A stretch of DNA of 53,531 nt from assembly GCA_913061415.1 (NCBI GenBank), contig CAJXUD010000019.1:1-53531 (forward strand), read 5' to 3'. Of this stretch, positions 1-53,531 are shown piece after piece. Below the pieces are notes generated by a model that had not been told where the DNA came from, searched no databases, and saw nothing but the letters and a program-made list of their open reading frames with translations. Both the position numbers and the translations under genes were made by a program. Source of the DNA: an uncultured Oleispira sp. Lineage in GTDB: Bacteria; Pseudomonadota; Gammaproteobacteria; Pseudomonadales; Oceanobacteraceae. The stretch's first letter is position 1. Each line of letters begins with the position of its first letter.

Positions 1-68
1 ATTTGGACATAAAGTCCCCCAAAGTTATTTGTCTAACTATTGGGGGTCACTTCATGAGCAGCCTTTTT

Positions 69-105
69 TATTTGAGTTCAGATTAACGAACTCTTTGTTA
101 AAAAA
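69..105. other. Small inverted repeat downstream of the HU-like gene
   Basis: GAGTTC and GAACTC (6-bp arms, 8-nt loop) lie just beyond the stop of the HU-like gene. A second CCCCCAA/TTGGGGG pair lies nearer the window start. Neither is followed by a convincing T-run on the minus strand, so a terminator role is only possible. Confidence 0.3.
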
Positions 106-112
106 CATTTAC

Positions 113-511
113 TTAAAGAACCATGTCTTTTAATTTTTTCAACGGTAGTACTTTAACTTTCGTGCTGGCTGGTTTAGCTGCAACGTCCATCAACTCGCCT
201 GGCTTGAATGGGTTAGGTACGTTTTTACGTGCTTTTTGAGCTGGTTTTTTAACCGTTTTAATTTTCAATAGGCCAGGAAGAGTGAATTCACCTACCGCGC
301 GTTTTTTAACATGACGCTCAATGATATCGCCTAGCTCGTCAAGAACACTGCTCACTTCTTTTTTACTTAATTCTGTTTTCTCGACTAACTCATTTACAAG
401 CTGAGTTTTAGTAAATTTTTCTTTAAGGGCAGTCAGTTTCTTTACTGGTGCAGCCGCCGCTACTTTTTTAGCAGGGGCTTTTTTAGCAACAGTTTTTTTC
501 TTAGCAGCCAT
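113..511 (-). CDS. HU/IHF-family histone-like DNA-binding protein with Lys/Ala-rich N-terminal tail
   Basis: Predicted nucleoid-associated DNA-bending protein of 132 aa. Residues 1-32 are a Lys/Ala/Pro-rich tail (KKK, KKAPAKK), resembling eukaryotic histone H1-like tails. Residues about 33-132 match the HU fold: helical dimerisation half beginning FTKTQLVNELVEKT, then the beta-arm region (RKNVPNPFKPGELM) and a C-terminal KVLPLKKLKD block. HU alone is about 90 aa, so the tail accounts for the extra length. I chose the ATG at 511 because AAGGAAAT lies just upstream; an in-frame ATG at 526 would add five residues but has no good ribosome site. Single gene near the window edge, read leftward. DNA binding by the family is established; the role of the tail is inferred. 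Confidence 0.88.
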   Translation of the reverse strand: MAAKKKTVAKKAPAKKVAAAAPVKKLTALKEKFTKTQLVNELVEKTELSKKEVSSVLDELGDIIERHVKKRAVGEFTLPGLLKIKTVKKPAQKARKNVPNPFKPGELMDVAAKPASTKVKVLPLKKLKDMVL

Positions 512-630
512 GGTATTTCCTTTCATGGTAATAAATTGAGGTAAGCGATTTTTAAAAAAAGATACTGATGGCGCGTTGTACCTTGCTTACAGTTATATTT
601 TTAAAGCAAAAAAATAGGCCGTGCAAGTGC

Positions 631-675
631 AAAACCCTATTTTTATAGTGTTTTTGTGTAAATAGAGGGTTTTTT
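631..675. terminator. Hairpin terminator between the SDR gene and the HU-like gene
   Basis: AAAACCCT(A)TTT pairs with AAATAGAGGGTTTT across an A/T-rich loop, and T-runs flank both ends. It sits directly after the stop of the leftward SDR gene and before the promoter region of the HU-like gene, so it most likely ends SDR transcription. Confidence 0.6.
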
Positions 676-683
676 ATTAAAAA

Positions 684-1502
684 TTAGCGCGCTAACTTCA
701 ATAAAGCGCCAAATATGTCGGTATATTTTTCTGGGAAGAGGCGTTGTATGCGATCCATGAATTTAGCATCTTGGCCAATTAATATACGGCGTTTGTTTTT
801 ACGTACTCCGTTTAAAATGGTTGCGGCTGCTTTTTCTGGAGTTGTTCTTGCCATCTTGTTGAACTCTTCAATTTGCTGACTATGTGTTTGCTCACCGACC
901 ATGGAGGTGTGCATTCGACCATTCACTACGATGTTGGTCTTAATGCCTCCGGGATGAACACAGCTTACTTTTAAATTGCTGTTTTTTACTTCTTGGCGTA
1001 GAGATTCAGTGAACCCGCGTACGGCAAATTTTGCTGCGTTATATTGTGATTGTGTTGGCAGTGCAATAATGCCGAAGATGCTCGAAACATTAATGATGGC
1101 GGCTTCGGGGCGTGTCAGCATGTGCGGTAAGAAACTTTTTGTGCCGTAAATTACACCCCAAAAATTAATATTCATTAACCACTCAAAATCTTCATAGCTG
1201 CAATCTTCAACGGTTTGCGCAAGCGCGACCCCTGCGTTATTAAATAGCAGGTCAACTTGGCCGAATTCTGAAAGGGTCTCTTTGGCGTATAATTCGAAAG
1301 CTTGACGGTTAGAGACGTCTAATTTGGTTAGCGTTACTTTCCCGTTACCTGTTAACAATGCTTTGGTTTCTTCTAGGCCTTGTTCGTTGATATCAGACAG
1401 TGCTAGTTGAGCGCCTTCTTGGCTAAGCTGCTGCGCTAAAGCACGGCCAATACCTGAGCCTGCACCTGTGATGACGGCGGTTTTATGGGCAAATGATTTC
1501 AT
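684..1502 (-). CDS. SDR-family NAD(P)-dependent oxidoreductase
   Basis: Cytoplasmic classical short-chain dehydrogenase/reductase of 272 aa. The Rossmann motif TGAGSGIG is at residues 12-19, NNAG at 88-91, the catalytic serines SS at 140-141, and the YNAAK catalytic Tyr/Lys at 154 and 158. The C-terminal extension after about residue 200 (KMARTTPEKAAATILNGVRKNKRRILIG) is typical of the acetoin-reductase/YqjQ-like SDR branch seen in marine gammaproteobacteria, but the substrate cannot be read from sequence. The ATG at 1502 has AAGG a few bases upstream. The gene is divergent from aspS across a 244-bp gap that holds a perfect 7-bp-arm palindrome, suggesting control by a TetR-type repressor (inference). 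Confidence 0.9.
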   Translation of the reverse strand: MKSFAHKTAVITGAGSGIGRALAQQLSQEGAQLALSDINEQGLEETKALLTGNGKVTLTKLDVSNRQAFELYAKETLSEFGQVDLLFNNAGVALAQTVEDCSYEDFEWLMNINFWGVIYGTKSFLPHMLTRPEAAIINVSSIFGIIALPTQSQYNAAKFAVRGFTESLRQEVKNSNLKVSCVHPGGIKTNIVVNGRMHTSMVGEQTHSQQIEEFNKMARTTPEKAAATILNGVRKNKRRILIGQDAKFMDRIQRLFPEKYTDIFGALLKLAR

Positions 1503-1571
1503 GAGGCTACCTTAGTATCGTTATTATTATTTGTCGTAAGTGCTTGTCGAGTGTTTGACGAGTGATTGATT

Positions 1572-1590
1572 TTGTAAGATTACCTTACAA
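1572..1590. promoter_or_regulatory. Palindromic operator candidate upstream of the SDR gene
   Basis: TTGTAAGATTACCTTACAA is a perfect 7-bp inverted repeat with a 5-bp centre, the geometry of TetR-family operators. It lies 70-88 bp upstream of the SDR start, in the divergent SDR/aspS gap. No regulator gene is adjacent, so the cognate repressor would be encoded elsewhere. Confidence 0.5.
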
Positions 1591-1690
1591 GTAGGGTCCA
1601 ACAAGGTGTATTTCTGCCTTAAATCTTATGTTTTTTAATTAAAGTAGTGGAAACATCGTTAACAGGTGTCGGCAAGCGCGTGAAAATCGG

Positions 1691-1696
1691 TATAAT
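1691..1696 (+). promoter_or_regulatory. Probable -10 element of the aspS promoter
   Basis: A consensus TATAAT lies 51 bp upstream of the aspS ATG. The -35 region is weak (TGTCGG at 1667-1672, 18-bp spacing). Confidence 0.5.
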
Positions 1697-1746
1697 GCTC
1701 GGCTTTAAATATTTTCATTTACCGTCTAATAAGTAGGATTTAAGTA

Positions 1747-3519
1747 ATGCGCACGCACTATTGTGGTGATATCAACGAAACCTTGATTGACGATACCGTC
1801 ACTTTCTGTGGCTGGGTGCACCGTCGCCGTGACCACGGTGGGGTAATTTTCTTAGACGTACGTGACCGTGAAGGTTTGGTACAGGTTGTTTTTGACCCAG
1901 ACACGGTTGACGCTTTTAACGTAGCTGACAGTGTACGTTCTGAATTTGTTGTGCAGATCAAAGGTCGTGTACGTGGCCGCCCTGAAGGCGCAACAAACGA
2001 TAATATGCGCACGGGTAAAATTGAGATCTTGGGTAAAGAGATCACGGTTTTAAATAAAGCACAGACTCCTCCATTTCCATTAGATGGCTATACTGATGTG
2101 GGCGAAGATATTCGTCTTAAGTATCGTTATATGGATATGCGTCGTCCTGAAATGCAAGAAAAAATGCGTTTCCGTTCGAAAGTAAGTTCAAACTTGCGTC
2201 GTTATTTAGAAGAGAATGGTTTCTTAGATATCGAAACTCCAATTCTTACTCGCGCGACTCCAGAAGGCGCACGTGATTATTTAGTCCCTTCGCGTACGCA
2301 TGAGCACAGCTTCTTTGCTTTGCCACAGTCGCCACAGTTGTTTAAGCAGTTGTTGATGGTTGCCGGTTTTGACCGTTACTACCAGATTGCTAAATGTTTC
2401 CGTGATGAAGATTTACGTGCCGATCGTCAGCCTGAATTTACTCAGATTGATATCGAAGCGTCTTTCATCGACGAAGAAGAAATCATGAACCTAACTCAGG
2501 GTATGATTACTGAGTTGTTCGAAAAAGAATTGAATGTGAAGCTGGGTGAATTCCCACGCATGCCATACTCTGAAGCGATGTCTAAGTATGGTAGCGATAA
2601 GCCAGACTTGCGTATTCCACTTCAGTTGGTAGACGTTGCTGAATTCTTACAAAACATCGAGTTCAAAGTATTCGCTGCCCCTGCTAAAGATCCTAAAGGC
2701 CGCGTTGCGGCTTTACGTGTTCCTGGTGGTGCTGAAATCAGCCGTAAGCAAATCGATGCGTACACTAAGTATGTCAGCATTTATGGTGCTAAAGGTTTGG
2801 CTTGGATTAAAGTTAATGAAATTGAGAAGGGTGTAGAAGGTTTACAGTCTCCAATCATTAAGTTTATTGGTGATGACAATACCATGAACATCATGAAGAA
2901 GTTAGGCGCTGAAAACGGCGACATCATCTTCTTTGGTGCTGATAAAGAAGTGATCGTAAACGAAGCGCTGGGTGCGTTACGTTGTAAGATCGGTGAAGAC
3001 ATGGACTTGTATACGTGCAAATGGGCACCTATGTGGGTTGTTGATTTCCCAATGTTTGAAGAAACTAAGGATGGTGGCATTACTGCAATTCATCACCCAT
3101 TCACGGCGCCTTCATGCAGCCCTGAAGAGTTGAAAGCAAACCCGCTAACAGCGTTGTCTCGTGCTTACGATATGGTATTGAACGGTTGTGAGTTGGGCGG
3201 TGGTTCTATCCGTATTCACGATCAGTCTATGCAAGAAACGGTATTCGAAATTTTGGGTATTAGCCCAGAAGAGCAACAAGAGAAGTTTGGCTTCTTGTTA
3301 GACGCATTGAAGTTTGGTGCGCCACCTCATGGTGGTTTGGCATTTGGTTTAGATCGCTTGGTGATGTTGCTAACCGGTTCTACTTCGATTCGTGAAGTAA
3401 TCGCGTTCCCTAAAACTCAATCGGCTGCGTGTGCAATGACTCAAGCGCCAGGTGTTGTAGGTAATGCTCAGTTACGTGAATTGAACATTAAGTTGCGTGA
3501 AAAACCTAAAACTGAATAA
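1747..3519 (+). CDS. aspS: Aspartyl-tRNA synthetase
   Basis: Class II aminoacyl-tRNA synthetase, 590 aa, the same length as the E. coli enzyme; it charges tRNA-Asp (or tRNA-Asp and tRNA-Asn if non-discriminating, which I cannot decide from sequence). The N-terminal OB-fold anticodon-binding domain begins [20 protein letters not shown]. Class II motif 2 is the [18 protein letters not shown] block near residues 217-234, the bacterial GAD insertion domain occupies roughly 290-410, and motif 3 is [16 protein letters not shown] near the C-terminus. The start at 1747 follows TAGGATTTAAGTA. A clear terminator follows, so the gene is probably monocistronic. Confidence 0.98.
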
Positions 3520-3550
3520 AAGCTGAATAAGTTTTAGTGTTTATCATTCT

Positions 3551-3582
3551 ACAAATAAAGCCAGCTTGCTGGCTTTATTTGT
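3551..3582 (+). terminator. Strong intrinsic terminator after aspS
   Basis: A 14-bp perfect stem (ACAAATAAAGCCAG pairing with CTGGCTTTATTTGT) closes a CTTG tetraloop about 30 bp after the aspS stop. The A-rich and T-rich flanks make it potentially bidirectional. Confidence 0.88.
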
Positions 3583-3608
3583 ATCTGTCTTAGCAAAAGA
3601 GAGTAATT

Positions 3609-3923
3609 ATGCAAGTACGTAAATTAACCACCGAAGAATTCGCCGCAACAAAAATCGGTAAGCCTACAAAAATCGAAGCGGGTGAGCCGCTGTTTGATTT
3701 TTGGGCCTATGTAGAAGCGATTCCAGCTGAAGATTTTGGTGAATACGACTGCACCGCAGGTGTGGTGGGTCACGTCTATCGGATGGAAGAAAAATACGAG
3801 CACGTACTGATTCAATCACAATATGCAGAAATTGCTATGGTATTGGTATTAGATTTAGATGCTAAAGAGGCCTATGGTCATTACCTATTAGATATTCGTA
3901 AGCGCGGAAATCCTGTTATTTAA
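3609..3923 (+). CDS. Small conserved-looking hypothetical protein
   Basis: I do not recognise this 104-aa soluble acidic protein. It has no signal peptide and no transmembrane segment; the C-terminal half (YEHVLIQSQYAEIAMVLVLD) looks like a beta-rich core. The ATG follows GAGAG with good spacing. Its stop overlaps the start of the next gene as TAATG, so the TRIC-type channel gene is probably translationally coupled to it and both are read from one transcript beginning after the aspS terminator. No function is assigned. Confidence 0.75.
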   Translation: MQVRKLTTEEFAATKIGKPTKIEAGEPLFDFWAYVEAIPAEDFGEYDCTAGVVGHVYRMEEKYEHVLIQSQYAEIAMVLVLDLDAKEAYGHYLLDIRKRGNPVI

Positions 3924-4573
3924 TGAATACGCTCACATTCTCTATCGAAAATTATGGTGTAGTCACCTACTGGTTGGGTATGGCAGCTGTAGCTGCTATG
4001 GCGGGCGCTTCGGTATTAGAGTCGGGTGCTAAGCGTTTCGATTTGTTTGGCGTAATTGTCATTGCTTTGGCCGCTTCGTTAGGGGGTGGGTCGTTGCGCG
4101 ATATGCTGCTGGATCGCCCAGTTTTTTGGATTGCGGATGAGTTGTTTCTTCTGGTCGCAATTATGGCGGCAGTCAGTGTGTTCTTTCTTGCCCGTTGGCT
4201 GTTTATGCCGGTACGGACCTTCTTGATATTGGATGCCATTGGTTTGGCTTTGTTCAGTATTATGGGCACTGATGCGGCATTGGATTTGGGGGCAACTTGG
4301 CTGGTGGCCAGTTTCATTGGTGTTATTACCGGTGTTATGGGCGGGGTATTTCGGGATGTACTGTGTAATGAAGATCCTTGGGTATTTCGCAGTCCATTGT
4401 TCGCAACGGCCTCTTGGTTGGGCTGTTGGTTGTATATCCTGATGATTGAATTTGAAGTCGGTGATTTGGTTGCTAACCTAATCGCCAGCGGCAGTATTTT
4501 ATTGATTAGACTGTATGCATTGCGAAAGGGCGTTAAGCTGCCTCGATTTAAAGAAAAAGTAAGACGATTGTAG
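3923..4573 (+). CDS. TRIC-type (UPF0126) cation channel family membrane protein
   Basis: Inner-membrane protein of 216 aa with about seven hydrophobic segments. It carries the two duplicated UPF0126/TRIC signature blocks, GGGSLRDMLLDRPVFW near residues 53-68 and GGVFRDVLCNEDPWVF near 139-154, each with the conserved GxxRD. Prokaryotic TRIC homologues form trimeric monovalent-cation channels; a role in K+/Na+ balance is family knowledge and not shown here. The ATG overlaps the upstream stop by one base. The SDR gene follows 32 bp later in the same direction. Confidence 0.9.
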   Translation: MNTLTFSIENYGVVTYWLGMAAVAAMAGASVLESGAKRFDLFGVIVIALAASLGGGSLRDMLLDRPVFWIADELFLLVAIMAAVSVFFLARWLFMPVRTFLILDAIGLALFSIMGTDAALDLGATWLVASFIGVITGVMGGVFRDVLCNEDPWVFRSPLFATASWLGCWLYILMIEFEVGDLVANLIASGSILLIRLYALRKGVKLPRFKEKVRRL

Positions 4574-4605
4574 AATTTATAAATTGGGTAGTTAAAGAGG
4601 TTATT

Positions 4606-5292
4606 ATGAAAAATGTTGTAATTACGGGTGCAAACCGAGGCATTGGACTTGAGCTAGCTAAGCATTACCGTGAATTGGATTATACCGTTATCGGTATCTG
4701 CCGTGAGACTTCAGAAGAGCTGGATGAGTTAGCCGATATGGTTATCAGCGATATTGATGTGCGTTCAGAAGATGCCATTGCGATGGTTGCTGAAGTGCTG
4801 GCCAGTACGTTAATCAGTTCTGATTCTGGTCAAAAAATTGATATTTTAATAAATAATGCAGGGGTCTTTTTGAACGAGACTTTAGCAGAAATGGATTTTG
4901 ATAGCATTCAGACCCAGATGGACATTAATGCAATTGCTCCATTGCGTGTGACTCATGCTTTTCAGAGTATGTTGTGGGAAGGCAGTAAGATTGCCATGAT
5001 CACAAGCCGTATGGGTTCGGTTTCAGATAACGGCTCGGGTGCTTATTATGGCTATCGTGCTTCTAAGGCCGCATTGAATGCGTTTGGTAAATCATTAGCG
5101 ATTGACCTTAAACCAAAAGGCATTGCGGTTGCGTTATTGCACCCTGGTTTTGTACAAACTCGCATGGTTGGGTTTAATGGTGATATTTCTCCGGCACAAG
5201 CCGCTGCGGGTTTAGCTCAACGTATCGAAGAGCTAAACTTGGAGAATACGGGTAGTTTTTGGCATTCCAATGGTGAACTTTTACCTTGGTAG
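4606..5292 (+). CDS. SDR-family oxidoreductase (C-factor-like)
   Basis: Cytoplasmic short-chain dehydrogenase of 228 aa. It has the N-terminal cofactor motif TGANRGIG (residues 7-14), NNAG in the middle, the SRMGS serine region and a YRASK catalytic Tyr/Lys pair. The short length and the ATG AAN VVITGANRGIG opening match the CsgA/C-factor-like SDR branch. AAAGAGG lies 7 bp before the start. It is co-directional with the TRIC-channel gene and convergent with nnrS, whose stop lies 10 bp beyond. Substrate unknown. Confidence 0.88.
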   Translation: MKNVVITGANRGIGLELAKHYRELDYTVIGICRETSEELDELADMVISDIDVRSEDAIAMVAEVLASTLISSDSGQKIDILINNAGVFLNETLAEMDFDSIQTQMDINAIAPLRVTHAFQSMLWEGSKIAMITSRMGSVSDNGSGAYYGYRASKAALNAFGKSLAIDLKPKGIAVALLHPGFVQTRMVGFNGDISPAQAAAGLAQRIEELNLENTGSFWHSNGELLPW

Positions 5293-5302
5293 TCGTTAAC
5301 TA

Positions 5303-6529
5303 TTAATCATCGGCCCTCGGTAGCCATAGAATCTTTCCGTAATGGAAAAGGAATATGCCGAGGGCGGTGATGACGCAACTGATTGCTAGTACATACGACA
5401 TGCTTGGCGATACAGAAGGTCCCAATAGTCGAACCAGTGTTGCTACTTGCAGTAGGCCAAAACTAACTGCCATGAAAGGCAATGCCATTATTTGTCTGCC
5501 GGTATGCCCTAAGCTGATGCGCGCCATCATACTAATAATCATTGAAAGTAAGCCTCCAATCGTCATCGCATGTAACCACGGCAGTTGTGCGCCTTGAGAG
5601 GCATTGCTTATGTCCATTATTAAATTAATGGCGATTAGGCCGTAGCCGGTAATTAACCAAGCAAACGCTAAATACAAAGACCAGAGCATGGGCTCTTTAG
5701 AGACTCCTGGGCGATAAAATATCGCCAAGCGATAGCTTTGTGAAGCGGCAGCAGACAACGCTAAGATCGCAGTAATAATGCTGAGTGCGGTATTGTCTGT
5801 AATTTGCGCCGCTAGATAAAATGGAATCACAAGCCAGCTCGATCCCATTGACATTTCTAATAAACCTTTGGGTAAGTCTTTCCCTGGGGATTGTAATCTC
5901 GCGCGGGTAAAAAATGGTAGAACCCGCCCAGCTACCCATAATGTCATGGCTGCCATCATTAATACGGCGACCTGCATTAAATAGGTAATGTTTTCTGGCT
6001 GAGACGTTAATAGTAAATGAAATACTATTTGAATCGCCGTAAAGGCCGATAGCAGTGCGACAAATGGCCAATTGTACTTTTGGCTGCCTTTGCCTTGCTC
6101 TTTTTCACCCATGGATAATGTTTTAGCTAAGCCTAGGGTTGCAAGTAAAGGGGCGGCCATGTCGAGTAACATTAATATAAATGTCGGGGTTGCAGGAAAT
6201 AACCACGCGATACGAGCGGTTAGCCAGAAAAACACAATGGCTTTTAGCATGTTGCTAGAGATTCCAGGTTGACCTGTCCAGTTTCGTGACGCGGTTAATA
6301 AGAACCCAATGGCAATGGCTTGAACAAAACCAAAGATCATTTCATGGCTATGCCATACGAACCACCCTCCATACGGTTGGTATTGGCTGAGGCTGTCTGG
6401 CAAACTATTGGATAACAGTAAGGCCCATAATATAAACCCCAGTGTAATAAAGACGGTTCCGGCTAAGAAGAAGGGGCGAAAAGCAATCTGCCAAATAGGT
6501 AGGGGGGTATTGGAGGCTTCTTGTGACAT
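5303..6529 (-). CDS. nnrS: NnrS family multi-spanning haem/copper membrane protein
   Basis: Polytopic inner-membrane protein of 408 aa with about twelve hydrophobic helices. The N-terminal PIWQIAFRPFFLAG and VWHSHEMIFGFV blocks, with their conserved Arg and His residues, are hallmarks of NnrS. The family is linked to protection against nitric oxide and nitrosative stress, usually under NO- or FNR-type regulators. The upstream gap contains an ATATCT/AGATAT inverted repeat and a degenerate FNR-like half-palindrome. The ATG at 6529 is preceded on its strand by AGAGAATACC. No denitrification genes adjoin it, so it probably serves detoxification (inference). Confidence 0.9.
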   Translation of the reverse strand: MSQEASNTPLPIWQIAFRPFFLAGTVFITLGFILWALLLSNSLPDSLSQYQPYGGWFVWHSHEMIFGFVQAIAIGFLLTASRNWTGQPGISSNMLKAIVFFWLTARIAWLFPATPTFILMLLDMAAPLLATLGLAKTLSMGEKEQGKGSQKYNWPFVALLSAFTAIQIVFHLLLTSQPENITYLMQVAVLMMAAMTLWVAGRVLPFFTRARLQSPGKDLPKGLLEMSMGSSWLVIPFYLAAQITDNTALSIITAILALSAAASQSYRLAIFYRPGVSKEPMLWSLYLAFAWLITGYGLIAINLIMDISNASQGAQLPWLHAMTIGGLLSMIISMMARISLGHTGRQIMALPFMAVSFGLLQVATLVRLLGPSVSPSMSYVLAISCVITALGIFLFHYGKILWLPRADD

Positions 6530-6570
6530 GGTATTCTCTTAAAATGACACGAAATAATTCAACCTTCACT

Positions 6571-6608
6571 ATATCTCACTTCTTATAGATATGATTGACT
6601 TAGCTCAT
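6571..6608. promoter_or_regulatory. Possible NO/oxygen-responsive operator region upstream of nnrS
   Basis: ATATCT (6571-6576) and AGATAT (6587-6592) form a 6-bp inverted repeat with a 10-bp centre. TTGACTTAGCTCAT (6595-6608) matches 7 of the 10 fixed positions of the FNR consensus TTGATNNNNATCAA. Both lie 42-79 bp upstream of nnrS. The match is weak and suggestive only. Confidence 0.3.
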
Positions 6609-6688
6609 CCTATGCAAGTTTTTAAGAATAATTACTATTCAAAGATTAAAATAATTCAGTGGGTTAATGTAAATGATAAAGCGACGTT

Positions 6689-7255
6689 ATGATTAAAGTG
6701 TATCTAGCAAACCGACCGCCGCTGCCTGAATATCAAGAAACTACCCGTGTAAGTAACCTGCCTTCGGGGGAGATTAAGCGCATAGGTACGGAAACCGGTA
6801 ATCATTGGCGTAAAATATTTAATGTGTATGCCAAGTTGATGTACCGTCTTGCGGAAAAAACAAACGATGAGTTGCTGCTAAATTATGCTAGCTGGCAGCT
6901 ATATCGAGATCACGCACTGTTACAGTTAGGTAGTGGTACTGAGCTTTATTTCTCACCGACTACCGCTATTAAGGCGCAGCGATTAGGAGACTCGGATGCT
7001 CCTATTATTCACCTTGTTATGGGTAAAGCCTTTGCTGATGATTTTTTGTCTGCAGCATTAACTCACGCGACTCATGATGGACTGACCGAAAATCAGCATA
7101 GTTCTATTCAATGGTTGGATAATGACTTTGCCTTGCATCGGGCCCTGAATATTATTGTTTGCCCCTATTTTGATTATCGACAATTATCCAATCAAAAAAT
7201 TGAGACCTTGGTAGAGTTAATTATCTCGCTGCAGAATAAAGCGGGGATGGCATGA
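6689..7255 (+). CDS. Hypothetical protein, 188 aa
   Basis: Soluble protein without signal peptide or membrane segment. It starts MIKVYLANRPPLPEY and has several Trp/His-containing blocks (GNHWRKIFNVYAKLMYRLA; ASWQLYRDHALLQLGSG). It resembles short hypothetical proteins that recur in marine gammaproteobacteria, but I cannot name a family with confidence. It runs divergently from nnrS and is followed 21 bp later by an exported beta-rich protein, so the two may share a transcript. Confidence 0.7.
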   Translation: MIKVYLANRPPLPEYQETTRVSNLPSGEIKRIGTETGNHWRKIFNVYAKLMYRLAEKTNDELLLNYASWQLYRDHALLQLGSGTELYFSPTTAIKAQRLGDSDAPIIHLVMGKAFADDFLSAALTHATHDGLTENQHSSIQWLDNDFALHRALNIIVCPYFDYRQLSNQKIETLVELIISLQNKAGMA

Positions 7256-7276
7256 TACTGAACCAAGGGTGTATTT

Positions 7277-7942
7277 ATGGGATTTAAAATAAGTACTTAC
7301 TTGCTCGTTGTCTCTTGGTTGAGTATTGCGAGTGCTAGCGCCCAGGATAACTCAGCAGGATCTTATTTTTCTCCCGTCCCTTATGTTGATCTAGCGCTTG
7401 GGATGGGAATTCATAAACTTGATCGCTCGGGCAGTAGCTCGGGCAGTGGCTCAGTAGATGGTGATGAAGATCGTGATGAAAAGTATAGTGACGAAGATCA
7501 AGGGGCGGTCAGTCGGCTGATTAAACTTGGTCTTGGAGTGCAGTGGTTTCCTTTTTTAAGTACACAGGTCGGTATTTGGAGTTGGAATAGTGAAGCGCAA
7601 TCTAAACGAATGCCTGATGAGGATTCTGACTATAACAGGGTCGGGTTGTTTGATGGATTGAGTAGCTCCATGGAAGTCGCATTGCAATGGCCGGTTGATA
7701 ACCCCGGGTCTGAGTTAAGTGCAGGACCTTATTATCGTCATGGCCGACATTGCTGGTCGGCTGTTTTAACGGGTTTGCTGCGCCCGTGGTCTAAAGAGGG
7801 CTGCTCTAATCTAAGCAGTATTGGTTACACCTTTCCTCTACACACTGAAGAAACTTCCGCAGTCTATGTGGAGTTTACTCGAACTGAATTTGATGACTTG
7901 TCGTCTAACTCATTGCAATTTGGAGCAAAATTAGCCTTTTAA
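7277..7942 (+). CDS. Predicted small outer-membrane beta-barrel protein
   Basis: Exported protein of 221 aa. Residues 1-22 form a signal peptide (hydrophobic LLVVSWLSIA core, cleavage after ASA). A low-complexity Ser/Gly then Asp/Glu stretch follows (about residues 50-75, GSSSGSGSVDGDEDRDEKYS), probably an external loop. The remainder alternates polar and aromatic residues and ends FGAKLAF, a terminal Phe typical of outer-membrane barrels recognised by BamA. Two Cys (HCWS, GCSN) could pair. AAGGGTG precedes the ATG. The barrel assignment rests on signal peptide plus C-terminal signature; no specific family was recognised. Confidence 0.7.
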   Translation: MGFKISTYLLVVSWLSIASASAQDNSAGSYFSPVPYVDLALGMGIHKLDRSGSSSGSGSVDGDEDRDEKYSDEDQGAVSRLIKLGLGVQWFPFLSTQVGIWSWNSEAQSKRMPDEDSDYNRVGLFDGLSSSMEVALQWPVDNPGSELSAGPYYRHGRHCWSAVLTGLLRPWSKEGCSNLSSIGYTFPLHTEETSAVYVEFTRTEFDDLSSNSLQFGAKLAF

Positions 7943-8023
7943 GTATAATTAAATACGTGAATGGATTATAAAAAGTTAACTAATTGGTTAGAATGCGTTA
8001 ATTCGAAACAATAAAGAGTGACT

Positions 8024-9529
8024 ATGTCTTCTTCGACCCCTAATGTACCTACGAGTACAGACAATAATAACGCAATCCCTCTCAGTCTAGCCGTATTGCC
8101 CGTGATTATATTAATGATCATGTTGGCTGGTTCTGTTTACTATTTCTCTGACGATTCTTCTTATGGGGGCAACCAGATTGCCTTGCTGATTGCAGCGGCT
8201 GTCGCTTCGATCATTGGCGTAAGAATGGGCTTTAAATGGGATACCATTGAGCAGGGTATTATTGATGGTATTTCTAATGCCATGATTGCGGTGCTTATCT
8301 TACTGGTGGTTGGTTCATTAATTGGTAGTTGGATGCTGTCGGGTACTGTTCAAAGCTTGATCTATTATGGCCTCATGCTGATCAGTGCAGAGTGGTTTTA
8401 CGCGGCGGCGTGTTTGGTTTGTGCGATTGCTGCCATGAGTATAGGTAGTTCTTGGACCGTCGCGGGTACACTGGGTGTTGCTTTTATGGGCATGTCTGCT
8501 GCTATGCAGCTAGACCCAGCGATTGCTGCAGGTGCTGTTATTTCCGGTGCGTATTTTGGTGATAAGTTATCGCCACTCTCCGATACGACCAATCTAGCCT
8601 CTGCGGTGACGGATACACCACTTTTTTTGCACATTCAGAACTTACTCTGGACCACTATACCTAGCTTTGTTATTGCGTTGCTTTTGTTTGCCTTTATGGG
8701 TGGGGAGCCAACGTTATCGTCTGAACAGTCGATTCGTGAAACAATGGAAGGATTGGATGCTAATTTTACGATTGGTTTGCATTTGTTATTGCCGGTGTTT
8801 TTTGTTTTTGCTTTGGCGTGGATGAGAGTGCCTGCTTTGCCAACGATTCTTGCGGGCGCTGTAATTGGTTGTGTATTTGCGGTTATTTTTCAACCAGAAT
8901 CCGTTGCGCGTTTTGTGGTGGTATCAGAATTAGGAGACGGGCTATCAGTTGTGGAGCAAAACTTTTTGGCCGCTTGGAAGGTGTTGTTTGATGGCTATCA
9001 GTCGGACATCGGCAATGACGCGTTAGATAGCTTGCTGTCTCGTGGTGGTATGAGCAGTATGTTAAATACGGTTTGGCTTATCTTGTGTGCAATGACTTTT
9101 GGTTCGGTCATGGAAACCGTTGGTCTACTACAGCGTATTCTGGCGGCGATTATGAGTTCTATTGAATCAACGACTGGGTTAATCATTACTACGGTCTTTA
9201 CCTGCATTGGTGCAAACGTAATGACTGCTGACCAATATATTGCCATCGTCTTGCCGGGGCGTATGTTTAAGCTTGAATACACTAAACGTGGTTTAGCCTC
9301 TCAAAATCTGTCTCGTACACTTGAGGATTCTGCAACCATGACGTCACCGCTTATTCCTTGGAATACGTGTGGTGCTTATATGGCAGGAACGCTGGGCGTC
9401 GCAACGCTGACCTATCTACCGTATACCTTTTTTAACCTCTTGGGTCCGATTTTTTGTATCGCATTTGCCGTGACGCATTTCCGCATCATTCCTTTAACGG
9501 AAGAAGAAATGATTGAGAAGGCCGCGTAA
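8024..9529 (+). CDS. NhaC-family Na+/H+ antiporter
   Basis: Inner-membrane antiporter of 501 aa with about 11-12 hydrophobic segments. Family signatures include the SIGSSWTVAGTLGVAFMGM block, the GAYFGDKLSPLSDTTNLA ion-binding block near residues 180-197 and ANVMTADQYIAIVLPG near 405-420. Such proteins exchange Na+ for protons or sometimes couple Na+ to organic-acid exchange. The ATG at 8024 is preferred because AAAGAG lies 6 bp upstream; a GTG at 8018 is in frame but would sit inside that site. It ends in a hairpin that overlaps the start signals of the next gene. A Na+ antiporter fits a marine lifestyle. Confidence 0.9.
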   Translation: MSSSTPNVPTSTDNNNAIPLSLAVLPVIILMIMLAGSVYYFSDDSSYGGNQIALLIAAAVASIIGVRMGFKWDTIEQGIIDGISNAMIAVLILLVVGSLIGSWMLSGTVQSLIYYGLMLISAEWFYAAACLVCAIAAMSIGSSWTVAGTLGVAFMGMSAAMQLDPAIAAGAVISGAYFGDKLSPLSDTTNLASAVTDTPLFLHIQNLLWTTIPSFVIALLLFAFMGGEPTLSSEQSIRETMEGLDANFTIGLHLLLPVFFVFALAWMRVPALPTILAGAVIGCVFAVIFQPESVARFVVVSELGDGLSVVEQNFLAAWKVLFDGYQSDIGNDALDSLLSRGGMSSMLNTVWLILCAMTFGSVMETVGLLQRILAAIMSSIESTTGLIITTVFTCIGANVMTADQYIAIVLPGRMFKLEYTKRGLASQNLSRTLEDSATMTSPLIPWNTCGAYMAGTLGVATLTYLPYTFFNLLGPIFCIAFAVTHFRIIPLTEEEMIEKAA

Positions 9530-9585
9530 TCGATTAAGTCGAGGCGTTTAAAGGCTTATGGAAGCGTATTGCTTGTGCTTCTGTT

Positions 9586-9621
9586 AAAATCCTCTGCAAC
9601 TAACATTGCAGGGGATTTTTT
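9586..9621 (+). terminator. Terminator-like hairpin overlapping the FKBP ribosome binding site
   Basis: A 13-bp stem (AAAATCCTCTGCA with TGCAGGGGATTTT, one G-U pair, 8-nt loop) is followed by a T-run that ends at the base before the FKBP ATG. The AGGGGA ribosome site of that gene lies inside the 3' arm. The element can end the nhaC transcript and could also mask the FKBP ribosome site on read-through RNA. Confidence 0.75.
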
Positions 9622-10101
9622 ATGTTGATGACTTTTTTATACGTCGCCATTGGTGCTTTATTTATTTATGCCTTAAAGCGCGCATTTGCAGGCACTACAG
9701 GTACGAGCGTTGCCGGTAATATCGAAGCGGGTACACAGTTTTTAGAAGAGAATAAAAGTAAAGAAGGCGTAATTGAAACGGAATCAGGCTTGCAGTATTT
9801 ACAGCTTCAAGCTGGTAGCGGCACGGTGCATCCTGGCCCAAAAACTAAGGTATTAGCGCATTATCATGGTTCATTAATCGACGGCACGGTATTTGATAGC
9901 TCTGTTGATCGTGGACAGCCTTTGGACTTTGGTCTGAATCAGGTGATACGAGGCTGGACCGAAGGTTTGCAGTTGATGGTTGAGGGAGAGAAGGTGCGTT
10001 TATTCATTCCAAGTAAATTAGGCTACGGAAATCGCCCAGCAGGTTCAATTCCCGCGGGATCTGTTTTGATATTTGATGTCGAGCTTATTGCGATTCATTA
10101 A
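9622..10101 (+). CDS. Membrane-anchored FKBP-type peptidyl-prolyl isomerase
   Basis: Peptidyl-prolyl cis-trans isomerase of 159 aa. Residues 1-19 (LMTFLYVAIGALFIYALKR) form an uncleaved N-terminal anchor. A linker is followed by an FKBP domain (about residues 55-159) with the typical VLAHYHGSLIDGTVFDSS, VIRGWTEGLQLM and YGNRPAGSIPAGSVLIFDVEL blocks. It probably assists folding of exported proteins at the inner membrane. Compared with FklB/FkpA it lacks the long helical dimerisation domain, so it is likely monomeric. The ATG follows AGGGGA, which is part of a hairpin. Confidence 0.9.
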   Translation: MLMTFLYVAIGALFIYALKRAFAGTTGTSVAGNIEAGTQFLEENKSKEGVIETESGLQYLQLQAGSGTVHPGPKTKVLAHYHGSLIDGTVFDSSVDRGQPLDFGLNQVIRGWTEGLQLMVEGEKVRLFIPSKLGYGNRPAGSIPAGSVLIFDVELIAIH

Positions 10102-10233
10102 TAACGATTGATAATCAGTCAGTTATCGGTAAATTAAGCGCATGGGGTACTTGAAATTCTTTGTGCCGTCCTTATTATCAGTAGTATATAGAAAGTCGTA
10201 TAACGATAAATTAAACAACGGAGTTACAAAAAA

Positions 10234-10914
10234 ATGGAACATATTAGCACTGGCTCAGCTCAGCATGCCACAAGTGCCGAGACACAAAAAGTACTGCGCA
10301 ATACCTATATGCTATTAAGCATGACCCTTGCATTCAGTGCTTTAACAGCGGGCATTTCTATGTCTGTTAACTTGGGTAGCGGCGCCGCTATGATCATGTC
10401 GATCGCAGCGCTTGCACTTGTATGGTTTGTGCTGCCACGCACGGCGAATACAGCGATGGGTCTTCCGGTTGTATTTTTGTTTACAGGTCTTTTAGGTGCA
10501 GCCTTGGGGCCAATGCTTAACCGTTACTTGGCGTTGCCAAACGGTTCAGAAATGGTTATGCAGGCGTTGGGTGGTACTGCTATTGTCTTTATGTCGCTAT
10601 CGGCTTATGTATTAACGACTAAAAAAGACTTCTCCTTTTTGGGTGGCTTTTTGTTTGTTGGCTTGATGGTGGTTATTGTTGGTATGGTAGGCGCTATGAT
10701 CGCGGCGTTTTTCTTTGGCGTTGATGTGTCGTTCTTCTCCTTAGTTATGTCGGGTGTGATCGTATTGCTAATGTCTGGATTCATCTTGTTTGATACTAGC
10801 CGTATCATTACCGGTGGTGAGACTAACTACATCATGGCGACGGTTAGCTTGTACCTAAATATCTATAACTTGTTTACTGCGTTATTGCACATCATTGGTG
10901 CTACTGACGATTAA
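10234..10914 (+). CDS. Bax inhibitor-1/YccA family membrane protein
   Basis: Inner-membrane protein of 226 aa with seven hydrophobic helices, the length and topology of YccA/YbhL. The opening VLRNTYMLLSMTLAFSALTAG and the C-terminal ILFDTSRIITGGETNYIMATVSLYLNIYNLF block, with its conserved Asp residues, are characteristic of BI-1 (TMBIM). In E. coli YccA modulates the FtsH protease; the bacterial homologue BsYetJ is a pH-gated calcium leak channel. Which applies here is unknown. CGGAG lies upstream of the ATG and a strong hairpin follows the stop. Confidence 0.93.
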   Translation: MEHISTGSAQHATSAETQKVLRNTYMLLSMTLAFSALTAGISMSVNLGSGAAMIMSIAALALVWFVLPRTANTAMGLPVVFLFTGLLGAALGPMLNRYLALPNGSEMVMQALGGTAIVFMSLSAYVLTTKKDFSFLGGFLFVGLMVVIVGMVGAMIAAFFFGVDVSFFSLVMSGVIVLLMSGFILFDTSRIITGGETNYIMATVSLYLNIYNLFTALLHIIGATDD

Positions 10915-10922
10915 TCAGTATG

Positions 10923-10953
10923 AGGATAAAGGAGGCTAGGCCTTCTTTATCCT
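10923..10953 (+). terminator. Hairpin terminator after the Bax inhibitor-1 gene
   Basis: AGGATAAAGGAGGC pairs with GCCTTCTTTATCCT around a TAG loop (14-bp stem including one G-U). It begins 9 bp after the stop. The following sequence is only moderately T-rich. Confidence 0.8.
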
Positions 10954-11272
10954 ATTTATCCCTGCCAGTCATCCACCTAGCATTTCTTATTGCTTAGATC
11001 CCTCTCTAACTTCCCGCTTCTTAAACCTCAAGTTCAAGTCTCAAGCCAGAACTCTTAAACTTAAAGTCTTGTTGACTCTACTTGCCATTGCTTAAATCTT
11101 TATGCTGGTTTTTAAATCACTTTTTATAATCTTTTGTTATGGGTTTTTACGCTTGATTATAAGTTTAATGGGCCAGTATGGTTTTAAATTAAGCTCTATT
11201 AATGGCAAGAAGCACTGGTAATTTTGAGAAAAAACTTTGATGATGAGTCGATAAAAATATAAGAGTGAAAAT
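10954..11272. other. Non-coding gap before the HEPN-family gene
   Basis: About 320 bp with no open frame of useful length. It is A/T-rich and contains repeated CTTAAA/CTTAAAC strings (around 11018-11095) but no hairpin, tRNA or clear promoter that I can support. Confidence 0.5.
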
Positions 11273-11995
11273 ATGAGTAATCTTATTTTAGTTGATCACG
11301 TTGAGCGCCTTAAGCAAGATTTACGCTCTCAGCGAGATCAGTTGTCACAAGTTCATAGTACGCGCCTGCATCGTTCGTTAAGTTGGTTGAAGGCGGCAGG
11401 GGAGCAGCTTGAAAGCAATAATGTCGATCAGGCTTTCATAAATCTCTGGATCAGCTTTAGTGCGTGTTTTTATATTGAAGGTGAGGAGTCTATTGCTCCT
11501 TTTATTGAGAAGCTGGTCGCGCTTGATACTGAGCAGCGTATTTATACCTGTTTATGGAATGAGTATTCTCAATCGGTGAAAGCGCTGATTAAAAACCCTT
11601 ATGTGTTTGCTGAGTTTTGGAAAGCGCAGCGTCTTATGAGTGAACAGCTCGATGTGGACGAGTCTACTGAGGCGGCATCTCAAGAACTAACGGATAACAT
11701 CGAGGCGGCTTGGCGCGCCAGCTTTAATCAATCATCTGTTGAGGCGCTTAACTATTTGAGCCGAAAGAAAGTCGCACCGTTATTCTCTATCGTACTTGAT
11801 CGTTTATATGTATTGAGGAATCAAGTTTTACAAGGCGGGGCGACGTTTCAGAGCCAAGTGAACAGAGAGCAGGTTGAGGATGGCGTCGCACTGCTATCAA
11901 ACATAATGCCGATTATTGTTCGTATTATGCTCAGTAGCAGTGATGAAGACTGGGGTGATATTGCATACCCCGTTATTTCATTTGATGGTCTTTAA
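11273..11995 (+). CDS. HEPN-superfamily protein with the usual His replaced by Gln
   Basis: Soluble helical protein of 240 aa. The C-terminal block DRLYVLRNQVLQGGATFQSQ through DWGDIAYPV strongly resembles a HEPN-domain family whose members I recall reading RNQLVHGGATW at this point. HEPN proteins typically carry an R-x4-6-H motif for RNA cleavage; here the His position of R-x4-H is Gln, so ribonuclease activity may be lost. The N-terminal part (HRSLSWLKAAGEQLES; FINLWISFSACFYIEGEES) also fits the family. The gene stands alone between two gaps, convergent with argS. Family membership is recalled knowledge; loss of activity is inference. Confidence 0.72.
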   Translation: MSNLILVDHVERLKQDLRSQRDQLSQVHSTRLHRSLSWLKAAGEQLESNNVDQAFINLWISFSACFYIEGEESIAPFIEKLVALDTEQRIYTCLWNEYSQSVKALIKNPYVFAEFWKAQRLMSEQLDVDESTEAASQELTDNIEAAWRASFNQSSVEALNYLSRKKVAPLFSIVLDRLYVLRNQVLQGGATFQSQVNREQVEDGVALLSNIMPIIVRIMLSSSDEDWGDIAYPVISFDGL

Positions 11996-12017
11996 TAGGC
12001 GGTAGTGTAGAGCGCGT

Positions 12018-13760
12018 CTACATGCGCTCAAGCGTTTCGATACCCAGCAAGTTCAAGCCTTGCTTAATCGTCTTACCGGTTAATGCGGCAAGGCGTAAAC
12101 GACTCATTTTCTGCTCTTCGGTTTCTGCGCTAAGAATAGGGCAGTGCTCGTAGAAGCTAGAGAATAAACCGGCAACTTCATAAATGTAGCTACAAAGTGT
12201 ATGTGGCTGACCACGTTGACTGATGCGTTCCAATATTTCTGGGAATTGCATAAGTTTGTTAGCAAGATCTTTTTCTTTTTCGGCGTCCAGTTTTACATCG
12301 CCCTGAATGCTGTTCATGTCTAAGTTTGCTTTGTCGAAGATGCTTGCGACACGGGTATAGGCATACATAAGGTAAGGGGCGGTATTTCCTTCAAAACTTA
12401 GCATCTGATCAAAGTTGAAAATATAATCACGGGCGCGATCTTTCGAAAGGTCGGCGTATTTAACGGCCGATATGCCGACGACCTTACCAATTTGCTCAAG
12501 CTCTTGCTCGCTCATATCTGGGTTCTTGCTGCGAACTAACGCTATGGCGCGCTCTTCAGCTTCGTCTAATAAATCAACCAGTTTAACGGTGCCGCCACTG
12601 CGAGTTTTAAACGGTTTGCCATCGGCACCATTCATTGTACCAAAACCTAGGTGTTCTAAACTGGTTTGATCACTCGCAAAACCCGCTTTATGAGCCAGTG
12701 CAAATACTTGGTTGAAGTGAAGTGCTTGGCGCTGGTCAACAAAATATAAGACGCGGTCGGCGTTCAGTTGTTGCGCACGATAACGAATTGCTGCTAAATC
12801 ACTGGTTGCGTATAAAAATCCACCACCGGATTTTTGTACAATGATTGGCAGTGGCTCGCCTTCTTTGTTTATGAATTCATCAAGAAATACGCACAGGGCG
12901 CCATTGCTTTCGGTCAGTAGATTGGCTTCTTTTAAAGCATCTACGATAGATTGTAGGTCATTATTATAAGCGCTTTCGCCGCGTACATCCTTTGCAGTTA
13001 GGCTAACACCTAAGCGCTTATAAAGTTCTAAGCAATGCTCCAGTGAAATGCTATTGAATTCAGCCCACAATTTGTTGCAGTACTCATCGCCAGACTGCAA
13101 AGATACAACCAGTTCGCGAGCGCGATTTGCGAATGCTTCGGATTCGTCGAAACGACCTTTAGATGCACGATAAAAGCCTTCTAGGTCGGCTAGATCTAAT
13201 GCTTCACCATTATTCTGTTGTTCTTCCATATAGGCGAGCAGCATGCCGAACTGGGTGCCCCAATCGCCAACATGGTTTTGACGGATTACATTATGACCTT
13301 GAAATTCGAGTGCGCGTACGACAGCATCACCAATTATGCTGGAGCGTAAGTGACCAACATGCATTTCTTTGGCAAGGTTTGGTGAGCTGTAGTCAACGAC
13401 AATGTTTTGCGGAGCTTGGGTGCGCTTTATGCCAATGTGCTCATCAGCTAAAGCAAGGCTCACTTGCTTTTCTAACCAGCTGTCATCAACAAAGAAGTTA
13501 ATGAAGCCAGGACCTGCAATTTGAGTATCGCTAATGCGGGGATCTTTAGGCATTTGCTCGATGATTTTTTCTGCTAATGCTCTTGGGTTCATCCCCGCAG
13601 GCTTGGCAAGCATCATTGCGATGTTGCAGGCAAAATCACCGTGGCTTTTATCTTTTGTATTTGAGAGGTTGATGCGCGGGCTGACATCTTCAGCAAGCAC
13701 GCCTTGCTGTTTTAACGTATCAATGGTTTGTGATAATAATGCTTCGACAACCGATTTCAT
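12018..13760 (-). CDS. argS: Arginyl-tRNA synthetase
   Basis: Class I aminoacyl-tRNA synthetase, 580 aa, which charges tRNA-Arg. It has the N-terminal Add1 domain (about residues 1-90), the HIGH-type motif HVGHLRS in [20 protein letters not shown] near residue 130, the [20 protein letters not shown] block where the KMSKS loop is often degenerate in ArgRS, and the C-terminal DALR anticodon-binding domain with YAYTRVASI. The ATG at 13760 is preceded by AAAGGTAGCAGC on its strand. It converges on the HEPN-family gene with a 22-bp gap. Confidence 0.97.
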
Positions 13761-13919
13761 GCTGCTACCTTTCTTTTGCTCTTGCGAGCCCGCTGTAAAT
13801 TTCTGAGGGCAGATTTTACGCGATAGTCAAAGGCTTGTCTTGGTTATCTTCTATCTATACCTATCAAGTATGAAATATCTAGTATATGATTTTTAAAAAC
13901 ACACAAGGAGGCGAAAGTT

Positions 13920-15050
13920 TTGGTTAAGGATGATTTGAAACGTGGATTTTTAACAAGGTCTATACACATAGGAAGTGCGCTCGCATTATCGTCTTTGATA
14001 GGCAGTCATGCTTTGGCGAATAATGATTTTGATGATTATAAATCGAGCATGTCAGCAGGTTTATTCAGTGTTGAGGACGAATTCGCTCAGTATAAAAAGG
14101 CTTATGCTAAAGCGTATCGTGACTATCAAGAAGAAATATCGCAGTTTTGGTCAGAAGTAGAACTGTCCGATAGTAAAACTTGGGTTGATTATAATTCAGC
14201 AATGGATGTTAAGCGTGTCTTCGACTTCTCTAAGAATGAAATCCGCATCTCTGTTCAGGGGCATAAGTTAGAAAGTTTTACTCCCGCAGATACCGAACGA
14301 GAAATTTTAAAAGCGTTGAACCTGGGGCTGGCTAAAGCTTATAGAATTGATCCGGTTTTGGCCCAGATAGTGGGTGGCCAAGAGCCTTTAAGTCAGCGAA
14401 AAATCATGGCGGCTGACAAGTCACTTGCAGCGCCCCTCGCTAAAGCGGCATTGCTTCAGCGTAAAGCAGGAAAAAAAGGCGATTTATTAATTATTACCGC
14501 CAAGTTACCGAAGGACAGTCTTTCTCAGCGAGCGGATACTTTTTTACCGAGTGTGCAAAAGTCTGCTGATAAATGGCAAGTATCTGCGCCACTTATTATG
14601 GCTATTATGCATACGGAATCTGCTTTTAATCCTTTAGCGCGCAGTCATATTCCAGCGTTTGGTCTTATGCAAATTGTGCCTAAGTCTGCCGGGCGTGACG
14701 CCAGTCGTTTGGTCTTTGGCGAAGAGCGCTTATTGGTAGGGCGTGATTTATTCGAACCTGAAACGAATATTGAGATGGGCGCGGCGTATTTGCATATTTT
14801 AGATACCCAATACCTGAAAGGTATTACAGATCCTGCCAGTCGACAGATTTGTGTGATTGCCGCTTATAATACCGGTGCGGGTAATGTTGCTCGTGCTTTT
14901 ACGGGCACGTCATCTATCAAGAAGGCCCTGCCTTTAATCAACCGCTTATCGTCACAGCAAATTTATGCGCATCTGCGCAGTAAGCTAAAGTATGAAGAAG
15001 CGCGTAATTACATTAAGAAAGTGACGGAGTTGCTGCCGCATTATCTTTAA
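13920..15050 (+). CDS. MltC-like lytic murein transglycosylase (non-lipidated)
   Basis: Periplasmic peptidoglycan-cleaving enzyme of 376 aa. Residues 1-33 form a signal peptide with predicted cleavage after SHALA; there is no lipobox Cys, unlike E. coli MltC. Residues about 40-205 match the MltC N-terminal (DUF3393) domain. The SLT domain spans about 210-376 with catalytic Glu233 in HTESAFNP and the motifs AFGLMQIVPKSAGRDA and AYNTGAGNVARAF. It starts at TTG 13920, supported by AAGGAGG 8 bp upstream; the nearby ATG is out of frame. A 57-aa coding gene follows on the same strand. Confidence 0.9.
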   Translation: MVKDDLKRGFLTRSIHIGSALALSSLIGSHALANNDFDDYKSSMSAGLFSVEDEFAQYKKAYAKAYRDYQEEISQFWSEVELSDSKTWVDYNSAMDVKRVFDFSKNEIRISVQGHKLESFTPADTEREILKALNLGLAKAYRIDPVLAQIVGGQEPLSQRKIMAADKSLAAPLAKAALLQRKAGKKGDLLIITAKLPKDSLSQRADTFLPSVQKSADKWQVSAPLIMAIMHTESAFNPLARSHIPAFGLMQIVPKSAGRDASRLVFGEERLLVGRDLFEPETNIEMGAAYLHILDTQYLKGITDPASRQICVIAAYNTGAGNVARAFTGTSSIKKALPLINRLSSQQIYAHLRSKLKYEEARNYIKKVTELLPHYL

Positions 15051-15054
15051 GTGA

Positions 15055-15083
15055 ATGCGTTAAATAAATGTGTTAAATAAATG
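15055..15083 (+). repeat. 13-bp tandem duplication after the mltC-like gene
   Basis: ATGCGTTAAATAA is followed directly by ATGTGTTAAATAA and then ATG, starting 4 bp past the stop. One of several unrelated post-gene duplications in the window. Confidence 0.8.
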
Positions 15084-15170
15084 GCTTATTTGGTCTCTTT
15101 ACAGTGAGAGTATGGAAACGGCATACTTTCTATTATTCAGAATAAAAATAAAAGTGCAGGAGAGGGAACG

Positions 15171-15344
15171 ATGCAAGAATATTATAATAAGAAAGCAAAG
15201 GAATGTGAGGCTGCTGTTGTGCAGTTAGAGCAGCAAATTGCGCGAATGACTAGCGATGATGCTGCAAGCTTGAAGGTCCAGATGGATCGAGTGCGCCGTG
15301 AAATGAAAAACTATAAGGCGGCACTGAGTCCAGTTGTTTCTTAG
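15171..15344 (+). CDS. 57-aa coiled-coil small protein
   Basis: Short gene preceded by GGAGAGGGAACG before the ATG. The product starts MQEYYNKKAKECEAAVVQLE and continues QQIARMTSDDAASLKVQMDR; it is highly charged with regularly spaced Leu/Val/Met, consistent with one helical hairpin or short coiled coil. There is no signal peptide or membrane segment. It lies 120 bp after the MltC-like gene and converges on the QueD-like gene. I do not recognise a family. The good ribosome site, uninterrupted frame and helical composition make it a likely real gene. Confidence 0.65.
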   Translation: MQEYYNKKAKECEAAVVQLEQQIARMTSDDAASLKVQMDRVRREMKNYKAALSPVVS

Positions 15345-15362
15345 GGTTGATGGTCTTTCAGT

Positions 15363-16208
15363 TTAAACTTCGAAAATCGCACCCTTGTTAAGGCCTTCAA
15401 AGGCCTTAACTGTGATTCTTCTGCTGGGTTCTTCGTCATGCAGTACCTGTGCGATGTGTGCCGCAATGCACTCGACTGTGGTATCTGTAGGCATTAAATA
15501 ACATACCGATTTAGGTAGGGTAAGTTCAAAGTGACCTTGTGGTGCATCATAAGCAAAGTGCATGGTGGGTTTATCATCACTGCTGATGCTCACTAGATCT
15601 TCTTCGCTGCCAATGTAAATATCACTCCAGCGATCAGCCCAGTTGTTCTCTAGGTCTCTATCTCGAGAGCCGTCGCTCCATATTTGGATGCGTGAACGGT
15701 GTCCATGTGCGATTCGTTGGCAATTGCCGTCATGCTTTTTAAGGCCGTGACTGTAGTGATAATAAGCGGCGTTGATCTCTTCAGCTTCAAATGACAATTG
15801 AATGTGTTCAAGATTGTCAGGAAAGTAGCTTGAAAGCTGGCGAATAGACCAAGTGGATGCTGTTTGTTCGTTAATTTCTTCAGCATCAATCAGGGCGACA
15901 GCCTCTAAAGGCGCCTCCATTGTGAGCACATTATCGTTACCAAAATTCCAGCTAAGTGAAATTCGGTCGTTGTTGATACTATACGTTAGGCGCTCAGACT
16001 TGGTTGGCACTAATAAGCGATGATCCAGTTGATCATCTAGCCAGTTACGCAGAACTTTTTTGACGACGCCAAAGTCCCAAATCATGCTTGTTTGATCTAG
16101 GCCTCCATCTAATAATACGGAGGCTAGCCAAGTTTCGCCGACTAAACCGCGTTGGTCATCCAGGTAACTGAAATCTACATTGGTAAGGTTGTCGACAAAT
16201 AACTGCAT
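15363..16208 (-). CDS. 6-pyruvoyl-tetrahydropterin synthase/QueD-like protein with two T-fold halves
   Basis: Protein of 281 aa, about twice a single QueD. The first half (WLASVLLDGGLDQTSMIWDFGVVKKVLRNWLDDQLDHRLLV) carries the C-terminal QueD-like Asp/His features. The second half has HYSHGLKKHDGNCQRIAHGHR, with a Cys before HGH as in the QueD active site and zinc ligands. The family makes 6-carboxytetrahydropterin for queuosine or related pterins; the exact reaction here is uncertain. The ATG at 16208 has AAGAGA upstream; a farther in-frame TTG at 16232 would add eight residues. A perfect 24-nt palindrome lies in its 3' end. Confidence 0.82.
   Translation of the reverse strand: MQLFVDNLTNVDFSYLDDQRGLVGETWLASVLLDGGLDQTSMIWDFGVVKKVLRNWLDDQLDHRLLVPTKSERLTYSINNDRISLSWNFGNDNVLTMEAPLEAVALIDAEEINEQTASTWSIRQLSSYFPDNLEHIQLSFEAEEINAAYYHYSHGLKKHDGNCQRIAHGHRSRIQIWSDGSRDRDLENNWADRWSDIYIGSEEDLVSISSDDKPTMHFAYDAPQGHFELTLPKSVCYLMPTDTTVECIAAHIAQVLHDEEPSRRITVKAFEGLNKGAIFEV
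15387..15410. repeat. Perfect 11-bp inverted repeat inside the QueD-like gene
   Basis: GTTAAGGCCTT, a CA spacer, then AAGGCCTTAAC. It sits in the last 50 bases of the minus-strand gene, just beyond the convergent 57-aa gene. It has no T-run, so it may be an RNA 3'-end stabiliser or chance. Confidence 0.6.
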
Positions 16209-16342
16209 GAAAATCTCTTGCTTGGGCTTCAAAAGAGGGCATTCTACCCGAAGTTAACCCCACAGCGTAGCACCAGTTACGTTATAATGGCTTTCTTTAG
16301 TGTTTTACCTCCCTATACAACTGTTAAATGAGTCGAGTGGCT

Positions 16343-16822
16343 ATGAAATACCTCAATCTGGAAGATTTTGATCGCGCCTGGATCTTTCGTCATAAAGACC
16401 TGCCATTGGCTGAAGATGTTAAAGCAGCGATTAAACCTTATACCGAAGCGGTCTCTAACCAATTGTGGAATCAGTATATTTCACAGCAGTCTGGGCACTC
16501 ATCTCAATTTGCAAGTGGTGATTGGCCGGTGAAAGGTGGTGTCTGGTCGGACAAGGGCGATTGGCAGAAGGCCTGGGATTCAGAAACGAATGAGCTCCCG
16601 AGTATTATCCTTGAACACTTGGATTGGGATGATAATACTAACGTATTGTTTTTTTATGACAGTGATAGAGTCGTTGAAACCAGTTGGAAGGTGTTTAAGC
16701 AAAGCTGGAAAAACTTTTTATTTTTTGATGATGGTCCAATTTTATTGGGTAAGAAGCGTAAGCAGGCCGTTCAGTTTCTACAAGATGGCAGTTTTACTGT
16801 CGGTGCGCTGCCCGCAAAATGA
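16343..16822 (+). CDS. DUF2947 family protein
   Basis: Soluble protein of 159 aa matching the DUF2947 family known from Vibrio, Shewanella and related marine genera. Recognisable blocks are the opening MKYLNLEDFDRAWIFRHKDL, WQKAWDSE, ILEHLDWDDNTNVLFFY and SWKNFLFFDDGPILLGKKRK. Function unknown. I prefer the ATG at 16343 because the family normally begins M-x-YL; an ATG at 16328 is in frame. The stop overlaps the ATG of the DMT transporter gene by 4 bp (ATGA), so the two are translationally coupled. Confidence 0.85.
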   Translation: MKYLNLEDFDRAWIFRHKDLPLAEDVKAAIKPYTEAVSNQLWNQYISQQSGHSSQFASGDWPVKGGVWSDKGDWQKAWDSETNELPSIILEHLDWDDNTNVLFFYDSDRVVETSWKVFKQSWKNFLFFDDGPILLGKKRKQAVQFLQDGSFTVGALPAK

Positions 16823-17700
16823 ATATGATTAATGTGCGACGCAGCGCTCTTTGGATGGTTGGGGCGGTTGTCGCTTTTTCACTAACGGCTATCTCGGGGC
16901 GCGAAGCGACTCAGCAACTGTCTGATTCAGCCTTGACGGTTTCACAGTTGGTATTTTTTCGCAGCATTATTGGTCTATTGCTTATCAGCACGTTGATTGT
17001 CTTACGTTATGGTAACAAAACGCGGGAAATGGTGTCGACTCAGCGTTTGAAGCTTCATTTTGGTCGAAACTTTTCACACTTCTGTGGGCAGTGGTGCTGG
17101 TTTTATGGTTTGGCACTGCTGCCGATTGCCAATGTTTTTGCGATTGAATTTACCGTGCCAATTTGGACCGCTGTATTTGCGAGTTTAATCTTATCTGAAG
17201 CACTGACGGTTAAAAGGTTGGTATCCATTACTTTAGGCTTTTTTGGCGTTTTGATTATCTTGCGACCTGGCTTTGTCGATATAGAATTTGCCTCTTGGGT
17301 CGTGCTAGCGGGTGCGGTAGCGTATGCCTTATCCCATACGTTGACGAAGCGATTGTCTGGTTTTGATGGCGCGTTAACGATTCTGTTTTATATGCAGGTT
17401 ATGCAATTACCACTGGGCTTCTTCTTGGTAGTATTTGATTTTGCGTGGCCGCAAGGCATTACTTGGATGTGGGTTGCTTTAACGGCAGTGGCTGGGTTGT
17501 CAGCGCATTTTTGTATGGCCAAGGCGCTATCGATGGCGGATGCAATGATTGTTATGCCGATGGATTTTTTACGCTTGCCCTTAATTGCTGTCGTGGGCTA
17601 TTTTCTCTATCAAGAATCGATCGATATCTTTTTATTGTGCGGGGCGGCGGTCATGCTGCTCGGGAATATGTTGTCATTGGGCGAAAAAACAAGACCTTAA
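16819..17700 (+). CDS. EamA/DMT-family transporter
   Basis: Inner-membrane transporter of 293 aa with about ten helices arranged as two EamA repeats (about residues 6-138 and 150-288). Typical features are the WMVGAVVAFSLTAISGREAT opening, the AIEFTVPIWTAVFASLILSE end of repeat 1 and the GLSAHFCMAKALSMADA segment in repeat 2. Substrate cannot be predicted; family members export metabolites or amino acids. The start overlaps the DUF2947 stop. Confidence 0.9.
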   Translation: MNMINVRRSALWMVGAVVAFSLTAISGREATQQLSDSALTVSQLVFFRSIIGLLLISTLIVLRYGNKTREMVSTQRLKLHFGRNFSHFCGQWCWFYGLALLPIANVFAIEFTVPIWTAVFASLILSEALTVKRLVSITLGFFGVLIILRPGFVDIEFASWVVLAGAVAYALSHTLTKRLSGFDGALTILFYMQVMQLPLGFFLVVFDFAWPQGITWMWVALTAVAGLSAHFCMAKALSMADAMIVMPMDFLRLPLIAVVGYFLYQESIDIFLLCGAAVMLLGNMLSLGEKTRP

Positions 17701-17806
17701 GGCAAATGCTGGAATACGGATTAGCGAAGCAGTGATGGCTTAGTGGTCATCGCTGATTAGAAGTCATCGCTTATTTCGCTAATCGGTTTTGAGTGTGCTA
17801 AACCGC

Positions 17807-18769
17807 TTAATGAGCGGCTTTCTTCTTTTTCTTGCGTTGTTTCTTAGGATAAAATGGTTCTTCACCTTCTGGTCGTGATCTAAAGCGGCGGTGCATCCAA
17901 AGATACTGTTCAGGGTGTATTCTGATGAACGACTCCAGTTGTGCGTTTAAGCGAGTTGCGGCTATCACATCATCATCTTCTGCTAGTTCTTCCAGTATCG
18001 GTGAAAACCTAATGCTGTACTGACCGTCACGCTCTCTAAATTGGCTAATCATTAATACAGTCGCGCCCGTTTCGCGAGGCAGTCGCATCGCGGCCTTTAC
18101 TGTGGCCGTTTGAATACCAAAGAAGGGGGCAAATACAGAGCGTCTTTTTCCAAAATCTTGATCGTAGCCATACCAAACGGTATTGCCTTGCTTGATAAAA
18201 TCAGTCATTTCTTTTAACTGGTACTTGTTGAACTTCTCATGACGGTAACGCATGCGGTGACGTTCGATTACAGTATTGAATAAAGGGTTGTCGTTAGGGC
18301 GGTACATATAGCTGAACTTAAATACGCTATTAACCATTGGGCCGGCTAGGTCGAGAATGCTGAAATGACCACCTACTAAAATTACGCCCTTGCCACGCCC
18401 CTCGGCTTCTTTTAAATGCTCTAAGCCATGAACTTCAAGATTGTCGAGAATCGGTTTGTGATCCCCCCACCAAGCAATAGTGGTTTCTACCATGCCTTTC
18501 ATATTGGCAATAAAAGACTCGCGAATAATAGTCTCACGCTCGTCTGCTGACAATTCTGGGAAGCAGGCATCAATGTTGGCGCGAGTGATTTGTAGGCGGC
18601 TGCCACCTTGCTTATACATTAATAAACCGAGCTGAGTGCCCAGCCACATTTGCGCTTTGTAAGGCAAAAGAGAGATAAGAAACATAATGCCTATGCCTAA
18701 CCAAGTTACCCAGTAGCGAGGGTGTAGGTAGTTTCGGTATAAATATTCTTTGGGGATGTCATGTTTCAT
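17807..18769 (-). CDS. LpxL/HtrB-type lipid A acyltransferase
   Basis: Inner-membrane enzyme of 320 aa, the usual LpxL/LpxM length, that adds a secondary acyl chain to lipid A. Residues about 18-45 form the N-terminal membrane helix (VTWLGIGIMFLISLLPYKAQ). The catalytic HX4D/E motif is HFSILD in VGGHFSILDLAGP, followed by the YRPNDNPLFNTVIERHR substrate block. The C-terminus is strongly basic (KKQRKKKKK). The choice between LpxL and LpxM cannot be made from sequence alone. It stands alone, convergent with the DMT gene. Confidence 0.88.
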   Translation of the reverse strand: MKHDIPKEYLYRNYLHPRYWVTWLGIGIMFLISLLPYKAQMWLGTQLGLLMYKQGGSRLQITRANIDACFPELSADERETIIRESFIANMKGMVETTIAWWGDHKPILDNLEVHGLEHLKEAEGRGKGVILVGGHFSILDLAGPMVNSVFKFSYMYRPNDNPLFNTVIERHRMRYRHEKFNKYQLKEMTDFIKQGNTVWYGYDQDFGKRRSVFAPFFGIQTATVKAAMRLPRETGATVLMISQFRERDGQYSIRFSPILEELAEDDDVIAATRLNAQLESFIRIHPEQYLWMHRRFRSRPEGEEPFYPKKQRKKKKKAAH

Positions 18770-18952
18770 TGTTATATATCGACGCTGTTATGAAATAATG
18801 AAGCTGACGCATTCTAGTCTAATTTGCCTGAATCTAACAATCTGAATATTTTTTTCATTTACACAAAATATCAAAGAAATGCTTGCATATGGATCTTTCC
18901 TTATAAAACAGTGACTTAAAAAGCCCTAGGTTTTAGTTCGATGGTGGGTAGA

Positions 18953-18991
18953 AAAATCAAGAGATATTGAGAATAAAAAGGGCTTGATTTT
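18953..18991. other. Inverted repeat upstream of the DUF2750 gene
   Basis: AAAATCAAG (18953-18961) and CTTGATTTT (18983-18991) form a 9-bp stem with a 21-nt A-rich loop. An overlapping alternative pairs AAGCCCT near 18920 with AGGGCTT near 18979. The two mutually exclusive pairings in a roughly 300-bp non-coding gap (18770-19071) could be a leader structure or a terminator; no other element is seen there. Confidence 0.4.
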
Positions 18992-19071
18992 GTCTGCTAA
19001 ATCGAAGAAAGTGCGCGTCCTTTTTTGCTCTCGCCTTGTCATCAGAGAGCCGTATTATTGAGACTTGTCAT

Positions 19072-19476
19072 ATGAACAACGTACTAACTGAACAGCAAAT
19101 CCAATCCGTTGCGAGCATGGGTGAAGAAGCTTTGTATAAATACTTCATCGATCAAACGATTGAGCATAAGCAAGTTTGGGGTTTGCGTGATGAGGATGGC
19201 TTTGTACAGCTAGGTACTGAAGAGCAAGTATGCTTGCCAGTTTGGCCGCATGCAGAATTGGCAATGCAGTGTGCGATGGATGAGTGGGAGGGGTGTGTGG
19301 CCGTCGCAATTCCTGTGCAGGTTTGGGCAAGCCATTGGTTGACTAATATGGGTAAGAAGGGTGCTTGGCTTACTATTTGTCCCAATGAATATGATGATTG
19401 TTTGGTCTGTGAGCCACTGGATGTGCAACGTGATACTTTATGTGCGATGCCTGTTGCTAATGATTTGCTTCACTAG
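19072..19476 (+). CDS. DUF2750 family protein
   Basis: Soluble protein of 134 aa. The family pattern is seen in YKYFIDQTIEHKQVWGLRDE, VCLPVWPHAELAMQCAMDEW and LTNMGKKGAWLTICPNEYDD. DUF2750 has no known function but is widespread in gammaproteobacteria, sometimes as an immunity-like protein (family knowledge, uncertain). I chose the ATG at 19072, which opens MNNVLTEQQ; an in-frame TTG at 19036 would add 12 residues without a better ribosome site. It is convergent with yebG. Confidence 0.82.
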   Translation: MNNVLTEQQIQSVASMGEEALYKYFIDQTIEHKQVWGLRDEDGFVQLGTEEQVCLPVWPHAELAMQCAMDEWEGCVAVAIPVQVWASHWLTNMGKKGAWLTICPNEYDDCLVCEPLDVQRDTLCAMPVANDLLH

Positions 19477-19491
19477 AATATAGTGGCTAAT

Positions 19492-19532
19492 AGGTAAATC
19501 TAGAGCCAGGATCTTTGGCGCTGGATCTACCT
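19492..19532. terminator. Imperfect hairpin between DUF2750 and yebG
   Basis: AGGTAAATC pairs with GATCTACCT (one mismatch), with an inner GCCA/TGGC pairing. It follows the DUF2750 stop by 16 bp. No long T-run, so termination is possible rather than certain. Confidence 0.4.
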
Positions 19533-19571
19533 ACCGTTTGATATTCGACGCTGCTTTCGTCTTTTTTCTAC

Positions 19572-19616
19572 TCTTGTTCTATTGAGTCTTGCTCTAGTGA
19601 ATCTTGCTCTGGTGAA
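19572..19616 (-). repeat. Three 15-bp repeats, apparently the lost coding tail of yebG
   Basis: TCTTGTTCTATTGAG, TCTTGCTCTAGTGAA and TCTTGCTCTGGTGAA are head to tail. On the minus strand the frame GTT ACT GAC GAT then reads DSPEQ, DSLEQ, DSIEQ and ends at a TAG (19568-19570). Differences between units include the synonymous pairs GAT/GAC and GAG/GAA, as expected for coding DNA. The yebG reading frame stops 14 bp before the repeats. Confidence 0.75.
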
Positions 19617-19629
19617 TCGTCAGTAACCT

Positions 19630-19893
19630 CTACTCGTTGCTGCTGTCATCCGCTGATTCAAATAGAACCTCTGTTTTACCTTTTAAAGCTAAAGACATTC
19701 GATCTTTGTTACGAGCAAAAACCAGTCCTATTTCTTCAACCTGTTGCTCGCTTAGGCCTTCAATGTTGTTTTCCATAAAGTGACTAACGGCTTCTGCCAG
19801 CTCAAGCATCTTGTCATAATCATCCGCTTCTTTTTTGCTGGTAAAGGTTCTGCTGGTATCTCTGTCTGACATAAATAAAGTCACCACTGCCAT
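19630..19893 (-). CDS. yebG: YebG family SOS-inducible protein, probably with a frameshifted C-terminus
   Basis: Small cytoplasmic protein of 87 aa. The FTSKKEADDYDKMLELAEAV block is the YebG signature; E. coli YebG is induced by DNA damage under LexA. A near-consensus LexA box lies 20 bp upstream of the ATG. The frame ends in the acidic DDSSNE, but in another frame immediately downstream an acidic tail with three DSxEQ pentapeptides continues to 19568. One extra base near the stop (NE-VEVTDDSPEQ) would join them. So the annotated end is probably the result of a 1-bp deletion or a sequence error. Molecular function is unknown. Confidence 0.9.
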   Translation of the reverse strand: MAVVTLFMSDRDTSRTFTSKKEADDYDKMLELAEAVSHFMENNIEGLSEQQVEEIGLVFARNKDRMSLALKGKTEVLFESADDSSNE

Positions 19894-19912
19894 GGGTTTT
19901 ACTCCTGAAAAG

Positions 19913-19932
19913 TACTGTATGGCTAAACAGTA
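19913..19932 (-). promoter_or_regulatory. LexA (SOS) box of yebG
   Basis: TACTGTATGGCTAAACAGTA preserves the full CTGT-N8-ACAG core and the flanking TA/TA of the gammaproteobacterial consensus. It is located 20 bp upstream of the yebG start, so LexA would block transcription until DNA damage. Confidence 0.93.
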
Positions 19933-20136
19933 TTTGATTGTGCGGGTTGAGTCAAGAAAAGATCCTATAGATCATTCCCTTAGAGGATAAAAATGGGTTA
20001 TATCACTTTCGTTTAAAACCAAGCGGCGCGATGATGGTATTAGCACTGGTGAGCGGTAGGGTAAATCCGTTATCATTCATAGGGTAGTGATATTGATTTT
20101 TAAATAGCGTATTTGTCGTAGATATGAAGGACGTCC

Positions 20137-20853
20137 ATGCAGTTTGAACAAGAAATACTAATTAATTCAATGTGCCTTATTTGGTTTTTAATATGCTGGG
20201 TTGGTTATACTTTTTATTCCCGACATCGTGCAAATAAACAATCCTCCCTTGCGTCTGAGCTGCATAACTATCGTCAGTCTTGGATGCGTCGAGTATTAAT
20301 GCGTGATGTTCGAGTTGGAGATGCTGCTTTGATTGCTAACTTAGAGCGTAATGTTAGTTTTTTGGCATCAACGACTATCTTAATTTTGGCGGGTTTGTTA
20401 ACGGTCTTTACTGTGTCTGATGAGGTATCTGGTTTGGTATCACAAATTCCTTTTGCTAATAATACCAGCCCATTATCGGTTCAATTGAAGGTGATTATGC
20501 TTGTGATTATCTTCGTCTACGCGTTTTTTACCTTTACTTGGTCAATGCGCCAATATGGGTTTTGTTCGATTGTTTTAGGGGCAGCTCCGCTAGTTGAAGA
20601 AGCGGAGGTCTCAGAAGATGAGCGAGAGCGTTACGCATTTTATGCGGCACGAGTGATTGATCTGGCTGGATTAAGCTATAACCACGGTTTGCGTGCTTAT
20701 TATTTTGCGCTGTCGGTATTGGCTTGGTTTATTAGTCCGTATTTATTCTTATTGTCGAGCAGTTTTGTTGTAGCGGTATTGTATCGTCGTGAGTTTAAAT
20801 CGCGTTCGTTGCAGGCACTAAGGCAGACTGGTAGTGACTATAAAATTCTTTAG
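20137..20853 (+). CDS. DUF599 family inner-membrane protein
   Basis: Membrane protein of 238 aa with four or five hydrophobic helices: residues about 9-27, 73-92, 112-135 and 195-225. The SWMRRVLMRDVRVGDAALIANLERNVSFLASTTILILAG region is characteristic of DUF599. Function unknown. AAGGA precedes the ATG with good spacing. Upstream is the yebG promoter region; downstream is a long gap with repeats and a terminator. Confidence 0.85.
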   Translation: MQFEQEILINSMCLIWFLICWVGYTFYSRHRANKQSSLASELHNYRQSWMRRVLMRDVRVGDAALIANLERNVSFLASTTILILAGLLTVFTVSDEVSGLVSQIPFANNTSPLSVQLKVIMLVIIFVYAFFTFTWSMRQYGFCSIVLGAAPLVEEAEVSEDERERYAFYAARVIDLAGLSYNHGLRAYYFALSVLAWFISPYLFLLSSSFVVAVLYRREFKSRSLQALRQTGSDYKIL

Positions 20854-20910
20854 GTATCTTTAAGTATTTGTTGAATTCTTTTTAGGCGTTGATGTCTCAG
20901 TTATCGGGTC

Positions 20911-20977
20911 TTAGCAATTGAGTAGATGACTTAGCTATTGAATGGATGATTTAGCTATTGAATGGATGATTTAGCTG
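20911..20977 (+). repeat. 20-bp tandem repeat, about 3.3 copies
   Basis: Three consecutive 20-bp units: a diverged first copy at 20911-20930, two identical copies at 20931-20950 and 20951-20970 (each opening TTAGCTATTG and closing AATGGATGAT), and a partial copy to 20977. Located 58 bp after the DUF599 stop; no open frame spans it. Confidence 0.9.
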
Positions 20978-21043
20978 AATATCGCTTATAAGGATGGCTG
21001 TGCTCTAAAGATTAGAGGCGCAGAAACTAAATTTAAGGCAAAA

Positions 21044-21078
21044 AAACGCCCGCAAGTAAAAAATTACCTCGGGCGTTT
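21044..21078 (+). terminator. Intrinsic terminator in the gap after DUF599
   Basis: AAACGCCCG pairs with CGGGCGTTT (9-bp GC-rich stem), preceded by A-run and followed by TTT. It probably ends the DUF599 transcript about 190 bp after the stop. Confidence 0.75.
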
Positions 21079-21366
21079 AAAAGTGTGCAATATGATATTT
21101 AAGTCATGCATCTAAGATAGGGTATTTTTAGTCTTAGTTCTGTTGTTGAATTGCAGCGCAATGTAACAATATGTCTCTAGGGTTTGTGAATTCTCAGTTT
21201 GGGTTTATCTGTCGGCTTCTTTTCAATGGATTAGCTGCTATTATCAACCTCTTTTTACACTGGTACTCGTTCTACGTATTTATGCGTGGCGTATCAGTGA
21301 CTTGTTATCAGTGATTTGATGTCACTTTTTACCAGAATAATTGATTTTTAAGTTTGGAATATAATC
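21079..21366 (+). other. Non-coding leader region of the large lipoprotein gene
   Basis: No gene is visible. It holds a 14-bp tandem duplication (TATCAGTGACTTGT then TATCAGTGATTTGA, 21292-21319) and the GGA-containing ribosome site. A TATAAT at 21359 is too close to the ATG to be its -10 element. Confidence 0.45.
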
Positions 21367-24300
21367 ATGCGGTTTGTATCAGGTTCGCTTATTTTTTTAT
21401 CGTCGTTTGCTCTTTTGGCAGGCTGCAGCGATAAAGGCAGTAGCAATAGTGTTTCTACGACGTCGGCCATCGAAGGTTGGGTTGGTGCTCAAGGATTAAA
21501 TAACGGCCAGGTGGTTGTTAATGAAATTGCGGAGTCGGGTCAGGTTTCTGTTGATATCAATGGTATTTATAATGGGGATCGTGAATCGACCGATACCTCT
21601 AGCCGTTACAATGCAACCGTAAGTAATGATGAAACTATTTTGCTCATTGCTCGTGGGCAAATAGCCAATGTCGATAAAGACAAAGACAATCTTGCTACTC
21701 AGCGACAATGCCAATTAGCGGCGGGTTGTGGAGATCTTGATCCAAAATATACATTTGCTAATTACTATCCTGCAACGAGTGGCTTTGAATGGCGTGCGGT
21801 TATTTATACAGCCGGTGACGATAGTCGTAATAATGTGAATGCAATTACTACGTTGGCGGCGGCTTTTGCTTATGAAGTTGACGTAAAATATGGCTATGAT
21901 AATCATGCGAGTCATGATCATACAGGCTTTGAAACGACGGCTTCTTCGGTTTTCTTTAATCAGTTGTTTACCCCTTACGATGTAGTTCTTGCTAACTCAC
22001 AAACGTCTAATGTTTTAGGCTTACAAGATATTATCGGTGATCTACCCGCCAATCTAACGCAGTTAAATAAGTTTAATGAAAATACGGCTGCCGTTAGAAA
22101 CCAAATTCGCTACGGTGCTTTGCTAGCAGGTTTGCAAAAGCTTGAGTTGGCTTACTGGGCTGATAATAATAATGCAGGTGATCAAAACTTTATCGCGCTA
22201 GTCGCGCAGCAGTTCGCTGCGGATAGTGGCCAATTCTACAATCATACCCCTGATACTGATCGGGCTTTAACGCTGCAAGAACTTTACGAAGCTGCTAGAG
22301 ATAATTTAAGTGCTATTGCGGTAAATGTTGCCAATACACAAGCCAAAGCCGCGGCCAATGCCGTTGTGACTCAATTATCTGACGAAATAACCGCCATTGA
22401 AGCCACTCAGGCCAGCTCAAAGACAACTCAGGTCGCTGATGAGCTGACGCAATTATTAACCGCAGGTGAGGTAGTTGCGTTTAATTTGGGTCTAGAAAAA
22501 ACAAAGTTGTTCGTTAAAGACCTTTTAAGCTATCAACAAACATTTTGGCAAGAGGGTTATAAGAGTGAACTCGATGGGTATTTGGCGTTATTAAAAACAG
22601 TAGGTGATGAGCATCGTGAGAATTTAGATGATTTGGTGACTGAGTTTGCTCGCATTCAATCGTATTACGTAAATTGTCAGATCAAGCAGCCTGCGGCCAA
22701 TATTTGTACAACTAACTACACTCCGGGAGAAGTCGACCCTGAAGGCAATAATGGTTTAAAAGACATTGCCGATCTTGTGCAAAGTTATAATGAGACAACT
22801 AAGGTGCTTACTTTAAATAGTGGTGTGCTGGCCAGTGGTATTGCTATTTCTAGTGCTGTTACCGTATCGCAAAAAATTGCGGACCTAAATTTAGTCGATA
22901 ATAACAATAGCCCAAGCAGCTCTAATGCGATGGATATCTTTATTACCGGTGAGATGGAAAAGGGTAATCTTGTGCTGTCCCTTGCTCATAGTATGAGTAG
23001 TGATGGACTTAGCATAGAAATTCCATCTTCAATGCGTATTTACTACAATGAAAAAGTCAGCAGTGTACCGACGAATTCGGATCTTGAAATTCAAGGTTAC
23101 GAGTTAATTTGGGGTGAGTTTGAACTGTATGACAAGTCAAAGCTAGGTGTTGATTATGATCCTGATAATGTATTACTTGGATCAGAGCTTGAACTAAATG
23201 GGGCTTTTAGAATATTTTATCGTGGTGTTCGTGATCCGCAGGATGCGAACTCTGAATTACGTTTTAACATTGAAAACTGGGTATTGTCTTCGCGCATAAG
23301 TGATCAGGTAGATGATGAAGCTGGTACGGACAGTGAAACATCCAGCCTGGTTATAACTGGTAGTGCTACTAATCCAGACAGTTATTATCCCGCGCAAAAG
23401 CTGGCTCAGTTTGATGGTTTCTTCACGACCAATAATGCGCATGCTATTGGTGAGGTATTGCCGAATTTATTAACGTATTCTTTAGGGGCAGAAAATATCC
23501 CTGCGGGCTCAAATACGCTTGTCGCGCAAACCATTGATTTCATAAATACTCATGGCGATGATGTTCGCTATCGTTTTTATCCTAATGAACGTGTTGTTGA
23601 TGAAAACGATTCTGATCGTGATGGCAACTTTACCGAAGTTATTGATATGCACCGGGTAGAGGAATGCAAACTGAACGATAGTGGTAAGGTGACCAGCTGT
23701 CGTCCAAAATCAAAAATTTATTCAAAGGTGAATGTACAAAAAACCATTAATGATCTTTGGGAAATTGGTTTATTTCAACAGGTGCCTGTTGATGGGCAAG
23801 GGACTTACTTTGTAGATTTCCCAACGACATCAGATGCTAATGGTTGTTTGGTCTTGGATACCCTAAGTAATGATCAAGGTGCAATGGCGGGCTCGCTTAT
23901 TGAGCAACAAGTCTTAGGCTTGGATACCGTTCGCCTGCTGAGTGAAACGCAGATACGTGATGCCAGTGGTAATACTTTACCGAAAACATTATTGGATGTG
24001 AGTATTGTTGCACCATCTAAAGATAAGTATCGCCTGACCGCAGGTTTGTCGCACAACTATAGCAGTACGACCACAGACAATTCTGGCATTATCTTGGGTA
24101 CGGGGTCAGCGATTAGTTCTTTATTAGTCAGTTATGATACGTCTGCTGATTTTGAAAATGCCGGTAATATATCAGTCGCTAAAGCTGGCGTGACGTTAAC
24201 CTTGGATGATTCATCAACCGTGGTTGAAAGCCAAGATATAACGGCATTTTTATCTCAGCGTTATGATCCTACTTCTGTTAACTACACCATCATCGAAGAT

Positions 24301-24516
24301 GCAGATGGTCAGCCGAATCGTTGTGTTAACTCCGTTGGTACCAATTACGAAAAGGACCCTGCGGATGCTTCTCAGGTTTTTTATCTCAATTACCGCGATG
24401 TGATTTACGGAACCATTCGACCTGAAGGTGACAGTGGTATATGGACGATTCGTTATATTGACGGTAGCTGGTTGATTCCATCTTCAGTGCCTACGGATGT
24501 TCAGACGGGAAATTAA
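21367..24516 (+). CDS. Very large lipoprotein of unknown function
   Basis: Exported lipoprotein of 1049 aa. The signal peptide ends in the lipobox LAGC with lipidated Cys20 and Ser at +2, which favours sorting to the outer membrane. The mature protein is rich in Asp, Asn, Ser and Thr. Residues about 305-420 are Ala/Gln/Glu-rich and probably helical; the remainder looks beta-rich, with several Cys in CQLAAGCGDLD, NCQIK, ICTTNY and ECKLND. No known domain is recognised. It is the longest gene in the window, with its own leader and a repeat-containing 3' gap, so it appears monocistronic. A surface-exposed or inner-leaflet role is inference only. Confidence 0.85.
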   Translation: MRFVSGSLIFLSSFALLAGCSDKGSSNSVSTTSAIEGWVGAQGLNNGQVVVNEIAESGQVSVDINGIYNGDRESTDTSSRYNATVSNDETILLIARGQIANVDKDKDNLATQRQCQLAAGCGDLDPKYTFANYYPATSGFEWRAVIYTAGDDSRNNVNAITTLAAAFAYEVDVKYGYDNHASHDHTGFETTASSVFFNQLFTPYDVVLANSQTSNVLGLQDIIGDLPANLTQLNKFNENTAAVRNQIRYGALLAGLQKLELAYWADNNNAGDQNFIALVAQQFAADSGQFYNHTPDTDRALTLQELYEAARDNLSAIAVNVANTQAKAAANAVVTQLSDEITAIEATQASSKTTQVADELTQLLTAGEVVAFNLGLEKTKLFVKDLLSYQQTFWQEGYKSELDGYLALLKTVGDEHRENLDDLVTEFARIQSYYVNCQIKQPAANICTTNYTPGEVDPEGNNGLKDIADLVQSYNETTKVLTLNSGVLASGIAISSAVTVSQKIADLNLVDNNNSPSSSNAMDIFITGEMEKGNLVLSLAHSMSSDGLSIEIPSSMRIYYNEKVSSVPTNSDLEIQGYELIWGEFELYDKSKLGVDYDPDNVLLGSELELNGAFRIFYRGVRDPQDANSELRFNIENWVLSSRISDQVDDEAGTDSETSSLVITGSATNPDSYYPAQKLAQFDGFFTTNNAHAIGEVLPNLLTYSLGAENIPAGSNTLVAQTIDFINTHGDDVRYRFYPNERVVDENDSDRDGNFTEVIDMHRVEECKLNDSGKVTSCRPKSKIYSKVNVQKTINDLWEIGLFQQVPVDGQGTYFVDFPTTSDANGCLVLDTLSNDQGAMAGSLIEQQVLGLDTVRLLSETQIRDASGNTLPKTLLDVSIVAPSKDKYRLTAGLSHNYSSTTTDNSGIILGTGSAISSLLVSYDTSADFENAGNISVAKAGVTLTLDDSSTVVESQDITAFLSQRYDPTSVNYTIIEDADGQPNRCVNSVGTNYEKDPADASQVFYLNYRDVIYGTIRPEGDSGIWTIRYIDGSWLIPSSVPTDVQTGN

Positions 24517-24520
24517 GAGC

Positions 24521-24570
24521 TTATTAAAAGTAGTAGGCCTATTATTAAAAGTACTAGGCCTATTATTAAA
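24521..24570 (+). repeat. 21-bp tandem repeat after the large lipoprotein gene
   Basis: Two 21-bp units (24521-24541 and 24542-24562) that differ at one base, plus an 8-bp partial copy. Each unit contains the palindrome TAGGCCTA, so the array can fold into small hairpins and might act as a transcript end. Confidence 0.85.
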
Positions 24571-24622
24571 TGTTGGTCTTCATTAAAGGCTGGCCATTCC
24601 AAAAATAACAAAAGGCGTATTG

Positions 24623-25453
24623 ATGTTTAATAGATTGCAGAAGGTTAGTACCAAAGCGGTACTTGGGTGTTTGTCCTTTTTATTATTAATCGCCAGCAGT
24701 AGTATTTTTGCGGCCAATGAACCTGAGGATCGTATTGATCCTTGGGAAGGCTTTAACCGTTCGATGTTCACTTTTAATGAAACATTGGATGCTTATGTGG
24801 CTAAGCCGGTTGCTGAGGGCTATCACGCCGTAACGCCTCAATTTATCGATACGGGCATCACTAACTTCTTTTCTAATTTAGAAGATGTTCTAATTATTGT
24901 TAACGATGTCTTTCAGCTAAAGCCTATTCAGGCGTTGTCTGATACGGGGCGCTTCTTGATTAACTCAACCATTGGTTTATTTGGTTTTTTTGATGTGGCA
25001 AGTCATATCGGATTATCCAAACACGATGAAGACTTGGGACAAACCCTAGGCTATTGGGGGGTAGGTGCTGGTCCTTATGTGATGTTACCTTTCTTGGGGC
25101 CTAGCAATGTCAGAGATAGCTTTGGTCTTGTAGGTGAGAGTCTTTCTGGCTTGGGTTATACCCAAGTTGTCGATCCAGTTGCCCAGCAAGGTGGTTTGTG
25201 GATATTACGGAATATCGATGTGCGTGCGGGCTTGTTATCATCGGAAGGTCTGATCACCGGTGAACGATATACTTTTTTTCGCAGCTTTTACATGCAGCGC
25301 AGGGCTTATCTTGTAGCTGATGGGGTTGTTGAGGATGAGTTTGGTGATGATTTTGATGACGACTTTGATGATGGCTTTGACGACAGCTTTGATGAGGCTG
25401 ATGGCTTTGATGATGACGGGTTTGGGGCTGAATCAGATTCTGAGGACTTTTAA
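24623..25453 (+). CDS. mlaA: MlaA (VacJ) family lipid-asymmetry protein with acidic Asp/Phe-rich tail
   Basis: Outer-membrane component of the Mla system, which removes phospholipids from the outer leaflet. Residues about 1-30 form a signal peptide ending SSSIFA with no lipobox, unlike E. coli MlaA, which is a lipoprotein. The core (about 35-225) has DPWEGFNRSMFTFNE, NFFSNLEDVL, GLFGFFDVA and YVMLPFLGPSNVRDSFG. After RRAYLVAD a 40-residue tail repeats DDxFDD (roughly residues 238-276). The ATG at 24623 follows AAAGG; an in-frame TTG lies just before. The remaining mla genes are not adjacent, except an MlaC-like fusion about 8 kb away. Confidence 0.92.
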   Translation: MFNRLQKVSTKAVLGCLSFLLLIASSSIFAANEPEDRIDPWEGFNRSMFTFNETLDAYVAKPVAEGYHAVTPQFIDTGITNFFSNLEDVLIIVNDVFQLKPIQALSDTGRFLINSTIGLFGFFDVASHIGLSKHDEDLGQTLGYWGVGAGPYVMLPFLGPSNVRDSFGLVGESLSGLGYTQVVDPVAQQGGLWILRNIDVRAGLLSSEGLITGERYTFFRSFYMQRRAYLVADGVVEDEFGDDFDDDFDDGFDDSFDEADGFDDDGFGAESDSEDF

Positions 25454-25523
25454 CGACTGCAGAACTAAGTTTAATCAAACGAGTACGCTTAGTCGCAATG
25501 ACTAAGCGTTAAGGATTATGCTG

Positions 25524-25557
25524 ATCTGTTATGAATAGCTATCTGTTATAAATAGCG
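25524..25557. repeat. 17-bp tandem duplication at the 3' end of the PilZ gene
   Basis: ATCTGTTATGAATAGCT followed by ATCTGTTATAAATAGCG. The second unit contains the stop of the minus-strand PilZ gene, suggesting duplication outward from the gene end. Confidence 0.8.
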
Positions 25558-25881
25558 ATCGATACTGGCTCCGTATTGGTATTGATCGTTTGGCATGCGA
25601 CGCACACGTAACAATGTTGCTTGCGCTTCTAGCGGTCTAATATCTCCACCACCACTTTGGATCGATAGGGTTACTTGGCTATTAACTTCGAAGCTCTGCT
25701 CACTTTCTATCAATGCGCCGGTGCTACTTAAATCTAAGCAGGTAGCAGGATAGGCCTGTCCATTAAGTATTATTTTGCTATCAGTGGTTATTTGCATGCG
25801 AATAAAATCACGTTTTTCGGTGTAATCTCTTGCAGCTTGGTTCATATCAAGTGATCCTTTTTTGTTATTGTTTGTACTCAT
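25546..25881 (-). CDS. PilZ domain protein (c-di-GMP receptor candidate)
   Basis: Single-domain PilZ protein of 111 aa. The c-di-GMP binding signature is intact: EKRDFIR (RxxxR) and, about 25 residues later, DLSSTGALIE (DxSxxG). It probably controls motility, adhesion or surface behaviour by binding the second messenger. The start at 25881 follows GGTGATAGC; an internal ATG at 25845 has AAGGA upstream and could be used instead. It lies between mlaA and the rssB-like gene, convergent with mlaA. Confidence 0.9.
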   Translation of the reverse strand: MSTNNNKKGSLDMNQAARDYTEKRDFIRMQITTDSKIILNGQAYPATCLDLSSTGALIESEQSFEVNSQVTLSIQSGGGDIRPLEAQATLLRVRRMPNDQYQYGASIDRYL

Positions 25882-26087
25882 GCTATCACCGCTGTTTATG
25901 ATTTAGAATTGTTTAGAATCAACTCTTTAAATAAGTATCCTGTCTTAAGTAAAGCACTAATTTAATCTTTGTGAATAAAAGTCACTAATTTTGGTTAATT
26001 TACCGATATTAATCGCTGAATATTGCACTGCTACTGGGTTGCGTATATTGTTCGCATAAATCAATATTTCCAACTTGGGGTAGCTTG

Positions 26088-27269
26088 ATGAAAGCGCGCT
26101 TACTCATCATCGATGATGAGGCCATGGTACGAGATAGTATGGAAGCCTACTTAGAAGATAGCGGTTACACGGTAATCGCGGTCAATAGTGGCTTGGCTGG
26201 CCTAGAAGTCTTAGAAACGCAGGAGATAGATCTTATCCTGTGTGATTTGCGTATGCCCAATTTGGATGGATTAGAAGTCTTAAAGAAGGTAAAGCAGCGC
26301 GAGGATAATATTCCTGTCATTGTCGTCTCTGGCGCTGGGGTTATGGACGACGTCGTTCAAGCTTTGCGCTTGGGGGCAAGTGATTATCTGGTTAAACCTA
26401 TCATCGATATGGTAATGCTAGAGCACTCAGTACAGCGCAATTTGGATCTTGTCGCCTTAGAGCGTCAGAATCAAGGCTATCGCGACCACTTAGAGTCAGC
26501 TAATCGTGAGCTTCGCCGAAGCTTAGACGAGCTGCGCAGTGATCAGCAAGCTGGGCGTAAGGTGCAGATGAAAATGCTGCCCGATTTTATTGAGGATGAC
26601 GGTTTATCCTTTCGTCATAAAATACGACCGTCTTTGATGCTCAGTGGTGATTTCCTAGATTATATCCCGCTGGATGATAAGCATTATGGTTTCTACATTG
26701 CCGATGTCTCGGGTCATGGCGCTTCATCGGCCTTTGTAACCGTCTTATTGAAAAACCTTACCTATCGTCTAAAGCGCAACCTAAAGCGCGGCTCTAGCCA
26801 AGATCTATTTCATCCGGTAAAAGTCCTTGAACGTATCAATCAAGAGTTATTGGATACTGAATGCGGAAAGCACTTAACCATAGTCTATGCCGTGCTTAAT
26901 ACCGAAACCTTGTCGTTAAATTATAGTGTCGGTGCACATTTTCCTATGCCAGTCTTGTTAGTTGACGGAAAGGCACAATATATAGAAGGAAGAGGGATGC
27001 CAGTCGGTCTGTTTCGTGATGCTGTTTATAGCGACTACCAGATGGATCTGCCTAAGGCATTTACTCTTTCCTTATTCTCGGACGGTGTCTTAGAGTTATT
27101 GACCCAGTCGACCTTGGCGCAAAAAGAAGAATACCTGCTCCGACTTATAGAGCAAGAAGCGGGCAACCATGAAGCGATTGTGAAAGCGCTTGCACTTGAA
27201 AGTGGTGATGATGTACCAGATGACATCGCATTAATGACCGTTGTTAGGAAAGAAAATGCTACAGGGTAA
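26088..27269 (+). CDS. rssB: RssB-like response regulator with PP2C-type phosphatase domain
   Basis: Cytoplasmic two-domain regulator of 393 aa. The receiver domain (about 1-125) has acidic residues DD at 9-10, phosphoacceptor Asp53 in LCDLRMPN and the YLVKP Lys near 104. A coiled linker leads to a SpoIIE/PP2C phosphatase domain (about 190-390) with SGDFLDY, IADVSGHG and FSDGVLE metal-binding motifs. In Pseudomonas the equivalent RssB dephosphorylates the STAS protein RssC. E. coli RssB has a degenerate phosphatase domain and instead delivers sigma-S to ClpXP; here the metal ligands are kept. The 3' end overlaps the STAS gene by 14 bp. Confidence 0.88.
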   Translation: MKARLLIIDDEAMVRDSMEAYLEDSGYTVIAVNSGLAGLEVLETQEIDLILCDLRMPNLDGLEVLKKVKQREDNIPVIVVSGAGVMDDVVQALRLGASDYLVKPIIDMVMLEHSVQRNLDLVALERQNQGYRDHLESANRELRRSLDELRSDQQAGRKVQMKMLPDFIEDDGLSFRHKIRPSLMLSGDFLDYIPLDDKHYGFYIADVSGHGASSAFVTVLLKNLTYRLKRNLKRGSSQDLFHPVKVLERINQELLDTECGKHLTIVYAVLNTETLSLNYSVGAHFPMPVLLVDGKAQYIEGRGMPVGLFRDAVYSDYQMDLPKAFTLSLFSDGVLELLTQSTLAQKEEYLLRLIEQEAGNHEAIVKALALESGDDVPDDIALMTVVRKENATG

Positions 27270-27750
27270 AATTGAAGTTGCCAATAATGGTGGTACCTAT
27301 GTTATTAAGTTGAGTGGCGATGTGCGGCTTAACTTATGTTCTGCGCTAGAGACTTATTTAGACAATATGTTTTTAGATGCTGTATTCAAAATGGTATTGA
27401 TTGATCTTAGTGAAGCGGATGGTGTTGATAGTACGACTTTAGGGCATTTGGCTAAAATTTCGATTCAGTGCAAAGCCCAGTTTGGCTTTATTCCAAGTAT
27501 TATTTCACCTCGTGAAGATATAACGCGAATACTGCTTAGTATGGGGTTTGATCAAGTATTTTATATTCTAGGTGAAATGCCAGAACAAATATCTGACTTA
27601 AATGAGCTAACCTGTGAGCATGTGAATGAAGAGCTTATGAGAGATAAGGTGATTGCGGCTCATGAGATATTGATGAGTTTAAATGACGATAATAAAAGTG
27701 CCTTCCAAGAGTTGGTAGATTGTTTACAAATTGATAATAATAAATTTTGA
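27256..27750 (+). CDS. rssC: STAS-domain anti-sigma factor antagonist (RssC-like)
   Basis: Cytoplasmic protein of 164 aa. The STAS fold spans residues about 1-105, with the phosphorylatable Ser59 in GVDSTTLGHLAKI, the usual DSxxxG context. A helical C-terminal extension (about 110-164) follows. It is probably the substrate of the upstream PP2C-type phosphatase in a partner-switch affecting the general stress response. The ATG at 27256 lies inside the rssB-like 3' end with AGGA upstream; a farther in-frame TTG (27241) is less likely. gpsA follows within 24 bp. Confidence 0.87.
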   Translation: MLQGKIEVANNGGTYVIKLSGDVRLNLCSALETYLDNMFLDAVFKMVLIDLSEADGVDSTTLGHLAKISIQCKAQFGFIPSIISPREDITRILLSMGFDQVFYILGEMPEQISDLNELTCEHVNEELMRDKVIAAHEILMSLNDDNKSAFQELVDCLQIDNNKF

Positions 27751-27773
27751 TGGTTGATGTCATAGAGGTGAAT

Positions 27774-28805
27774 ATGATGGTTAAACAAGCCGCAGTTATT
27801 GGTGGTGGAAGCTTTGGTACTGCCATTGCAAGTATTCTTGCGGGAAATGGCATCGCCACCCAGCAATGGATGCGTAATGAAAAAGTAGCGACTGCAATTA
27901 ATGAGCAGCAAGAGAATCCACAATATTTACCTGATGTTAAACTCGACCCTCGTCTCCACGCTACAACAGACATAGCGGAAGCGATTAAAGGGGCTGAGCT
28001 TATTTTTGTCTCTGTGCCAAGCAAGTCATTCCGCAGCGTTGTGCAGCAAATTAAACCTTTCTTGAAGGAAGGGCAGTGCTTAATTAGCACAACAAAAGGC
28101 ATTGAGCCTGATGGCTTTAACCTAATGAGCGAGGTGTTGACTGATGAATGCCCTGGGCATTCTGTTGCAGTACTGAGTGGACCTAACTTGGCAAAAGAAA
28201 TTGGCCGTAAGCAGTTAACTGCGACCGTTGTTGCGAGCAGCGATGGCGCATTGAGAATTGCAGTACAAGAAGCGCTGGGTTGTGAATATTTTAGAGTGTA
28301 TGCATCGGATGATATTTTTGGTGTTGAACTCAGTGGTGCTTTAAAAAACATCTATGCCATTGTATCTGGTTTTATTGCAGCTTTAGGGATGGGTGAAAAT
28401 ACCAAGAGTATGATTATTACCCGTAGCCTTGCAGAAATGAGTCGCTTTGCGGTTGCTCGTGGTGCAAATCCATTAACCTTTTTAGGTTTGGCAGGTGTTG
28501 GTGACTTGGTTGTTACGTGTATGTCGCCAATGAGCCGAAACTATCGTGTTGGCTATGCCATTGGCGAGGGGCGAACCCTTGATGAGGCGGTCGCTGAATT
28601 AGGTGAAGTGGCAGAAGGTGTGAATACCTTGCGATACATCAATGCGCAATCTGAAGAACTTGGTATATATATGCCTTTGGTAAAGGGTGCTTATGCAGTA
28701 CTGTTTGCTCACGTTGACCCAAGGCTGGTTGCGAAAGAATTAATGACAGGGGAGAATACTTCCGATGTTGAGTTTGCCTTAGCTAAATCAGAAATTGGAG
28801 AGTAA
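27774..28805 (+). CDS. gpsA: Glycerol-3-phosphate dehydrogenase [NAD(P)+]
   Basis: Cytoplasmic enzyme of about 343 aa that reduces dihydroxyacetone phosphate to sn-glycerol-3-phosphate for phospholipid synthesis. The N-terminal GGGSFGTAIA nucleotide-binding motif, LIFVSVPSK, LISTTKGIEP, SGPNLAKE and the catalytic ELSGALKNIYAI region are all present. GAGGTG stands before two consecutive ATG codons (27774 and 27777); either could be used. First gene of a gpsA-DUF4389-sixA cluster. Confidence 0.96.
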   Translation: MMVKQAAVIGGGSFGTAIASILAGNGIATQQWMRNEKVATAINEQQENPQYLPDVKLDPRLHATTDIAEAIKGAELIFVSVPSKSFRSVVQQIKPFLKEGQCLISTTKGIEPDGFNLMSEVLTDECPGHSVAVLSGPNLAKEIGRKQLTATVVASSDGALRIAVQEALGCEYFRVYASDDIFGVELSGALKNIYAIVSGFIAALGMGENTKSMIITRSLAEMSRFAVARGANPLTFLGLAGVGDLVVTCMSPMSRNYRVGYAIGEGRTLDEAVAELGEVAEGVNTLRYINAQSEELGIYMPLVKGAYAVLFAHVDPRLVAKELMTGENTSDVEFALAKSEIGE

Positions 28806-28807
28806 TT

Positions 28808-29098
28808 GTGAGTGAAGTAAAAAAGAGTTTGGCGTCTGATGCATTTTGGCTGAAGACCTTGTTCATTATCCTATTTTCCGTCGTTTATCGTATTTTAGAT
28901 ATCGTCGTATTATTGCTGGTTATTGTGCAGTGGGGATTCCGTTTGACGACGGGAGAAGTTAACCCTGCATTGAATGATTTCAGTAATGGCTTAGCTAACT
29001 ATGTCGCGCAAATATTGCGCTATATTACGGGTAATGATGATACGAAACCTTTTCCTTTTACCGATTGGCCATCAACAGGAAATCAGCCAACGGTGTAA
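28808..29098 (+). CDS. DUF4389 family small membrane protein
   Basis: Membrane protein of 96 aa with one long hydrophobic stretch (about residues 15-45, LKTLFIILFSVVYRILDIVV) and an amphipathic C-terminal half ending FPFTDWP. DUF4389 proteins are common in gammaproteobacteria, function unknown. It starts at GTG two bases after the gpsA stop, with GGAG upstream, and is followed two bases later by the GTG of sixA, so the three genes are almost certainly co-transcribed. Confidence 0.85.
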   Translation: MSEVKKSLASDAFWLKTLFIILFSVVYRILDIVVLLLVIVQWGFRLTTGEVNPALNDFSNGLANYVAQILRYITGNDDTKPFPFTDWPSTGNQPTV

Positions 29099-29100
29099 AA

Positions 29101-29565
29101 GTGAAGCTTTATTTAATAAGACACGGTGCAGCAGAAGCTGGATCAACAGATGATATTAATCGTAATTTAACTGCGCGTGGTGAAAATCAGGCACTTGGCG
29201 CCGCGAAGTGGTTGGCTAAGAACATTAAAGGGCCGGTCAGTCTTTGGGTGAGCCCTTATTTACGTACCCGACAAACGGCGACACCCATTGCTAAGGCTTT
29301 GGGGATTGAGTTTTTAGAGCATAAATGTTTGCAGCCAGAAATGACGCCTCAAAAGGTCGTGGATGAATTGTGTCACGAAGAAAAGAACATCATTCTCGTG
29401 ACGCACCTTCCGCTGGTGGGGCGTTTAGCTTCGTTATTGACCGAGGGTGTTATATTCGATCAACCGTGGTCACCCGCTGAAATATGGCAGCTTGAAGGTG
29501 ATGTATTTGCACCAGGTTGCCTTACAAATGTCGATGTCTGGTACCCCGTTCTTGATGAAGGCTGA
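29101..29565 (+). CDS. sixA: SixA-type phosphohistidine phosphatase
   Basis: Cytoplasmic histidine-phosphatase-superfamily protein of 154 aa. The LIRHGAAE motif supplies the catalytic His, SPYLRTRQTA the phosphate-binding Arg, and LVTHLPLVG the second His. E. coli SixA removes phosphate from the nitrogen-PTS protein NPr. The start is GTG at 29101; an upstream in-frame ATG inside the DUF4389 gene would add 12 unrelated residues. A hairpin follows. Confidence 0.9.
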   Translation: MKLYLIRHGAAEAGSTDDINRNLTARGENQALGAAKWLAKNIKGPVSLWVSPYLRTRQTATPIAKALGIEFLEHKCLQPEMTPQKVVDELCHEEKNIILVTHLPLVGRLASLLTEGVIFDQPWSPAEIWQLEGDVFAPGCLTNVDVWYPVLDEG

Positions 29566-29620
29566 TCAGATAAGTGAAGTCAATGAAGGACAAGCCTATT
29601 GAAGCCATTGCTTTAATAGT

Positions 29621-29657
29621 AAAACGGTCGCACTAGCATTGGTTAGTCGACCGTTTT
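29621..29657 (+). terminator. Terminator after the gpsA-DUF4389-sixA cluster
   Basis: AAAACGGTCG pairs with CGACCGTTTT (10-bp stem, 17-nt loop), ending in TTTTT. It is 55 bp after the sixA stop. Confidence 0.78.
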
Positions 29658-29831
29658 TGCCATCTGCACTAACGAAACTACTAGAGAAGCTAGCAAAAGT
29701 ACAAAGAACCTGCCCAACCATAGATCCGAATACGCCGTCTTCCTTTACCACTTCGGCGTTCAAATACCTTGTTTTCTTTATGTATTTTGGTAGTTTGAGA
29801 GCAATTCTCAAGCGGCGGCTCTTATTTTACA

Positions 29832-30620
29832 ATGAAAGACATTTTACATTTTTCACATGCTAATGGGTTTCCTGCGGGTTGCTATTCTACGCTGTTTTCT
29901 TATCTCAGTGACGATTTTGATATTGGTGTGATCGACCGCATAGGCCACCATAGCGACTATCCTGTAACCAATAACTGGTCGGAACTAGTAAAACAATTGA
30001 TTCATTATTTTGAACAGACCTATTCTCAACCCGTATATGCGGTCGGGCATTCGCTGGGTGGTGTTTTGAGTATGATGGTGGCGGCTCAGCGCCCAGACCT
30101 AGTGAAGGGGTTAATCATGTTGGATGCCCCTTTCTTGACAGCCTTTGAAGCCCATGGCATTGCATTGGTTAAACGTTTAGGGTTGATGGATAAGGTGACA
30201 CCTGCCGGTAGGACACTTGGGCGAAAAGAAGAGTGGGATTCGGTTGAGCATGCTTCGCAGTATTTTAGCGAAAAGCGACTTTTTCAGGCCTTTGATAAAC
30301 GTTGTTTGGATGATTATGTAAATCACGGCACTCAGCCCTTAGAGAATGGTGGTAGAAGCCTGCACTTTAAGGCGGAAACAGAGATTAGTATTTATCGAAC
30401 AATCCCTCATAATCTTCACCATACTAAACGCTTGAGTATGCCTTCTGCGGTGATTGCTGGTACCTCGAGTGATGTGTTTAAACGGCATCATGAAACGAAG
30501 GTAAAGCGTCAGCTAGGTATGGATGTGAGTTGGGTAGAAGGCGGTCATATGTTTCCTTTAGAAAAACCTGAAGTAACGGTTGAGTTGATTAAAAACTATA
30601 TCGCTGGCTGGGACCGTTAA
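29832..30620 (+). CDS. Alpha/beta hydrolase
   Basis: Cytoplasmic alpha/beta-hydrolase-fold protein of 262 aa. The opening FSHANGFPAG is an oxyanion-hole block, the nucleophile Ser74 lies in GHSLGG, and the catalytic His is probably in EGGHMFPLEKPE. It may be an esterase or lipase; the substrate is unknown. The ribosome site is weak. A second hydrolase gene follows after a 16-bp tandem duplication, and the two share only fold-level features. Confidence 0.85.
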   Translation: MKDILHFSHANGFPAGCYSTLFSYLSDDFDIGVIDRIGHHSDYPVTNNWSELVKQLIHYFEQTYSQPVYAVGHSLGGVLSMMVAAQRPDLVKGLIMLDAPFLTAFEAHGIALVKRLGLMDKVTPAGRTLGRKEEWDSVEHASQYFSEKRLFQAFDKRCLDDYVNHGTQPLENGGRSLHFKAETEISIYRTIPHNLHHTKRLSMPSAVIAGTSSDVFKRHHETKVKRQLGMDVSWVEGGHMFPLEKPEVTVELIKNYIAGWDR

Positions 30621-30639
30621 AAACATAATCACCTTATGA

Positions 30640-30677
30640 AATGATCACGCCATTGAATGATCACGTAATTGAATGAG
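30640..30677 (+). repeat. 16-bp tandem repeat between the two hydrolase genes
   Basis: AATGATCACGCCATTG, AATGATCACGTAATTG and a partial AATGAG. Starts 20 bp after the first hydrolase stop. Confidence 0.85.
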
Positions 30678-30692
30678 TAGGAGGCAGGCAAT

Positions 30693-31544
30693 ATGCAGAA
30701 CGCTGCAGTAGAAACACGGGTTACTTTAAACAGTGGTGAGCTGTCCATACAGGAGTGGGGGGATGATTCAAAACCTACCATAATGTGCTTGCATGGCTGG
30801 TTGGACAATAGCGCTAGCTTTCATCGCCTTGCTCCCTTACTGACTAATGATTTTCATTTACTGGTCGTTGATCTTCCAGGGCATGGTTTATCGCAGCCGT
30901 TGGCTGAAGGCGCTCATTATTATATTTGGCAAAATATCGAGACCCTTTATGAACTATTGGCTTTTAAACAGATAGAGCGTGTACATCTGTTAGGTCATTC
31001 TATGGGAGGGGTTGTGGCGAGTTTATTTGCGGGAACCTTCGCCGATAAAGTTCAATCCCTTATCTTGCTTGATTCATTAGGGCCAATGACTACGCAAGCA
31101 GCCGACACACCTAAGCAGCTGGCAAAAGCTATTGTAGATTCACAGCGTTCAGCTTCGCCGTTGAGGGTGTATCCAACCATTGCGGATGCATTACAAGCTC
31201 GTCAGAAGTCCTCGCCTGGGATGAGCGCTGATGCATTGATGCCCATTGTTGAGCGAAACCTGAAACAGTCTGAGCAGGGTTTTAGTTGGAGAACAGATGC
31301 GCGTTTACGACATGCCTCAAAAGTTAGGCTGACTGAGGCGCAGGTAATGGCATTTTTAGAAGACATAAGCGCACCTGTTATCGTCATAATGGCCGAGCAG
31401 GGTATTGTTCCAAAGGCTTGGGTTGAACAGCGAATGAAGGGGCTAAGAAATGCCCAATTAGAATATGTACCGGGACATCATCATTTTCATGCAGAGCAAG
31501 CAGGGGCAGAAGCAATTAGTCGGTACATTATTAATGCTTCATAA
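30693..31544 (+). CDS. Alpha/beta hydrolase
   Basis: Cytoplasmic hydrolase of 283 aa. CLHGWLDNSASFHRLAPLL contains the oxyanion-hole HG, GHSMGG carries the nucleophile Ser103, and the final GHHHFHAE supplies the catalytic His. The HGWLDN signature is common in the MhpC-like branch including serine-hydrolase-like and epoxide-hydrolase-like proteins. GTAGGAGG precedes the ATG. Its 3' end adjoins or overlaps the DUF1461 gene, so they are probably coupled. Confidence 0.87.
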   Translation: MQNAAVETRVTLNSGELSIQEWGDDSKPTIMCLHGWLDNSASFHRLAPLLTNDFHLLVVDLPGHGLSQPLAEGAHYYIWQNIETLYELLAFKQIERVHLLGHSMGGVVASLFAGTFADKVQSLILLDSLGPMTTQAADTPKQLAKAIVDSQRSASPLRVYPTIADALQARQKSSPGMSADALMPIVERNLKQSEQGFSWRTDARLRHASKVRLTEAQVMAFLEDISAPVIVIMAEQGIVPKAWVEQRMKGLRNAQLEYVPGHHHFHAEQAGAEAISRYIINAS

Positions 31545-31548
31545 GGTC

Positions 31549-32286
31549 ATGCTTTATAAACTGGTGCTCAATGGACGTAGCTTCGGTGTGTTATTCCTTG
31601 CGCTTATACTGTCTCTATATGGCGGTTGGATGGTTAATGCAAAGCTAGGCTATGGATATGATTGGCTCTATGGATTTTATGATACTGAGCAGCATATAGC
31701 GTATTACGCACCACAAAACCGGTTTCGCACCGGGTTTGAGTTGACTCCTGTGAGTGTGCATAAAAAAGTTTTTCAAGAAATCGTCGAAAGTGTCCATGCA
31801 AATGGTGAAGGGTTAGCAGACATTTCTTATGATTATGTCGGTAACAACGTTCCTCTTTTGAATCATGCCGAAATAGTACATCTGCAGGATGTGGCCAACT
31901 TGATTAATGCAATTCATATATTGGCGGCAATTTGTTTGGTGCTCTTAGTTATTTGCTTGGCGAGTGAGTATCGATATCGAATCAACGGCAGTCCAAATGG
32001 CCAAGCCAGTATTAAGGGTCTGTTGAGTGTGTGTTTGATGCTGGTGGCTTTGGTCGTTATGGCCTTTGTTGTTTTTGGGGCTAAGGCCATTTTTTATCAG
32101 ATGCATATTCTAATTTTTCCTGAAGACCATCAATGGTTTTTTTATTATCAAGACTCTCTGATGAGTACTTTAATGAAAGCCCCTGATTTATTTGCTGGAA
32201 TTGCGGTGCAGATTGTCTTTGTTGGCTTGCTCATGTATGCGGCCATGCTATTAGCGCTAAAGCGGATAGTAAAAATCACGCCGTAA
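31549..32286 (+). CDS. DUF1461 family integral membrane protein
   Basis: Membrane protein of about 245 aa with four helices: one near the N-terminus (VLFLALILSLYGGWMV) and three in the C-terminal half. The large extracytoplasmic loop contains LNHAEIVHLQDVANLI, and the later QMHILIFPEDHQWFFY block matches the F-H-x-IFFP pattern of DUF1461/TIGR01906. Function unknown. The start is uncertain: ATG 31549 has AAGG only 2 bp away, while ATG 31534 overlaps the hydrolase stop. Confidence 0.72.
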   Translation: MLYKLVLNGRSFGVLFLALILSLYGGWMVNAKLGYGYDWLYGFYDTEQHIAYYAPQNRFRTGFELTPVSVHKKVFQEIVESVHANGEGLADISYDYVGNNVPLLNHAEIVHLQDVANLINAIHILAAICLVLLVICLASEYRYRINGSPNGQASIKGLLSVCLMLVALVVMAFVVFGAKAIFYQMHILIFPEDHQWFFYYQDSLMSTLMKAPDLFAGIAVQIVFVGLLMYAAMLLALKRIVKITP

Positions 32287-32296
32287 CGCTATGTTC

Positions 32297-32347
32297 ATTA
32301 GAAAGGAGTACTAATTAGAAAGGAGCTCTAATTAGAAAGGAACAGGG
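32297..32347. repeat. 17-bp tandem repeat, three copies, reaching into rluA
   Basis: Units at 32297-32313, 32314-32330 and 32331-32347, each opening ATTAGAAAGGA. The third copy forms the last codons of rluA on the minus strand, so the repeat seems to have grown outward from the rluA 3' end. Confidence 0.9.
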
Positions 32348-32955
32348 CTCTCAAATGTTAATCGTTCTAAGCTCACAGGGTGCGTAATGGTAAGAGACTG
32401 TGCATGCAAGCAGAGATGTTGGCTGGCAGCTTGTGACTCTGTTGTGCCATAAAGATTATCCCCAAGTATAGGATGGCCAAGTGCGTCACAATGGATTCTC
32501 AGTTGATGAGAACGTCCGGTAATGGGGATCAGCTCAACTCGAGTATTGCCATTGCAATGCTCCATAACCCGCCACCGTGTTAGTGATTTCTTTCCAAATT
32601 CATAACACACCATTTGTTTTGGTCTGTTTGGCCAGTCGCATCGCATGGGAAGGTTGATAGCCCCTTCGTTAGGGGTTAATTTTCCCGCTACAATTGCTTG
32701 ATAGGACTTTTCAGTTTGACGATGCTGGAATTGCTGCTGGAGGTGTCTAAGAGATTCTTTATTGCGAGCAAAAACGATTATGCCGGAGGTAGCCATATCT
32801 AAGCGGTGAACAATGTGCACTTCTTCAAATTTTAGGGTGAGGCGATGAAAGACTGAATCAAGTTTATCGGGGCCTCGACCAGGAACACTTAATAGGTCGG
32901 GGTCTTTATCAACGATAATAATATCGTTATCTTTATACAAAATAGTAACAGGCAT
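32332..32955 (-). CDS. rluA: RluA-family rRNA/tRNA pseudouridine synthase
   Basis: Cytoplasmic RNA-modifying enzyme of 207 aa. The catalytic Asp53 is in HRLDMATSGIIVFA, with the supporting blocks KDPDLLSVPGRG and GRSHQLRIHCDALGHPILGD. It has no S4 domain, as in E. coli RluA, which makes pseudouridine in 23S rRNA (position 746) and in tRNA (position 32). The length and motif order fit RluA better than RluC/D. The minus-strand neighbour upstream (the MlaC-fusion gene) ends about 140 bp away. Confidence 0.9.
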   Translation of the reverse strand: MPVTILYKDNDIIIVDKDPDLLSVPGRGPDKLDSVFHRLTLKFEEVHIVHRLDMATSGIIVFARNKESLRHLQQQFQHRQTEKSYQAIVAGKLTPNEGAINLPMRCDWPNRPKQMVCYEFGKKSLTRWRVMEHCNGNTRVELIPITGRSHQLRIHCDALGHPILGDNLYGTTESQAASQHLCLHAQSLTITHPVSLERLTFESPVPF

Positions 32956-33049
32956 TGAGGTAGCTATGTAATACAGTCAGATTGAGCGGTTGCTCAGTCT
33001 GACCGATAAAATTAAAAGAATTGGGTGTTTACAAAAGAGGAGTCTAATC

Positions 33050-33096
33050 GATAGCACTATGATGACACGATGATAGCACTATAAGCGTGTGCTTAT
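33050..33096. repeat. 22-bp-period duplication and small hairpin after the MlaC-fusion gene
   Basis: GATAGCACTAT occurs at 33050-33060 and 33072-33082. Just beyond, ATAAGC (33081-33086) and GCTTAT (33091-33096) form a 6-bp hairpin overlapping the stop of the minus-strand gene; it may serve as a weak terminator. Confidence 0.6.
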
Positions 33097-34412
33097 AAAT
33101 TAGGGTATTGGTGCTTTTTAAGAATTTCTTCGTAGCGACCATCCACTTTCATTTCCGCCAAGGCCTTATTAAACGCATCGGCTATCGCTTTGTAATCAGA
33201 GCGCATTTTGCTGATTGTAACATGAAGGCCGCGCTTGATGAGTGTCGGCATCACCTCTAGGTGGTCGGCGACATTTTTTGTATTGTCTAAGCTTTTTTGG
33301 GCTGTCCAGTTGTCGATTAGTGCAATATCAGTACTTTTATTCGCCACATCACGAATCATTTGTGTGCAATATTTGTAATAGTTTAAAGAAACGAGTGGGG
33401 CGATTTCAGAAAAATAATCACCATAGCCAAAGTCTTTAAAGACACCTAAGCGATATCCACGACTGTTTATATTGGTTTTAAACTCTTCTGGAGTGGAGTA
33501 AGACAGCTGATCGAGTTTGCGCTTAATAATAACAAGTTCGTTATCCAGATAAGAGTCAGTGAATTGTGCTTCACGAGCGAGTGTTTCATTGAACCAAGCG
33601 GCGACTGAGATATCAATACCACCATCTTCCATTTCTTCACTTACACGCTGCCACGGCATAAACTCCATCTCTACTTGGTAGCCTGCATGTGCGAATATTT
33701 CGGTGACAAGATTCACTGCGAGACCGTTTGCTGGTAATTGATTGCTAATGTAAGGCTCCCAGCTATGCCCTGCCATCTTTAGTATTGGGGTTTCACTTTT
33801 ATATTCAGCGGCTAATAACGAGATAGCCTGCGCTAGGCCATGCTGTTCGATACTCTGGCTGAATTGGTCGCGAAAACTTTTAACTAAACTCACGCCTTCA
33901 ATAACGACATCATAGGTGAGCCATTGACCTCTTTTATTGAAAAGCTGGTAGGTAACGTTAATTTCAGGAGCGCCGGCACGTTGAATGGCACTTTTAACAA
34001 TGGCTCTTTTTCCTGACTTATTGAATTTGGCATCTTCAAAGATGATTTTTTCACCGTTGAAGGCTTTAAAAGCCCCAGCGTAGGTGCGAATGACTTTATG
34101 TTTAAAGGAATCGATGAATTGTTTCTTTTGCGATTCAGAGGCTTTTTTCCAGTTTTTAGCCAGTACGCGTCGTGCCATATAAGCATGATCAACGACGGGC
34201 AGTAATATTTCATCGACCAGATGCTCAACGTAATAGGGCTGTGTATTGATCATTTCTTGATCGGTAATGAGGCGTTTTGTCATTTCGATTGCGGCATTTT
34301 CGACAACCTTCTTAGGGCCATCTGCGGCCATAGATAAGGCACTGGTCGCTAATAATGCAACCAGAGTAAAGATGCGGACGATGTATTGGCCCAAGGTAAT
34401 TGAACTTGGCAT
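33093..34412 (-). CDS. Fusion of MlaC-like phospholipid-binding domain with a family-3 solute-binding domain
   Basis: Periplasmic protein of 439 aa. Residues about 1-29 form a signal peptide ending SALSMAA. Residues about 30-205 are an MlaC/Ttg2D domain: DEILLPVVDHAYMARRVLA, NWKKASESQKKQFIDSFKHK, TYAGAFKAF and VVIEGVSLVKSFRDQFSQ. Residues about 210-439 are a SBP_bac_3 domain: LKMAGHSWEPYISNQ, NLVTEIFAHAGYQVEMEFMP, GGIDISVAAW and ALAEMKVDGRYEEILKKH. MlaC alone is about 210 aa, so this is a full-length carrier with a second full domain. No permease gene adjoins. AGGAGC precedes the ATG. The fusion is read directly from one open frame; its function is inference. Confidence 0.9.
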   Translation of the reverse strand: MPSSITLGQYIVRIFTLVALLATSALSMAADGPKKVVENAAIEMTKRLITDQEMINTQPYYVEHLVDEILLPVVDHAYMARRVLAKNWKKASESQKKQFIDSFKHKVIRTYAGAFKAFNGEKIIFEDAKFNKSGKRAIVKSAIQRAGAPEINVTYQLFNKRGQWLTYDVVIEGVSLVKSFRDQFSQSIEQHGLAQAISLLAAEYKSETPILKMAGHSWEPYISNQLPANGLAVNLVTEIFAHAGYQVEMEFMPWQRVSEEMEDGGIDISVAAWFNETLAREAQFTDSYLDNELVIIKRKLDQLSYSTPEEFKTNINSRGYRLGVFKDFGYGDYFSEIAPLVSLNYYKYCTQMIRDVANKSTDIALIDNWTAQKSLDNTKNVADHLEVMPTLIKRGLHVTISKMRSDYKAIADAFNKALAEMKVDGRYEEILKKHQYPNL

Positions 34413-34498
34413 AAATATAAGCTCCTAGTAATGCTGAGGGTTTCTAGCTTTACTATAGAGACAGCAAGGATGATTGCCAAGTTCATTAGTAAGTTCAT

Positions 34499-34533
34499 TA
34501 ATAAGTAATTAGTACGATACTCATTACTTATTA
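34499..34533 (-). terminator. Hairpin downstream of trhP
   Basis: TAATAAGTAAT pairs with ATTACTTATTA (11-bp stem) 11 bp after the minus-strand trhP stop. A 12-bp duplication, AAGTTCATTAGT then AAGTTCATTAAT (34479-34502), abuts it. Confidence 0.55.
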
Positions 34534-34543
34534 GAAAATTGGG

Positions 34544-35896
34544 CTATTTTAAGTTTCTAATGAGAAGAGATTTTTCAGCGCTTAGCAGGCCTTTGGGGAT
34601 CGGTATCTTAACGATAAAGCCTGAACCAGGGGCATCGCTACGAGATTCACCGTTAAGTGACGTTATGGACGTAAGTTCAAAGGTGAAATTTCCTTGTGGT
34701 GTCATTAGTTCCAGTTCATCGCCAACTTGGAAGCGATTTTTTACATCAATGGTCAGTTCTTTATCATCATAAGCCGTTACTTCACCAACGAATTGTTGCT
34801 GTGTGCTGATCGATGCGCCTCGATTATAGTTTTGATATTCATCGTGGACGTGACGGCGATAAAACCCTTCGGTATAGCCGCGGTTAGACATGTTCTCAAG
34901 GGTATCCATCAGATTCATATCAAACATTTTACCCGCTGCTGCGTCATCAATTGCTTGTCGGTAGGCTTGCGTTGTTCTTGCCGCGTAATAGTGAGACTTA
35001 GTTCGGCCTTCAATTTTTAGTGAATGAACACCGATTTGCTGTAGCTTTTGGACGTGCTGGATGGCTCTAAGATCTTTAGAGTTCATTATGTAGGTGCCGT
35101 GCTCATCTTCATACATCGGCATAAGATCATTATCTCTATTACCTTCTTGTAGCAAAACGATGTCATTCGATGGGCGACCGATGCCAAGAGATGGCTTGGT
35201 GTCCAATGGGTTTAATGGATCGAATTCTAACGCAGCGGCTGGAATAATATTGCCATTGGGTGTTTCTTTTGCATCATGCGCTTGGTATTTCCAGCGGCAG
35301 GCGTTAGTGCAGCTGCCTTGGTTAGGATCACGGTGGTTCATATAGCCTGACAATAAGCAGCGTCCTGAATAGGCAATGCAAAGAGCACCGTGCACAAATA
35401 CCTCAAGTTCCATTTCAGGGCATAGCATCCGAATTTCTTCGATTTCATTCAATGACAGTTCGCGACTTAATATGACACGCTCAATACCCTGGCGGTGCCA
35501 GAATTTAACAGCGGCAAAGTTAACGACGTTAGATTGTACCGATAAGTGAATGGGGGTATCAGGCCACTTATCTTTTACCATCATGATGAGGCCCGGATCA
35601 GACATGATGATCGCGTCTGGCTTCATCGCAATAACAGGCTCGATGTCACGCATATAACTGTCAATTTTGTTGTTATGAGGTGCGATATTACTGGCTACAT
35701 AAAACTTCTTGCCCAGCTGGTGGGCCCGTACAATACCTTTTTCTAGATTATCGATCTGAAAGTCATTATTGCGTACACGCAGGCTGTATCGTGGCTGTCC
35801 GGCATAAACGGCGTCAGCGCCATAAGCGAAAGCGTACTCCATGTTTTTATAAGTGCCTGCGGGAGCCAGTAATTCGGCTTTAAAGGTTTCTGACAT
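34544..35896 (-). CDS. trhP: tRNA uridine hydroxylase of the U32 peptidase-like family
   Basis: Protein of 450 aa, formerly YegQ; TrhP hydroxylates uridine-34 of certain tRNAs using prephenate-dependent chemistry and a presumed iron-sulfur centre. The opening ELLAPAGTYKNMEYAFAYGADAVYAG and the cysteine-rich CIAYSGRCLLSGYMNHRDPNQGSCTNACRW region are characteristic of the family. The C-terminal domain (about 345-450) is the usual beta-barrel. The ATG follows GGTCAT on its strand. Confidence 0.92.
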   Translation of the reverse strand: MSETFKAELLAPAGTYKNMEYAFAYGADAVYAGQPRYSLRVRNNDFQIDNLEKGIVRAHQLGKKFYVASNIAPHNNKIDSYMRDIEPVIAMKPDAIIMSDPGLIMMVKDKWPDTPIHLSVQSNVVNFAAVKFWHRQGIERVILSRELSLNEIEEIRMLCPEMELEVFVHGALCIAYSGRCLLSGYMNHRDPNQGSCTNACRWKYQAHDAKETPNGNIIPAAALEFDPLNPLDTKPSLGIGRPSNDIVLLQEGNRDNDLMPMYEDEHGTYIMNSKDLRAIQHVQKLQQIGVHSLKIEGRTKSHYYAARTTQAYRQAIDDAAAGKMFDMNLMDTLENMSNRGYTEGFYRRHVHDEYQNYNRGASISTQQQFVGEVTAYDDKELTIDVKNRFQVGDELELMTPQGNFTFELTSITSLNGESRSDAPGSGFIVKIPIPKGLLSAEKSLLIRNLK

Positions 35897-36060
35897 GGTA
35901 TGACCTAGATAAATAAGCGTGACTTCGAGACTATAGTGATGACATGCATGGCTATTTTAATAAATGGCTGCTGCATTAATGGCACTACAGGGGACGTTTT
36001 ATAAAGGACGGTACTATAAGGATTAAGAGATTTTACTTGTTGATGTAGGTCATATTAGAA

Positions 36061-36101
36061 ACACGCTTTTATTAATAGCTTTGTATTGAATAAAAGCGTG
36101 T
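36061..36101 (-). terminator. Terminator downstream of the DUF416 gene
   Basis: A 13-bp perfect stem (ACACGCTTTTATT with AATAAAAGCGTGT, 15-nt loop) beginning 13 bp after the minus-strand stop; TTT follows on that strand. Confidence 0.78.
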
Positions 36102-36113
36102 CACGCTTTGTGC

Positions 36114-36650
36114 TTAATCGAGACTGATGCCAAGGCTAGACTCAGATTCTTCCGTCGCTGCTTTTTTAAGCGCGATGATGACTTCTCGTTTTGGCTTGCC
36201 TGAGGCCAACGTATCGAGCACTTCTTGCTCAAAAGCAGTGTGGCGCTGGTTTAGCTCATCGATATCACTCCCCATCTCTGCCATGGCTGCAAATAATTGC
36301 TGATTGCTGAGTTGCACCAATTCGCAATCATTCGCGCTTTCATCAAGAAGTGCATAGGTGGCTGAATAAAGGCTTTGGCATGCTTGTTGAGCGGCTTCAG
36401 CCCCGAAAGAGTCTTGGCCTTCAAGTAGTGCTGTTTGCCATTCATCGAATTCATTGAAGAAACGTTCTAAGTTATCGATGGATTTCAATTCGCCTTCTAA
36501 GTACGCCCACGTCTTTGAGAGTAGCTTTGTATACGGCGTTGCATCTTGGTCAAGCATGTCACTAAACAAAACAACATGGTTGCGGTTGCGGCTTGTCATC
36601 GCGGCGCAATAAGCAGCACGACGCCATTGTGATAGGGTTTCAAAATCCAT
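36114..36650 (-). CDS. DUF416/YjaG family protein
   Basis: Soluble helical protein of 178 aa. The opening LSQWRRAAYCAAMTSRNRNH resembles the YjaG family pattern (LSxWxxxxFxAxLxxR), and LEGQDSFGAEAAQQACQSLYSATYALLD fits its second half. Function of the family is unknown. It lies immediately upstream (on the minus strand) of no other coding gene; the metallo-hydrolase lipoprotein gene precedes it by 23 bp, so they may be co-transcribed. Family assignment is moderate. Confidence 0.72.
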   Translation of the reverse strand: MDFETLSQWRRAAYCAAMTSRNRNHVVLFSDMLDQDATPYTKLLSKTWAYLEGELKSIDNLERFFNEFDEWQTALLEGQDSFGAEAAQQACQSLYSATYALLDESANDCELVQLSNQQLFAAMAEMGSDIDELNQRHTAFEQEVLDTLASGKPKREVIIALKKAATEESESSLGISLD

Positions 36651-36673
36651 AATGATTCTCTTGAACGTTAATG

Positions 36674-37738
36674 TTATTTCGCTGTATCTAGGGTAAGTAT
36701 TTTACCATGCGGAGCAAAGTACTGCGTAGTATAGAGTAAAGGCATTGTCCAGTTACTGCTTTTGGGTAATGCTGCTTCAAAGCGGTCAAAAAAGTCATCA
36801 GAGCTGATCGCGCGAACAAAGCGAGTTTCTTCGTCACCTTGGTTGCCAAAAAAGTCTTCCCAATGACCTAGAATGAAGTGTCTTGCTTTTGAGTCATTCA
36901 TGATGCCTTCAGGGTAGTTATCAACCTGGTTAAAGGAAGCCGGAGTGATGATAGCGATATCCACTTGCTTGCGGTCTTTGCCGATAAGATTTGGAATTAA
37001 GCCTAGTGGCTCTTGGCTGGCTGAGTCTTGATAGAATACACGATGTAAAATTTCTTCTTGTGCGCCTAAGAAATCTATTAGATATGCCAATGTTTGGCCT
37101 TCTTTCCAGCCGAATGCATGCCAAGGTAAGTCTTCTAAATCTTCATCGTACGAGCCTGTCATGATGTTGATTCCCATAAAGTGCGGGGCGTGTGTCGATT
37201 TTATGGCCATAAACCGAATAGTCTTTGCTTTGTTATAGTGCCATTCTCCTGGGCTATCAAGAATAGCCATGGAGTCATTCATTGCGTGTAAGCGTGACTT
37301 GTCGATTGCTGGAGCAATGCTATGAACCATGGTTTTTGAACCATAGACATGGGAGTTTTTGGCCTTTTCTTGCATGACATAAGGCACATCCATTAAGTGA
37401 TCATAATGGGCGTGACCAACTAAAATGGATTCAACGTCACTCACGTCAGGTAAATATTGGTCAATTAGGTCGGTATCAGTACTGATCGGCATGAAGGGGC
37501 CGAGCGCTAGGAAGTGCGGATTTGTAATCGATGGTGCTGTCATTAGGGCATCTTCACCAAAGCGGAATAAATGACCGCCCACGCCTAGATATTGAATACT
37601 CAAGCCGTCAGGTGGCATTATCTCTTTTATTTGTTCAGAGTCGGGTGTCTGGTAAACCGGTAGGTGCTTAACAGAGCTGCTGCAGGCTATCAGTGTAAGT
37701 GCCAGAGCGGTGAAGGTTATGTGCCTGAAAAATTTCAT
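36674..37738 (-). CDS. Metallo-beta-lactamase-fold lipoprotein
   Basis: Exported lipoprotein of 354 aa. The lipobox LIAC gives lipidated Cys19 with Ser at +2. The zinc-binding motif GHAHYDHLMDVP (HxHxDH) and further His residues in THAPHFMGIN and LGHWEDFFGN place it in the MBL-fold hydrolase family, nearest the UlaG/NAPE-PLD-like branch. It probably hydrolyses a phosphoester or lactone substrate at the cell envelope; the substrate is unknown. The start has no strong ribosome site. Confidence 0.86.
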   Translation of the reverse strand: MKFFRHITFTALALTLIACSSSVKHLPVYQTPDSEQIKEIMPPDGLSIQYLGVGGHLFRFGEDALMTAPSITNPHFLALGPFMPISTDTDLIDQYLPDVSDVESILVGHAHYDHLMDVPYVMQEKAKNSHVYGSKTMVHSIAPAIDKSRLHAMNDSMAILDSPGEWHYNKAKTIRFMAIKSTHAPHFMGINIMTGSYDEDLEDLPWHAFGWKEGQTLAYLIDFLGAQEEILHRVFYQDSASQEPLGLIPNLIGKDRKQVDIAIITPASFNQVDNYPEGIMNDSKARHFILGHWEDFFGNQGDEETRFVRAISSDDFFDRFEAALPKSSNWTMPLLYTTQYFAPHGKILTLDTAK

Positions 37739-38280
37739 TATTTTAGATCGCTTTATTATAGAGTTTTTATTTTAGGTTTTTATATTGGAGTTGTTATTGA
37801 AGCTATTTAGTTGAAGGTTTTATTCATGAATGCTTGAAACTGTGTATTGTTTGGAACTTTTTTGTACTTTGCGCATTCTAGCAGTGGCGGTGGGGAGGCG
37901 GCTAGGATGATAACGACATTTTGAAGGTTTAATTATGCCAAATGGTCGTTGTAGCAGTTTCAGTGTCGAATCCATTGTTATAAAGATCAAGTGTTTTGAG
38001 ATTAGATATTTTTAGATCTGGTGTTATGAGGGTCAAGTGCTCTGAGGATTAAGACATAAGTGTAAACTAAGGTATATTCACTACTAAAATGACCAGTAAA
38101 TGATAATAATGTGAACTATTACTCGGATTATGGCCCTTATTAGGACATGGTCGGTTGAATCTTAGAGGCTAATCGTATAATTTTTAGTCAGCTCGCTTGT
38201 TTAATTAGATTGAAAGCGAAAATTTTTAAGTATGCTGAATTATAAATATACTGATATTTAGGTGTGTTTAAGGTGTTCTC
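37739..38280. other. Long non-coding gap upstream of the PilZ-like gene
   Basis: About 540 bp with no credible gene. It is A/T-rich and holds a degenerate repeat: AGATCAAGTGTTTTGAG (37984-38000), AGATCTGGTGTTATGAG (38014-38030) and GGGTCAAGTGCTCTGAG (38030-38046). No hairpin or consensus promoter stands out. Confidence 0.5.
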
Positions 38281-38664
38281 ATGAAAAATCAGGCAATATT
38301 AACGCTATTAATTGATAAAAAAGAAGTGTTAAAAGTTACTCCCAGTCAGTTATCGCCTCGTGGTTGCGAGTTTGAGTGTACTGAAAAAGAAGTGACGTTA
38401 TTTAGAAATAAGGTAGACCACCTTACTCAGGGTCGTTATGCCAACTTCAGTATTCGTCTAGGCTTGTTTCCTCATTCTGGTCCTGTGCCTCAATATATGA
38501 CTGCTGAAGGGCAAGTCACTTCAATAAGACGAAATGCTCAAGATTGCTACTGCATAGCACTGGAGTTTGAACATGTCGCTTCAGGAGGCTACCGACTCAT
38601 TGCTGAGCATTTGTCTGATTCAATCGTCACCGTGATCGATTCTGTAAAGATTAAGAGTGCTTAG
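38281..38664 (+). CDS. PilZ-like protein with degenerate binding motif
   Basis: Soluble protein of 127 aa with a PilZ-like beta-barrel pattern: LSPRGCEFEC stands where DxSxxG-type sequences usually lie, and SIRRNAQDCYCIALEFEHV resembles the closing strands. The N-terminal RxxxR is absent and the Asp of the second motif is missing, so c-di-GMP binding is doubtful. The last 45 bp overlap the 3' end of yigZ on the opposite strand. Assignment is by fold pattern and moderate. Confidence 0.65.
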   Translation: MKNQAILTLLIDKKEVLKVTPSQLSPRGCEFECTEKEVTLFRNKVDHLTQGRYANFSIRLGLFPHSGPVPQYMTAEGQVTSIRRNAQDCYCIALEFEHVASGGYRLIAEHLSDSIVTVIDSVKIKSA

Positions 38665-39201
38665 GTCGCAGTCTTCTGCAAGGGAGATACTTATCTCCAC
38701 CTGCAGGCTATATTCAATACTTATTATCTCTCCGGCTAGCTGCTTGATTAAATAGCGCAATTGATGCTCTTGTTGAAAATTACACTGCAGCTGAATGATC
38801 TGTTTCGCTTCATAATCTACCCAAGTCATGCTTTTGAGTACTTGGCTAGCGGCTTCACTATAAGCTCTCGCAAGGCCACCTGTTCCTAGCTTTGTCCCGC
38901 CAAAGTAACGCACAACAATAATGGCGACATCTGAATATTCCGAGTGATCAATCACATTTAGGATGGGCATGCCAGCAGTGCCGCTGGGTTCGCCATCATC
39001 ACTGAAGCCTCTTTGAGCTTGAGAAAGTCGGCCAATTCTAAAGCCATAACAAAAATGACGCGCATCAGGGTACTGCTTCTTTAATAAATTAAGAAACTCT
39101 TTAAATTCAGCAGGTTGAGAGACTTTCTTGCAGTAGGTTATGAAGCGGCTTTTCTTTTCGATAAGCTCAAAAAAACCATCACTTGCGGGTTGTTTATGCA
39201 T
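38620..39201 (-). CDS. yigZ: YigZ/IMPACT family protein
   Basis: Protein of 193 aa. The KKSRFITYCKKV, YPDARHFCYGFRIG, GFSDDGEPSGTAGMPIL and VVRYFGGTKLGTGGLARAY blocks are the IMPACT/UPF0029 signature, with the C-terminal DUF1949 ferredoxin-like half (about 135-193). Its biochemical role is unsettled; the fold suggests nucleic-acid or ribosome binding. The gene lies two bases downstream of the methyltransferase gene on the same strand, so they are co-transcribed, and its tail overlaps the PilZ-like gene. Confidence 0.93.
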   Translation of the reverse strand: MHKQPASDGFFELIEKKSRFITYCKKVSQPAEFKEFLNLLKKQYPDARHFCYGFRIGRLSQAQRGFSDDGEPSGTAGMPILNVIDHSEYSDVAIIVVRYFGGTKLGTGGLARAYSEAASQVLKSMTWVDYEAKQIIQLQCNFQQEHQLRYLIKQLAGEIISIEYSLQVEISISLAEDCDLSTLNLYRIDHGDD

Positions 39202-39203
39202 AT

Positions 39204-40337
39204 CTAACGCTTGGGCGGTAATGCATCAGTGCATTGATAAATTACAAACTTGGCATCGCAATTCAGTTGTTTTATATGTTTAAAACCTTTCTTTAGTAGA
39301 GGTGCATAAGGCAGGTGGCGGTTTGCTATTACCAGTAGCTGTCCATCTTTGGCTAGGAGCCTAGCCGCTTGTTTAAACATACGCTCAGCGGCGGCCGTTG
39401 AAATGCGATTGCCACTATGAAAAGGGGGGTTGCATAATATGGTATCGGCGCAGGTATTAACCTTTAGTAGGGCATCGGTATGATGGAACTCAGCTTGCGA
39501 ATAACCACGTGCGATTAAGTTCATTTCGGCTGACTCAATGGCCAGTGACGAGTCATCGCAGAGAGTCAGTTTTATATTTTGCTCTGGAAAATAATGCAGG
39601 CAGGCAAGACTTAGTAAACCGTTGCCACAGCCTAAATCTATTATATTGCCAGATAATGAGTTTAGCTGGCTGATTTGCTGAATAAAGAACCGGCTACCAA
39701 TATCCATGTGATCTCTAGAGAAAACACCTGGCAGTGCAGATACTTCTTTATTGTCGGGCCCGAGGTAACTTTTGAGTACGGTTAGGGGCGGTAATTTCTC
39801 CCCTAACGTAAAGGTCATTAAGCGCGCTTTTTTCTTAATGGGATGTTGTTGGTAATCATTATTATGCTGTTCAAGCCATTTCAACCACTTAACCGGTATG
39901 TGCTTAGCCATTCCGGCCAATGATACTTTGATGCCTGGGCCTAGTTGCTGAAGTGCAGTAGAAAGCCACCAGTGAAGTTGGTCAAACGATTTTGGGCACT
40001 GAATCCAAATGCTATCTGTACAACTTGGGAAGGTAGGGCTACCTTGATCAAGAATTAAGTCAATAGATACGTTTGTATTGAGTGGGTTTTGGCTATTTTT
40101 GTTAATGCCCATCTGGCTGCAGAATGAATCAGTCCAGCTGTATGTGGGGCTGTTTTGCTGTGCTAAGAAGCAGCTAAGAGCTCCCCACTGATCATTGACC
40201 ACGGCTGGAAATTCGCCGTAGTTTGCAGATTCAATGAGGTATATGTCCGCTGCATCCCAAGGTTGTTGAATTTTTGCATCAACCTTAGGGTAGCATTCTA
40301 GATGCAGCTCGGATGTAGGGGTGGTTAAAAGTGCCAT
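39204..40337 (-). CDS. rlmG: 23S rRNA guanine-N2 methyltransferase RlmG-like
   Basis: Methyltransferase of 377 aa made of an inactive N-terminal MTase-like half (about 1-190) and a catalytic C-terminal half. NIIDLGCGNGLLSLACL is the SAM-binding motif, and LCNPPFHSGN the catalytic NPPF motif. The domain plan is shared by RsmC and RlmG; the ANRHLPYAPLLKKGF block after the motif matches RlmG more closely (m2G1835 of 23S rRNA in E. coli). The start is ATG at 40337. It is the leading gene of a yigZ-containing pair. Confidence 0.82.
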   Translation of the reverse strand: MALLTTPTSELHLECYPKVDAKIQQPWDAADIYLIESANYGEFPAVVNDQWGALSCFLAQQNSPTYSWTDSFCSQMGINKNSQNPLNTNVSIDLILDQGSPTFPSCTDSIWIQCPKSFDQLHWWLSTALQQLGPGIKVSLAGMAKHIPVKWLKWLEQHNNDYQQHPIKKKARLMTFTLGEKLPPLTVLKSYLGPDNKEVSALPGVFSRDHMDIGSRFFIQQISQLNSLSGNIIDLGCGNGLLSLACLHYFPEQNIKLTLCDDSSLAIESAEMNLIARGYSQAEFHHTDALLKVNTCADTILCNPPFHSGNRISTAAAERMFKQAARLLAKDGQLLVIANRHLPYAPLLKKGFKHIKQLNCDAKFVIYQCTDALPPKR

Positions 40338-40360
40338 GAAACCGACTCGTTAAATAAAGA

Positions 40361-40741
40361 TTAATAGAAGTCGTTGAAGTTCTTATTATCCAGTTGGGAT
40401 AATAGATCAGGCTCTCTTTCACGATCACTGCTGTCTTTTTCTTGAGAGTCTTCACGCTCAGATTTTCTAGGTTTTGCCTTGTCTTTATCTTTTGGCTTTT
40501 TCAGCGGCTCGGGTTTAGCGTTGTCGGCAGGCTTAGCAGCGACTTCTTTAGCCGGCTGAATTTGCTTTTCAATTGCATCAGGATTCTCATCAAGAAACTT
40601 TTGATAAACAGATTTTGGCTTGTCTTTTGTTTTGATGCTCGACTGGCGATCGGTCGTGGAGCTACGCTTAAGTTTGCTTGGCGTGCCAGTTTTTACACTA
40701 TGAATGCGTTTAAGTGAGCGGGTTTTTTTTTTGCGAGTCAT
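40361..40741 (-). CDS. Highly charged, probably disordered hypothetical protein
   Basis: A 126-aa protein rich in Lys, Asp, Glu, Ser and Pro. It opens with a basic stretch (MTRKKKTRSLKRIH), continues through KPKDKDKAKPRKSERED and ends with LLSQLDNKNFNDFY, the only segment likely to be ordered. There is no membrane segment. The opening vaguely recalls YihI, a Der GTPase activator, but the rest does not match, so I leave the function open. It lies 24 bp upstream of rlmG on the same strand. Confidence 0.65.
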   Translation of the reverse strand: MTRKKKTRSLKRIHSVKTGTPSKLKRSSTTDRQSSIKTKDKPKSVYQKFLDENPDAIEKQIQPAKEVAAKPADNAKPEPLKKPKDKDKAKPRKSEREDSQEKDSSDREREPDLLSQLDNKNFNDFY

Positions 40742-40842
40742 TTTACAGGTCGTATCTTAAGGACTGAATGTCGAATTTGTTTGATTGTATCTGAGGTATT
40801 CTACCGTAGTTTATGGTTTGATACACGGATTTGGGGATTTAA

Positions 40843-41796
40843 GTGGACTATTGGCAGCAGTTGGTTTTCGTTGGGTCTATTACATTACCTGTATTTTCGT
40901 TGGTATTTATTGGCATTTGGCTCAAATGGCGCAATAAAATTGATGATGATTTTACCGTAAAATCTTCTTATATAGTCTTTAACTTGGCGTTACCCGTGCT
41001 TATGTTTGCGGCAATCGTGCGAACGGATATTGCTCAGATAGGCAATCCACGGTTAATAATATTTGCATTGGCGATGGCTTTGTTAAGCTTTGCTTTCTTG
41101 TGGTTTGGTAGTCGAACGTTTATTGCAGATCGGAAAAATCTTGGGGTTTTTGTGCAAGGGTGTTTTCGATCAAACCTAGGGATTCTCGGCTTGGCATTTT
41201 GTGTGACTACCTTCTCACAAGAAGGTTTGGCTGTCGGAGCGTTGTTATTGGCAGTAATAACGCCTTTGTACAATATATTATCCATTTATGCTTTAACGCA
41301 TGCAGCTAGTGAGGATTCAACACTCAATGGCTGGTTATTGTTGAAGGGCGTTATAACCAATCCGTTAATCGTTGCTATTTTGTTGGCTTTACCTTTTGCC
41401 TACTGGCAAGTGAGTTTGCCGGATGTAATTATGAGGTCGATTGATTACTTAGCAGCAATGACTTTGCCGCTGGCATTGATTTGCATAGGCGGGTCGCTTA
41501 GCGTTCAGGCGCTCAAGCAAACTCAACGTTTATCTTGGGCAGCTGTGATAATAAAGCTGTTGCTTATGCCTGTTGTTGTCGCTGTGCTAGCTTACCTTAT
41601 TGGTTTTAGAGGTGTAGAGCTCGGGTGCTTGATTTTAATGTTTGGTAGTCCAACCGCTGCGGCTTCTTTTGTAATGGTCCGCTCAATTGGTGGGAATCAT
41701 ACTCTAGCCGCAAATATCATTGCTTTGACGACGTTAATTTCTCTATTTAGCATCAGTATCGCCATTTACTTATTAAAAGTGTTTGCCTTAATTTAA
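40843..41796 (+). CDS. AEC family transporter
   Basis: Inner-membrane transporter of 317 aa with about ten helices, the normal AEC (auxin efflux carrier) size. Typical elements are the early LPVFSLVFIGIWLKWR helix pair, FNLALPVLMFAAIVRTD and the mid-protein FRSNLGILGLAF block. Bacterial members export small organic acids such as malonate or malate; the substrate here is unknown. It starts at GTG 40843, preceded by GGGGA at 6 bp. Confidence 0.9.
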   Translation: MDYWQQLVFVGSITLPVFSLVFIGIWLKWRNKIDDDFTVKSSYIVFNLALPVLMFAAIVRTDIAQIGNPRLIIFALAMALLSFAFLWFGSRTFIADRKNLGVFVQGCFRSNLGILGLAFCVTTFSQEGLAVGALLLAVITPLYNILSIYALTHAASEDSTLNGWLLLKGVITNPLIVAILLALPFAYWQVSLPDVIMRSIDYLAAMTLPLALICIGGSLSVQALKQTQRLSWAAVIIKLLLMPVVVAVLAYLIGFRGVELGCLILMFGSPTAAASFVMVRSIGGNHTLAANIIALTTLISLFSISIAIYLLKVFALI

Positions 41797-41856
41797 GGGA
41801 TGGTGAAAAATAAACAATAAATTACAAAAAGAAGATAAAATGGATGAGAGGACTTA

Positions 41857-42804
41857 ATGGCGCAGACTAAGCGTTTTTTAGTATACGTCGCATCAAACCA
41901 TATAGGTTTAGAAGCTGAGCGATATGAAGTAACACGCCAACTAGTCAGGATGGGGATTCTTTGTTGTGGTTTTCCTTGTCGTGAAGATACTTCTCCTTAT
42001 GACTGGAATCTAGCCCGTACTCAAATTGAAGACGCAGATTTATTCATTATGATTTTAGGTGATGAATACGGTCCTATGGCACCAACGGGCATCAGTTATT
42101 TGCACCGTGAGCTGGTTCATGCGCAGTCATTATCTAAACCTGTTCTATCTTTCGTTAAAAACGCATTGCCGACTCAACAAGAAACTGAAGACCAGAGACG
42201 ACTTGCCGGTTTTCATGGTGTTGTTTCAAAAAGCACTTTCAGACTTTGGCATTTAAGAGAAGAACTTATCTCTCATGTGAAGACGGCGGTTGTAAACGCG
42301 CTTAGCAATAAATCTGGTGGCTGGTTAAAACTAGACCAGCACGCAAGTGTAAGGTTGCCCGATGAGCCTAAGGTTGTCGCTAAAGTTGATAGTAAACAGT
42401 GGATGTTAAAAACACGCCAGCTAATGAAAATTGGATTTGCGGCGAATGTTTATGAAGCGGGGAATAATACCTTAGAAGAGGTTGACATTACCTTGCGGTG
42501 GGATGCGATATTTGGCGCTGTTGGTGAGGCTTTAAAGACCCCTAGTAGTGAAGCAAAGTTAAGAAGTATTCTTGAAAAGTTTGTCGAACCGGAAGTTAAG
42601 CGTAAATTATTACTGCTGCATACGTCTTCTCATGCGGTAGATGATGTAAGGATTAATCGCCAACAGCTTCAAGAGCTGCTTGATCAGTGGTCAGACCACA
42701 ACTTGGTAGATAGTCATAATCATGGTGCGCGTAAAACTTGGGTATTAACCAAGGAAGGCGAACGCCGCGTTGCTGTAATGAGTTTGGCTAAGCAGGTCAT
42801 CTAA
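41857..42804 (+). CDS. DUF4062 domain protein
   Basis: Soluble protein of 315 aa. Residues about 5-125 match DUF4062: FLVYVASNHIGLEAERYEV, MGILCCGFPCRED, IEDADLFIMILGDEYGP, GISYLHRELVHAQSLSKPVL. The C-terminal half (about 190-315) is helical, contains a winged-helix-like WVLTKEGERRVAVMSLAKQ block, and is not recognised. DUF4062 domains occur as sensor or recruitment modules in several conflict-type proteins (family knowledge). The position between a transporter and an ArsR regulator gives no functional hint. Confidence 0.82.
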   Translation: MAQTKRFLVYVASNHIGLEAERYEVTRQLVRMGILCCGFPCREDTSPYDWNLARTQIEDADLFIMILGDEYGPMAPTGISYLHRELVHAQSLSKPVLSFVKNALPTQQETEDQRRLAGFHGVVSKSTFRLWHLREELISHVKTAVVNALSNKSGGWLKLDQHASVRLPDEPKVVAKVDSKQWMLKTRQLMKIGFAANVYEAGNNTLEEVDITLRWDAIFGAVGEALKTPSSEAKLRSILEKFVEPEVKRKLLLLHTSSHAVDDVRINRQQLQELLDQWSDHNLVDSHNHGARKTWVLTKEGERRVAVMSLAKQVI

Positions 42805-42825
42805 TTGTAATCGTGTTCTTTCTTA

Positions 42826-42876
42826 AGCTCTTAATAACTATATGCATTCCTAAGAGAATAATAGAAGTTAAGAGCT
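42826..42876. terminator. Inverted repeat between the convergent DUF4062 and ArsR genes
   Basis: AGCTCTTAA (42826-42834) pairs with TTAAGAGCT (42868-42876), a 9-bp stem with a long loop. It may terminate both converging transcripts. Confidence 0.45.
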
Positions 42877-42933
42877 GGATGCTTATTTGATCTGTGGTGT
42901 GTATGAGCTGTGAGCAAAGAGCTTAGGAAGAGC

Positions 42934-43254
42934 TTAAGAAAGGATGTTTTGCTTTTCTTCAAATTCTTCGCGCATACTATTACACACCGTATCGCATAGG
43001 CTAAAGATGTAGGGGGCTGCGATACTGAAAAACGCCATATTCCCTTCTTGTCTACGCTTAACCATTTGCTGGTTGCGAAGACTGGCCAAATGTTTCGATA
43101 TATTTGGCTGCGATGCGCCTGTTCGCTCAACAAGACTGCCAACGCTCAATTCACCTTCTTGCAGTTCATGCAGAATACGTAAACGCATCGGGTCTGCAAG
43201 CAAGCGGAATCGCTGGGCAACTAATTCAAGCATTTCCTCAGTCATTGTTGTCAT
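42934..43254 (-). CDS. ArsR/SmtB family transcriptional regulator
   Basis: DNA-binding repressor of 106 aa. The winged helix is clear: FRLLADPMRLRILHELQEGE, LSVGSLVERTGASQPNISKHLASLRNQQMV (recognition helix) and the wing VKRRQEGNMAFFSI. The two Cys in FSLCDTVCN near residues 85-91 might sense a metal or thiol, but the classical CxC metal site in the recognition helix is missing. No effector or resistance gene is adjacent, so the target is unknown. Confidence 0.88.
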   Translation of the reverse strand: MTTMTEEMLELVAQRFRLLADPMRLRILHELQEGELSVGSLVERTGASQPNISKHLASLRNQQMVKRRQEGNMAFFSIAAPYIFSLCDTVCNSMREEFEEKQNILS

Positions 43255-43410
43255 AATAATCTCAAGTATTTTTCCTTATTCTAAAGCATATTGAATAAAA
43301 TCTATATGTCTCAGAGGAGATTAAGAGTCAATAAGCTTTAAAGGCGCATTAATCGATAATAACGCGGGCTTTATCTTGGTTTGATACTGGGTTCGTTAAG
43401 GACAATCCGG

Positions 43411-43416
43411 TATACT
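43411..43416 (+). promoter_or_regulatory. Possible -10 element upstream of apbE
   Basis: TATACT lies 37 bp before the chosen apbE start. No good -35 hexamer at standard spacing. Confidence 0.35.
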
Positions 43417-43452
43417 GTTAGTCATCATTTTATTTATTCTAAAGTAGTCTCT

Positions 43453-44529
43453 ATGAGCACTCCCTCTACGATTCAGCGCAAACTAAGAAGTACTTTTTTT
43501 ATTGTTAGTCTACTTACCTCGCTTTTTTTCATTACCGCTTGCAGTGATGCTGGCGATCAGAAAATAAGCAAGATCTCGGGCCCTACTATGGGTACTCAGT
43601 ATCACATAAGCTGGGTTTCTGATAAGCAAAGCCGTCACGATATCGCCTTAGAGGCAAAAGAGATTCAGGAGCAGGTTGATCAGTTATTAATGGCATTCAA
43701 TCGCAGTATGTCTACCTATGACCCTAAGTCTGAATTATCGTTGATTAACCATCATTTTAAACCGAGTTGGCAAGACATTAGCGAAGATCTTTATCTTGTA
43801 CTCCAAATGTCTTTAGAGCTAAACGCACAGTCGGACAGAGCATTTGATGTGACAGTAGGGCCCTTGGTAAACCTTTGGGGGTTTGGTCCTGATAAGCGTC
43901 AATTTCAAGCACCGAGTCAGCAGGACATTGCTGCATTGCTCGATCAGGTCGGCTCAGAGGCAATAGAATTACGAAGCTTAGGCGAAGGCTTATTTCAGTT
44001 GAGATTGAAACAGGCTCGTTATATCGATTTATCTGCAATTGCTAAAGGCTATGCTGTAGATGTATTGGGCGACTTTCTGCAGCAGCAGGGTATAAATCGA
44101 TATTTGGTAGAGGTTGGAGGGGAAATAATTGCTAATGGCGTTAAGCCTCAGCAACAGCCTTGGCGTATTGCTATCGAAGCGCCTAATGACGATGGCCGTA
44201 GTGTGCAAATAATTATACCGTTATCAAATATGGGGATTGCGACATCGGGTGATTACCGTAATTTCTTTGAGCAGGAAGGGCGTCGGTTTTCTCATACCAT
44301 TGATGGGCGTACAGGGAAGCCCGTTGAGCATAGCTTGGCTTCTGTATCAGTCTTGCATAAATCGGTTGCGATGGCTGATGCCTGGGCAACCGCTTTGACT
44401 GTTTTGGGTGCTGAGCAAGGTTTGGCACTGGCAGAGAAATATAATTTAGCGGCCTATTTTATTGTGCGTACCGATATGGGGTATCAGCAGGTAAGTAGCA
44501 GCCAATTCGAACAATTAAGGCTAAACTAA
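43453..44529 (+). CDS. apbE: FAD:protein FMN transferase (lipoprotein)
   Basis: Periplasm-facing lipoprotein of 358 aa. The signal peptide ends in the lipobox ITAC; the domain begins ISGPTMGTQYHISW and includes YVDLSAIAKGYAVD-like YIDLSAIAKGYAVD, VEVGGEI and TSGDYRNFF, all ApbE hallmarks. ApbE attaches FMN covalently to NqrB and NqrC of the sodium-pumping NADH dehydrogenase. I chose ATG 43453; an upstream in-frame TTG would extend the protein into unrelated sequence. It is immediately followed by nqrM, but nqrABCDEF is not in the window. Confidence 0.92.
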   Translation: MSTPSTIQRKLRSTFFIVSLLTSLFFITACSDAGDQKISKISGPTMGTQYHISWVSDKQSRHDIALEAKEIQEQVDQLLMAFNRSMSTYDPKSELSLINHHFKPSWQDISEDLYLVLQMSLELNAQSDRAFDVTVGPLVNLWGFGPDKRQFQAPSQQDIAALLDQVGSEAIELRSLGEGLFQLRLKQARYIDLSAIAKGYAVDVLGDFLQQQGINRYLVEVGGEIIANGVKPQQQPWRIAIEAPNDDGRSVQIIIPLSNMGIATSGDYRNFFEQEGRRFSHTIDGRTGKPVEHSLASVSVLHKSVAMADAWATALTVLGAEQGLALAEKYNLAAYFIVRTDMGYQQVSSSQFEQLRLN

Positions 44530-44556
44530 CTTAGTATTAGAGAAAGAGAGGTTTGT

Positions 44557-44796
44557 ATGACAACATTATTAATCGTTTTTAGTGTGATGGTGCTTTTCAT
44601 TATCTTTATGTCCGTAGGTTTATTGTTAGGCGGAAAGCCAATCAGTGGATCCTGTGGCGGCATGTCTGCCGTGGGCATGAAAGGCGCTTGCGATGTGTGT
44701 GGTGGTGATACTGCAAAGTGTGAGTCGAGTAAAGATCCTGTACGCCAAGAGGCAGAAGATTTGTTTTACGACGCGTCTAAAAAATCTGACCAGTAA
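44557..44796 (+). CDS. nqrM: NqrM, maturation factor of the Na+-translocating NADH dehydrogenase
   Basis: Small membrane protein of 79 aa (DUF539). An N-terminal helix (about residues 3-28) is followed by the cysteine-rich GSCGGMSAVGMKGACDVCGG segment and another Cys in AKCESS. NqrM delivers iron for the membrane-embedded Cys4[Fe] centre of NqrD/NqrE. AGAGAGG precedes the ATG. It forms an apbE-nqrM pair with a 27-bp gap. Confidence 0.93.
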   Translation: MTTLLIVFSVMVLFIIFMSVGLLLGGKPISGSCGGMSAVGMKGACDVCGGDTAKCESSKDPVRQEAEDLFYDASKKSDQ

Positions 44797-44822
44797 TTTA
44801 AATTGATTTACTTAGGCATCTT

Positions 44823-44840
44823 ACAGCCTGTTTCGGCTGT
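44823..44840 (+). terminator. Small hairpin after nqrM
   Basis: ACAGCC pairs with GGCTGT over a 6-nt loop, followed by TTTGAGGG. Probable weak end of the apbE-nqrM transcript. Confidence 0.5.
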
Positions 44841-45047
44841 TTGAGGGCATTAAGTGACTAGGATCATTCTGTGCTTGTTTTATGATGATCTATACTCGAT
44901 AGTTATAAGTAATACAGTGTTCGCATTAAATTCAGTGCTTCAAGTAAGTATTTGCAAAAGTATTTTAAAAGCACTTAGTGAGTCAGTTAGTTAATAAAGT
45001 AATCAAAATCACAAGAGTGATTGCAGCCATAAGGGCGGAATTATAGG

Positions 45048-46442
45048 ATGGCAGATTTCCATTACGATGTAGTAATTATTGGTACTGGTCCCGCGGGAGA
45101 AGGCGCAGCAATGAATGCTGCCAAGAAAGGGAAGAAGGTTGCGGTTATTGAAAATCGCAATATGGTAGGGGGCAACTGCACGCACCTAGGTACAATTCCA
45201 TCTAAAGCTTTGCGCCACTCGGTTAAGCAGATTATTCAGTTTAATACCAATCCTATGTTTCGTGACATTGGCGAACCACGTTGGTTTTCATTTCCGCAGG
45301 TTTTGCGTAATGCCGAGCAAGTGATTGCTAAGCAGGTAAAGGTTCGAACCGAGTTTTACGGACGTAATCGCGTTAGTCTTTATTCTGGCCATGCTAAGTT
45401 CGTTGATCCTAATACGCTAGACGTTATTAGCAGTACTTCAACAAATCATGTGCGTTTGCATGCTGATCAGGTTGTTATTGCGACGGGCTCTAGTCCTTGG
45501 CGTCCCGATAATATCGATTTTGATCATAGTCGTATTTATGATTCCGATAGTATTCTGACTCTTGAGCATACTCCGCGTACGATGATTATTTATGGTGCCG
45601 GTGTTATTGGTTGTGAGTACGCTTCAATTTTCTCTGGATTAGGTGTAAAGGTTGACCTGATACATCCTGGGGATCGCTTGTTGAATTTCTTAGATGATGA
45701 AATATCCGATGCGTTAAGTTATCACTTACGTGATAAGGGTGCGTTAATACGTCATAACGAAGATTTTGATTCGGTTGATGTGAACGATAAGTACGTTACT
45801 TTAAAAATGAAGTCTGGCAAGAAGGTTAAAGCGGATGCATTTTTATGGGCGGCTGGGCGCTCGGGTAATACCAAGGGTCTAGGTCTTGAAAATACGGGAC
45901 TTGAAGCAAACTCCCGTGGTCAGTTAGATGTCGATCAAAGTTATCGTACCGCGGTTGATCATATTTACGCGATTGGTGATGTGATTGGCTGGCCAGCATT
46001 GGCATCGGCTGCTTACGATCAGGGTCGTGCTGCTGCAGCTGATATTACCGATATGGAAGATTTCCGATTTGTCAGCGAGGTTCCTACTGGTATTTATACT
46101 ATTCCTGAAATTAGCTCGGTTGGTAAAAACGAACGCGAGCTTACCGAGGCGAAAGTGCCGTATGAAGTTGGGCAGGCATTTTTTAAGAACATTGCCCGCG
46201 CTCAGATTACTCACGAAGGGGTGGGGATGCTTAAAATACTCTTCCATCGTGATACGTTAGAGTTGTTAGGTGTTCATTGCTTTGGTGACCAAGCGGCTGA
46301 GATTGTGCATATTGGTCAAGCGATTATGAGCCAGGAAGGAAAGGGGAATACGTTAAAGTATTTTGTGAATACGACCTTTAACTATCCTACTATGGCTGAG
46401 GCTTATCGTATTGCTGCTTTGAATGGCTTGAATAAGCTTTAG
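45048..46442 (+). CDS. sthA: Soluble pyridine nucleotide transhydrogenase
   Basis: Cytoplasmic flavoprotein of 464 aa that balances NADH and [20 protein letters not shown] is the FAD-binding motif; [17 protein letters not shown] holds one Cys, with Thr in place of the second redox Cys of related disulfide reductases, as in E. coli SthA (UdhA). The NAD-binding [15 protein letters not shown] lies near residue 185 and the dimer domain is at the C-terminus. A 250-bp gap precedes it. It commonly adjoins nqr-associated genes in marine gammaproteobacteria. Confidence 0.95.
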
Positions 46443-46453
46443 TTTTTGCTGGC

Positions 46454-46485
46454 TTTTGGGGTGGTGCTTAAACAGCCCCCCCAAA
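46454..46485. terminator. GC-rich hairpin between sthA and the tus-like gene
   Basis: TTTGGGGTGGTGC pairs imperfectly with GCCCCCCCAAA around TTAAACA. It lies between the two convergent stops; T-tracts are short, so its termination strength is uncertain. Confidence 0.55.
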
Positions 46486-46491
46486 CAAAAA

Positions 46492-47430
46492 TCAAATATA
46501 CCGATGCACTCGCAAACTCGGTAAAAATACCTCTTCGCAGATCTTAAAGTCATTTCGTGCAATTCGTGTTCTTGCTGCAGGCGGCTGTTCTTCTATCTGG
46601 TTGTATTTCGGCATGAATGGGCTTCCTTCTTGAGGGACTAATAATGGAAGGGATACGTTCATTGCTTTACGTACGGTCTCCACATGGCCTTTTTCATTCA
46701 TGAGTTTAAAAACCAGATTGGCTCTAACGACAGGTACTTGGGTTTGTATTTGAGCTAGAGTTTCGTGTTCTGGCAAGGTGTTCAGTTTTTGAAGCTGTTG
46801 TTGTATGTGAACTTTTTCTTCACCCATGGCTAATAACTTTACTTCGGCTTGGGCGATGGTGAGCTTTTTGATGCTGCGGCCGTTGCTATACCAAGTGAAA
46901 CCGATTTTCTCAGGGCGGTGTGCCAGTATTGGGATGTGGCGATACAGTTGCTTTAAGTGTATACGGCCAAGGCCTGTGTAATAAAGCTGTTTGCGTAATG
47001 ATTGGTGGCGGGTATTAAGCTGTGCCTTTTGACTGAGCCAAAGATCTTTGTCTGTTTTTTGTACCTGTTGAACCAATGACTTAAAGACATCCTTGGCTTG
47101 GTTTGCTTCTTGTGCAAGCTGAATGACTTCGTCACTGGCCATAACTAGACCGTGACAGCTGCGGGTCTCTCGTCCATCTTGCTGGTCGCGATACCAAATG
47201 TCTTGATAATAGCTGCGGGCTTTTTGCAGGGGTTCTAAGGTTTGTTCGTCTTCTGCTAGTGCGACCCAGCATGCAGGCTGCTCGTTGTTTAGTAGGTCGC
47301 AGAATTTGGCAATACAAAGCGCAAGGTTATCAAAGGCGGTCACTAAGTCAGTACTTTGAATGGTGTTCAGAGTACCGACTTGGTCATCAGTATTTTTCTT
47401 TGCGGTGGCAGACGTCGTTAAGTTAGTCAT
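46492..47430 (-). CDS. tus: Tus-like DNA replication terminus site-binding protein
   Basis: Basic DNA-binding protein of 312 aa that I assign to the Tus (Ter-binding) family. From about residue 150 the order of blocks follows E. coli Tus: GRIHLKQLYRHIPILAHRPE, IGFTWYSNGRSIKKLTIAQA, VPVVRANLVFKLMNEKGHVE, and the C-terminal EVFLPSLRVHRYI, similar to the LRLIIPRLHLYV end of E. coli Tus. Tus bound to Ter halts replication forks from one side. The ATG overlaps the stop of the TerB-like gene (ATGA), and the pair may share the talB transcript. No Ter-like sequence was found by eye. The assignment is by recalled alignment and should be tested. Confidence 0.75.
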   Translation of the reverse strand: MTNLTTSATAKKNTDDQVGTLNTIQSTDLVTAFDNLALCIAKFCDLLNNEQPACWVALAEDEQTLEPLQKARSYYQDIWYRDQQDGRETRSCHGLVMASDEVIQLAQEANQAKDVFKSLVQQVQKTDKDLWLSQKAQLNTRHQSLRKQLYYTGLGRIHLKQLYRHIPILAHRPEKIGFTWYSNGRSIKKLTIAQAEVKLLAMGEEKVHIQQQLQKLNTLPEHETLAQIQTQVPVVRANLVFKLMNEKGHVETVRKAMNVSLPLLVPQEGSPFMPKYNQIEEQPPAARTRIARNDFKICEEVFLPSLRVHRYI

Positions 47431-47867
47431 TCACTCGCCGCTTTTATGCGATTTTTGGTTTGCATAAAGTCACTATGAGAAACATACAGCAAATCGGCTA
47501 TGCGCCTAACCATGTGTTCTTCGTATTTATCCAGTTGCTTATCGCTATACGCGACTTTCCAAAGTGACTCAATAAGGGTCACTTTTTCTTCGTACTGGTA
47601 GTTTTTATTGATCACTTCAGTAAATTGAAAAAGATCGGTCGCTGTACGAACCTGCTGCTTAGCGGTGACCAAGAGTTCATTGGCCACCTCGGCGGTTATG
47701 AATAACGTCTCAAAAAGAATGCTTTTGATGCTTTCAAATTCTTCTGGTGATAATTCATGATCAGCATTCATTATCTCAACCAGAAGCGCTGCTGCCGCTA
47801 ATTCAGGTTTGTGGCCTTCGGTTTTTGCTTCTTCTTGTTGGAAGAATGCCAATATTTTATCAATCAT
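47427..47867 (-). CDS. TerB-like (tellurite resistance TerB fold) protein
   Basis: Soluble acidic helical protein of 146 aa. AAAALLVEIMNADHELSPEE, FQFTEVINKNYQYEEKVTLI and LWKVAYSDKQLDKYEEHMVRRIADLL match the TerB/DjlA N-terminal fold with its conserved acidic residues. I prefer the second ATG (47867), with AAGG 7 bp upstream, over the ATG at 47873. TerB-like proteins often link membrane-associated complexes; the exact role is unknown. Its stop overlaps the start of the tus-like gene, and it is followed in that direction by no other gene until the hairpin. Confidence 0.85.
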   Translation of the reverse strand: MIDKILAFFQQEEAKTEGHKPELAAAALLVEIMNADHELSPEEFESIKSILFETLFITAEVANELLVTAKQQVRTATDLFQFTEVINKNYQYEEKVTLIESLWKVAYSDKQLDKYEEHMVRRIADLLYVSHSDFMQTKNRIKAASE

Positions 47868-47922
47868 TTGCATACCTTGTGACGATTGTTTTGTGACTAA
47901 ATAACGCAGTGCAACTAGGTGA

Positions 47923-48909
47923 TTAGCTGCGCTGAGAGATCTTTTCGCTAAGCAGGGTTTCTAACGTAACCTGATCCGCTGCAAAGCGACGAATGCCATC
48001 GGCTAGCTTATCATGCGCCATTGGGTCGTTACTCATCTGCCAGCGGAACTGCGCTTCGGTTAAAGGTGCTGGAGCTTCTTGTGTTTGCGTCGTGGGAAAC
48101 AACTTTTGCTTAAGCGGCGTTGTATCGGCCTCTAATTGAGCAAGCAATTCTGGGCTAATGGTTAAACGATCGCAGCCTGCTAATTCCTCAATCTCACCGG
48201 TATTACGGAAGCTTGCCCCCATCACAATCGTTTTAAAATTGTGTGTTTTGTAGAAATTGTAGATGTCGGTCACTGAAATGACGCCAGGATCTTCGTTGGC
48301 TTCATATTCTGCTTGACCACTATGAGCTTTGTACCAGTCTAGGATTCGTCCCACAAAAGGCGATATAAGGGTAGTACCAGCTTCTGCACAAGCTTGTGCT
48401 TGGGCGAAATGGAAGAGTAGAGTCAAATTACAGTGAATTCCTTCACTTTCTAGAATCTTAGCGGCCTGAATACCTTCCCAGGTTGAAGCGATTTTAATTA
48501 AAATGCGATCAGTATCGATGCCGGCATCTTGATATAAGCGGATAAGTTTACGAGCTTTTGCTACCGTTGCTTGGGTATCAAATGACAGGCGGGCATCTAC
48601 TTCTGTTGAGATAACGCCAGGAATGCTGGTTAAAATTTCACAGCCAATATTAACCGCCAGTTTATCGCCGACATTCTCAAGGGTAGTCTGGCTGTTTTTG
48701 TCACTGCCTTTTATTTGTAATGCCCAGTCGACCGAATTGTCTATAAGGTGTTGGTAGTTAGGTAATTGAGCGGCTTTCAAAATTAATGATGGATTAGTCG
48801 TCGCATCAACAGGTTTAAACTGCTTGATGGCTTCAATGTCGCCTGTATCGGCAACAACTGTGGTCATTGCTTTAAGTGCTTCTAATTTGTTATTCGCTTG
48901 AGCTGACAT
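47923..48909 (-). CDS. talB: Transaldolase
   Basis: Pentose-phosphate-pathway enzyme of 328 aa that transfers a dihydroxyacetone unit. [17 protein letters not shown] is the N-terminal signature and [15 protein letters not shown] contains the Schiff-base lysine; the [13 protein letters not shown] block supports TalB-type family membership. AAGGA lies 6 bp before ATG 48909, favoured over the ATG at 48915. The TerB-like gene begins 56 bp downstream. Confidence 0.95.
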
Positions 48910-49234
48910 GGTCATTCCTTAGAGTGTATCGGTGGCTATTATTTAAATTATACCGTTAACTAATAATGTCAGCTTCTACCTATTAGACATTAGAGTCAAT
49001 AGGGCAGTAGACGTTTAATTAATAAAGTACCAAGGAGGAAAAAGAGAGATTTGAAACGATTGAGAATAATAAAATAGATAAAAGAATTAATCGGCCTGAA
49101 GGTTCTAGTTGATACAACATGATAGTTTGTTAGCTGTAACGCTAAAAAGTGGCGCAGCCATCCTCCGTGAAGCGAAGCGCCTCCGTGCGCTCCGTGGTAA
49201 AGATTTGCTTTGGGACATTATTATTGCGCAAGCC
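48910..49234. other. Non-coding gap between dusA and talB with CTCCGTG repeats
   Basis: About 325 bp without a gene. At 49160-49198 the heptamer CTCCGTG occurs three times (CCTCCGTG, CCTCCGTG, CTCCGTGG), interleaved with GAAGCGAAGCGC. The minus strand reads ACCACGGAG..CACGGAG, a type of short intergenic repeat I recall from many bacterial genomes. No terminator or promoter is clear. Confidence 0.5.
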
Positions 49235-50338
49235 TTAAGCCTGGCTAGCATCAAATGCAGCACGACGCGCCAGTGCTTCTAAGCGATTGGCCTCATTCTC
49301 AGCCTCAGTAGGAACTTTGCTTAACGCCGTGCGCAATACTTCAATTCCCGATCCAGGCTTATGTGCATTTTCACTGATATAGCGACGGAACTGACGAGCC
49401 CCGGGCTGACCATGAAAGATCCCCAGTATATGGCGAGTAATGTGCGATAAATAGATATCTTTGGACAGCTGCTCTTCAATATACGGCATGAAATCTTCAA
49501 CGACTTTATGGCGAGAGGGAATCGCTCTGTCATGACCAAAAAATGCATTATCAACCTCTGCCATGATGTAAGGGTTGTGATAAGCCTCTCGGCCAATCAT
49601 TACGCCATCAACATGCTCGAGCTGTTGCTTCATTTGATCAAACTGATTCAAGCCGCCATTGATTAAGATTTCTAGATTAGGGAAATCTTGCTTAAGCTGA
49701 TAAACCCAGTCGTATTTTAGTGGCGGAACATCACGGTTTTCTTTCGGTGATAGGCCTTGCAGGATGGCTTTGCGTGCATGAACAATAAATGTCTTGCAGC
49801 CTGTTTTCGCTATCGTTTCAATAAAGTTGACCAGTTCAGGGTAAGAGTCCTGGTCATCGATCCCGATGCGGTGCTTTACTGTGACATCAATATCAACCGC
49901 ATCTTGCATCGCTTTAATGCCGTCAGCAACGAGCTGTGGATGACCCATTAAACAAGCGCCAATCATATTGTTTTGTACGCGATCACTTGGGCAGCCGACA
50001 TTGAGATTAACTTCGTCGTAGCCCCATTCTTGTGCGTATTTTGCGCATTCAGCAAGTTCTTTGGTATTGCTACCGCCCAGTTGTAGTGCGATTGGGTGTT
50101 CTTCTTGCCCATAGCCTAAGAAGCGCTCGCGGTTATTGCCATGGATGATGGCTCCGGTAGTCACCATCTCGGTATATAGCACAGCATCGCGAGTCAGGTG
50201 GCGCCAGAATTGACGGCAATGACTATCAGACCATTCCATCATCGGTGCAGTGGTGAATCTACGATTCACGCTATTGCTGGCTTTGCTAGAATCGGCGGGG
50301 GCTGTAGCTGTTTTTGTGTTGTCGTTTGCTTGCGTCAT
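49235..50338 (-). CDS. dusA: tRNA-dihydrouridine(20/20a) synthase
   Basis: Flavin-dependent enzyme of 367 aa that reduces uridine-20/20a in tRNA. After a variable 25-residue N-terminus rich in Ala/Thr/Ser, the core has FTTAPMMEWSDSHCRQFWR, the active-site Cys116 in NLNVGCPSDRVQ, IDVTVKHRIGIDD and INGGLN. It ends near RRAAFDASQ. An integrase gene is transcribed divergently from directly upstream, and dusA is a documented integration target for mobile elements, so this marks an island boundary. Confidence 0.95.
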   Translation of the reverse strand: MTQANDNTKTATAPADSSKASNSVNRRFTTAPMMEWSDSHCRQFWRHLTRDAVLYTEMVTTGAIIHGNNRERFLGYGQEEHPIALQLGGSNTKELAECAKYAQEWGYDEVNLNVGCPSDRVQNNMIGACLMGHPQLVADGIKAMQDAVDIDVTVKHRIGIDDQDSYPELVNFIETIAKTGCKTFIVHARKAILQGLSPKENRDVPPLKYDWVYQLKQDFPNLEILINGGLNQFDQMKQQLEHVDGVMIGREAYHNPYIMAEVDNAFFGHDRAIPSRHKVVEDFMPYIEEQLSKDIYLSHITRHILGIFHGQPGARQFRRYISENAHKPGSGIEVLRTALSKVPTEAENEANRLEALARRAAFDASQA

Positions 50339-50372
50339 TATGTGCTTTATGTGGTATGTTGTGTATATAGGT

Positions 50373-50431
50373 GTGACAAAAGTGCGCTAAGTTTTTGGTA
50401 AATATCCTTGTCACCCCGCAATTTGTCACCC
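50373..50431. other. Repeated GTGACAA/TTGTCAC motifs in the dusA-integrase gap
   Basis: GTGACAA at 50373-50379 is the reverse complement of TTGTCAC, which occurs at 50408-50414 and 50423-50429 (each within TTGTCACCC, 15 bp apart). Three copies within 60 bp between dusA and the integrase resemble arm-type recombinase or excisionase binding sites, and this gap is the expected attachment region. Confidence 0.5.
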
Positions 50432-50459
50432 TGTTCAAAATTATGGCATGGAGTATAAC

Positions 50460-51620
50460 ATGGCGAGCTTTAGAAAAAGAGAGAGAGCGGATGGCTCGTT
50501 CAGTTATACAGCTTATTTGCGCTACAAGCGTAAAGGTAAAATGGTTTATACCGAAAGTGAGACGTTCCCAAAGAAAAAATTGGCTGAGGTTTGGGCAGCT
50601 AAGCGTGAGGCGCAGCTGTCCGAGCTGGGTGCGCTGGAACGAGCCATTTCGGGAATGGAATCAAATAGTATGACGGTTGGTGAATTGATCGATCGTTATT
50701 TTGCTGAGGTATTCCCCTTGAAGCCCTGGGGACGATCAAAAACAGATACGCTAAAACTGATAAAAAACTCAGAATTTGGTCAGTTAGCTGCGTCAACTGT
50801 TAGGGCGTCAGATATTATTACTCATTGCCGTAAGTGGAATGAGCGCAGTTCGTCTTCAACCACCATGCAACACTACATCTATATAAAGGGTGTGTTTGGT
50901 GTGGCCACTGAATTGTTGCGTTGTGAGGTTGATTACTCTCAGATTGATATTGCACAACGCACGATGTCTAAGCTGGGCATAATATCGAAGGCAGGTAGTC
51001 GTGATCTTCGGCCCACGGTAGAACAAATGACTAAGGTTGTTTCCCTGGCACACAGTCGCCGGTTAAAGTGGGCAGCATCAAACAAGTCACGTAAAGACAT
51101 TATTCCCATGGATAAGATAATTGTGTTTGCTATGTTTTCTTCTAGAAGGCAGGGCGAGTTCAGCCGTATGCTGCGATCGAATACCGATTATGAACGTAAG
51201 CGTGTTCTTATTCCCGACATGAAGCATCCAACTAAAAAAATAGGGAATGATGTGTGGGTGCTGATACCTGATGAAGCCTGGGACGTAATGCTATCAATGC
51301 CGGTGAGTGAAGATAAACCCGATCATTGGTTTCCGTATTTTCACAAGACGCTTGGCGAGCGCTTTAGGCAGCTATGGAAAGAATGCGGCAATTACAATCC
51401 AGATGGTGATAATGTACGCTTTCATGATCTGCGCCACGAATGTCCATCTTGGTTGTTTGAGCGTGATGGGTTGAATGGTGAGCGCTGGGATGTTGCAAGA
51501 GTCGCTGCAGTGACGGGGCACCAGTCTTGGGAGTCATTGAAACGTTATGCGCAAATAGAAAATATAGAGCCTAATAATAAATGGGCTAGCTGGGTGTTTT
51601 CTCAAAAGGTAGTCGAGTAA
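50460..51620 (+). CDS. Tyrosine recombinase/phage-type integrase
   Basis: Site-specific recombinase of 386 aa. An N-terminal arm-binding and SAM-like region (about 1-165) precedes the catalytic domain with its tetrad: Arg in SSRRQGEFSRM, FHDLRHECPSW (HxxR), TGHQS and the nucleophile Tyr in KRYAQIEN. I chose the ATG at 50460, with GGAG 7 bp upstream, over the one at 50448. It is oriented away from dusA and located 121 bp from the dusA start, consistent with a dusA-specific integrase of the island continuing to the right edge. Confidence 0.93.
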   Translation: MASFRKRERADGSFSYTAYLRYKRKGKMVYTESETFPKKKLAEVWAAKREAQLSELGALERAISGMESNSMTVGELIDRYFAEVFPLKPWGRSKTDTLKLIKNSEFGQLAASTVRASDIITHCRKWNERSSSSTTMQHYIYIKGVFGVATELLRCEVDYSQIDIAQRTMSKLGIISKAGSRDLRPTVEQMTKVVSLAHSRRLKWAASNKSRKDIIPMDKIIVFAMFSSRRQGEFSRMLRSNTDYERKRVLIPDMKHPTKKIGNDVWVLIPDEAWDVMLSMPVSEDKPDHWFPYFHKTLGERFRQLWKECGNYNPDGDNVRFHDLRHECPSWLFERDGLNGERWDVARVAAVTGHQSWESLKRYAQIENIEPNNKWASWVFSQKVVE

Positions 51621-51631
51621 GCTAGCTTTCA

Positions 51632-51660
51632 TTGTATATATTATTGATTGGACCTATTAT
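51632..51660 (+). promoter_or_regulatory. Promoter candidate for the three-gene cargo module
   Basis: TTGTAT (51632-51637) and TATTAT (51655-51660) are separated by exactly 17 bp, 24 bp before the start of the first cargo gene. It would make the module independent of the integrase transcript. Confidence 0.5.
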
Positions 51661-51684
51661 GCATAGACTAATAAGGAGGCTTGT

Positions 51685-52590
51685 TTGAGTAAGGTTAGGG
51701 ATATCCAAAGAAGTGTATGTCATGCACCTCCGCAGTTGTGTTGTTACGGAAATGTTCAGATGTCTATGGCCTTCTTTCAGAATATTGAAAAGCAGGTGTT
51801 TATTAATGAGCGATACGTAGAGCTAGATTTTAGTCAAACTGTTCATATTACAGCTGCTGCTGCTTTGTATTTAGTTTCGGTCGTAACAAAATGTCAGAAC
51901 TGCGCTCCGAAAAATATAATGTATCCCCATATAGTTGTATCATATAAATTTCCTCCTGATGATATAAAATGGAGGCTGTTTGATAGCACTGGAATATTGG
52001 AAATTATCAAACCCGGAGGGAAAAAGAAATTAGATCAAGTTTGGGAGGATTTATCTAACCCATTTCAGACTGGAAATGATCCAGCTAAGCAATTTCCTCG
52101 AATGCTCGATTGGTATAGAAGTTTAGATATTGGCCCTGTGCCTCAGAAGCTACATAGTGCTGTTCAAGAAGGTTATTTAAATATCAAGCAGCACGCATAT
52201 GATAAGCATATGACAGTAGATTTTCTTAAGTATCGTTGGTGGCTTTATGCTGTGCATGATAGTACGTTAAATCGAGTTGCATTCCTTTTGCTTGATCGAG
52301 GTTTGGGGATTCCTCGGCATGTAAATTTGCCAGAAGGCGCTAAAAGTAATGATGTAGGGAGGATTGCTATTGCGATGCAAAAGGGGTGGTCGTCCACCGG
52401 TGAGCCTGGAAGGGGTCGAGGAACTGAGAATATTAGAAAGCCAATTAATTTAAAAGATAATGATGATAGGTTAATGGTGATGAGCGGTATGGGGAAATAC
52501 AACTATATTAAAGGAAGTGATCCCAGATTAGAGCCGCTACCAGTTAACTTTCAAGGAACACTTATTGAGTGGTCCTTAAGCTTGGATTGA
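51685..52590 (+). CDS. STAS-like plus HATPase (GHKL) domain signalling protein
   Basis: Cytoplasmic protein of 301 aa. Residues about 20-110 are STAS-like (VELDFSQTVHITAAAALYLV). Residues about 150-300 contain the ATP-binding boxes of the GHKL fold: N-box EGYLNIKQHAY (162-172), G1 DRGLGI (204-209) and G2 GRGRGTENI (242-250). The architecture resembles anti-sigma-factor serine kinases (SpoIIAB/RsbW) and MutL/Hsp90-type ATPases; no histidine phosphoacceptor domain is present. It starts at TTG 51685, supported by AAGGAGG. First of three tightly spaced genes; the base composition is AT-richer than the core genes. Confidence 0.85.
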   Translation: MSKVRDIQRSVCHAPPQLCCYGNVQMSMAFFQNIEKQVFINERYVELDFSQTVHITAAAALYLVSVVTKCQNCAPKNIMYPHIVVSYKFPPDDIKWRLFDSTGILEIIKPGGKKKLDQVWEDLSNPFQTGNDPAKQFPRMLDWYRSLDIGPVPQKLHSAVQEGYLNIKQHAYDKHMTVDFLKYRWWLYAVHDSTLNRVAFLLLDRGLGIPRHVNLPEGAKSNDVGRIAIAMQKGWSSTGEPGRGRGTENIRKPINLKDNDDRLMVMSGMGKYNYIKGSDPRLEPLPVNFQGTLIEWSLSLD

Positions 52591-52596
52591 TATGAT

Positions 52597-52926
52597 ATGA
52601 ATGATGTGATTTTGATTAAGGTGTCTGATTTTAGTAAATCTCCCTTTGGACGTGTTAAAGAAGATGGCCCGAATAATGGCAGAAGATTTCGCACTGAAAC
52701 GCTGTGTAAAGCTCTTAAGGTTTCGAATGTGACTGTTGATATGGATTCAGGCTTAGACGAAGGTTATGAGTATGGATCGTCTTTTCTGCATGAAGCTTTT
52801 GGTGGTTTAGTTATGCATGAAGGGTTCAAAGCAGCTGATCTTAAAAAAAGGTTAACTGTTGTTTCTAGTCATGAAGATGTGCTGATGGAAGTCTGGGATT
52901 ACATTAATGATCCTGCGGGATATTAG
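52597..52926 (+). CDS. STAS-like DUF4325 protein
   Basis: Soluble protein of 109 aa matching DUF4325. The FSKSPFGRVKEDGPNNGRRF block (residues 12-31) and YGSSFLHEAFGGL (59-71) are the family signature. The SS in the second block aligns in context with the phosphorylatable Ser of SpoIIAA-type STAS proteins (DSSGLG), so phosphorylation by the upstream HATPase protein is plausible (inference). DUF4325 genes are known to pair with HATPase genes. The start is 6 bp after the upstream stop, consistent with coupling. Confidence 0.87.
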   Translation: MNDVILIKVSDFSKSPFGRVKEDGPNNGRRFRTETLCKALKVSNVTVDMDSGLDEGYEYGSSFLHEAFGGLVMHEGFKAADLKKRLTVVSSHEDVLMEVWDYINDPAGY

Positions 52927-52929
52927 ATA

Positions 52930-53424
52930 ATGAATGTCATTGATTTTAGTGCATTGCAAACAGGAATAAGTGTTCTATTTTCATTTGTGCCGATTGCATT
53001 AATGATAATCGGCTGGAAAATACTGTTTAAGAATGCTCAGAGAATAGCTACGAGGTCCGAAACTTTTACAATCGTGAATGATTTAATTAACCAGTTAAAC
53101 AATGCTAGAGAAGGTTGTATTGATTATTGGTGTTCGGCCCAGCAGGATGATTTTAATGCAGAATTAGAATGGCAAAAATTGAAACCTTATATAACCTCAG
53201 TTAGATCTAGTAAGGATTTTTTGTCTGCCAATCGAAACATAAAAATTGGTCATAAAAGTATTGTCCAGTTTAGAAGGGCGCTAAGTTTTAATATGGTGAA
53301 TCTCTCGGTTGATGATTTTGAGAATGCAAGGAGTGAGAGTATAACCAATATACATAATGCCACGCAGTCATTTAAGGAGGAGCTTTTAACAAAGTTTGAG
53401 GCAAACTATCCTGCAAGATTTTGA
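52930..53424 (+). CDS. Single-pass membrane protein of the cargo module
   Basis: Protein of 164 aa with one strong N-terminal membrane helix (about residues 11-33, ISVLFSFVPIALMIIGWKIL) and a 130-residue cytoplasmic helical part (FTIVNDLINQLNNAREGCID; NARSESITNIHNATQSFKEE). I do not recognise a family. Its start lies 3 bp after the DUF4325 stop, making it the third coupled gene. By position it could be a membrane effector or receptor for the two signalling proteins; there is no sequence proof. Confidence 0.78.
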   Translation: MNVIDFSALQTGISVLFSFVPIALMIIGWKILFKNAQRIATRSETFTIVNDLINQLNNAREGCIDYWCSAQQDDFNAELEWQKLKPYITSVRSSKDFLSANRNIKIGHKSIVQFRRALSFNMVNLSVDDFENARSESITNIHNATQSFKEELLTKFEANYPARF

Positions 53425-53531
53425 GGTCTTTAACTCATTCAGAACTTGGTAATAAATTCACATAATAGAGTTGAGTAGAGACTGTGAATTAATTTGTGTA
53501 TTTGCTTATCATTGACCCAAAAGGGAGATAA

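What the first reader, a model, noticed from the sequence alone, without database searches (positions are those of the whole stretch)
51632..53424. Three-gene STAS-HATPase / DUF4325 / membrane-protein module on a dusA-integrated island
Seen: a TTG-started protein with a STAS-like half and intact GHKL ATP-binding boxes, a DUF4325 STAS-like protein 6 bp later and a one-helix membrane protein 3 bp after that, with their own promoter candidate, next to an integrase at dusA. Known: HATPase plus STAS pairs form kinase/antagonist partner switches (SpoIIAB/SpoIIAA), and DUF4325 genes tend to accompany HATPase genes. Inference: the HATPase protein phosphorylates the Ser-Ser of DUF4325, and the membrane protein is the output. 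Such a compact module in an island's cargo position could be an undescribed defence or stress system.
Basis: partly seen in the sequence, partly recalled or inferred. Interest (0 to 1): 0.82.

Follow-up and report, generated by a model that had tools for sequence, protein, structure and literature searches.

The report
Prophage-borne kinase–STAS–membrane gene trio
Three neighbouring genes (a kinase-like protein, its likely target and a small membrane protein) form a unit that recurs on bacterial viruses, plasmids and chromosomes; it resembles a recently described anti-virus toxin switch, but ends in a membrane protein instead of an RNA-cutting toxin, and its own function has not been tested.

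Summary
In detail: a STAS-GHKL protein (K, 51685-52590), a DUF4325 protein (S, 52597-52926) and a one-TM protein (M, 52930-53424) follow an integrase at dusA. Only the promoter claim fails. The trio is a real unit: in 157 held-out loci, 132 of 159 DUF4325 genes have both partners, and all 142 M-profile hits among 10,055 ORFs lie at the third place. Trios occur on phage, prophage, plasmid and chromosomal loci; in viral contigs an integrase or CI-type gene is often near, in genome contigs less so (43 of 79; 16 of 80). The nearest described system is VapKSC (PMC13373217): STAS-GHKL kinase, STAS antitoxin, VapC toxin. K and S resemble VapK and VapS remotely; M replaces VapC, matches no Pfam family and is modelled confidently as a membrane-anchored helical bundle. 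Proposed mechanism: triggered K phosphorylates S at Ser61/Ser62, S releases M, M acts at the membrane. Kinase chemistry is inferred from motifs and homology; M as effector, the trigger and phage defence are untested. The eight paper searches made found no description of this membrane version.

The parts
51685..52590 (+). K: STAS-like N-terminal half + GHKL ATPase/kinase half (301 aa, TTG start; N box E162/N166, G1 D204-x-G206, G2 G244-x-G246, G291-T292)
   Evidence: (phrog_3364 E 6.4e-31)
52597..52926 (+). S: DUF4325 STAS-like protein (109 aa), candidate phospho-acceptor Ser61/Ser62
   Evidence: PF14213 E 1.9e-9; VapS 9z7o, weak; S62 88/88, S61 81/88
52930..53424 (+). M: one-TM membrane protein with a helical domain, probably cytoplasmic (164 aa), proposed effector
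   Evidence: (AF2 pLDDT 92.9)
51674..51679 (+). Shine-Dalgarno AGGAGG before the TTG start of K
   Evidence: read in the sequence
50448..51620 (+). tyrosine integrase of the dusA element
   Evidence: dusA found beside the integrase in 15 of 15 loci, the window's own included
50370..50387 (-). att-like motif GCGCACTTTTGTCACACC about 50 bp before dusA; similar in the G259 and G178 trio loci, best match 11 of 18 or less in nine sites where hflD lies directly at dusA
   Evidence: motif defined after looking at the three loci
49235..50338 (-). dusA (tRNA dihydrouridine synthase), integration target
53477..53531 (.). 55-bp end of contig C19, shared with the end of contig C25: start of a repeated element just downstream of the trio

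Best explanation
The three genes form a mobile kinase-substrate-effector switch. K is a STAS-GHKL serine kinase of the CapK/VapK type; S is its DUF4325/STAS substrate; M is a membrane-anchored helical protein. In the resting state, unphosphorylated S binds the cytoplasmic domain of M and keeps it inactive. A stress or phage signal activates K, K phosphorylates S at Ser61/Ser62, S lets go, and M acts at the inner membrane to stop growth or block the infecting phage. It is carried as accessory cargo by prophages, plasmids and islands, which fits a role in protecting the host, and so the element, from other phages. Shown: gene order and conservation, kinase motifs, conserved serine, confident model of M, mobile contexts for part of the loci. 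Inferred: phosphorylation, S-M binding, side of the membrane, toxicity of M, trigger, anti-phage effect.
For: Trio conserved as a unit: 132 of 159 DUF4325 ORFs with both partners; 140 of 142 M hits at the third place by the rule, two more overlapping; 145 trios; tree correlations K-S 0.66, K-M 0.81, S-M 0.60; permutation maximum 0.08. Remote homology to VapK/VapS: the Deinococcus K-S-PIN operon L192 aligns to the K profile (hhalign probability 97.0, E 1.1e-10) and the S profile (87.6, E 3.5e-6), E-values being for one pair each; 19-sequence S profile vs Escherichia VapS 9z7o E 0.0016. VapKSC protects against phage Bas42 and loses this with VapS S48A (PMC13373217). S62 is Ser in 88 of 88 and lies outside the search patterns; catalytic residues of K 102 of 102. 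M: AF2 pLDDT 92.9. Mobile context: an integrase is the immediate downstream gene in 23 of 75 viral loci; an integrase or CI-type gene lies within four genes in 43 of 79 viral and 16 of 80 genome loci. Phage AS1, three E. coli prophage loci, trio in a dusA prophage of G259.
Against: No experiment on any member. M has no recognisable toxin fold or family, so 'effector' rests on its place in the operon. The side of the membrane is weakly supported: the region after the TM holds more Lys/Arg in 96 of 100, but the part before it is short (median 4.5 residues, none in 27), and in an equal-length test of the 50 with five or more residues the after side wins in 30, ties in 13, loses in 7. The aromatic that contacts ssDNA in CapK/VapK is not conserved: the aligned column is F/W/Y in 18 of 102 and His54 here, so the trigger may differ. 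Ser61, aligned with VapS Ser48, is Arg, Thr or Ala in 7 of 88. Similarity of S to VapS is weak: with the 88-sequence profile the 9z7o hit falls to E 0.085. 64 of 80 genome loci have no integrase or CI-type gene within four genes. Flanking genes of genome loci include housekeeping families (MutS 3 of 142; single IspD, Tex, Leu_Phe_trans and others), and defence-model hits are few, with no background rate measured.
Confidence: 0.55

Rival explanations
1. M is the input, not the output: a membrane anchor or sensor that holds or activates the K-S switch at the inner membrane and reports envelope damage or phage entry; the output is another partner of S or K.
For: Weak, non-significant Foldseek hits of M include helical sensor domains of chemoreceptors and histidine kinases (none below E 0.1). 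The K and M trees correlate best (r 0.81). The ssDNA-contact aromatic of CapK/VapK is not conserved, so another input may be needed.
Against: No fourth gene recurs widely to serve as output: in clustering of flanking genes the largest family (CI-type) was in 16 of 152 loci, and no listed Pfam family matched more than 6 flanking genes of genome loci. The third place is the effector place in VapKSC (PMC13373217).
Confidence: 0.25
2. The trio regulates the element that carries it (lysogeny, excision or stress-induced prophage behaviour) rather than defending the host.
For: It often lies beside an integrase or CI-type repressor in viral contigs; CapK+CapS, a related pair, regulates transcription (PMC13373217).
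Against: Neither K nor S of the window has a recognised DNA-binding domain in Pfam; the trio also occurs on plasmids and in chromosomal loci without an integrase or CI-type gene near and as a solo insert at dusA in G178.
Confidence: 0.12
3. A toxin-antitoxin-like module kept for the stability of the element, with phage protection only incidental.
For: It recurs on plasmids, sometimes near known toxin-antitoxin pairs.
Against: A kinase gate is more than addiction needs; integrated prophages and islands gain less from post-segregational killing (inference). Plasmid loss was not tested.
Confidence: 0.08

Closest known systems
VapKSC (Chambers et al., EMBO J 2026, PMC13373217)
   Same: Three-gene operon in the order STAS-GHKL kinase, STAS protein with a conserved Ser/Thr, small third protein; K and S detectably related to a VapKSC-like operon; no recognised HTH in the kinase.
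   Different: The third gene is a one-TM helical protein, not a PIN nuclease; the aromatic at the ssDNA groove is not conserved (18 of 102); in 81 of 102 family members, not in the window's K, a basic stretch of at least 35 residues precedes the STAS half (starts taken as the longest ORF).
CapK + CapS (same paper)
   Same: STAS-GHKL kinase followed by its STAS substrate, associated with immune genes.
   Different: CapK has an N-terminal HTH and CapS a winged HTH that represses a separate immune operon; the window's K and S show neither in Pfam, and M is part of the unit.
SpoIIAB/SpoIIAA, RsbW/RsbV partner switches
   Same: GHKL kinase with SpoIIAB-like fold and N box; STAS partner with Ser at the start of a helix (SpoIIAA Ser58 recalled).
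   Different: STAS half fused to the kinase; no sigma factor beside the module apart from one Sigma70_ner hit among 143 flanking genes, and no PP2C family in the lists shown, which are capped at 25 families; membrane partner.
PHROGs 3364 / 5816 / 30059 and 17519
   Same: The window's K, S and M match these phage families.
   Different: PHROGs gives them no function.

Membership tests
VapKSC | STAS-GHKL kinase without HTH | tested here: met
   GHKL half matches SpoIIAB; N-terminal half has beta-alpha order as in STAS (read from the secondary structure, no STAS match listed); hhalign to the Deinococcus kinase probability 97; no HTH family in Pfam
VapKSC | STAS partner with an absolutely conserved Ser/Thr | tested here: met
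   S62 Ser in 88/88; S61, the position aligned with VapS S48, Ser in 81/88 (Thr in 1). Which of the two is the acceptor is open
VapKSC | VapC-like PIN nuclease as third gene | tested here: not met
   M has no Pfam hit; in its family two single weak PIN-like hits (E 0.0094, 0.011); no match to the Deinococcus PIN protein; AF2 model all-helical with N-terminal TM
VapKSC | Aromatic (CapK W68/VapK F54) stacking on ssDNA | tested here: not met
   Aligned column is His in the window and F/W/Y in 18 of 102; the equivalence of Deinococcus W53 with VapK F54 is my inference
VapKSC | Kinase phosphorylates STAS protein; STAS protein inhibits third protein; protects against phage | not testable with these tools
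   needs experiments
CapK+CapS | HTH on the kinase and winged HTH on the STAS protein, repressing an adjacent operon | tested here: not met
   no HTH family in either; S is 109 aa
Pfam DUF4325 (PF14213) | score over the curated cut-off | tested here: met
   37.5 vs 23 bits; the only match in the genome
Known defence system in PADLOC-DB 2.0 | hit of K, S or M to a model | tested here: not met
   none for the window's three proteins; among 102 kinases only DrmA (2 members), Effector (1) and PDC-M13B (1), best E 0.0025; the S and M families were not scanned as sets
dusA-integrated element | integrase at dusA with a junction absent from uninserted relatives | tested here: met
   dusA beside the integrase in 15 of 15 loci; in 9 of 18 genomes of the window's family hflD lies directly at dusA. 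In the window's own genus hflD is not next to dusA and the right end of the window's element was not seen

The most novel reading that the evidence does not exclude
An undescribed, widespread class of phage-defence switch in which a STAS-GHKL kinase (perhaps sensing nucleic acid through a basic N-terminal extension in most relatives) phosphorylates a DUF4325 protein to release a membrane-acting effector, carried by prophages of many Proteobacteria, including Escherichia coli, to exclude competing phages.
Probability: 0.42. Interest if true: 0.85.

Novelty: new variant of a known kind. Interest (0 to 1): 0.68.

Why it matters
It gives PHROG families of unknown function, and a branch of DUF4325, a concrete and testable joint role. 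If right, kinase-STAS gates are a general control unit that different effectors plug into (immune operons, a nuclease toxin, and here a membrane protein). Ten complete E. coli genomes carry a trio at least 99% identical to the one searched with, which makes the test possible in laboratory strains.

Tried and rejected
Promoter before K: scan not above shuffles. WonAB (PMC12137116) and DefensePredictor (PMC13092281): seen as term passages only. WonA is an ABC ATPase and WonB a nuclease, unrelated; the one HATPase mention there is a Shedu protein. Haemophilus phage HP1 int-cI region, raised by a weak fold hit: annotation read; gene layout shows no such trio, proteins not compared. Att repeats by exact match at the G178 and G259 junctions: none of 9 bases or more (11 for one pair) found. 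Integrase as fixed partner of the trio: rejected, two (G000, G259) of 15 integrase-bearing genomes have a K relative. P0002 in viral contigs and P0001 in genome contigs as single-sequence queries: no relatives; profiles were needed. P0001 and P0003 in phages and P0003 in plasmids by tblastn: none. A trio DNA from L174 in E. coli genomes, megablast: none. Loci that lack a partner by the automatic rule: 17 read by eye; a gene or gene piece with the look of M is present in L038, L043, L049, L055, L072, L083 and L142; L099 ends 27 bases after S. L028/L029 are DUF4325 genes without a kinase, L031 likewise. In the neighbour clustering only 152 of 178 loci kept the DUF4325 gene; later counts use a corrected gene choice.

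Not in print: the searches (open-licence PMC papers only, no preprints) gave no description of a K-S-membrane module in their listings. The two papers that hold the word DUF4325 were seen as listings only. Of PMC13373217 I read sections 7, 11, 12, 13 and 14, the abstract, and term passages.

Full report
1. What is there. The window's last 4.3 kb hold dusA (49235-50338, minus), a tyrosine integrase (50448-51620, plus) and three tightly packed plus-strand genes. I call them K (51685-52590), S (52597-52926) and M (52930-53424). S passes the Pfam DUF4325 cut-off; K is below threshold in Pfam and M has nothing. PHROGs places them in families 3364, 5816 and 30059/17519, all of unknown function. GC falls from 0.453 (integrase) to 0.394, 0.388 and 0.347 (K, S, M) against 0.427 for the window. 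The claimed promoter is not above shuffles. The contig ends 107 bp after M, in a 55-bp stretch shared with another contig.

2. Is the trio a unit? Seeds came from the genome search, plasmid and phage records; the M seeds were picked by position. A DUF4325 alignment (A1, 19 sequences) found 331 relatives in genome contigs and 192 in viral contigs; the best 80 and 79 loci were kept, so the sample is the part nearest to the window's S, not all DUF4325. Among all 180 DUF4325 ORFs of L013-L190, seeds included, 157 have a K relative upstream (E<1e-3) and an M relative downstream (E<1), 8 have K with another downstream ORF, 3 have K with none, 8 have only M, and 4 neither. In a test on loci not used to build the profiles (157 loci, L033-L190 without L052; 10,055 ORFs; 159 DUF4325 ORFs; E<1e-3 for both partners), 150 have K, 140 have M and 132 have both; 142 ORFs match M, the two outside the rule (L043, L044) starting 101 and 146 bases inside the DUF4325 ORF end. 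No K or M of the test set reaches 70% identity to a seed; two S do (L171 to AS1 75%, L188 to L031 71%). The set holds near-duplicates of its own: 118 complete trios fall to 101 K, 87 S and 103 M at 70% identity. In 145 trios the K-S gap never exceeds 23 bp and the S-M gap never exceeds 36 bp (longest ORFs, so often negative); tree distances correlate (K-S 0.66, K-M 0.81, S-M 0.60; highest of 500 permutations 0.08). Shared host phylogeny was not subtracted.

3. What the proteins are. K: in 102 family members E162, N166, W186, D204, G206, G244, G246, G291, T292 and W296 never vary. The AF2 model (pLDDT 92.1, pTM 0.91) has a beta-alpha N-terminal half as in STAS and a GHKL half; Foldseek gives SpoIIAB 1tid_C at E 2.7e-4, among topoisomerase VI, gyrase B and Hsp90-type ATPase domains. 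By sequence profile the best solved relatives are RsbW (E 0.00079, over 29 positions) and SpoIIAB (from 0.0068). In 81 of 102 members a basic stretch of 35 residues or more (median net charge +13, lowest +5) precedes the STAS half; the window's K lacks it (starts are longest ORFs, but annotated records such as AS1, 371 aa, also show long N-termini). S: S62 is Ser in 88 of 88; S61 is Ser in 81, Arg in 5, Thr and Ala in one each. In the 19 seeds S62 is Ser in 18; the exception, L029, has no kinase. The search patterns begin at F63 and L64, so they force neither serine; they do force parts of F63-R73. M: AF2 pLDDT 92.9, pTM 0.81, helices 6-69, 74-102, 108-119 and 127-159. The 20 residues after the TM hold more Lys/Arg than whatever precedes the TM in 96 of 100, but that part is short (median 4.5 residues); at equal length, in 50 members, the after side wins 30, ties 13, loses 7. 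A cytoplasmic domain is therefore likely, not shown. Conserved positions: G28 (91 of 100), W29 (81), R42 (87), E44 (79) and Thr/Ser at 119 (97). Foldseek finds nothing below E 0.1 in PDB; the best viral hit is a 159-residue protein at E 0.002, the length of the AS1 third protein; identity not checked.

4. Closest known system. The 19-sequence S profile hits Escherichia VapS (9z7o, E 0.0016); the 88-sequence profile only at E 0.085. The paper (PMC13373217; sections 7, 11-14 read) describes VapKSC: STAS-GHKL kinase, STAS antitoxin whose Ser48 is needed, VapC toxin, with protection against phage Bas42; ssDNA activation was shown for CapK and proposed for VapK. A Deinococcus plasmid operon K-S-PIN (L192), which I take to be VapKSC-like, aligns to the K profile (probability 97.0, E 1.1e-10) and the S profile (87.6, E 3.5e-6); its PIN protein does not match M (probability 2.7). 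So the window's trio works like VapKSC in layout but is not a member: the third gene differs and the ssDNA-contact aromatic is not conserved (18 of 102).

5. Where it lives. Annotated records: Marinobacter phage AS1 close to a Cro/CI gene; a Pasteurella plasmid record full of phage genes, directly after an XRE regulator that PHROGs matches to CI-type repressors; Vibrio, Acinetobacter and Leptospira plasmids (in the Acinetobacter wuhouensis record K is short, 164 codons annotated, with an IS before it). On a Novosphingobium plasmid the pair is annotated and an unannotated 183-aa ORF follows, which was taken as a seed of M. In E. coli, DNA of one trio matches 136 of 5,426 genomes, ten of them over at least 80% of its length, those at 99% identity or more. 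In three E. coli prophage loci read, the gene directly after the trio is annotated as site-specific integrase (two) or Arm DNA-binding protein (one). Viral contigs: integrase immediately downstream in 23 of 75 loci with a gene there, CI-type gene within three genes upstream in 14 of 61, either within four genes in 43 of 79; genome contigs: 16 of 80 (profiles iterated from seeds that include three of the counted loci). Of the flanking genes of genome loci that were complete (143 right, 142 left, up to two per side), 6 and 2 are integrases; 3 on the left are type I specificity subunits and 3 carry MutS domains; single genes match mads, ThsC and PDC models, and single housekeeping families such as IspD and Tex appear (lists capped at 25 families; no background rate).

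6. The dusA locus. P0001 relatives occur in 9 of 390 genomes of the order, the window's own included, and a close integrase in 15 of 390. In the window's family (18 genomes), hflD lies directly at dusA in nine (L224, L227, L228, L229, L231-L234, L237). In G178 the trio alone lies between hflD and dusA; in G259 the trio lies next to hflD and the integrase (59% identical) next to dusA, about 34 kb apart, while its genus-mate G390 has hflD directly at dusA. Of ten proteins from that 34-kb stretch, seven match PHROGs: terminase, portal, major head protein, tail protein, primase, methyltransferase, integrase; three match nothing. So in G259 the trio is at the end of a dusA prophage away from the integrase. 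In the window's own genome hflD lies on another contig, and no other genome of its genus shows hflD at dusA, so the uninserted state there is unknown. A motif about 50 bp before dusA is shared by G000, G259 and G178 (16-17 of 18), scores at most 11 of 18 in the nine hflD-dusA sites, 14 in G332, and 10-14 in the other 13 integrase loci; it was defined after seeing the first three. The window's K is 33-34% identical to those of G178 and G259, which are 46% identical to each other (S 55%, M 37%): the window's trio looks like a separate arrival, while G178 and G259 may share one.

7. Mechanism. Most likely: K, once triggered, phosphorylates S at Ser61 or Ser62; S then frees M, which acts at the membrane. 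Shown: architecture, conservation, contexts. From established knowledge: GHKL/STAS phosphotransfer and VapKSC. Inferred: the reaction here, S-M binding, M's harm, the trigger, defence. Ser62 is favoured by its invariance and by relatives with Arg at 61 in a family whose kinases keep every catalytic residue (102 of 102); Ser61 is favoured by alignment to VapS Ser48. The main rival is M as sensor or anchor.

8. Verdict. Observation confirmed, interpretation partly supported, novelty: new variant of a known kind (kinase-STAS-effector switch). Interest 0.68.

Noticed in passing
window 53477-53531: The last 55 bases of the contig equal the reverse complement of the first 55 of contig C25: both run into a repeated element, so the trio is followed by a repeat, perhaps an insertion sequence (recalled impression only).
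   Followed up: partly
L114 8943-9266 and L115 9593-9916, minus strand: A second DUF4325 gene with its own M relative faces a complete trio in the same viral contig; no kinase was found with it before the contig end.
   Followed up: no
L028 and L029, 5947-6681: Vibrio DUF4325 genes without a kinase, with SSGF in place of GSSF (seen in L029), followed by a protein with two hydrophobic segments that does not match the M profile; an ImmA/IrrE peptidase lies two genes before on the other strand.
   Followed up: partly
L221 (G332, same genus), about 51 bp before dusA: A 14-of-18 match to the att-like motif although no close integrase was found in this genome; possibly another dusA element or a remnant.
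   Followed up: no
K family, alignment A5: W186 and W296 never vary in 102 kinases and are not part of the usual GHKL boxes (recalled); they may mark a feature special to this branch.
   Followed up: no
L192 2015-3861: Deinococcus gobiensis plasmid P5 carries a kinase-STAS-PIN operon that looks like VapKSC.
   Followed up: partly
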